From NCBI GenBank assembly GCA_003559555.1, contig PWLA01000309.1, positions 1 to 32,837 of the forward strand: DNA of 32,837 nucleotides, in the 5' to 3' direction. A program made the position numbers and the translations under genes. The stretch is from Gemmatimonadota bacterium (lineage in GTDB: Bacteria > Gemmatimonadota > Gemmatimonadetes > Longimicrobiales > Gaopeijiaceae). Shown one piece after another: positions 1 to 32,837 of this stretch (position 1 is its first letter; each line of letters starts with the position of its first letter). The notes under the pieces are model-generated. The model made no database searches and was not told the origin of the DNA. It saw only the letters and a program-made list of their open reading frames with translations.

Positions 1-311
1 ACGGCGTAGGAGATGAACTTGATCCCCTTGGTCTCGTCGAATCGGTGGGCCGCCCGGATCAACCCCACGTTCCCCTCGTTGATGAGGTCCACGAGCAGCA
101 CGCCCTGGTTCTGGTACTTCTTGGCCACAGACACCACGAATCGGAGGTTTGACCGGACCAGCTGGTCCAGGCACTCGGGGTCCCCGTTCCGGATTCCCCG
201 TGCCAGACGGGCCTCCTCGTCCCGGTCGATGAGGGGGTACCGACTGATCTCCCTGAGGTATTGATCCAGGGACCCGTCCCTTCCGGGACGCACCTGTCGA
301 GAGAAGCTCAT
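1..311 (-). CDS. RNA polymerase sigma-70 factor (RpoD/SigA type), 5' part only
   Basis: The first 103 residues of a sigma-70 family factor are present; the gene runs off the left edge. The product directs RNA polymerase core enzyme to promoters. The protein starts at the ATG at 309-311 and goes almost at once into sigma region 1.2 (SLDQYLREISRYPLI, residues 14-28). Region 2.1/2.2 follows, with the core-binding stretch DLINEGNVGLIRAAHRFD near residues 76-93. There is no region 1.1 and no acidic N-terminal extension. This fits the short RpoD/SigA-type factors (group 2, or primary factors of some phyla) rather than an E. coli-type RpoD. Regions 2.4, 3 and 4 lie outside the window, so primary and alternative group 2 roles cannot be separated. 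It lies 173 bp downstream of lepB on the same strand; no strong Shine-Dalgarno is visible. Confidence 0.93.
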   Translation of the reverse strand, partial: MSFSRQVRPGRDGSLDQYLREISRYPLIDRDEEARLARGIRNGDPECLDQLVRSNLRFVVSVAKKYQNQGVLLVDLINEGNVGLIRAAHRFDETKGIKFISYA

Positions 312-410
312 GATTCCATGGCTGGAGAGGAGGGCGCCGCCGTACGAACGAAGCTCCCTCCCGAGGGTCATCGCGGACGAACGCCTCGCCCGCCCCATCT
401 ATCGCATCGG

Positions 411-426
411 CCGCCGCTCGCGGCGG
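411..426. repeat. Perfect 6-bp inverted repeat between lepB and the sigma factor gene
   Basis: The arms CCGCCG and CGGCGG are separated by four bases. The repeat sits in the 173-bp gap between the lepB stop (485) and the sigma factor start (311). No T-tract follows on the minus strand, so a classical intrinsic terminator is not supported. It could be a weak attenuating hairpin, or chance in GC-rich DNA. The rest of the 312-484 gap shows nothing else I can name; any promoter for the sigma factor gene would have to lie here. Confidence 0.3.
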
Positions 427-484
427 ACCGCCATGTTTCGCTTCTCCTACCTGCCCCGAGAGCAGGCGTCGCCTCCGACTCGGC

Positions 485-1303
485 TCAGCGGATTCGACCG
501 CCGATCCGGTCCCAGCGAACATCCCGGAGCCATCCAAGGCCCGGCGCCAGCTCGGGCTTGGATGAATAGTACACGATCCAGGGTCTGCCCCGGATATCTT
601 CCCGCTTCACCAGTCCCCAGTAGCGGGAATCCTCGCTGTTGTCCCGATTGTCGCCCAGAACGAAGTACCGATCGGGCGGAATCACGATGGGGCCCCAATT
701 GTCCCGGGACGGCCGATAGCGGCCAGGCCGGGGCCCCTCCACCAGAAACCGGGCCTGCCAGGCCATACCGGGGTGCACCGCATCGCCATGGGGATCCCCG
801 TGGCGGGCGTACGGCTCGTGGACGCGGTCTCCATTCCGGTACAATTCCTTGTCACGCATCCTGAGGGTGTCGCCGGGCATACCCACCAGCCGCTTCACGT
901 AGTGCTTGCTGGGCTCATGGGGAGGGTGGAACACGATGACCTCGCCCCGCTCCGGGGAAGCCAGCGCCGGCAAGTTCAAGCCCATGCCGGGAATCTCGGC
1001 TCCGTAGACGGCCTTGTTCACCAGAAGAAAGTCGCCGGCCATCAACGTCCCCTCCATGGATGACGTGGGGATCTTGAACGCCTCCACCAGGAATGCCCTC
1101 ATCACCAGGAGGATGACGAGCGCCAGCATCACCGAACGCACCGCATCCACCGTGGCCCGAAGCCATCCCGGCGATGTCCGGCCCCGCCAGGGTTCGGCTC
1201 CGTTCTCCAGTGGCTGGTCTACGGGTCCATTCCCGCCGGCATTCCCACCCGGCGGTCCTGGGTCCCCCCGTCCCCTCGGGGACATCTCGTTCGGCTCGCT
1301 CAT
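485..1303 (-). CDS. lepB: Signal peptidase I
   Basis: A 272-residue type I signal peptidase (peptidase family S26), which removes signal peptides from exported proteins at the outer face of the inner membrane. A Pro/Gly-rich cytoplasmic tail of about 50 residues precedes one membrane segment (about 56-75). The catalytic serine is Ser82 in IPTSSMEGTL, and the general-base lysine is Lys137 in YVKRLVGMPGD. The late conserved box VLGDNRDNSEDSRYWG is also present, so all S26 boxes are intact and the enzyme should be active. The length is normal for a one-anchor Gram-negative or Gram-positive enzyme. The ATG at 1301-1303 has a GGAG 11 bases upstream; Met7 is an alternative start. The gene lies between the ntrX-like regulator (upstream, 253-bp gap) and the sigma factor gene (downstream). 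Confidence 0.96.
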   Translation of the reverse strand: MSEPNEMSPRGRGDPGPPGGNAGGNGPVDQPLENGAEPWRGRTSPGWLRATVDAVRSVMLALVILLVMRAFLVEAFKIPTSSMEGTLMAGDFLLVNKAVYGAEIPGMGLNLPALASPERGEVIVFHPPHEPSKHYVKRLVGMPGDTLRMRDKELYRNGDRVHEPYARHGDPHGDAVHPGMAWQARFLVEGPRPGRYRPSRDNWGPIVIPPDRYFVLGDNRDNSEDSRYWGLVKREDIRGRPWIVYYSSKPELAPGLGWLRDVRWDRIGGRIR

Positions 1304-1556
1304 GCGATTCTCAACTCCACCGAGTCAATGCGGGTTGGGTATCCATCGGCGAAGGCCCACGCTCCACCCCATGAAGGTCCGTGATCTCCCCTTGGCCCCT
1401 CCCTCTACCCACCTGAACCGGATCCCGTTCCCGGCTCGGGACCGGTGGAACCTCCTTCCAATCCCCCCCCGTTGAGGAGGCTCTTGACGAAGCACTGGGC
1501 GCCACCGGTGAAAGTCAGATTATCAGCCGACACTGAGCGCCGCCAGGCCCACCCGG

Positions 1557-2918
1557 TCACTCCTCCCGCTGCAGATCATGCTTCTCGATCTTCTTGTAGA
1601 GGTTCGAACGGGGCATGTCCAGCGCTCGAGCCGTTTCGGAGACATTCCATTCATGCTCCCGCAGCTTCTGCAGCACGAACGCCCGCTCAGCCCGATCCTT
1701 GAATTCGCTGAAGGTCTCAGCCCCCAGTAGGTCGGCGCCCAGGCCATCCGCTGCGGCGTGCTCGCCCACCAGGGTGGCCACGTCCTCGGCCCTGATCTGG
1801 TCTCCGGAAGCCAGGATCATGAGTCGCTCCACGGTGTTCCGGAGCTCCCGCACATTCCCGGGCCAGTCCAGACCCTTCAGCTTCTCCAACGCTTCGGGTG
1901 TGAACTCCCGCACCGGCAACCCGCTCTGCTCGGCCATCCTGCTGGAAAAGTGCCGGACCAGCATGGGGATATCCTCGCGCCGCTCCCGGAGCGGAGGCAT
2001 GTGGATGGGCACCACATTCAGCCGGTAGTAGAGATCCTCCCTGAAGCGCCCCTCCCGGATCTCCTCCTCCAGATCCTTGTTCGTGGCGGCGATGACCCGA
2101 ACATCGACCTGCCGGGGCTTGTGTCCCCCCACCCGGGTGACCTTCCCTTCTTCCAGAGCCCGGAGCACCTTGGACTGAGCAGCCAACGACATGTCCCCCA
2201 CCTCGTCCATGAAGAGGGTGCCGCGGTCGGCTTGCTCGAACTTTCCCGTCCGATCCTGCACTGCGCCGGTGAAGGACCCCTTCATGTGTCCGAAGAGCTC
2301 GCTCTCGATGAGCTCCGAGGGGATCGCGGCACAGTTGACCTCCACGAAGGCCCGATCCCGACGGGGTGAGAGGCTGTGGAGCGCCCGGGCCACCAGTTCC
2401 TTGCCCGTTCCGTTCTCTCCGGTGATCAGGACCCGCGAGTCCGTGGGCGCCACCCGTTCAATGCGATCCAGCACCTGCCGAATGTGGAAGGACGAGCCCA
2501 CGATCTCGTGGCGGGACTCGACCTGCGAACGGAGTGCGGCCACCGACTCCGAAAGCCCTTTCACCTCCAGCACGTTGCGAAGTGTGACCAGAAGCCGATC
2601 GGTGTCCAGGGGTTTCTCCAGAAAGTCGTAGGCCCCCCGCCGGGTCGCCTCCACCGCGGTGTCGATGGTCCCATGCCCCGAGATCATGACCACCTGAAGC
2701 CCCGGAAACTCCTTCTGCAGGCGGCCCAGGAGTTCGATTCCGTCCGTCCCCGGCATCTTCACGTCGAGGAAGACTGCATCCGGCGCCTCCTCCTGCACCT
2801 TCGAAAGCGCGTCGTCGGCGGTGGCCGCCTCGCTCACCTCGTGCCCCTCGTACTCGAAGAGCTGACGAAGGATATTCCGGATGGATTCCTCATCGTCAAC
2901 GATCAGAATTCGGGCCAT
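1557..2918 (-). CDS. Sigma-54-dependent response regulator, NtrX family
   Basis: A 453-residue regulator that, when phosphorylated, should open sigma-54 promoters by ATP hydrolysis. The receiver domain spans residues 1-120, with the phospho-acceptor Asp52 (FLDVKMPGTDG) and Lys102. The AAA+ domain spans about 138-365: Walker A GENGTGKE (167-174), sigma-54 contact loop GSFTGA (214-219, a serine variant of GAFTGA), Walker B LFMDEVGD (235-242) and sensor II region WPGNVREL. A Fis-type helix-turn-helix lies near 423-446. The stretch RVAPTDSRVLITGENGTGKE is typical of NtrX. I start at the ATG at 2916-2918, where the receiver fold begins; an in-frame start 45 bases upstream would overlap the preceding gene. 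No kinase gene is adjacent. The NtrY-like kinase at 28716-32759 is a candidate partner, but that is inference only. Confidence 0.93.
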   Translation of the reverse strand: MARILIVDDEESIRNILRQLFEYEGHEVSEAATADDALSKVQEEAPDAVFLDVKMPGTDGIELLGRLQKEFPGLQVVMISGHGTIDTAVEATRRGAYDFLEKPLDTDRLLVTLRNVLEVKGLSESVAALRSQVESRHEIVGSSFHIRQVLDRIERVAPTDSRVLITGENGTGKELVARALHSLSPRRDRAFVEVNCAAIPSELIESELFGHMKGSFTGAVQDRTGKFEQADRGTLFMDEVGDMSLAAQSKVLRALEEGKVTRVGGHKPRQVDVRVIAATNKDLEEEIREGRFREDLYYRLNVVPIHMPPLRERREDIPMLVRHFSSRMAEQSGLPVREFTPEALEKLKGLDWPGNVRELRNTVERLMILASGDQIRAEDVATLVGEHAAADGLGADLLGAETFSEFKDRAERAFVLQKLREHEWNVSETARALDMPRSNLYKKIEKHDLQREE

Positions 2919-2949
2919 TCTTGCTTGCCTCGGTGTCGGTGCTCGGTGG

Positions 2950-3597
2950 TCAGCGGGTGCCACGGACCATCAGGGTCTCGTCGGCCATGTGCACGGAGCC
3001 AATCCCCGGTGGCAGGGAAAACACGAAGGCCTCCTCCGGCACTCCGTCCCGGCGAGGCGACTGCAACGCTTCCAGCAGCGAAGCGTGGACCCGGCGTGGC
3101 ACCGGAATGCCGGCGGCGTCGATGCGTCGCACCAGGAAGGCGGCATCCCGACCCTCCAGCGTCAGAAGCGTTCCCCGAAACTCCACCGGCACGGTATCGG
3201 GAAGCATACCCTGGATTCGCTCCATCTCCGGGAACCGTGGGAGGACCTCCGTGGCCACCCGCACCCCCACCCTCAATTCGCCGCCTCGGAGGCGCACGGT
3301 GGGGTCGTCGACACCCGGGGGAAGGTGCTCCGCCCAACGGTAGCGGAGAACGCTCTCCAACTCCGCTTCGGTGAAGGAGGCCGTCTCCAGCTCCCCTGCA
3401 ACGACCCGATCGAACCGGGTGAGTGCCGCATCGGCCAGCTCGATGGAAGCCGCCACGTCGGGTTCGCTTCCCGACTCCAGGTAATGGCCGTAGCGATCGA
3501 CCAGATCGGGTCCGAAGCGCCAGGCCGCCACCACGATGACCGCCAGAACCACCAGGGCGGCAATTCGGCCCAGGCACCCCGCTCCGCACCCCCGCAC
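2950..3597 (-). CDS. Membrane-anchored protein of unknown function
   Basis: I do not recognise this 215-residue protein with certainty. It has an N-terminal membrane segment (about 11-27) after a short Cys-containing head (Cys4, Cys8), so most of it should lie outside the inner membrane. The rest alternates helices and beta strands. A stretch of the form 'aSFTEAELESVL ... VRLRGGELRVGVRV' (about 68-115) loosely recalls LmeA/DUF2993-type lipid-binding folds; this is a guess from pattern, not a domain hit. The start is a GTG at 3595-3597, four bases after the thpR stop, so it is probably translationally linked to thpR. Its stop lies 31 bp before the ntrX-like start. The tight spacing suggests one transcript thpR - this gene - ntrX-like. 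Confidence 0.7.
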   Translation of the reverse strand: MRGCGAGCLGRIAALVVLAVIVVAAWRFGPDLVDRYGHYLESGSEPDVAASIELADAALTRFDRVVAGELETASFTEAELESVLRYRWAEHLPPGVDDPTVRLRGGELRVGVRVATEVLPRFPEMERIQGMLPDTVPVEFRGTLLTLEGRDAAFLVRRIDAAGIPVPRRVHASLLEALQSPRRDGVPEEAFVFSLPPGIGSVHMADETLMVRGTR

Positions 3598-3601
3598 CCC
3601 G

Positions 3602-4165
3602 CTAGTCCTCCATGAGGGCGCTGGACGCGACCAGGGAGTAGGTCGCTCCCTTGCGGGACAGTTGGCTCTGCATGAGATCCACGGTCCCCACCGGCACCGT
3701 GCGCTCGTAGTCCAGCGAGGCGGCCAGTTCGTCCAGTCCCCGAAACGCCCCTGCTCCTTCCTCGGCAGCAGCCCGCCCCAGCGTGATGTGGGGGTGGAAC
3801 GCCCTGGTTTCCCTTTCGAAGCCGTGATGGGTGAGGGCCCACTCCAGATCCTGCTTGAGACAGCGGAGCACCGGAGTGGGATCGGCTCCGACCCAGATCA
3901 CCCGGGGGCGGCGGATGGTGGGAAAGGCCCCGAACCCGCCCAGCCTCAGGGAGAGCCGTTCGGTCTGCCCGGCCACCTTCTCCAGCACCCGCTCCACCAC
4001 CGGAGCCATCTCATTGCGGACGTTGCCCAGAAACTTGAGGGTCAGGTGATAGCTCTCCGGGTCGAGCCAGCGCACGGGAAAGCCGGCATCCCGAAGGGGA
4101 GCCGCCGCCTCGTGGATACGCTCGCGCTCCGCAGGAGGAAGGTTCAACGCGATAAAGAGTCGCAT
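3602..4165 (-). CDS. thpR: RNA 2',3'-cyclic phosphodiesterase (ThpR/LigT, 2H family)
   Basis: A 187-residue 2H phosphoesterase, which opens RNA 2',3'-cyclic phosphates to 2'-phosphates; family members were first described as 2'-5' RNA ligases. Both signature motifs are present: HLTL at residues 39-42 and HITL at 125-128. They sit in the usual contexts, YHLTLKFLGNV and FHPHITLGRA. The N-terminal MRLFIALNLP is a typical family start, which supports the ATG at 4163-4165 although no good Shine-Dalgarno precedes it. Length is normal for the family. The gene is followed at four bases by the unknown membrane protein gene and preceded, after 82 bp, by the cysteine-desulfurase-family gene, all on one strand. 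Confidence 0.93.
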   Translation of the reverse strand: MRLFIALNLPPAERERIHEAAAPLRDAGFPVRWLDPESYHLTLKFLGNVRNEMAPVVERVLEKVAGQTERLSLRLGGFGAFPTIRRPRVIWVGADPTPVLRCLKQDLEWALTHHGFERETRAFHPHITLGRAAAEEGAGAFRGLDELAASLDYERTVPVGTVDLMQSQLSRKGATYSLVASSALMED

Positions 4166-4247
4166 GTCGGTGGGTCAGGGGGCCCGGGGCGAGAAGTGCG
4201 GTAAGCGTCGATTGGTGGAACGGAACTCGTCTGGCGCAGGCGCGTGG

Positions 4248-5420
4248 TCAGCTGGAAGCGGCGCCGTCCACCGCCACCTGCGCTTTTCCGGCGATGGCTT
4301 CGAGCCCCGAGATGGCGCGATCCACGTCGTCCTCGGTTGACGCCCAGCCCAGCGAAAGCCGGAGCGCCCCCGACTCGCCGCTTCCCAGAAGCTTGTGGGC
4401 TTCCGGCGCGCAATGAAGGCCCGAGCGGGCCATCACGCCCCACTCCACCTCCAACCGGCGAGCCAGCTCCGAGGGATCAATGCCGTTGGCCACCAGGGTC
4501 ACAAGCGCGGCGCCGTCGGGCGCCGCAGGAGACAGGACCCGCACCCCTGAAATCTGTTCCAGGCCGGAGCGAAGACGGGCCTTCAGCTCGGTCTCCCGGG
4601 CATGGATCTTCTCCACCCCCTCTGCCAGAAGGTATTCGCACCCGGCCAGGAGCCCGGCGATCCCCGGGGCGTTGGGCGTCCCCGCCTCCAGGCGGTCCGG
4701 CAACGCCCGCGGCATCTCCCGGCTGGAGGAATCCCCCCCGGTGCCCCCGCAGAGGAGGGGATCCAGCGTCAGCCCCTCGCGACTCCACAGTCCCCCCGTG
4801 CCCTGGGGTCCCAGGAGCCCCTTGTGGCCCGTGAAGGCCACCACATCGGCCCCGGCCTCGGCCAGCGATCCCGGAACGTGCCCTGCGGACTGGGCCGCAT
4901 CCACCAGGACCAGGGCACCCGCATCGTGGGCGACCTTCGCCATCTCCCGCAGGGGAAGACGGGTGCCCAGCACGTTCGATACGGCGTTCACCACCAGGAG
5001 CCGAGCGCCGTCCACGAGGCGGCCGAGCTCCTCCAGGTCCACCGAACCGTCCGGCGCTCCAGGGAGCATCCGCACCTCCACTCCGCGAATCGCCGAGAGA
5101 CGGTGCGCCGGCCGCAGCACGGCGTTGTGGTCGTAGGCAGTGACCACCACCCGGTCGCCCTGGCCCAGCAGGCTGTGGAGGGCGGTGTTCAACGCATGGG
5201 TGGCGTTGAGCATGAAGGCGACCCGTCCCGGATCCCCGGGCAATCCCATGATCCGGGCCAGCGCCCGGCGACAGCGGAAGGCGGTCCGGGCCGAACTCAC
5301 CGACCGGGCATAACCCCCTCGTCCGGGAGATGCGCCCACCTGATCCAGAAAATCACAGATCGCGTCGGTGACCTGCCGAGGGCGAATAGCCGAGGTGGCG
5401 GCGTAGTCCAGGTAGTGCAT
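4248..5420 (-). CDS. Cysteine desulfurase family protein (class V aminotransferase fold)
   Basis: A 390-residue PLP enzyme of the NifS/SufS superfamily. Such enzymes take sulfur (or selenium) from cysteine or selenocysteine and pass it on as a persulfide. The PLP-binding Lys200 lies in AFTGHKGLLGPQGTGGL and the cofactor-contacting Asp174 in VLVDAAQSAGHVP. The putative catalytic Cys337 lies in RSGLHCAPEAHKLLG; that context is typical of the TIGR01977-like branch rather than housekeeping IscS. The ATG at 5418-5420 begins the family-typical MHYLDYAATS and is preceded by a strong GAGGAGG. The frame is open further upstream, but that part is Cys/Pro/Arg-rich and unlike the family. No suf/isc scaffold, selA or selD gene is nearby, so the sulfur acceptor is unknown. 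Confidence 0.9.
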   Translation of the reverse strand: MHYLDYAATSAIRPRQVTDAICDFLDQVGASPGRGGYARSVSSARTAFRCRRALARIMGLPGDPGRVAFMLNATHALNTALHSLLGQGDRVVVTAYDHNAVLRPAHRLSAIRGVEVRMLPGAPDGSVDLEELGRLVDGARLLVVNAVSNVLGTRLPLREMAKVAHDAGALVLVDAAQSAGHVPGSLAEAGADVVAFTGHKGLLGPQGTGGLWSREGLTLDPLLCGGTGGDSSSREMPRALPDRLEAGTPNAPGIAGLLAGCEYLLAEGVEKIHARETELKARLRSGLEQISGVRVLSPAAPDGAALVTLVANGIDPSELARRLEVEWGVMARSGLHCAPEAHKLLGSGESGALRLSLGWASTEDDVDRAISGLEAIAGKAQVAVDGAASS

Positions 5421-5482
5421 GGCCTCCTCGTGGACCAGCGGGTGCGCCCGGAGCCGGGGCGACCCCGGACGACACGGGCAGA

Positions 5483-5517
5483 GGGCGGAAAGTCCTGAAA
5501 AACTATGCTCTCCGCCC
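5483..5517. repeat. 7-bp inverted repeat in the 141-bp gap before the desulfurase gene
   Basis: The arms GGGCGGA (5483-5489) and TCCGCCC (5511-5517) flank a 21-base A/T-richer centre with five consecutive A bases on the plus strand. The repeat lies between the stop of the propeller lipoprotein gene (5562) and the start of the desulfurase gene (5420), both minus strand. It may be an end-of-operon structure or a protein-binding site. The loop is long and no T-tract directly follows the stem, so a standard terminator is doubtful. Confidence 0.3.
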
Positions 5518-5561
5518 GACGGCCACAACACCCCGGCATCCCCCCTGTTTCAGAATGGCTC

Positions 5562-6662
5562 CTACGGGTCCGCCACCATGATGAAGCTGATTCCAGCGGG
5601 ACAGATCCCCACGGGGATCTCTTCGTCCACCTCGTAGGCCTCATCCATCCGGAGGACCCGGGACGGTCCCTCGCAGTCGGGAAAGACCGTGTAGAGGCGC
5701 CCTTCGGAGTCGACCCCGAGACCGGCCGTCGACGCCACGCCACCGGGCTGGATCGGGTTGTCCAGACCCCGGTGGAAGCTCCCGCTATCGGGGTCCCATG
5801 CAATCACACCGAAGCTCCACGAGCTGGCGTGAAGCAGACCTCCGGCCAGCGTCAGCCTCCCCGGAAGGTCACCGAATCCCATATGATGGCCCGTCTCCTC
5901 CAACTGCACCGGGTCAACCACCGAAAGCGAACCGTTGTCGGCACCCCAGCGTCCCCCGTTCAGCACGAAGACCCGCCCGTCGTCAGCGGCCACCGCCGAC
6001 CCGGGATTCTCTCCCGACAGTACGACCTCTCCGATCACTTCGAGGGTTCCCGGGTCCAGCGCCACGAGACGTCCAGGGCCCACAGGAGCGAAGTTCTCCA
6101 ACTGGGCGTCGATCACGAAGACCGTACCGCCCGCGTGGACGAAGCCCTGGGGATAGAGCCCCACCGCCACCTCGTCCTCGGCGGTGCCCTGCCATACATT
6201 CACATGGCTCACCGTCCCGAGTCCGGGATTCGCCACCAGCGCGGTGGAATCGGTCAGGAAGGTGGACCCGGTAGCTCCCGAACCCTCGGGCAGAGTGATG
6301 GTGCGAACCACCTGGGCCGTCTCCAGGTCCACCACCTGGGCCGCAGGGAACACGCCCATGGGCACCAGTGCCAGCCCGGCCCGGGTGGAGAGTCCCACCG
6401 GACTTCCGTCTCCACCCAGCTGAAGCTCCACCGTCCTGCGGTCGTCATGGGGGGCGTCCACGTCGAAGATGGTCAGCGTCTCCTCGACGCTGTTCAACAC
6501 CACCCCTACCTCCCGGAGGTCCTCCGAAGGGGGCGGTTCGGTGGGAGACGACCCGTCACAGCCGGCCAGAAGGAAGAAGACCGCCACCGCGACGGTCCAG
6601 GCGGTGGAGAGGGCTGAGAAATGGGTCCGTCGCATCGATCGAATCACAGGGTCATGCTCCAT
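5562..6662 (-). CDS. Beta-propeller lipoprotein, YncE/BtuG-like (probable surface B12-binding partner)
   Basis: A lipoprotein of up to 366 residues. A hydrophobic signal segment ends in the lipobox LLAGC, with acylated Cys35 if the start is at 6662, or Cys26 from the in-frame ATG at 6635. The 6635 start gives the cleaner signal peptide (MRRTHFSALST); neither site has a good Shine-Dalgarno. After a Ser/Pro linker come about seven repeats of roughly 45 residues with strand-turn-strand patterns such as GRLVALDPGTLEVIGEVVL and GSLSVVDPVQLEETG, a YncE-like propeller. It begins 26 bp after the stop of the TonB-dependent receptor, which is under a cobalamin riboswitch. In Bacteroides, BtuG is a beta-propeller lipoprotein that binds B12 and caps BtuB; position and fold suggest the same job here. 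That function is inferred, not shown by a residue-level match. Confidence 0.8.
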   Translation of the reverse strand: MEHDPVIRSMRRTHFSALSTAWTVAVAVFFLLAGCDGSSPTEPPPSEDLREVGVVLNSVEETLTIFDVDAPHDDRRTVELQLGGDGSPVGLSTRAGLALVPMGVFPAAQVVDLETAQVVRTITLPEGSGATGSTFLTDSTALVANPGLGTVSHVNVWQGTAEDEVAVGLYPQGFVHAGGTVFVIDAQLENFAPVGPGRLVALDPGTLEVIGEVVLSGENPGSAVAADDGRVFVLNGGRWGADNGSLSVVDPVQLEETGHHMGFGDLPGRLTLAGGLLHASSWSFGVIAWDPDSGSFHRGLDNPIQPGGVASTAGLGVDSEGRLYTVFPDCEGPSRVLRMDEAYEVDEEIPVGICPAGISFIMVADP

Positions 6663-6688
6663 GGTTTGGGTTCAGTGGATCGGACCAT

Positions 6689-8920
6689 CTACCGGCCCGT
6701 CCCGGGCCGTACGTCGACCTCGAGGCCGAAGGTGCGTCCCGGCTCGGGAAATTGGTGTATGAAGGGCGCCCGCTGATCCAGCAGGCGATCGATTCGGAGG
6801 AGGGGTTGGACGCTCCAGCCTCCAAGCTCGAGGCTCCCTCTTGCGGTCAACTCGAAGGTCCAGAAGGAAGGGAGGGCGTTGGCCGCGGCAGGGACGGGAA
6901 AGCGTTCTCCGGTGTAGCGAGCCTGCACCCGGGTGTGCCAACCGGCTTCCCTCCACCCCAGGCTCGCTCCGCCGGTGAGGCGGGGGCGGTAGATCACCTG
7001 AGCCCCCGGGGTTCCTCCGCCTCGTCGGTAGGTGGTCCGGTTCGCCGAGAGGTGTCCCCCGAGTCGGAGTCCGGACCGGGGGTGACGCAGCTCGCTTCGG
7101 AACTCCCCGCCCTGCCGCTTCACATCTACGTTCCGCGGGCTCCAGACGAACCGGAAGTCAGGGACCCAGACGATCATGTCCCTCATGTCCCCCCGGAAGA
7201 GCTCTCCCGCCAGATGCAGCTCGGTGGGCCCCAGTTCCCACCGGCCATCCAGACCCAGCTCCACCTCATGGGGCACCCGCTCGCCATGCAAATGGGGGTT
7301 GGGCTGTATTCCCACACCCTCCCGAAAGAAGAGATCGCCGGCCGAGGGAGGAGAGAAGGAGGAGCGGTGGGACAGGTGCAGAAGGACATCCGCCACGTCG
7401 AACTGCAGGGTCACGGCGTGGGCGGTGGCCCACTCCCGGGAGATGCCGTCGCGGTGCAGGCGAAGCGCGGTTCGGAGTCGGGGGGCGCCAGGGAGGGGGA
7501 CCTCCGCAAGTTCCCCGTAGACCCCGGTCTCCGCGGTGATGGACTCCAGCGCCGCATCTCCCTCCAGCGCATCGCTCCGAAGGAGTCGTCGGAGGCCATC
7601 CAACTCGGCACCCAGCAGGAGCCGGCCGCTCGCGCCCGGCTCGCCTTCCAGGCGAAAACGCGCACCGGTCTCCAGGAGCCGGGTTCGGTCGTCCAGAGGA
7701 AGGCCGATGGGGGGAGCCGGGTCCGAGAACCGGGCCGCCTGCCTCCGGTGGTGCAGTTGTCCTTCTACGTGGCCGCCGGACAGCTTCCGGGACCACCGGG
7801 CGCTGACCACAAGGACCCGTTGGGCCTGCCGGGCCGAGTCCGACGGGGCGAAGGCTTTCCCGGGAATGCCCCGCTCCAGGTCCTCCAGGCGGAGCCGGAG
7901 GGCGGCTCGGCCCATGAGGAGGTCGCCGCCGGCGCCGATTCGGAGGCCATGCTGGGCCAGGTCGGCGTTCCGGCGGCGGCGCTCCCCACCCCCCAAAGCC
8001 TCACCGGCCGGGTAGGTGAAGCCGCCCTGGTGGGCACGGGTCTCCCCACCCACCGAAAACCAGCTATGGGTCCCCTCGTGGACCAGATCGACGCGTCCAC
8101 CCCGCTCTCCCAACGAGCCCCCCTGGAGGGCCAACCCGCCGCTCTCGGTCCGGCCACGGGTTTCCACCAGCACCACCCCTGTGAGCGCCCCGGCTCCGTA
8201 TCGTGCCGTCCGGGCCCCCGGAAGCACCTGGATCCGTTCCACCTGACCGGTGGAGATGGCCGAAAGATCGGCCACGCCCGTCAGGGGGTCGTTGGTCACC
8301 ACCCCATCCACCAGAACCAGAACCTGATCCGCTGCCCCTCCCCGGAGTCGGATCTCCTGCGCTCCACCGGGTCCCCTCCGGACCACCAGGACGCCGGGCA
8401 ATCCATCGAGGAGGTCGCCGACGGTTCGGGAACCGCTGGCGGCGATGGCGTCTCGCTCTACCACCACACCTTCGTCCCGCTGGGCCTGCACGTGGACCCC
8501 CGCAGTTGGAAGGACTCGGGGGGTCAGTTCGACGCGGAACCGCGTGACCTGCCCGTTGCGGACATCGAGCGTGAGGGTGAAAGGCTCGTACCCGAAGCGA
8601 TCCAGGCGGAGCTCCACCTCTCCAGGGGGAAGTCCCCTCAGATGAAGGCTCCCGTCGCCCTCGGTGACGAGGTGACGGCCGGCCCCGACCACCGTGACCA
8701 GGACGCCGCCGAGCCCCGTTCCGGTGGGCTCGTCCACCACCCTCCCTCGAAGCTCACCGGGAAACTGGGCGGCACCGTCCGTCGCCCCGACTCCCCACGG
8801 ACCGTCGGCCAGGAGGAGCAGAAGGAGTAGAAAGGCTCCACACCCATACCGGAACAACGCGCTCCCCCGCAGGGGAAGCGGACTGGATGTCCGGACCGAT
8901 GGAAATGAAAGAACCCGCAC
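6689..8920 (-). CDS. btuB: TonB-dependent outer-membrane receptor, probable vitamin B12 transporter (BtuB type)
   Basis: A 743-residue receptor expected to import corrinoids across the outer membrane using TonB energy. The signal segment is LLLLLLLADGPWGVGA. A carboxypeptidase-regulatory-like domain follows (FPGELRGRVVDEPTGTGLGGVLVTV to about residue 130). The plug domain comes next (ASGSRTVGDLLDGLPGVLVVRRGPGGAQEIRLRG ... VLVDGVVTNDP ... VERIQVLPGARTARYGAGALTGVV), then a beta-barrel to the C-terminus. B12 specificity rests on the cobalamin riboswitch directly upstream. I chose the GTG at 8918-8920: it lies just after the aptamer and has GAGGGCGAG upstream. The frame stays open to 8995, but that part is the riboswitch core. 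A TTG at 8855-8857 with a strong GGGGGAG is an alternative start that would give a short signal peptide. The propeller lipoprotein gene follows 26 bp downstream. Confidence 0.88.
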   Translation of the reverse strand: MRVLSFPSVRTSSPLPLRGSALFRYGCGAFLLLLLLLADGPWGVGATDGAAQFPGELRGRVVDEPTGTGLGGVLVTVVGAGRHLVTEGDGSLHLRGLPPGEVELRLDRFGYEPFTLTLDVRNGQVTRFRVELTPRVLPTAGVHVQAQRDEGVVVERDAIAASGSRTVGDLLDGLPGVLVVRRGPGGAQEIRLRGGAADQVLVLVDGVVTNDPLTGVADLSAISTGQVERIQVLPGARTARYGAGALTGVVLVETRGRTESGGLALQGGSLGERGGRVDLVHEGTHSWFSVGGETRAHQGGFTYPAGEALGGGERRRRNADLAQHGLRIGAGGDLLMGRAALRLRLEDLERGIPGKAFAPSDSARQAQRVLVVSARWSRKLSGGHVEGQLHHRRQAARFSDPAPPIGLPLDDRTRLLETGARFRLEGEPGASGRLLLGAELDGLRRLLRSDALEGDAALESITAETGVYGELAEVPLPGAPRLRTALRLHRDGISREWATAHAVTLQFDVADVLLHLSHRSSFSPPSAGDLFFREGVGIQPNPHLHGERVPHEVELGLDGRWELGPTELHLAGELFRGDMRDMIVWVPDFRFVWSPRNVDVKRQGGEFRSELRHPRSGLRLGGHLSANRTTYRRGGGTPGAQVIYRPRLTGGASLGWREAGWHTRVQARYTGERFPVPAAANALPSFWTFELTARGSLELGGWSVQPLLRIDRLLDQRAPFIHQFPEPGRTFGLEVDVRPGTGR
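8860..8880 (-). promoter_or_regulatory. Stable 9-bp hairpin early in the receptor gene, ending two bases before an in-frame TTG
   Basis: On the minus strand the arms CGCTTCCCC and GGGGGAGCG pair over nine positions (one G-T wobble) around a three-base loop. The 3' arm contains GGGGGAG, a good Shine-Dalgarno placed correctly for the TTG at 8855-8857. The structure lies about 80 bases after the aptamer. It may hide a secondary ribosome binding site, slow early translation, or simply reflect a GC-rich signal-peptide region. Confidence 0.4.
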
Positions 8921-8922
8921 CT

Positions 8923-8961
8923 CTCGCCCTCGAAGAGTGCCTGGGAATAGCGTGGGGCGAG
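8923..8961 (-). promoter_or_regulatory. Shine-Dalgarno-sequestering hairpin, probable riboswitch expression platform
   Basis: On the minus strand CTCGCCC (8961-8955) begins at the base after the 3' strand of the aptamer's closing stem. It is exactly complementary to GGGCGAG (8929-8923). The latter lies within GAGGGCGAGAG, the ribosome binding site of the GTG at 8920. Pairing would hide the site, the usual logic of translational cobalamin riboswitches, in which ligand binding stabilises a hairpin abutting P1. The 25-base loop could contact the aptamer, but I have not identified a kissing partner. Confidence 0.6.
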
Positions 8962-9155
8962 CAGGTCTCCTGACTCGAGGCAAGCGCCTCCTCACCTTCC
9001 CGGAGCATGTCGCTCCAGTGGCTTCTCGAGGAGGGCTCGCTCCTGCGTCCGGACTCGGAGTCGGAACGCAGGGCCTCTCACAGTGGCGGGGCCGTGCCGG
9101 ATTCTCACCGGCTTCCGGATTGCATCGCCCGCAGAGTTGAGTTGTGTGGAACCTG
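8962..9155 (-). promoter_or_regulatory. Cobalamin riboswitch aptamer
   Basis: Read on the minus strand, this region carries the core boxes of the cobalamin riboswitch family in order. First is GCCGGTGAGAATCCGGCACG followed by CCCCGCCACTGTGAG (about 9112-9078). Then come a variable stem, AGCCACTGG, GGGAAGGTG, and finally the B12 box GAGTCAGGAGACCTGCTC ending near 8960. The closing stem P1 pairs CAGGT (9155-9151) with ACCTG (8966-8962). It lies in the leader of the TonB receptor gene, where B12 uptake genes are classically repressed by adenosylcobalamin or related cofactors. The 9156-9263 stretch between the riboswitch and the ComM stop should hold the promoter; I see no convincing -35/-10 pair there. 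Confidence 0.95.
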
Positions 9156-9263
9156 GCCGGTGGGAATCAGGTCGAAGGCCCGTGGCCCCCTCCCGCCGCC
9201 TCCCGGACAGGCTCGTGGGTGAAGAGTAGGGCGCCGCAGGAGGAAGGTCAAGCAGGCAGCTTG

Positions 9264-10799
9264 TCAGCCGCGGGAGGCCCGAACCCGTTCCCGGTCCAGG
9301 ACCCGGTACTGGATCGCCTCGGCCAGGTGTCCCCGTGAGACCCGGTCCGAGCCGTCCAGGTCGGCGATGGTCCGGGCCACCTTGAGGATCCGGTGCACGC
9401 CCCGGGCTGAGAGCCCCATTCTCCGGGAGGCGCTGCCCAGAAGATCGTCACCGGCGGCATCCGGCGCCGCGTGCTGCTCCAGCTGACCCGGCGTCATGTT
9501 GGCATTCAGCCCCCCGGGACCGAGGCGACGGTGCTGCCGGCGCCGGGCCTCCACCACCCGTCCACGAATCACCTCAGCCGATTCACCAGGGTCCCCTCCC
9601 CGAAGATGGGTGTACGAAACCGGCGTCACCTCCAGGTGAAGGTCGATCCGATCCCGGAGCGGGCCGGAGATCCGCCCCCTGTAGCGGCCCACCCGGGTGG
9701 GATCGCAGGTACACGGACGATCGGGGTCCGTCAGGTGGCCGCACGGACACGGGTTCATAGCCGCCACCAGGGTGAAGTGGGCGGGAAAATGCACCCGTTC
9801 CCGCGCCCGCACCAGGCTGATCCACCCCGCCTCCATGGGCTGGCGAAGGGTTTCCAGGACGCCTCGCGAGAACTCCGGAAGCTCGTCCAGAAAGAGGATC
9901 CCGTGGTGGGCCAGACTCATCTCGCCCGGGCGTACGGGGCGCCCCCCACCGGCGAGTCCCGCCCGGCTCACGGTGTGGTGGGGTGCCCGGAATGGCCGGG
10001 ACCGGACGATGCCGGCATCGCTGGGGAGGAGCCCGGCCACCGAGTGGATGGTGGTGACCTCCAGGGCCTCCTCCCGCTCCAGCGGTGGCAGGATGCCCGG
10101 GAGTCGGCGGGCCAGCATGGTCTTGCCGGACCCGGGCGGGCCCATCATGAGTACATTGTGAGATCCAGCGGCGGCCACCTCCAGGGCCCGCTTCACCCCC
10201 TCGTGGCCTCGGACCTCGGCCAGGTCCAGCTCCAGCTCTCCGGTCCCGGACGCCGCCGCGGAGGCGGTGATCCGGGGAAGGGCCTCGCTGCCCTCGAGGT
10301 GGCCCACCACCCCGCTCAGCGAGGATGCACCGAGAACCTCCAGCTCGGGATCTGCGGCCGCCGCCTCCCTCCCGTTTTCCCGGGGAACGACGAGAGTGTG
10401 GATGCCCTCCTTCCTGCAGCTTCGGGCTATGGCCAGGGCACCCCGGATCGGGCGGACCTGGCCGTCCAGCCCCAACTCACCCACGAAGGCCCGTCCTTCC
10501 AGAATCTCCCTCGGCAGATCACCGGCGGCCACCAGCAGACCCAGAGCGACCGGAAGATCAAAGCCGCTCCCCTCCTTCTTGAGATCGGCCGGCGCCAGAT
10601 TCACCGTGATTCGCCGGGGCGGAAACCGGAACCCCGTGTGCTCCAGGGCGGCCCGGACCCGATCCCTTCCCTCCTTCACCGCACTCTGCGGAAGCCCCAC
10701 CACCGACATCGACGGAATGCCCGACGCCAGGTGCACCTCCACGCGAACCGGCACGCACCGGATTCCGCTCACCGCTCCGGACTGGACCCGGGCAAGCAT
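9264..10799 (-). CDS. comM: YifB family Mg-chelatase-like AAA ATPase (ComM)
   Basis: A 511-residue member of the YifB/ComM family. In naturally competent bacteria ComM is a hexameric helicase that promotes branch migration when incoming DNA integrates. The N-terminal ChlI-like/Lon-protease-like domain is MLARVQSGAVSGIRCVPVRV to about residue 170. The AAA+ domain follows: Walker A GPPGSGKT (220-227), then FRAPHHTVSRAGLAGGG, Walker B ILFLDELPEF, and a Cys-rich loop (MNPCPCGH ... CTCDP). The C-terminal Mg-chelatase helical domain ends in RGVHRILKVARTIADLDGSDRVSRGHL. I start at the ATG at 10797-10799, where the family sequence begins and after GGCGGAGGAGGAG; a GTG at 10835 lies inside a perfect hairpin. 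Family presence is broad, so it does not prove competence. Confidence 0.95.
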   Translation of the reverse strand: MLARVQSGAVSGIRCVPVRVEVHLASGIPSMSVVGLPQSAVKEGRDRVRAALEHTGFRFPPRRITVNLAPADLKKEGSGFDLPVALGLLVAAGDLPREILEGRAFVGELGLDGQVRPIRGALAIARSCRKEGIHTLVVPRENGREAAAADPELEVLGASSLSGVVGHLEGSEALPRITASAAASGTGELELDLAEVRGHEGVKRALEVAAAGSHNVLMMGPPGSGKTMLARRLPGILPPLEREEALEVTTIHSVAGLLPSDAGIVRSRPFRAPHHTVSRAGLAGGGRPVRPGEMSLAHHGILFLDELPEFSRGVLETLRQPMEAGWISLVRARERVHFPAHFTLVAAMNPCPCGHLTDPDRPCTCDPTRVGRYRGRISGPLRDRIDLHLEVTPVSYTHLRGGDPGESAEVIRGRVVEARRRQHRRLGPGGLNANMTPGQLEQHAAPDAAGDDLLGSASRRMGLSARGVHRILKVARTIADLDGSDRVSRGHLAEAIQYRVLDRERVRASRG

Positions 10800-10823
10800 C
10801 TCCTCCTCCGCCCGTGAGGAACG

Positions 10824-10846
10824 CGAGATCGGCACCTCCGATCTCG
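10824..10846. repeat. Perfect 9-bp inverted repeat between the RND operon and comM
   Basis: The arms CGAGATCGG (10824-10832) and CCGATCTCG (10838-10846) are exact complements around a five-base loop. The site lies 25 bases upstream of the comM start and 56 bases after the second RND gene on the minus strand. There is no following T-tract, so it is either a factor-dependent or stem-only transcription end, an mRNA-stabilising hairpin, or an operator for a dimeric regulator. Confidence 0.5.
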
Positions 10847-10901
10847 TCGCCTCAATGTTGGGGGCCGGCTGGGCCGGGGGGATGGTCGTTCGGGACCGTT
10901 G

Positions 10902-13900
10902 CTACCCTCCCGGGGCAGGCAAGGGATCCGCACCGCCGGCTTCCCTCCCCTCGACTGCCGACCCCGGCTCTCCGGACCGGGCCGTCCGGTAGGTCTGGCC
11001 CGCCGCTGCCGCCCTCCCCGCGGAGGCGGCCGGCGCCATCTCCACACCCTCGAATCCGGCCGCCCGCAGGGTCTGCCTGCGAACCGCATCGAGCCAGGCG
11101 CCCATGTCGTCGAACCAGGCGTAGAGGGTCGGCGTGAGGGCCAGGGTCAGGAGCGTCGAGGTCGTCAGGCCCCCGATCACGGCCTGCCCGATGGGGGCAA
11201 ACATGACCCCCATTCCCTCGGTGGCCCAGAAGGCCATGGGGACCAGCCCCATGAGGGTGGTGAGACTGGTCATGAGGATGGGCCGGAGTCGGGCGGTGCA
11301 CCCGGTGAGGAGGGCGTTCCGCCGGTCCATGCCCCGATCCCTGAGCTGGTTCACCAGGTCGATCATGACAATGGAATTGTTCACCACGATCCCCACCGTG
11401 ATGAGAATCCCCAGGAACGACAGAATGGAGAAGGTCGACCCGGTGAGCAGAAAGATGAGCCCCAGGCCCGGGACGGCAAAAAAGATGGAGAAGTAGATGA
11501 TGAGCGGAAGAACCAGCGACTCGAAGAGAGCCGCCAGGACCAGGTAGATCAGAACCAGAGCCAGAAGTGCGGCGATGAGCATGTCGCCGAATTGCTCCTG
11601 TTCCTCGGCCCATCCCCGTCCCAGGTCCCAGGAGTAGCCCACCGGGAGTTCGAAGCCGGCCATGGCCGCCTGTACGTCCTCGATGACGTCGTCCCGGTTG
11701 TAGCCGGTGGAGATTTCCGCCGAAACGGAAACGGCGGTCTGCCGGTTCTCCCGCTGGATGTCCTGGGGCCCGCCCACCACCATGATGTCCGCCACCGTAC
11801 CCAGGGGGACGCTGCTGCCGTCGACACTCCCCACGGCCAGGTTCCCGAGCTGGGCGATGGAGAGCCGGTCCTCGTCCCGGAGTTGCAGCAGGACGTCGAC
11901 CTCCCGCTCACCGGACCGGAACCGGGTGGCCACCGAGCCCCGAAGGGCTCCCGAGACCGCCTGGGCCACCTCCTGCGAGGTCAAGCCCTGCCGCTCTGCC
12001 GCCCGACGGTCGACCCGGACCCGAACCTCCTCGTTCCCCGACTCCAGCGAGTTGTCGACGTTGTTGACCCCCTCGACACTGGATTCCAGGTGCAACTCCA
12101 CCGCCTCTGCCAGCCGGGCCAGCTCCGTGGTGCTCTCTCCCACCAGGCGAACCTGGACGCCGGACATGCGCCCGAAGCCACGACGCTGCCGCCATTCCAC
12201 CCCGGGGATCACCGGCAACAGCTCTTCGATCTCCTCGGTGATCTGGGCCGTGGACTTGCTTCCGCCCTCGGAGAAGGGTTTCAGCGTCATGAAGATGCTG
12301 GCGAAGTTGGCCCCTGAGAAGGACGACACGTTCTCGATCTCCAGCTCCTCGGCCCGGGCCAGGAGCAGATCCTCCGCCTCGGCAAAGATCTGGCTCCGCT
12401 CCTCCACCGACACCCCTCGGGGTGTGGACACGCTCATCCGGATGAAGCGATTGTCCTCCTCCGGCATGAGCTCCCGAGGCAGATCCACCAGGACCATGCC
12501 TCCTGCCGCGAAGAGGGCCACCGCCACCCCGGCCGTGATGTACCGGTGCCCCAGGATCCGATCCAGCATTCCCCGGTACGTCTCGTTCATCCACGTCATG
12601 GCCCGGCCCGGATCCGGCATCTTGCCCCCCAGGAGCCGAACCGCCAGGAGGGGGACCAGGGTGAAGGCCACCCCCAGCGAGGCCAGCATGGTAAAGGAGA
12701 TACTGGTCCCGAAGGCCCTGAACTGGGTGCCCATCTGGGTCGCAGGCAGAAAGAAGAGGGGGGCAAAGACGATGACCGTGGTCACCGTCCCCGAGAGGAT
12801 GGCGAGACCCACCTCATTGGCCCCTTCCACTGCTGCCTGCTCCGGGCCCGACCCCAGCTCCCGGTGCCGGAAAATGTTCTCCACAACCACCACTGCATTG
12901 TCGATGAGCATGCCCACGGCGAGCATCAGCCCCGACAGGGTGATGATGTTCAGCGATTCCCCAAACACGTAAAGGATGGCCACCGTAAAGATGAGCGACA
13001 CGGGGATCGCCCCGGCAACGATGAAGGTGGGCGTGATCCGCCGCAGGAAGGCGAAGAGCACGATGATGGCCAGGATTCCGCCCACGACCCCTGCGCTGGC
13101 CAGCAGCCAGAGAACCTCGATGATGCCCTCGGACTGGTCCTGCCAGATCCGGAAGCTCACGCCCTCCAGTCCCGGCCGCTGCGTGATCTCTTCGAGTGTG
13201 GCCCTGACCGCCTGAGCCACCTCCACCACGTTGGCATCCGATTCCTTGTAGACCTGGGCCTGCCGGGCGTTCACCCCGTTCATCCGGAAGAAGAAGTCCC
13301 GCTCCGGAAAGTCATAGGTGACCTCGGCCACGTCGGACAACCGCACTCCCTCGGCGTTGAGGGGAAGGTTCTCGATGGCCTCCACCGACCGGAGTTGTCC
13401 CTCGGCGATGACCTGGAACCGGGTCCCATCCAGCTCCAGCTCCCCGGCGGAATAATCTTCGTTCCCGCGGTTCAGGGCTCTGCTGATCATGGCGATTGTG
13501 ATGCCCTGGGACCGCATCCGGTCCTGGTCCAGCTCCACCGAGACCTCCCGGGCCTCGAGACCGGAAAACTCCACCTGGGCCACCCCGGAGACCTGCAGGA
13601 GGGCGGGCTCGATCTGACGCTCTACCAACTCCGTCAGGAGGGCTGCATCCCCGTCCCAAGAGATGGCGGCCCTCAGAACCGGCTGCTCGTCGGACGAAAA
13701 ACGGCGCAGGTCGATCCGCTGCACGTCGGCCGGCAGATCCCGGCGCACCAGCTCCACCCGCTCCCGAACCTCGAGGGCGGCCATGTCCATGTCGGTGCCG
13801 GGCTCGAACTCCAGCTCCACCCGACCCCGATTCTGCGAGGCGGTGGACCGGATGGTCTCCAGCGACCGAACCGTGCCCAGCTCCTCCTCCAGGGGCCGCA

Positions 13901-14090
13901 CGATGCGCCGCTCCACCTCTGCCGGCGAGGCGTCGGGGTAGGGCACCGTGACCTGCAGCACCGGCCGCTCATAGCTGGGGAACATGTCCAGCGAGATGAG
14001 CGAGGTCGAGATCAGGCCCAGCACGATGACGGTGACCACCATCATCCCGGTGGTGACCGGCCTGCGTACTGCGAATCTGGGAAGTGACAT
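10902..14090 (-). CDS. RND efflux transporter, inner-membrane pump subunit 2
   Basis: A 1062-residue RND permease of the AcrB-like (HAE1-type) family that exports compounds from the periplasm or inner membrane, driven by protons. It starts MSLPRFAVRRPVTTGMM with the first membrane segment, followed by porter domains with the usual PGTDMDMAALEVRERVE signature (about 97-113). The second RND half is present, ending with membrane segments near LGILITVGIVVNNSIVMIDLVNQ. In segment 4 the motif is GMLIDNAVVVVEN (Asp397-Asn398), so it has one acidic residue where AcrB has Asp-Asp. The AcrB segment-10 lysine is replaced by Asn (VVNNSIV). These are common variants outside the enterobacterial pumps. The gene starts 50 bp after RND pump 1. 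Substrate is unknown. Confidence 0.94.
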   Translation of the reverse strand: MSLPRFAVRRPVTTGMMVVTVIVLGLISTSLISLDMFPSYERPVLQVTVPYPDASPAEVERRIVRPLEEELGTVRSLETIRSTASQNRGRVELEFEPGTDMDMAALEVRERVELVRRDLPADVQRIDLRRFSSDEQPVLRAAISWDGDAALLTELVERQIEPALLQVSGVAQVEFSGLEAREVSVELDQDRMRSQGITIAMISRALNRGNEDYSAGELELDGTRFQVIAEGQLRSVEAIENLPLNAEGVRLSDVAEVTYDFPERDFFFRMNGVNARQAQVYKESDANVVEVAQAVRATLEEITQRPGLEGVSFRIWQDQSEGIIEVLWLLASAGVVGGILAIIVLFAFLRRITPTFIVAGAIPVSLIFTVAILYVFGESLNIITLSGLMLAVGMLIDNAVVVVENIFRHRELGSGPEQAAVEGANEVGLAILSGTVTTVIVFAPLFFLPATQMGTQFRAFGTSISFTMLASLGVAFTLVPLLAVRLLGGKMPDPGRAMTWMNETYRGMLDRILGHRYITAGVAVALFAAGGMVLVDLPRELMPEEDNRFIRMSVSTPRGVSVEERSQIFAEAEDLLLARAEELEIENVSSFSGANFASIFMTLKPFSEGGSKSTAQITEEIEELLPVIPGVEWRQRRGFGRMSGVQVRLVGESTTELARLAEAVELHLESSVEGVNNVDNSLESGNEEVRVRVDRRAAERQGLTSQEVAQAVSGALRGSVATRFRSGEREVDVLLQLRDEDRLSIAQLGNLAVGSVDGSSVPLGTVADIMVVGGPQDIQRENRQTAVSVSAEISTGYNRDDVIEDVQAAMAGFELPVGYSWDLGRGWAEEQEQFGDMLIAALLALVLIYLVLAALFESLVLPLIIYFSIFFAVPGLGLIFLLTGSTFSILSFLGILITVGIVVNNSIVMIDLVNQLRDRGMDRRNALLTGCTARLRPILMTSLTTLMGLVPMAFWATEGMGVMFAPIGQAVIGGLTTSTLLTLALTPTLYAWFDDMGAWLDAVRRQTLRAAGFEGVEMAPAASAGRAAAAGQTYRTARSGEPGSAVEGREAGGADPLPAPGG

Positions 14091-14140
14091 GGTTCGACCT
14101 GTCCTCAGCTGGTGGCTCTTGCGGGGTGCATGTTCATGGC

Positions 14141-17100
14141 CTACGCCGGATCCGGAGAGGGTCCGCTCCGGGCGGTGGCCCCTGCCGGCAGGGAGTCGCG
14201 GGCTGGGCGCTCCACTGGCGCTTCCTCACCAGCCGGCGCTTCCAGGTGGGCTCGTTCCTGGCGGATTTCGAAGAGGCGGTAGAGAACGGGCACCACCACC
14301 AACGTCAGGATCGTGGACAGGATGAGTCCCCCGATGACGGGGATGGCCAACGGCACCCGGAGCTCGGCTCCCTCACCGGGAATCAACGCCAGGGGAAGAA
14401 GGCCCAGCACGGTGGTGATAGTGGACATCATGATCGGGCGGAAGCGCACCCGCCCAGCCTCCACCAGTGCATCGTCCAGAGCGTAGCCCTCCTCCCTCCG
14501 GAGAATGTTCACGTAGTCCACCAGGACGATGGCGTTGTTCACCACGATCCCCACAAGCATGACCATCCCGATGAGGGCCACCACCGAGATGGAATGGCCC
14601 GTAAGCCAGAGGGCCGCCACCGCTCCCGGAAGCGCCAGGGGTACCGAGGCCAGAATCACACCGGGCTGCCGGAACGACTCGAACTGGCTTGCCATGACCA
14701 GATATACCAGGAAGATGGCCAGCAGAAGCGCCATCTGCATGGACCGGATCGACTGCTGAAGATCCCTGGACTGCCCGGCTACGGCCACGAACACGTCGCT
14801 TGGGACCTGGAGCCCCGCCACCGCCTCCTCGATCCGACTGATGGTGCCGGCCAGGTCCGCTCCCACCGGACGAGCCTCGACCAGGGCCACACGGGTCCCT
14901 CCCCGCCTCACGATCTCCGACGGACCGTCCTGGAAGTTCAGGTCCGCCACCGCCGCCAGCCCCACACTCCCGCCGCCGGGGATCTCCAGGCGAAGGTTCT
15001 CCAGGTCGTCCAGGCTGGTGCGCTGCTCGGCCCGGGCCCGGACCAGGACGTTCAGATCCCGGTCCCGCTCGGTGAATTCGGTGGCCGATGCCCCCCGGAT
15101 CTTGGCCTGGAGAGCCTCCGCGGCATCGGCCACGGTGAGCCCCTGGCGGGCCAGCCGCTCCCGATCGAAGCGGATGGCGATTTCCGGAGAACCCTGCCGG
15201 CGCTCCTCCTCCACCCCTGTGATTCCGGGCAGCGTGCGCAGAAGAGCCCGCACGTCGCTGGCGGTCTGGTTCAGGAGGTTCAGATCGTAGCCCCGCACCT
15301 CCACCTCCACCGGGGCGCTGACGGTGAAGAGCTGAGGGCGATCCACCCGCACCTGGACCCCGGGAAGCGTCGACAGGTCATTGGTGAGCTCCACGGCCAA
15401 GCGGTCTTCGAGCCCGCCCACCTCGGTGAGCCGAACCAGGAGGGTGGCGGCGTGCCGCTCCAGCTCGCCGGTTCGTCCCAGCGTACCGGCGCCGCCCCGA
15501 ACCCCCACATTGGTGAAGACTTCCCGGACCTCGGGCTTCTCCAGCGCCACCGCCTCGGCCCTCCGGGCCAGCTCCTCCATCCGGAGGAGGCTCGTTCCGG
15601 GTGCGGCTTCCAGCTCCACCACCAACTCGCCCTGCGACAGCTCCGGCACCAACGAGATGCCCACCCGGGGAATCAGGACGACCCCCACCGCCAGCGCCAC
15701 CAGGGCCCCACTCAGGATCAGGATGGGACGGCGTAGGGCCTGCTTCAGAATGCCCGGATACCGACGGTCGACCCACCCGTACACAGCATCGAAACCACGG
15801 CTCACCGGACTCAGGAGGCGTGCGAACCCACCGCCTCCCTTCCGCAGGCGCTTCAGCACCCCGCCCGTTCCGTTGGCCAGAGCCGTCCCCACCTTCCCCG
15901 GGGCGGACGCCGACGTGCCTTCTCCGGTCCGGGCCCGAGCCCCCTGCCCCCTTGCCGCCAGCATGGGGATCAGGGTGAGCGAGACCACCAGCGCCGAAAG
16001 CAGGGCGAAGGAGACGGTCCAGGCCTGGTCCCCGAAGAGCTGACCCGCCACTCCCTCCACGAAGACGATGGGGATGAAGACGGCCACGGTGGTGAGGGTG
16101 GCGGCCACCACCGCCCGCCCCACGCGGTCCGTGCCCCGGCGAGCGGCCTCCACCACCGAATGGCCCTTCTCCCGCTCCCGGGCAATGGACTCCAGGACCA
16201 CGATGGCACTGTCCACCAGCATCCCGATCCCCAGCGCCAGCCCGCCCAGCGACATGATGTTCAGGGAGATGTCGCGGGAGAACATGAGCACGAAAGTGGC
16301 GATGACCGAAATGGGGATGGCGGTGACCACGATGAGCGTAGTAGGCAGGTGCCGTAGAAAGAGGAGAAGCACCAGCATGGCGAAGATCCCGCCCAGGATC
16401 GCCGCCAGACGGACGTCACCCACCGCCTGCTCGATGAAGACCGCCTGGTCGGTGGTGAGGCTGGTGGTCACCCCAGGCGGGAGCTCGGCGTCCAGGGCGT
16501 CCAGCCGGTCCCGTACCACCCGGGAGAGCGCCACGATGTTGGCAGTGGACTCCCGGAGGACGGCGACCTCCACCGCTTCGTTCCCGTTCACCAGCGAAAC
16601 CGTCTCCCGTTCAGCAGCTTCCCGGTGCACTTCGGCGACGTCCCGGAGCAACACGGATTGTCCCCCGGCCGTTCCCACCACCACGTCCAGCATCTCGTCG
16701 ACCTCGACGAACTCGTTGACGGTGCGGACTACGTACTCGGCGTCACCCTCCTCCAGAATCCCTCCGGCCAGATTGATGTTCTCGGCAGCCAGACGCTGGG
16801 CCACCTGGGTGAAGGGGATCCCGAGCTGCGCCAGGCGACTTTCGTCCACCTCCACCAGGACCTCCTCCTCCAGTCCCCCGGTGACCCTGACAGCAGCGAC
16901 TCCCTCGATTCCCTCCAGGGCACGTCTCACCTGCTCCTCGGCCAACCAGCGGAGCGCGATGAGCTCGTCCCGGTCCTCCTCCATGCGGGGATCCAGCGCC
17001 CGATCCGAGACCAGGGCGAACCGAACGACCGGCTCGGAGGCCGGATCGTAGCGGGCGATGGTGGGACGTCCGGCGTCCGGTGGCAGGTTGATCAGATCCA

Positions 17101-17434
17101 AGCGCTCCCGGATGTCCATGGAGGCGAAGTCCATGTCCGTTCCCCAGGAGAACTGGATCGTGATCTCCGAGCGGCCGGGACGGGAGCGGGACGTCACCTG
17201 TTCCACCCCCTGAACCACCGAGATGGCCTCCTCGATGGGCCGGGAGATGAGGTTCTCCACCTCCCGGGGACCCACCCCCTGGTACTCGGTCTCGATGCTG
17301 ATGGTGGGGAACGAGATGTCCGGGAGGAGGTCCATCGGGAGTCGGGAATAGGAGACCATCCCGAAGACGATGACCGCAATGAAGGCCATGGACACCGCCA
17401 CCGGGCGGGCCACGGAGAAGTCGACGACCCTCAC
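14141..17434 (-). CDS. RND efflux transporter, inner-membrane pump subunit 1
   Basis: A 1097-residue AcrB-like RND permease, clearly different in sequence from its downstream neighbour. It begins VRVVDFSVARPVAVSMAFIAV and has the porter signature GTDMDFASMDIRERLD and segment-4 motif GMLVDSAIVVLES (Asp408-Ser409). Segment 10 has VVNNAIVLVDYVN, so the AcrB Asp pair and Lys are not conserved. After membrane segment 6 there is a Gly/Ala/Arg-rich cytoplasmic linker of roughly 50 residues (GQGARARTGEGTSASAPG and beyond), longer than usual. The start codon is a GTG sharing one base with the TAG of the adaptor gene, so translation is probably coupled. With the adaptor and TolC-like channel it should form a tripartite pump; pairing with pump 2 as a mixed trimer is possible. 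Confidence 0.94.
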   Translation of the reverse strand: MRVVDFSVARPVAVSMAFIAVIVFGMVSYSRLPMDLLPDISFPTISIETEYQGVGPREVENLISRPIEEAISVVQGVEQVTSRSRPGRSEITIQFSWGTDMDFASMDIRERLDLINLPPDAGRPTIARYDPASEPVVRFALVSDRALDPRMEEDRDELIALRWLAEEQVRRALEGIEGVAAVRVTGGLEEEVLVEVDESRLAQLGIPFTQVAQRLAAENINLAGGILEEGDAEYVVRTVNEFVEVDEMLDVVVGTAGGQSVLLRDVAEVHREAAERETVSLVNGNEAVEVAVLRESTANIVALSRVVRDRLDALDAELPPGVTTSLTTDQAVFIEQAVGDVRLAAILGGIFAMLVLLLFLRHLPTTLIVVTAIPISVIATFVLMFSRDISLNIMSLGGLALGIGMLVDSAIVVLESIAREREKGHSVVEAARRGTDRVGRAVVAATLTTVAVFIPIVFVEGVAGQLFGDQAWTVSFALLSALVVSLTLIPMLAARGQGARARTGEGTSASAPGKVGTALANGTGGVLKRLRKGGGGFARLLSPVSRGFDAVYGWVDRRYPGILKQALRRPILILSGALVALAVGVVLIPRVGISLVPELSQGELVVELEAAPGTSLLRMEELARRAEAVALEKPEVREVFTNVGVRGGAGTLGRTGELERHAATLLVRLTEVGGLEDRLAVELTNDLSTLPGVQVRVDRPQLFTVSAPVEVEVRGYDLNLLNQTASDVRALLRTLPGITGVEEERRQGSPEIAIRFDRERLARQGLTVADAAEALQAKIRGASATEFTERDRDLNVLVRARAEQRTSLDDLENLRLEIPGGGSVGLAAVADLNFQDGPSEIVRRGGTRVALVEARPVGADLAGTISRIEEAVAGLQVPSDVFVAVAGQSRDLQQSIRSMQMALLLAIFLVYLVMASQFESFRQPGVILASVPLALPGAVAALWLTGHSISVVALIGMVMLVGIVVNNAIVLVDYVNILRREEGYALDDALVEAGRVRFRPIMMSTITTVLGLLPLALIPGEGAELRVPLAIPVIGGLILSTILTLVVVPVLYRLFEIRQERAHLEAPAGEEAPVERPARDSLPAGATARSGPSPDPA

Positions 17435-18597
17435 TAGTCACTCCCGTCCACGGGGGCGCCGTCCAGCTCCATCAGGCGAACCGGGGCGTTGGGCCTCAGG
17501 TTGTCCTGGCCCACCACCACCACGGTATCGCCGGGTTCGAGCCCCGAGGCGATCTCGATCCGGTCACCCCGGGAGTACCCCAGCGACACCTCGCGCTCGA
17601 GTGCCCGACCGTCCCGGACGACGAAGACCCGGGGCACGGCCCCGTCCACCAGCACCGCGGTGCGGGGGAGGGTGATCCGGTCGCCCAGCGTCTCGGTGAC
17701 GATGTCCACGTTCACGAACTGGCCGGGCCGGAGCCGGGTATCCTCCCGGGCCGACACGCTGATGGTCACCTGCACGGTCCCACTTTCTGGGTCCACCACC
17801 GGCCGGATCCGCTCGACCCGGCCGGTGGCGATGGGCTCCCCTCCCTCCTGGACGAGAATCCGTGCGGCCTGCCCCACCTGGACCCGGGCGGCCTGCCGCT
17901 CGGGCACGGCCACCTGTGCCTCCAGGCGGTCCAGGTCCGCCACCTCGAAGGCGGGATTCGTGGTTCCTACCTGGCTCCCTCGCTCGATGTACCGATGGGT
18001 CACCACCCCGGCGATGGGCGAACGGATCTCGGCGTTTCGGACCCGGAGCTCCGCCAGCTCCAGGTCCGATGCGGCCACGGCGGAATCCGACACCAGGTTG
18101 CCCACCTCCTGTTCGGAAATGAGGTCCAGCTCGGCCAGGGCTCGCGCCCGGCTCGCCCGCTCGCTGGCCGACTGCGCCCGCGCTCGAGCCTGGGCCGCCT
18201 GCAGACGCCACTCCTCGTCGTCCAACCGGGCCAGAACCTGGTTCTCCTGAACCCGGTCCCCTTCCTCGTGGTGGATGGTGGCCACGAGCCCGCCCTGTTT
18301 CGGGATCACCTCCACCGTCTCCTGGGCCTTCAGGTTGGTGGAACCGCGCAGCGTCACCTCCAGCGCCTCGGTGACGGCGATCCGGGCCGAAACCGGGATC
18401 ATCCGCTCGCCACCAGGACCTCCCTCGGCAGCCCGGGCCATCTGGCCTCCGCCGCCGTTCTCGTCCACATCGGTCCCGCAACCAGCCAGCAGGACGGTGG
18501 CCGTGGCGGCAAGCAGCGCGAGGACTGCCAGGCGCAGATGCCGACCCTTGGACCGGGTGGTGACTCGGCGTTCAAATCGCTTCGTATCAACCTTCAT
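17434..18597 (-). CDS. RND efflux periplasmic adaptor (membrane fusion protein), lipoprotein
   Basis: A 387-residue HlyD/AcrA-like adaptor that joins the RND pump to the outer-membrane channel. It carries a lipoprotein signal with lipobox LLAGC (Cys40) and so should be anchored in the inner membrane. Next come the first half of the lipoyl domain (VEVIPKQGGLVATIHHEEGDRVQENQVLARLD, about 93-125), a short helical hairpin rich in Ala/Arg/Glu (125-185), and the second lipoyl half (VRNAEIRSPIAGVVTHRYIERGSQVG). The beta-barrel and membrane-proximal domains end in GLEPGDTVVVVGQDNLRPNAPVRLME. The ATG at 18595-18597 has AGGGGA upstream. It overlaps the RND pump 1 start by one base. The gap from the TolC-like gene is 173 bp, with nothing else recognisable in it. 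Confidence 0.94.
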   Translation of the reverse strand: MKVDTKRFERRVTTRSKGRHLRLAVLALLAATATVLLAGCGTDVDENGGGGQMARAAEGGPGGERMIPVSARIAVTEALEVTLRGSTNLKAQETVEVIPKQGGLVATIHHEEGDRVQENQVLARLDDEEWRLQAAQARARAQSASERASRARALAELDLISEQEVGNLVSDSAVAASDLELAELRVRNAEIRSPIAGVVTHRYIERGSQVGTTNPAFEVADLDRLEAQVAVPERQAARVQVGQAARILVQEGGEPIATGRVERIRPVVDPESGTVQVTISVSAREDTRLRPGQFVNVDIVTETLGDRITLPRTAVLVDGAVPRVFVVRDGRALEREVSLGYSRGDRIEIASGLEPGDTVVVVGQDNLRPNAPVRLMELDGAPVDGSD

Positions 18598-18770
18598 CTA
18601 TGGGTCCCCTTTCAGGTCCGTGCAAACGCCCGCTCTCCTGCCTCGGAGGCGGCGTTCTGTGCGTGTATTGAACCCCGGGACGCGCCCGGTTTCATGCCTC
18701 GTACGTCGTGGTACCCCGCCCCAGGTCCCGGTGCCTACCGCTGAAGGCAGCCCGGCGCTGCGCTGACCAT

Positions 18771-20333
18771 TCACTCCCTCAGCGACATCCCCACCAGGGC
18801 CTCCAGTCCAGCAAAGAACATGTGGAAGCTGTAGATGGCGGAAATCTCGTCCTGCTCGGCCTGGGAGAGATTGGCCTGGGCGTCCACGACCTCGATGGAG
18901 GACGCCAGCCCCAGCCGGAAGCGTTCCTGTGCGAGCCGTAGCTCCTCGGCGGCCGTCTCCCGGTTCCGGGTCTGGAGGGCTACCGTCCGATGAGCCGTCT
19001 CCACCGACCTGACGGCGCTCTCCACTTCGGCCTCGAGCCGCAGCTCCTCAGCCCTCACCTGCCGCTGGGCGTTGGTCTCCGAGATCCGGGCCTCCTCCAT
19101 CTGGAGCTGCCGGGAGAAGCCCGTGAAGATGGGGATCGAAACGCCCACCGAGAAGGAGAGGGGCTGGGGCCGGTAGTCGAAGGGAAAGCCCCGATTCTGC
19201 TCCCTCACCTGTTCCCTGGCTTCCGCTTCGACCTGAGGGATCGAGGGATCGAACTGGCTGCAGTCCCGTGGTGGATCGCCCAGGAGGGCCCGGAGACGGT
19301 TGTCCTGGACGCACGACTCGTACTGCCCCTGAAGCTGACCGAGACGGCTGTCGATGAGGGGGGCCACGTCGGCCGCCTCGGTGACCGAACCCCGCCAGCT
19401 GGCCGAAAGCGAGATCGAGGGGAGGTACTGGGAGCGGGTCATGCGGGTCTGGGTCTGCGCCGCAGACGCCTGACTCCGGGAGGCCCTCAGCACCGGATTC
19501 CGGTCCATCGCCATGGAAAGGAGCTCGTCGGAGTCCAGTTCAGGCTCGAAGAGCTGGAACTGGGTGGTCAACTCCGTCTCCGGCCGAATCGCCACCCCCA
19601 CGATCCGGCCCAGCGAAAGCCGACTGGTGTAGGCCGCGTTCTCGGCCTGCAGAAGCTGAACCTCGGCCTGCCCCTCCTGGAGCTCGGCCCTTCGAATGTC
19701 CAGTGGCGTAGCCGCCCCCACCTCCACCTGGGCCTCGGCCTGACGTACGTAGGAGCGGGTCCGCTCCAGTTCGCTCTGCGCCTGTCGGAGTTGCTCCTCA
19801 GCCTCGAGAACGGAGAGGTAGGCCTGGGTCACCTCATCCACGAGTCCCGCGGACGCTCCATCGATCTGGGCCTCGATGACGGCGTTCTGATCCCGGACCA
19901 CCGAGGGCCGGAGAAAGGTGGCGCCGCTCAGGCTGGTGGAAACGCCCACATTGTAGCTGGAGGAGTAGATTGCCGGCTCCGTGGCCACCACCACCGACTC
20001 GAAGAGTCGATCCCCGGAGGCGGTGTATCCGAACGACTGGGAGGCACTGGCCGAAGGCAGCATGTCCCCCCACGCCTCCCGCGTTCTCAGGTGGGCGGCA
20101 TCCCTCTGAGATTCCTGGACCCGGTAATTCGGGTTGTACTCGTGGGCCAGGCGGATCGCCTCATCCAGCGAGACCTGATCCAGCGAACGGATGTCGATAT
20201 CAGCGGCTGCGCCCGAGCCGTAGGACCGGGCGTCCTGGGCAGCCACGGCCAGCGGTACGGTTCCCAGAAGGAGAACCGAAAGCAACCCGGCTAGCAGGCC
20301 CGTGGACGGCCTTGGAAACTGGAGGATCACCAC
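18771..20333 (-). CDS. TolC family outer-membrane efflux channel
   Basis: A 520-residue outer-membrane efflux protein with two OEP repeats. A signal peptide ends near AVAAQDA (about residue 34). Repeat 1 (about 52-245) has the coiled helices LVDEVTQAYLSVLEAEEQLRQAQSELERT and the short surface loop between SASQSFGYT and YNVGVSTS. Repeat 2 (about 266-500) has RNPVLRASRSQASAAQTQTR, strand SISLSASWRG, strand LSFSVGVSIPIFTGF, and helix EELRLAQERFRLGLASSIEVVDAQANLSQAE. The loop between these two strands (about 315-391) is very long and contains Cys341 and Cys358. It starts at a GTG (20331-20333) with CGGAG upstream; a second GTG follows directly. It is the first gene of the efflux operon and divergent from the HAD gene. 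Confidence 0.94.
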   Translation of the reverse strand: MVILQFPRPSTGLLAGLLSVLLLGTVPLAVAAQDARSYGSGAAADIDIRSLDQVSLDEAIRLAHEYNPNYRVQESQRDAAHLRTREAWGDMLPSASASQSFGYTASGDRLFESVVVATEPAIYSSSYNVGVSTSLSGATFLRPSVVRDQNAVIEAQIDGASAGLVDEVTQAYLSVLEAEEQLRQAQSELERTRSYVRQAEAQVEVGAATPLDIRRAELQEGQAEVQLLQAENAAYTSRLSLGRIVGVAIRPETELTTQFQLFEPELDSDELLSMAMDRNPVLRASRSQASAAQTQTRMTRSQYLPSISLSASWRGSVTEAADVAPLIDSRLGQLQGQYESCVQDNRLRALLGDPPRDCSQFDPSIPQVEAEAREQVREQNRGFPFDYRPQPLSFSVGVSIPIFTGFSRQLQMEEARISETNAQRQVRAEELRLEAEVESAVRSVETAHRTVALQTRNRETAAEELRLAQERFRLGLASSIEVVDAQANLSQAEQDEISAIYSFHMFFAGLEALVGMSLRE

Positions 20334-20345
20334 AACGAACTCCGT

Positions 20346-20356
20346 ATGTTGAACAT
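20346..20356. promoter_or_regulatory. Small palindrome upstream of the efflux operon
   Basis: ATGTTGAACAT is a perfect 5+1+5 palindrome located 12 bases before the GTG start of the TolC-like gene. It is A/T-rich against a GC-rich background and could be an operator half-site pair. The remaining 20357-20587 divergent region must hold promoters for the efflux operon and the HAD gene; I see no convincing -35/-10 set and no gene in it. A 26-codon open frame at 20381-20461 has no supporting evidence. Confidence 0.25.
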
Positions 20357-20587
20357 GGATCGAAAGGCAGAGGGGTCGGCATGAAGCTCACGGAGTCGCT
20401 CCGCGTCGCCCACGCCGACCACCTCATCCAAAGAAGACACCCTGACCGGGCAAGGCGTTAAAAGGCCGTTGGAGATGTACAGGGCGATCGCCCCCCGGCC
20501 CATGCGATCCCATGCGCACCGGAAGCCTTCCCCATAGATTTCCCCGCTCGAGCCTCTTCGGGTAATGACGCACGCCGCACACGGAGC

Positions 20588-21298
20588 ATGGTATTGGACC
20601 TGGTTCTGGTGGACTTTGACGACACCCTGGTGGACACGGGACCCCGCTTCTCGCAGCGTCGGGACCGCCTTTTCCGCTTTCTCGAAGACCAGGGGTTCGA
20701 ACGGGAGGAGATCGAGCGGGTGCATCACAAGGTGGTGGACTCTGAGCTCCTGGGCATTCTGGGCTTCGGGCCCTTTCGCCTCGGTCCCTCCTTCCGAGAT
20801 ACGTACGTTCGGTTATGCGTGTTTCATCAGCGGACCCCGGATCTGGCGGTAGCCCGGCAGGCCGAAGGGTTGGCCCAGGGGGTCGAGAAGGCCTCGCCTC
20901 CCCTCCCCGGAGCCCTGGAGGCGCTCGAGCAATTGGCAAGACGTGTCCCTACCGGCATCTATACCCAGTCCGGCTTCCCCGAGTACCAGCTGAAGTGCAT
21001 GGAAGACGCCGGCGTCCTGGAGATCGTGCCACCCACCCGGGTCAGGGTGACGCCCGAAAAAACGACGGCCGCGTTCCGAGAAACGGCCAGGGCGCTGGGA
21101 GCCCGGGCCGGACCGGGTGTCTGGATGGTGGGCAACAGCGTCCGGTCCGACGTCAACCCGGCGCTCGCCGCCGGTGCCCGGGCCATCTGGGTGAACGCCG
21201 GCGAAGGATGGCACCACGATCGGGCCCACCTCCTCCGGCCCACCCCCACCACGAGCACCTTCGCCGAGGCGGTGGATCGGCTCCTGGACGCAGGTTGA
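20588..21298 (+). CDS. HAD family hydrolase (phosphatase-like)
   Basis: A 236-residue haloacid-dehalogenase-superfamily protein, probably a small-molecule phosphatase. Motif I is LVDFDDTLVDT with nucleophile Asp9 and acid/base Asp11. Motif II is IYTQSG (Thr126), motif III has Lys158 in VTPEKT, and motif IV is VGNSVRSDVNPALAAG (Asp188). All catalytic positions are present, and a helical cap lies between motifs I and II (subfamily IA pattern). The substrate cannot be read from sequence. The ATG at 20588 follows CACGGAGC closely. It is transcribed away from the efflux operon, converges with the amidase gene (132-bp gap without a clear terminator), and stands alone. Confidence 0.9.
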   Translation: MVLDLVLVDFDDTLVDTGPRFSQRRDRLFRFLEDQGFEREEIERVHHKVVDSELLGILGFGPFRLGPSFRDTYVRLCVFHQRTPDLAVARQAEGLAQGVEKASPPLPGALEALEQLARRVPTGIYTQSGFPEYQLKCMEDAGVLEIVPPTRVRVTPEKTTAAFRETARALGARAGPGVWMVGNSVRSDVNPALAAGARAIWVNAGEGWHHDRAHLLRPTPTTSTFAEAVDRLLDAG

Positions 21299-21430
21299 CC
21301 AACCGCTGAGGCATTCCGAGCCGGGCGGAAACCGGTCCCCCTCCCTCGTGGGAGCTCGTCAGGGGAAGCCCGCAAGGGGAAGATCGCCGGACATCGGCCG
21401 CCAGCCCTCCGCCCTCCCCTCCCACAACCT

Positions 21431-23230
21431 TCAGGAGAAGAGAGGCGGACGACGCAGGTGGTGATCCGTGGCGGCCTGGAACGCCCGGGCGACCCGGAGC
21501 GCTTCGGCGTCCTTCCAGAGTCCCCCGACGAAGGAGATGGACACGGGCGTGCCCTCGCTGTCGAAACCGTGGGGAACCACTACCGCCGGATGACCGGTGA
21601 GGTTCGTGGCCAGCAGCAGCGACGAGGCGAAAGGGGGCGAAGCCACCACATCCACCCCCTCCCAGGCCCGGTCCAGCGCCGAAATCAGGAGGGACCTGAT
21701 CCGGTTGGCCTGAAGGTACTCCACCGCGGGGATGAAGCGGGCCGAACGGAAGGTGTTGGGCCAGCTCCCCGCCTCCTGGCGCACCAGGAGGGCGTCCTCT
21801 CCGCTACGGGTCAGTTCGTCGAAGGCCGCAGCGGCCTCCGCGTTCAGAATGATTCGAAGCGCACTGAGGGGAAGCTCATCCGGAAGCGTCACCGGCACCG
21901 CCTCGACCCCCTTCTCCCGGAGAATCCGGAGCACCTCCCGGTCGCGCCGCCGGTCCTCGCCCTCGAAGGCGCCCTCCAGGTAGCCGACACGGATCCCTTC
22001 GAGCCCGGCCTCGCCATCCCAGTCGAAGGGGACCTGCCGGACGGTGGCGTCCAGATTATCGGGGCCCTGGATGGCAGCCAGAACCAGGGCCGCATCCTCC
22101 GCATTTCGGCAGAGCGGTCCCAGCTTGTCCATGCTCCACGACAGCGCCATGGCCCCGTAGCGACTCACCCGGCCAAAGGTGGGACGGAGGCCCGTGGCCC
22201 CGCACCGGACCGCCGGCGACACAATAGAGCCCAGGGTCTCGCTCCCGATGGCGAACCCCACCAGGCCGGCCACCGCTGCCGCCGCCGAGCCTGCCGACGA
22301 ACCGCTGGAACCCTGTTCCGGATTCCACGGATTTCGGGTCCGGCCGCCGAACCAGACATCTCCCATGGCCAGCGAGCCCAGGGTGAGCTTCGCCACGAGC
22401 ACCGCACCGGCCTCGTCCAGTCGCCGCACCGCAGTGGCGTCCATCTCCAGGATCTGTTCGCGGTAGGGTTCAGCCCCCCAGGTGGTAGGGTGGCCCCGAA
22501 CCGAGAGGAGGTCCTTGGCACCCCACGGGATACCGTGAAGGGGACTCCGGACTCGGCCCGCCTCCAGCTCCCGATCCGCCCTCTCCGCCTGCTCCAGCGC
22601 TCGCTCCTCGGTGAGGGTCACCACACACTCCAGCTCTGGCCCATGTCGTTCGAGGCGATTCAGGTAGAGGCGGGTGAGTTCCACCGAAGTGATCTCCCGG
22701 CGACGGAGAAGAGCGCCCAACTGGGTGAGCGAAGCGAAGGCCAGATCTTCCGGGCGATCCGGGTCGGGAAGCTCCCGTGGCCGGGCGGGCCGCATCCGGG
22801 AGGGGCCAGTGGGGAGACTTCTGCCCATGGGCTGGGGATCGAAGTGAAGCACCGGGGCCACGTGGTTGGGAACGGACACCTCCCGAAGCCGTTCGTAGGC
22901 CCCCCGGTGGGAGCGGAGGTTGTCCACCATCATGGTTCGTTCTTCCGGTGAGAAGCTCAGCCCCGACAGTTTTTCCGCCTCGGCTACCACCTCTACGGTG
23001 ATCTCCTGCGTCTCCTGCACCCGGGCCCAGAGCACTCCAGGAAAGAGTCCCCCCGTGATCCCCACCATGGAGAGAGCTCCGAGGAAACCCCTGCGATCCG
23101 TCGTCGCACTCACCCCGTTCGGTGAGCCGTCGAGCCCGCCCCTACCCTCGGGAGATGGAGTCGAGCCTGACTGGGAGGTCGAGACGGCTCTCTCGGCCAC
23201 CGGCTTCTGGGATGGATGGGGATGCGTCAT
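21431..23230 (-). CDS. Tat-exported amidase (amidase signature family)
   Basis: A 599-residue amidase-signature enzyme that hydrolyses amide bonds; the substrate is unknown. A long polar N-tail leads to a twin-arginine signal (TTDRRGFLGALSMVGITGGLF, around residues 43-63), so the enzyme should be exported folded. The Ser-cisSer-Lys triad is visible: Lys239 in IPWGAKDLL, Ser311 in GSSGSSAGSAAA, and nucleophile Ser335 in GSETLGSIVSP. The usual box is GSDTGGSIR; the SETLGS form belongs to a known subset of secreted amidases. A 100-residue segment (about 70-165) precedes the catalytic domain. I prefer the ATG at 23228-23230, which has GAGGTG nine bases upstream, to the GTG at 23239. It is not a GatA: no gatB or gatC is nearby. 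Confidence 0.9.
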   Translation of the reverse strand: MTHPHPSQKPVAERAVSTSQSGSTPSPEGRGGLDGSPNGVSATTDRRGFLGALSMVGITGGLFPGVLWARVQETQEITVEVVAEAEKLSGLSFSPEERTMMVDNLRSHRGAYERLREVSVPNHVAPVLHFDPQPMGRSLPTGPSRMRPARPRELPDPDRPEDLAFASLTQLGALLRRREITSVELTRLYLNRLERHGPELECVVTLTEERALEQAERADRELEAGRVRSPLHGIPWGAKDLLSVRGHPTTWGAEPYREQILEMDATAVRRLDEAGAVLVAKLTLGSLAMGDVWFGGRTRNPWNPEQGSSGSSAGSAAAAVAGLVGFAIGSETLGSIVSPAVRCGATGLRPTFGRVSRYGAMALSWSMDKLGPLCRNAEDAALVLAAIQGPDNLDATVRQVPFDWDGEAGLEGIRVGYLEGAFEGEDRRRDREVLRILREKGVEAVPVTLPDELPLSALRIILNAEAAAAFDELTRSGEDALLVRQEAGSWPNTFRSARFIPAVEYLQANRIRSLLISALDRAWEGVDVVASPPFASSLLLATNLTGHPAVVVPHGFDSEGTPVSISFVGGLWKDAEALRVARAFQAATDHHLRRPPLFS

Positions 23231-23609
23231 ACGGGACACCTCACGGCAGCTGTGATGGATCGTTCGGCAGACCGAGTGCTACCCTCGTGAAACGTCGTGG
23301 TCGGGCTCACCCGGAATCGTGAATCTGGCAATGGAAGATGAGACCCAAGGTGCGTGGTCCCGGGCCGTGATGCCAGTCAAAGAACACACCAGGGCTCCAA
23401 GACGGCCGTTGAACGAAGGCCAGGGCGCCACCGTTGGGAGCCCCAGGGGCCCCGAGCGCAGGCGGTTCGTCGAAGGCATAGCCTTGCGAAGTCACGATCC
23501 GAACGCCACTCTCGGTGGCGAGGGCGGCGGGGAGAACGGCAACCCCGGGGTCGGGAAGCATGGTGCTGAGACCGGCTTCCGGGGTTCGGGAACCCGATCA
23601 GGAGACAAA
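23231..23609. other. Intergenic region between the divergent amidase and transhydrogenase genes
   Basis: This 379-bp stretch should contain promoters in both directions. The only recognisable site is AGGAGACAAA directly before the pntAA ATG. On the minus strand an open frame (about 23307-23561, ATG to TGA, 84 codons) gives a fairly protein-like product containing VFFDWHHGPGPRTLGLIF. I match it to no family, its third-base G+C is visibly lower than that of the neighbours, and it has no clear Shine-Dalgarno. I therefore do not call it a gene; it may be a remnant. Confidence 0.5.
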
Positions 23610-24740
23610 ATGGAGATCGCGGTACTCCGGGAGGAGGCGGAAGGCGAACGAAGGGTCGCTCTGGCCCCGTCCAACCTCTCCGCTTTGGCCAAGGCCGGAC
23701 TCAGTGTCCGGATCGAGTCCGGAGCCGGCGAGGGGGCCGGCTGGACCGACCGGGACTACCGTGAAGCCGGCGCCCGGATGGAAGCGGACCGGGACCGGCT
23801 CCTGGACGGCGCCCGGGTGGCGCTTCAGGTACGGCCGCCGACCCCCGACCGGTTGGATGCCCTTCCTCCCGGGATCCTCCTGGTGGCATTCCTGTCGCCC
23901 TCACCGGACGACCTCCCGGAGGAGCTGGCCCGCCGCCGGATCGACGGACTCGCCCTGGAGCGGGTCCCCCGCACGACCCGGGCGCAGCGCATGGACGCCC
24001 TCTCCTCGCAGGCCACGGTGGCGGGCTACCGGGCAGCGCTCCTGGCCGCCCACCACCTTCCCCGCTTTCTGCCCATGCTCACCACCGCCGCCGGAACGAT
24101 CCGGCCCGCCCGCTTCCTGGTCATGGGCGCCGGTGTGGCCGGCCTGCAGGCCATCGCCACCGCACGCCGCCTGGGAGCCCGGGTTCAGGGCTACGACATC
24201 AGGGAAGCGGCGGCCGAGCAGGTCCGGAGCCTGGGCGCCACCTTTCTGGAGGCCGAGCTTCCAGGCGAGGCCGAGGCCGAGGGGGGGTACGCCCGGGAGC
24301 TCAGCGGGACAGAGGAGGAGCGGCAGCTCCAGTTGCTGGGCCAGCATGTACCCAACGCCGACGCCGTGATCACCACCGCCCAGATCCCCGGGCGCCCCGC
24401 GCCCATCCTGGTCACCCGGGAGATGGTGAGCGAGATGAGCCCCGGATCGGTGGTGGTGGACCTGGCCGCCGAAACCGGGGGGAACTGCCAGCTCTCGGAA
24501 CCCGGCAGGACGGTCGTGCACGAAGGCGTGACCATTGCCGCGCCACTCCACCTGGCCTCGGAGCTGGCCCAGCACGCCAGCGAGATGTTCGGCCGAAACG
24601 TCACCGCGCTCCTGGAGCACCTCACCGCCGACGGCGAACTGAGCCTCCCTCTGGACGACGACATCGTGGACTCGACCCTGGTGGCCCGGAACGGAACGAC
24701 CCGCTCCAGGGGCGACAGGGACAACAGCAACGAGGAGTAG
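23610..24740 (+). CDS. pntAA: NAD(P) transhydrogenase, alpha subunit part 1 (NAD-binding)
   Basis: A 376-residue soluble NAD(H)-binding domain I of proton-translocating transhydrogenase, which with PntAB and PntB makes NADPH from NADH using the proton gradient. It starts MEIAVLREEAEGERRVALAP, a typical alanine-dehydrogenase/PNT N-terminal domain. It contains the family stretch RAQRMDALSSQATVAGYRA (about 124-142). The nucleotide-binding glycine loop is VMGAGVAGLQAIATARRLGA (171-190), followed by the acidic GYD (194-196). The C-terminal part GSVVVDLAAETGGNCQLSEPG is also typical. The ATG at 23610 follows AGGAGACAAA; an open frame of 97 codons upstream looks non-coding. A charged tail (TRSRGDRDNSNEE) ends the protein. 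The next gene begins 5 bp later. Confidence 0.95.
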   Translation: MEIAVLREEAEGERRVALAPSNLSALAKAGLSVRIESGAGEGAGWTDRDYREAGARMEADRDRLLDGARVALQVRPPTPDRLDALPPGILLVAFLSPSPDDLPEELARRRIDGLALERVPRTTRAQRMDALSSQATVAGYRAALLAAHHLPRFLPMLTTAAGTIRPARFLVMGAGVAGLQAIATARRLGARVQGYDIREAAAEQVRSLGATFLEAELPGEAEAEGGYARELSGTEEERQLQLLGQHVPNADAVITTAQIPGRPAPILVTREMVSEMSPGSVVVDLAAETGGNCQLSEPGRTVVHEGVTIAAPLHLASELAQHASEMFGRNVTALLEHLTADGELSLPLDDDIVDSTLVARNGTTRSRGDRDNSNEE

Positions 24741-24745
24741 ACCGA

Positions 24746-25027
24746 ATGGGCGTGTGGATCCTGGGATTGTACGTCTTCGTCCTCTCGATGATGGTGGGCT
24801 TCGAACTCATCCGGAAGGTGCCGCCGACTCTTCACACACCCCTCATGTCCGGGGCCAACGCCATCTCCGGGATCACCCTGGTGGGTGCCCTCCTGGTGGT
24901 AGGCGAAGGAGGCGGCCGCTGGACCGTGATCCTGGGCACCGCAGCGGTGATCTTTGCCACCATCAACGTGGTGGGAGGCTTCCTCGTGACCCACCGCATG
25001 CTGAGCATGTTCCGAAAGCAGGACTGA
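24746..25027 (+). CDS. pntAB: NAD(P) transhydrogenase, alpha subunit part 2 (membrane)
   Basis: A 93-residue membrane subunit that carries the N-terminal part of the transhydrogenase proton channel (domain II). It has three clear membrane segments (about 3-20, 33-53, 59-80). The motif LHTPLMSGANAISGITLVGAL is characteristic of PntA C-terminal domains. In E. coli this region is fused to the NAD-binding domain; here it is a separate gene, as in Rhodospirillum and many other bacteria. The ATG at 24746 lies 5 bp after the pntAA stop, and pntB starts 24 bp after its own stop, so all three are one operon. Confidence 0.95.
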   Translation: MGVWILGLYVFVLSMMVGFELIRKVPPTLHTPLMSGANAISGITLVGALLVVGEGGGRWTVILGTAAVIFATINVVGGFLVTHRMLSMFRKQD

Positions 25028-25051
25028 CCTCTCACCCTCGGGAGCGCCACC

Positions 25052-26428
25052 GTGCCACCCTTCGTCGTGGAGTTCGCCTACGTCGTCTCCGGGTTCCTCT
25101 TTGTCCTGGGACTCAAACGGCTGAGCTCGCCGGTCACTGCGCCGAAGGGGAACGCCATGGCCGCCGGCGCCATGCTCCTGGCCGTGGTGGCCACCCTACT
25201 GGACCAGCAGATCATCAGCTACGGAACCCTGGCGGCGGGGCTGGTGGCGGGGACCGTCATCGGCGCACTTCTGGCCCGGCTGGTTCAGATGACGGCCATG
25301 CCTCAGCTCGTGGCCATCTTCAACGGGTTCGGGGGAGGCGCTTCGGCCCTGGTGGCCGCAGCGGAGCTCCTCCGGGAGGGCGGTGCCAATCCGGGCGCTG
25401 CGGAGGCCGCGGCGGCGGCCATCGGGATCCTGGTGGGAACCGTCACCTTCTCCGGCTCGGCGGTGGCCTTCGGGAAGCTCCAGGACCTGGTGACCCAGCG
25501 CCCGGTCACCTTCCCCCTCCAGAAGGTCCTGAGCGGACTGGTCTTCCTGGCCCTCCTGGCCGGCGCCGTCATGATGGCCCTGGGTGAGGTGGGACCGGAG
25601 ATGCTCATGGCCATGGGCGGGCTGGCCTTCCTCCTGGGGATCCTGCTGGTGATCCCCATCGGCGGTGCCGACATGCCGGTGGTGGTCTCGCTCCTGAACT
25701 CGTATTCCGGACTGGCCGCCTCCGCTGCGGGTTTCGTGCTGGGCAATCCGCTCCTGATCCTGGCGGGCGCCCTGGTGGGGGCTGCCGGACTCATCCTGAC
25801 CCAGTTGATGTGCCGGGCCATGAACCGCTCGCTTGCCAATGTGGCCTTCGGCGCCTTCGGGGGGGGAGCCGCAGTGGCCGCCGGCGACGACGGCGAACGG
25901 GTCGTGCGCAGAACCGGGGCCGAGGAAGTGGCCATGCTCCTGGGCTACGCCTCCCGGGTGGTCATCGTCCCCGGCTACGGCCTGGCGGTGGCCCAGGCCC
26001 AGCACGAGGTGAAGAAGCTCACGAGCCTGCTCAGTGATCGTGGCGTGGACGTGGTCTTCGCAATCCATCCGGTGGCCGGCCGTATGCCCGGACACATGAA
26101 CGTGCTCCTGGCCGAAGCCGATGTGTCCTACGAGCGCCTCCTGGACCTGGATGACGCCAACGGCGCCATGGACCGTACCGACGTGGCCGTGGTGGTGGGC
26201 GCCAACGATGTGGTGAACCCGGAGGCCCGCCGGCCCGACAGCGCCATCGCCGGAATGCCCATCGTGGACGTGGACAGGGCCAAGAACGTGGTGGTGATCA
26301 AGCGGAGCCTCAGTCCGGGATTCGCCGGCATCGACAACCCCCTCTTCTATATGGACCACACCCTCATGTTCTTCAGCGACGCCCGGGAGGCCATCTCGGA
26401 TCTGGCCCGGGAGGTGAAGGAACTGTAG
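25052..26428 (+). CDS. pntB: NAD(P) transhydrogenase, beta subunit
   Basis: A 458-residue beta subunit with about eight or nine membrane helices (residues 1-270) completing the proton channel, then the NADP(H)-binding domain III. The membrane part includes GLKRLSSPVTAPKGNAMAAGAM, FNGFGGGASALVA and the late helix motif LNSYSGLAASAAGFVLGNPLLI. Domain III shows VIVPGYGLAVAQAQHEVKKL, HPVAGRMPGHMNVLLAEADV, VVVGANDVVNPEA and KRSLSPGFAGIDNPLFY, all family hallmarks. Length is normal. The start is a GTG at 25052 after GGGAGCG. It converges with the decarboxylase gene; the 102-bp gap has GC-rich hairpin potential but no T-tract. Confidence 0.96.
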   Translation: MPPFVVEFAYVVSGFLFVLGLKRLSSPVTAPKGNAMAAGAMLLAVVATLLDQQIISYGTLAAGLVAGTVIGALLARLVQMTAMPQLVAIFNGFGGGASALVAAAELLREGGANPGAAEAAAAAIGILVGTVTFSGSAVAFGKLQDLVTQRPVTFPLQKVLSGLVFLALLAGAVMMALGEVGPEMLMAMGGLAFLLGILLVIPIGGADMPVVVSLLNSYSGLAASAAGFVLGNPLLILAGALVGAAGLILTQLMCRAMNRSLANVAFGAFGGGAAVAAGDDGERVVRRTGAEEVAMLLGYASRVVIVPGYGLAVAQAQHEVKKLTSLLSDRGVDVVFAIHPVAGRMPGHMNVLLAEADVSYERLLDLDDANGAMDRTDVAVVVGANDVVNPEARRPDSAIAGMPIVDVDRAKNVVVIKRSLSPGFAGIDNPLFYMDHTLMFFSDAREAISDLAREVKEL

Positions 26429-26530
26429 CGGGGCCGCAGGCCTCGCCGCGAAGCCGGACGGCACCCGCTCACGCCCGCGCGATCTCCGCACCCATACGCT
26501 CACGGCTCGCCGGCCGGGCCCCCTTCACGG

Positions 26531-27946
26531 TCAGAACTGCTCCCCTTCGGCCGCCTCCTGAAGGAGCGTCCAGGCCCGATCAAGGTGGGATGCACGGGTC
26601 CGCAGGTTGCCCACCGACAGTCGGAGCCAGGTGCGGCCGTCCAGGGCGGTGTGCGAAAGAAAGGCCTCTCCCGTCCGGTTCACCTTTTCCATGATGGCCC
26701 GATTCCAGCGGTCGCAGGCGTCAGCGGCCACCCCTGGGGGGGCGAAGCGGAACACCACGGTGGAGAAGGGCACGGGAGCCGCCCGCTCCCACTCCGACGC
26801 CCCATCCACCTCCTGGGCGAAGTACCGAGCCAGGCGCACGTGCTCCCGGATCCGATCCCGAATGCCCTCGGCCCCGAACCAGCGCAGGACGAACCACAGC
26901 TTGAGCGCCCTGAACCGGCGGCCCAGGGCCACCCCGTAGTCCATGAGATTCGTGGCTTCCTCCCCCGGTGAACTCGTCAGGTACTCGGGGACCAGGGAGA
27001 AGGCATCCCGGATGACCTCGGGGTAGCGGGTGTGGAGAACCGAACAGTCCACCGGGGTGAAGAGCCACTTGTGGGGGTTGAAGACCACTGAGTCGGCCCG
27101 TTCCCAACCGGTGAAGGGAGCACGAAACTCCGGAACCATGGCCGCCGCCCCGGCATAGGCCGCATCCACGTGAAGCCAGAGCTGGTGCTCCGCGGCAATC
27201 TCGGCGATGGCCTCCACCGGGTCCGACGAGGTGGTGGAGGTGGTCCCCACGGTGGCCACCACCGCCACTGGCCGCACGCCCCGATCCCGGTCCTGACGGA
27301 TCGCCGCCCGGAGCGCCTCGGGGTCCATCCGGAATCCGGCGTCGGCAGGAATCTTCCGGAACCCCTGCCGCCCCATCCCCAGGGTGACCACGGCTTTCTC
27401 GATGGAGGAATGGGCCTCGGTGGAGGCGTAGACACGCCCTGGCTGAGTCCCGAAAAGGCCGTCCTCCCGGACTCGGGGAAAGGCCCGATGCCGCGCCGCC
27501 GCCAACGCCACCAGCGATGAGGTGGAGGCGGTGTCCTGGATCACCCCGTGAAAGCCCTCCGGAAGCCCGAGCAACCGGCGGAGCCAGTCCGTGACATGCT
27601 CTTCCAGCTCGGTGGCCGCCGGCGAGGTGCGCCACAGCATGGCGTTCACGTTCAGCGCCGCGGCCAGCATCTCGCCCAGGATCCCTGGACCCGAGCCGGT
27701 GACGGCGAAGTAGGCGAAGAAGGAGGGGTGGTTCCAGTGGGTGATCCCGGGAAGGATGAGCTCCTGGAAGTCGGAGAGGATCCGGTCCATGGACTCTCCC
27801 CTCTCCGGAGCTCGCTCGGGGAGCTGGGCCCTCAGGTCTCCCGGTCGGGTGCGGGCCATGACCGGATAATCATCCACCTCGTCCAGGTAGGTGGCGATCC
27901 AGCGGGCCAGCTCCTCTGCCCATCGCTGGAACTCTCCAGGCGGCAT
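26531..27946 (-). CDS. Aromatic-L-amino-acid-decarboxylase-type PLP enzyme (group II decarboxylase)
   Basis: A 471-residue pyridoxal-phosphate decarboxylase of the AADC branch, likely converting an aromatic amino acid (Trp, Tyr, DOPA or Phe) to its amine. PLP-binding Lys293 lies in FNPHKWLFTP, the pyridine-contacting Asp261 in LWLHVDAAYAG, and the ring-stacking His179 in STEAHSSIEKA. The substrate-side stretch ITHWNHPSFFAYF and the helix SPAATELEEHV match animal AADC closely. The frame is open to a TTG at 28033, overlapping the upstream stop. I prefer the ATG at 27944-27946 because MPPGEFQRWAEELARWIATYL aligns with the family's natural N-terminus. The exact substrate cannot be read from sequence. 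It is the last gene of the kinase-led unit. Confidence 0.9.
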   Translation of the reverse strand: MPPGEFQRWAEELARWIATYLDEVDDYPVMARTRPGDLRAQLPERAPERGESMDRILSDFQELILPGITHWNHPSFFAYFAVTGSGPGILGEMLAAALNVNAMLWRTSPAATELEEHVTDWLRRLLGLPEGFHGVIQDTASTSSLVALAAARHRAFPRVREDGLFGTQPGRVYASTEAHSSIEKAVVTLGMGRQGFRKIPADAGFRMDPEALRAAIRQDRDRGVRPVAVVATVGTTSTTSSDPVEAIAEIAAEHQLWLHVDAAYAGAAAMVPEFRAPFTGWERADSVVFNPHKWLFTPVDCSVLHTRYPEVIRDAFSLVPEYLTSSPGEEATNLMDYGVALGRRFRALKLWFVLRWFGAEGIRDRIREHVRLARYFAQEVDGASEWERAAPVPFSTVVFRFAPPGVAADACDRWNRAIMEKVNRTGEAFLSHTALDGRTWLRLSVGNLRTRASHLDRAWTLLQEAAEGEQF

Positions 27947-28029
27947 GTCCCCCGTGGAATGGGACGTGGCACTCAGGCTGTCCCCAGCCGAGGCTCCGGC
28001 GGCAGGGCCGTCCCCAGGGAGTGCCCCAC

Positions 28030-28677
28030 TCAATCCAGAACCACCCTCCCCTCTTCCAGGGACTGGATCTGACGGAGTTCCTGGCCCAGGCTCCGGAGCT
28101 GGTCCCGAACCTCGTCCAGCACCTCGCGGGTTGCCGCTTCGGGCACCCCGTTGCCATGAAACAGGTTGAAGAAGAGAGTGTCGGTGTGCCCCACGCTGGT
28201 GTGGGTCACCAGCCGATCAATGAGCCGCGAGAGCTGCAGGAGCTCCCTCAGTGCCAGGCCGGCCCCTCCACCCGGCGGATCCCGATAGAGAAACCGGAGC
28301 AGCACCTCCCGGAGAAGCTGCACTTCCTCCACCGCTTCACCGGCAGCCAAGCCCCGCACCGCCGCCAGGTGCCCGTAAAGCTCCGCAGCCTGCTGGAAGA
28401 TGGGGCTGACCTGCTCCCTGTAGACACCCAGGGACCGAGGAAGAAAGGACGTGAGCAGGTGCAGGAATTCGCCCAGGAGCTCGTCCTCGCCCTCCTCCAG
28501 GGTCTCGACCCTGGATCGGATCTCCAGGAGCCAGCGATCCGCCACCGCCCCCTGCTGCAAGCTCAACCACTCCACGAGCTGTTCCGGGGAGAGCTGCCGA
28601 GGCTTCGGCTCCCGGTGCAGGTGGGGCTGACCCGGCATGCCCCGACGATCGGACGGAGGCGAAGTGGACTGTGTCAT
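28030..28677 (-). CDS. Helical protein of unknown function, RsbRD-N-like sensor domain
   Basis: A 215-residue, almost wholly helical soluble protein without signal peptide or membrane segment. After a polar 30-residue head it has a bundle pattern (LVEWLSLQQGAVADRWLLEIRSRV, then LLGEFLHLLTSFLPRSL, then EEVQLLREVLLRFLYRD). A distinctive stretch SRLIDRLVTHTSVGHTDTLFFNLFHGNGV (about 145-173) follows, then a coiled-coil-like C-terminus. The pattern W-x(8-9)-L plus late helices recalls RsbRD N-terminal sensor domains found in stressosome proteins and some kinases; this is inference. The ATG at 28675-28677 has a strong GGAGG. It lies 38 bp after the large kinase gene and just before the decarboxylase gene, so it may be a kinase partner or an independent sensor. 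Confidence 0.75.
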   Translation of the reverse strand: MTQSTSPPSDRRGMPGQPHLHREPKPRQLSPEQLVEWLSLQQGAVADRWLLEIRSRVETLEEGEDELLGEFLHLLTSFLPRSLGVYREQVSPIFQQAAELYGHLAAVRGLAAGEAVEEVQLLREVLLRFLYRDPPGGGAGLALRELLQLSRLIDRLVTHTSVGHTDTLFFNLFHGNGVPEAATREVLDEVRDQLRSLGQELRQIQSLEEGRVVLD

Positions 28678-28715
28678 AGTCCTCCACGAGGGATGAGGAA
28701 GATCGAATATGTAAC

Positions 28716-31700
28716 TTAGGTTTCTACGGGCGCCGCGTCAGCCCCCTGGCTCGCAACGGCGCTCCACGGTCGGAGCCTCACGGTCATGGTGGTACCCTCG
28801 CGGGGCATGCTTTCCGCCCATATTCGTCCGCCCCAGGACTCCACCAGGCGGCGCACGATGGCCAACCCGAGTCCCGATCCACCGGAGCGGGTCGAGAAGT
28901 GGGGTTCGAAAATCCGGGGCAGAAGGTCCTCCGGAATCCCGACACCGTCATCGATCACCCGGAGCTCCACGTCACCGTCCATCTGCTCCGCCTCCACCGC
29001 CACCGCACCTCCCGAAGGCAGCGCCTCCCGGGCGTTCTCCAGGAGGTTGATGAGGACCTCCTTCAGCTCTCCCTCCCGTGCAGAGACCCGGGGCACCTCC
29101 CCTACCCCGCGGAAGTCGAAGCTCACCGGTCCATCGCCAGCCTGGTAGAGGGCCAGTACCTCCCTCATGACCTCCTGCACGTCCACCGCCTCGGGCGGCT
29201 CTCCGCCCATGGCCGACGGTGCACCGAAGCGAGCGAAGCTGGAGGCGATCCGTGCCAGACGCTCGATCTCACCCAGGATAGCCTCCGCATTCCGTTCCAG
29301 GATCCGGTCGAAGTCGGGGTGTTCGTCCTGCCAGGCCCGACGAATGTGCTGCACACCCAGCTTGATGGGGGTCAGGGGGTTCTTCACTTCGTGCGCCACC
29401 TGGCGAGCCATTTCCCCCCAGGCCAGGATCCGTTCCGTCCGGAGTTCGTCTGTGACGTCTTCCAGGCTCACCACCGCGCTTCCCGGTGGTCCCCGGCGGC
29501 TGACCCGCCGGGCCCGCACCCGGATCCGTCGATCGCCGAACTGGAGCTCGGTGGCCGCCTCCTGCAGTCCGTCGCGCATATACCGCTCGACCCAGTGGGC
29601 CAGCACCGACCTGGGGTCCTCCGGCCCCTCCCCTGCCGGCAGCGTCTGCCGACGGGGCAACGGGACCCCCAGGAGTCGTTCGGCCCGGGGATTGGCCAGC
29701 GTCACCTTTCCGTCCGGATCCAGCGCCACCACCCCCGTCGCCACTTCCTCCATGATGGCCTGGGTCCGCCTGGAGCTTCGGATGAGGGCCCTCCGGGTGC
29801 GTCCCAACCGGTCCACCATCCGGTTGAAGGCCCCGAACACCGCCCCGAACTCGTCGGCTCGGTCCTCCGGCAGGTGAACGCCCATGTTCCCGGCTCCGAC
29901 GCGCTCCGATGCCACCCGGAGCGTCTGGATGGGCCGGGTCAGAGCACGTCCCACCAGGAAGGAGAGAAGGACCGAGAGCCCTGCGCCCAATACCACCGCG
30001 AACCCGATGAGGTCGGCCACGTCTCGCTGCCGCAGCGCCGTGGCGCCGGCCTGCAGGGGAGCCGGTGCCGCCAGAACCTGACCCCCGGCGATCCTCCTGT
30101 AGGCCACCACGTAGTCCCAACCGCCAAGGGAAGCCGTCGTGGTCGTCATCAACTCCTCTCCCTCCGCGATCCGCCGGTGCAGCTCGGGCGGGAGCCATCC
30201 CTGGTAGAGTCCCAGATCGGCCAGCTCCGGCAGGGACCCGGCCACCAGCTCTCCTTCCTCATAGAGGAGGAGATCCGACCCGGCTCGGCGGGCCAACACG
30301 TCCATGGCACCGCCCACCTCACCGTACCAACTGGCCGCCTCCTCCACCGCCCGTTCCGCCAATGTCTCCGCGGTGCGCACAGCGGCTCCGGCAAGCGTCT
30401 GGTACGCCAGGGTTCCAAACGCCACCGACGGGACCAGAAAGAAGGCGAAGAGCGCCAGGGTCACCCGCCCCCGAAAGGACGTGAGCCACGGACCCAACGC
30501 CCCCGGAATCATGCCATCGCCCCGAGCCACCCTTCTCCCCAACCCCCAGACCACGAGCCCTCCACCCAGGGCCAGCAGGAGGAGCAGGGTGCTTCGGGCC
30601 ACGATCAGCGCATGGCCGGGAAGCTCGAGCAGGTAGTGTCCGTGGTAGATCTCGTCGGGAAACGCAAGGTACAGTTCTCCCTGCCACCCGTCCGGGGCTC
30701 TCACCCACTCGATCCCCTCGGTGGCTCCGGGAGCCTCCCCGGGCATGAGAGGGATCAGGACCAGCGGATCGGGCTCGTCCTGGGCCGGAGAGAACAGCGG
30801 GCCCAACGGCGATCGGGTCGCCAGAGTCCTCCGGGGAGGCGCCACCAGCGAGATTGCGGCACCCCGGGAGAGGGGCGCCACCGCCATGTAATGCACATCG
30901 GCCAGGTCGAATCCCCGAAGTCGGACGTCAGCTTCCATGATGGCCTGCTGTACCAGGTCCAGGGGAAGGTCGGGACGTTCCCCCGTGACTCCGATCCGCA
31001 ACTCCTCCTGTGCTTCACCATCGGGGGACCAGACGGTGAGCCACACCGGCACACCTTCTGCTGCAAGTCCGCTTCGAACCCATGCACCGTAAAGGGTCTC
31101 GACCGCGTTTCGACCGGTGGCGGCCAGCTCCCGGGCCTCTTCTCCGGCCCGGAGCAGGAGAAATTCCAGGAAGGGGTCCGGGCGGGTTCCCAGGCGCTCC
31201 ACCTCCTCCTCCGCCACCACCATCCGGGCCTCCACCTGAAGAGACCACGCCCACGGGAGCGTGAGCCCGGCGGCCAGAATGAATCCCAGCGCCAGGTGGA
31301 CCACCCCGTCCCCCCATCGTCGTCCAGCCGGAAGCGAGAGAGCGGCCATGGCCAGGGGAACGATCCAGAGGACCGCGGACCAGGCTGGGATCTCCGGTCC
31401 CGTCCGAACTCGCCATGCACCCAGTATCGCCAGGACCAGCGCCACCCCCAGACCCCCCGCCAACAGGACGGGACGAATCCGGTCACCCTCGCTCCGGGTG
31501 AGGAGGAGGGCCACGGTGAAGAGGAGACCCACCAGAAGACCGGCCACCACCTGGAAGGTCACCCACCCCCGTTCGCCCTCCGACAGGAGCTCGTAGGACA
31601 CGCCCGCGTCCATCCCGGCCATGATGGCCACGCCCAGAAGAATCGCTCCCGGAAGCGTAAGCCAGGGAGGGAGGGAGGGCGTGCGCTCCCGGTGCACCAC

Positions 31701-32759
31701 GCCCAGGAGGAAGACGGCCGAGACCGCCAGCACCAGCAGGTGGCCCAGAGTCACGCCGGGGACCCCCGGAAGCAGAAGCCCGCCCGGAGAAAAGAGTTCC
31801 GGGGCACCCAGCAGCCCGCCCAGCGGAAGAATCAGGATGAGTCCCGCAAGGGTGGCACTGTGGATCGCCAGTCCGGCCCGGGACCCTTGAACCCACCGGA
31901 GTCCGATGAGCCAGACCAGGGCCATGAGGAGCGCCACGGCCCGTTCCCACCAGAGGGCACGGGCCTCCAGCGAGTCCGCCTCCGACAGCGGGGTTACCGT
32001 GACGCTGAAAAGCACCCGGTCCTCCCAGCGGAGGTCCCAGACGCTCTCGCCTTCGACCCGGTCTTCCCGGGAGATGTGGATCCGGGCACCCCTCCGCTCG
32101 AGGAACCGGGAGGTGAAGTCGTCCCGATCCTGATCCAACCCAGGAGGAAGATCGGCACTCAGGAGTACAGCCGCCACGGCCGTGCCCCGCTGCTCCGGAA
32201 GGGGGTGGGTCACGTACAGGTACCCGAAGAGGGCACCATCCTCGTAGAGATATCGCTCCTGACCGAACCGGGCCCGCTCGGGAAAGGGGCCCTGGTGGAG
32301 TCCATCCCAGGCCAGAAGCTCGCCTTCGGGTCCGAACACCGCCACCCCGTTCACCCCCTCCCTGACAAGCCCTCCAGGCAGGGTCGGCCCCTCTTCCCCT
32401 GCGGCCCTCCAGACCCCGCCGACCCGTTCCACTGCGGCCTCAGCCCTCCGGAGCAGGGCGTCCAGGTCCCGATCCAGGTGCTCCTGAACCCGGGTCTCCC
32501 AGTCCTGCACATGTTCGTCCCAGGTGGCCGAAAACCGTCGAAGGTCTCCCTCGGCGGCGAAGCCCAGGGTAATCCCCACCACCAGCAGACCCAGACCGAT
32601 GGCCGCCGGCCGCCCCCGGGGCGGGCGCACCAGCAGGGCGGCCCCCACCCCGGCAGTGGCCAGAGCCAGAAACCACGGACCGGCGCCGCCGATCCAGGCC
32701 CCCATCGCCAGGAGGGCCCCGGACAGGCAGAGCAGCGGAAGGAGTCGACGTGGGGACAA
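28716..32759 (-). CDS. Very large NtrY-like sensor histidine kinase, polytopic
   Basis: A 1347-residue kinase. Three membrane segments (about 5-69) precede an extracytoplasmic part (70-268) that starts with a coiled helix (FSATWDEHVQDWETRVQEHL). A block of about eight membrane segments follows (270-510), then a second extracytoplasmic part (511-715), segments at 717-743 and 765-790, a third extracytoplasmic part (791-912) and a last segment (914-938). The cytoplasmic end has HAMP (938-992), PAS (995-1105), HisKA with phospho-acceptor His1123 in QVAHEVKNPLTPIKLG, and HATPase with LLENAREAL, DDGVGIP and SGLGLAI. The H-box style is NtrY. The start is a TTG at 32757-32759; Met19 would cut into the first membrane segment. 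Typical NtrY proteins are about 700-770 residues. No response regulator is adjacent. Confidence 0.92.
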   Translation of the reverse strand: MSPRRLLPLLCLSGALLAMGAWIGGAGPWFLALATAGVGAALLVRPPRGRPAAIGLGLLVVGITLGFAAEGDLRRFSATWDEHVQDWETRVQEHLDRDLDALLRRAEAAVERVGGVWRAAGEEGPTLPGGLVREGVNGVAVFGPEGELLAWDGLHQGPFPERARFGQERYLYEDGALFGYLYVTHPLPEQRGTAVAAVLLSADLPPGLDQDRDDFTSRFLERRGARIHISREDRVEGESVWDLRWEDRVLFSVTVTPLSEADSLEARALWWERAVALLMALVWLIGLRWVQGSRAGLAIHSATLAGLILILPLGGLLGAPELFSPGGLLLPGVPGVTLGHLLVLAVSAVFLLGVVHRERTPSLPPWLTLPGAILLGVAIMAGMDAGVSYELLSEGERGWVTFQVVAGLLVGLLFTVALLLTRSEGDRIRPVLLAGGLGVALVLAILGAWRVRTGPEIPAWSAVLWIVPLAMAALSLPAGRRWGDGVVHLALGFILAAGLTLPWAWSLQVEARMVVAEEEVERLGTRPDPFLEFLLLRAGEEARELAATGRNAVETLYGAWVRSGLAAEGVPVWLTVWSPDGEAQEELRIGVTGERPDLPLDLVQQAIMEADVRLRGFDLADVHYMAVAPLSRGAAISLVAPPRRTLATRSPLGPLFSPAQDEPDPLVLIPLMPGEAPGATEGIEWVRAPDGWQGELYLAFPDEIYHGHYLLELPGHALIVARSTLLLLLALGGGLVVWGLGRRVARGDGMIPGALGPWLTSFRGRVTLALFAFFLVPSVAFGTLAYQTLAGAAVRTAETLAERAVEEAASWYGEVGGAMDVLARRAGSDLLLYEEGELVAGSLPELADLGLYQGWLPPELHRRIAEGEELMTTTTASLGGWDYVVAYRRIAGGQVLAAPAPLQAGATALRQRDVADLIGFAVVLGAGLSVLLSFLVGRALTRPIQTLRVASERVGAGNMGVHLPEDRADEFGAVFGAFNRMVDRLGRTRRALIRSSRRTQAIMEEVATGVVALDPDGKVTLANPRAERLLGVPLPRRQTLPAGEGPEDPRSVLAHWVERYMRDGLQEAATELQFGDRRIRVRARRVSRRGPPGSAVVSLEDVTDELRTERILAWGEMARQVAHEVKNPLTPIKLGVQHIRRAWQDEHPDFDRILERNAEAILGEIERLARIASSFARFGAPSAMGGEPPEAVDVQEVMREVLALYQAGDGPVSFDFRGVGEVPRVSAREGELKEVLINLLENAREALPSGGAVAVEAEQMDGDVELRVIDDGVGIPEDLLPRIFEPHFSTRSGGSGLGLAIVRRLVESWGGRIWAESMPREGTTMTVRLRPWSAVASQGADAAPVET

Positions 32760-32837
32760 GGCGCTTGCCCGATCAGCAGGCAGTCTGAAGGTTCAAGAGG
32801 GTCGGGAACGCTCCGGGTCGTATGCCCGGATCGTGTG

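Follow-up and report, generated by a model that had tools for sequence, protein, structure and literature searches.

On the minus strand of the window, by which we mean the whole 32,837-nucleotide stretch of contig PWLA01000309.1 from a sediment-type Gemmatimonadota bacterium (assembly GCA_003559555.1; Longimicrobiales, Gaopeijiaceae), a cobalamin riboswitch is followed by a gene for a TonB-dependent receptor and then by a gene for a beta-propeller lipoprotein (Table 1). This trio, recognized on one strand in an initial annotation, is real and not a product of chance, given the RF00174 match, the Pfam domains of the receptor and the lipobox of the propeller open reading frame. The reported 26-bp gap between the receptor stop and the propeller ATG (6688-6663) was likewise recovered, whilst the span given for the locus (5562-9155) needed correction at its upper coordinate, which trims 16 bases from an aptamer that reaches 9171. 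That aptamer is the sole RF00174 match found in the genome (3.5 Mb, 90% complete).

Table 1. Features of the riboswitch, receptor and propeller locus, in window coordinates.
Feature	Position	Strand	Basis
Cobalamin (B12) riboswitch aptamer, RF00174	8943..9171	-	cmscan 64.9 bits (cut-off 31.5), E 4.7e-14, full model 1-189
Probable expression platform, intrinsic-terminator-like attenuator	8907..8945	-	hairpin 8945-8914 followed by TTCTTTC (8913-8907)
TonB-dependent receptor, BtuB family	6689..8857	-	Pfam Plug and barrel; family profile and congener fold matches are BtuB
N-terminal carboxypeptidase-regulatory-like domain (CarboxypepD_reg)	8522..8752	-	PF13620, 4.4e-12, ORF residues 82-158
Receptor Plug domain	8174..8464	-	PF07715, 6.2e-21, ORF residues 178-274
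Seven-bladed beta-propeller lipoprotein, BtuG-like, 366 aa	5562..6662	-	AlphaFold2 model, fold and profile searches
Lipobox cysteine Cys35 codon (LLAGC-DGSS)	6558..6560	-	sequence

The core of the hairpin directly after the aptamer is almost invariant in eight related leaders, with a T-run next to it in most, and a stable hairpin with a T-run was present in 16 of 30 leaders compared to 13 of 150 mononucleotide shuffles. The window hairpin (-12.8 kcal/mol) is by itself no better than shuffles (z -0.48), so the case for a terminator is drawn from the comparison across leaders; the hairpins of two relatives reached z values of about -3. From this conservation of hairpin and T-run we infer that the riboswitch works by transcription attenuation. 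The window hairpin (8907-8945) contains TTCGAGG, which could form an antiterminator by pairing with CCTCGAG in the aptamer. The receptor frame is open from GTG 8995 to 6689, and since this GTG lies inside the aptamer and a second, GTG 8920, falls within the conserved terminator-like hairpin, the true start is probably TTG 8857, which has GGGGGAG upstream.

The receptor combines Plug and barrel domains with a closest relationship to BtuB, and stands under cobalamin riboswitch control. A profile of 33 receptors matched BtuB1 of Bacteroides thetaiotaomicron best among PDB entries (1.1e-45) and Escherichia coli BtuB second (1.2e-36). Scores were 149-157 bits for Bacteroidota BtuB, 126 bits for E. 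coli BtuB and 66-87 bits for PqqU and CirA. A fold search with a model that includes a congener's receptor gave BtuB for all of the top 12 matches, led by B. thetaiotaomicron BtuB3 and BtuB1. NCBIfam TIGR01779 was the best-ranked model for the receptor, yet its score of 73.1 bits lies below the curated cut-off of 599.7, and the protein is therefore classed as BtuB-like by profile and fold, outside that curated equivalog.

The AlphaFold2 model of the propeller (mean pLDDT 91.5) predicts 28 strands in seven four-stranded blades with a velcro closure, and in a search of 350,542 PDB chains its top 15 matches were all BtuG1, BtuG2 or BtuG3. A profile of 44 relatives also placed BtuG1 entries first (2.3e-19), followed by the generic propeller 1l0q (4.4e-18) and YncE (0.07). 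The lead over 1l0q, a YVTN propeller, is small (72.7 versus 68.6 bits; Foldseek E 5e-16 versus 2.5e-14), so that fold alone does not prove function. Alignment with Bacteroidota BtuG by hhalign gave 97.1% probability over 326 columns, co-linear from the lipobox to the C-terminus, whilst E. coli YncE gave 36% over 38 columns, and in profile score YncE reached 15 bits against 41 bits for BtuG. Of the two names, the 'YncE-type' label originally attached to the protein is the weaker. Sequence identity to BtuG is 14-17%; the single propeller sequence gave no match in Pfam (including DUF5074), NCBIfam or, by phmmer, the PDB, and DUF5074 was weakly matched by 9 of the 44 family members. With its predicted seven-bladed fold, the ranking of BtuG above generic propellers and its place beside btuB behind a riboswitch, the propeller counts as BtuG-like, and by profile alignment it is a remote full-length homologue of BtuG. 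Across the family, the DA and BC loops, which lie on one propeller face, are better conserved than those of the other face (permutation p 0.0004); the window protein is strongly acidic (net charge -34), and an acidic residue (D/E) stands at positions +2 to +5 after the lipid cysteine in 35 of the 36 members with a detected lipobox.

The initial annotation had proposed a search for the same gene pair behind cobalamin riboswitches across Gemmatimonadota, and the pair does recur. The propeller was found in 48 of 146 genomes of the source bacterium's order and, at thresholds of E up to 1e-20 for the propeller and up to 1e-70 for the receptor, in 72 of 249 genomes of the phylum (about 29%); the receptor was found in 44 of the 249, with the propeller immediately downstream in 39. 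Among the exceptions, the receptor lies at a contig end in G319 and G390, a weakly scoring propeller follows it directly in G401, and G017 and G388 are partial receptor matches. Pairs lacking riboswitches, which had been named as evidence against the proposal, are not the pattern seen, as RF00174 was present in 49 of the 50 genomes reached via named receptor loci. The named matches to the receptor alignment were all from Gemmatimonadota, except for one KSB1 genome and one 'Acidobacteriota' bin (L106), the latter probably a mis-named Palauibacter-like bin. In KSB1 the riboswitch-btuB-propeller arrangement occurs in 1 of 82 genomes (L122 9563-13454), so this copy was probably acquired by transfer.

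Three arrangements recur in the relatives, namely riboswitch-btuB-propeller, riboswitch-btuB-propeller-btuF-btuC-btuD and riboswitch-btuF-btuC-btuD-btuB-propeller, and in some cbiB joins the B12 transport unit. Several genomes of family f4 (L153, L156, L158, L161, L162, L168; L169-L172) carry a riboswitch-btuF-btuC-btuD-propeller unit without a receptor, and in this family another riboswitch, at a separate site, precedes a BtuB-like receptor gene that stands alone, giving a split B12 regulon. The propeller therefore tracks B12 transport genes and not any receptor. Variants were also observed: two propeller lipoprotein genes lie in tandem behind one receptor in L063 (933-3155), L064 (2057-4314) and L065 (4253-6510), and in L066-L070 an Ig/PKD-like stretch (TLTATDSDGNTG) precedes the propeller and two divergent riboswitches flank an intergenic region.

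The nearest characterized counterpart is the BtuB-BtuG system of B. thetaiotaomicron (loci 1-3; BT1953/BT1954; PDB 8blw, 8bmx, 8p97), which shares with the Gemmatimonadota locus a riboswitch followed by BtuB and a seven-bladed propeller lipoprotein, acidic residues after the lipid cysteine and, in several relatives, adjoining btuFCD genes, and which supplies the top profile and fold hits to both proteins. It differs in phylum, in the low sequence identity and in DUF5074, which the window propeller does not match; the Gemmatimonadota receptor carries an additional carboxypeptidase-regulatory-like domain at its N-terminus, no BtuH-type gene was seen, and sub-lineages of Gemmatimonadota depart further, with added sequence ahead of the propeller, propellers in tandem or a propeller that follows btuFCD. 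Gene order matches in the Bacteroidota loci that we read, both from plasmid records: Bacteroides finegoldii has a riboswitch, BtuB and a BtuG1-type protein, and Phocaeicola massiliensis a riboswitch, BtuB, BtuG and one other ORF, then BtuF, BtuC and BtuD-like proteins, these last three named from their own sequence. The pocket of BtuG2 is formed by residues that include Trp194, Trp272 and Tyr316; the Phocaeicola BtuG read here contains no tryptophan. E. coli BtuB, which works with BtuFCD, belongs to the same family of B12 TonB-dependent receptors and is the second-best profile match, but has no propeller partner and is more distant in the receptor tree. The E. coli yncE gene, too, adjoins a TonB-dependent receptor gene, pqqU (yncD), but the two are divergently transcribed without a riboswitch, and YncE scores far below BtuG.

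We consider it likely that the locus is an uptake unit of BtuBG type repressed by B12, for which we infer B12 binding, surface exposure, a receptor-propeller complex and attenuation. When B12 in the cell is low, the leader would let transcription enter the receptor and propeller genes, and when B12 is bound the terminator-like hairpin after the aptamer would halt it. The propeller would be lipid-anchored on the outer membrane, probably at the cell surface, where it may capture corrinoids at one face of the tunnel through its centre before passing them to the BtuB-type receptor; this would move them to the periplasm with TonB energy, and a separate BtuF-BtuC-BtuD system would finish the import. 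In B. thetaiotaomicron, BtuG caps BtuB and binds B12 on its receptor-facing side, and the BtuB loop EL8 expels B12 (PMC10404256); by analogy, the same mode most likely applies to the Gemmatimonadota pair. The complex was modelled by stop-codon read-through in a congener whose two genes share one frame, which gave two well-folded domains with a pTM of 0.67 and a relative orientation that is not fixed, leaving binding, surface exposure and the complex as putative features. The source genome encodes methylmalonyl-CoA mutase and, on another contig, btuF-btuC-btuD (Pfam identified BtuC and BtuD; BtuF was recognized in the open frame next to them). Neither CbiB nor MetH was found in this genome, which is 90% complete; relatives do have a MetH, and we counted its absence against the BtuBG reading. 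According to earlier work, Gemmatimonadota cultures depend on B12 and the phylum contains btuB (PMC10581226, PMC10469786).

The propeller might instead serve B12 uptake while facing the periplasm from the outer membrane, taking B12 over from BtuB and delivering it to BtuF without forming an outside lid. Such a role would explain why in family f4 it follows btuD whilst the receptor is encoded elsewhere, and surface export of lipoproteins is not established in Gemmatimonadota; we nevertheless regard it as unlikely, since the propeller adjoins BtuB in the same way as the surface lid BtuG of Bacteroidota (PMC10404256), and since the acidic residues after the lipid cysteine (35/36) resemble the export signal described for Bacteroidetes lipoproteins (PMC6143338). 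A low identity to BtuG and the close score of 1l0q would also fit a generic YVTN-type surface propeller that joined the Gemmatimonadota BtuB operon and came to work similarly, with no common BtuB-BtuG ancestor. This we judge distinctly unlikely, as both the profile and the fold search put BtuG first and all 326 aligned columns run co-linear, and as the receptors, too, fall with Bacteroides BtuB (support 92/93, at an open fork). Cobalamin riboswitches also govern cobalt uptake in other bacteria. This, with the adjoining pqqU and yncE genes of E. coli, could point to a B12-regulated pair importing a different ligand, for instance chelated cobalt, only a precursor of corrinoids, or a cofactor resembling PQQ, the case of E. 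coli PqqU, but BtuB clearly outranks PqqU and CirA in receptor score, and btuFCD and cbiB sit in the same riboswitch units in relatives, making such a ligand very improbable. A B12-regulated BtuBG-type uptake unit remains the preferred reading. The riboswitch linkage, the first rank of BtuB and BtuG in profile and fold searches and the phylum-wide co-occurrence with btuFCD lend good support to the suggestion that receptor and propeller form a B12 capture system outside Bacteroidota.

As to its descent, that system had been suggested to be independent or transferred. Independence is disfavoured by the full-length homology of the propeller to BtuG and by the receptor tree, in which the Gemmatimonadota sequences make up one clade with full support (100/99) that meets the KSB1 and Bacteroidota receptors at 92/93, a moderately supported open fork that leaves E. 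coli BtuB outside. Identical gene order would suit a recent horizontal transfer of the btuBG operon from Bacteroidota, but we hold this to be extremely unlikely given the monophyletic receptor clade, the very low identity and a native GC content (68.6% for the receptor-propeller pair, 67.9% for the window); of the idea of transfer, only an old event stays in play. Tree and GC content together favour old shared descent or old transfer, the tree being too thin to choose between them, and the sequence comparisons most likely describe a divergent BtuBG system outside Bacteroidota that was inherited or transferred long ago and not recently. More tentatively, and with slightly less than even confidence, BtuB-BtuG may be an old trait of the FCB group and not an adaptation of gut Bacteroidetes, kept in about 29% of sampled Gemmatimonadota, with a propeller that also works away from the receptor gene, behind btuFCD. 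Were that so, the propeller behind btuFCD would imply a role in B12 capture wider than that of a receptor lid.

From a survey of 313 gut genomes together with BlastP, BtuG has been described as exclusive to Bacteroidetes (Wexler et al., 2018, PMC6143338), and no mention of BtuG together with Gemmatimonadota was found in the literature searched. A BtuG-like propeller recurs across Gemmatimonadota, as the profile matches indicate, and if the homology is accepted the claim of exclusivity fails at the profile level. The divergent relative belongs to uptake operons under B12 switches across a phylum that is mostly environmental, whilst BtuG has been discussed as a tool in the competition for gut B12, able even to strip the vitamin from intrinsic factor (PMC6143338). 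If the propeller binds B12, lipoprotein-assisted B12 uptake at the outer membrane would not be tied to the gut, a set of unannotated propeller proteins would gain a function, and competition for corrinoids by Gemmatimonadota in soil and sediment would become a testable question.

Elsewhere in the window, consecutive minus-strand genes (10902-20333) encode a pair of RND efflux permeases together with an adaptor and an outer-membrane efflux protein. A 1347-aa HAMP/PAS/histidine-kinase-type ATPase protein lies at 28716-32759, where a 1313-aa open frame on the opposite strand is likely a high-GC artefact.
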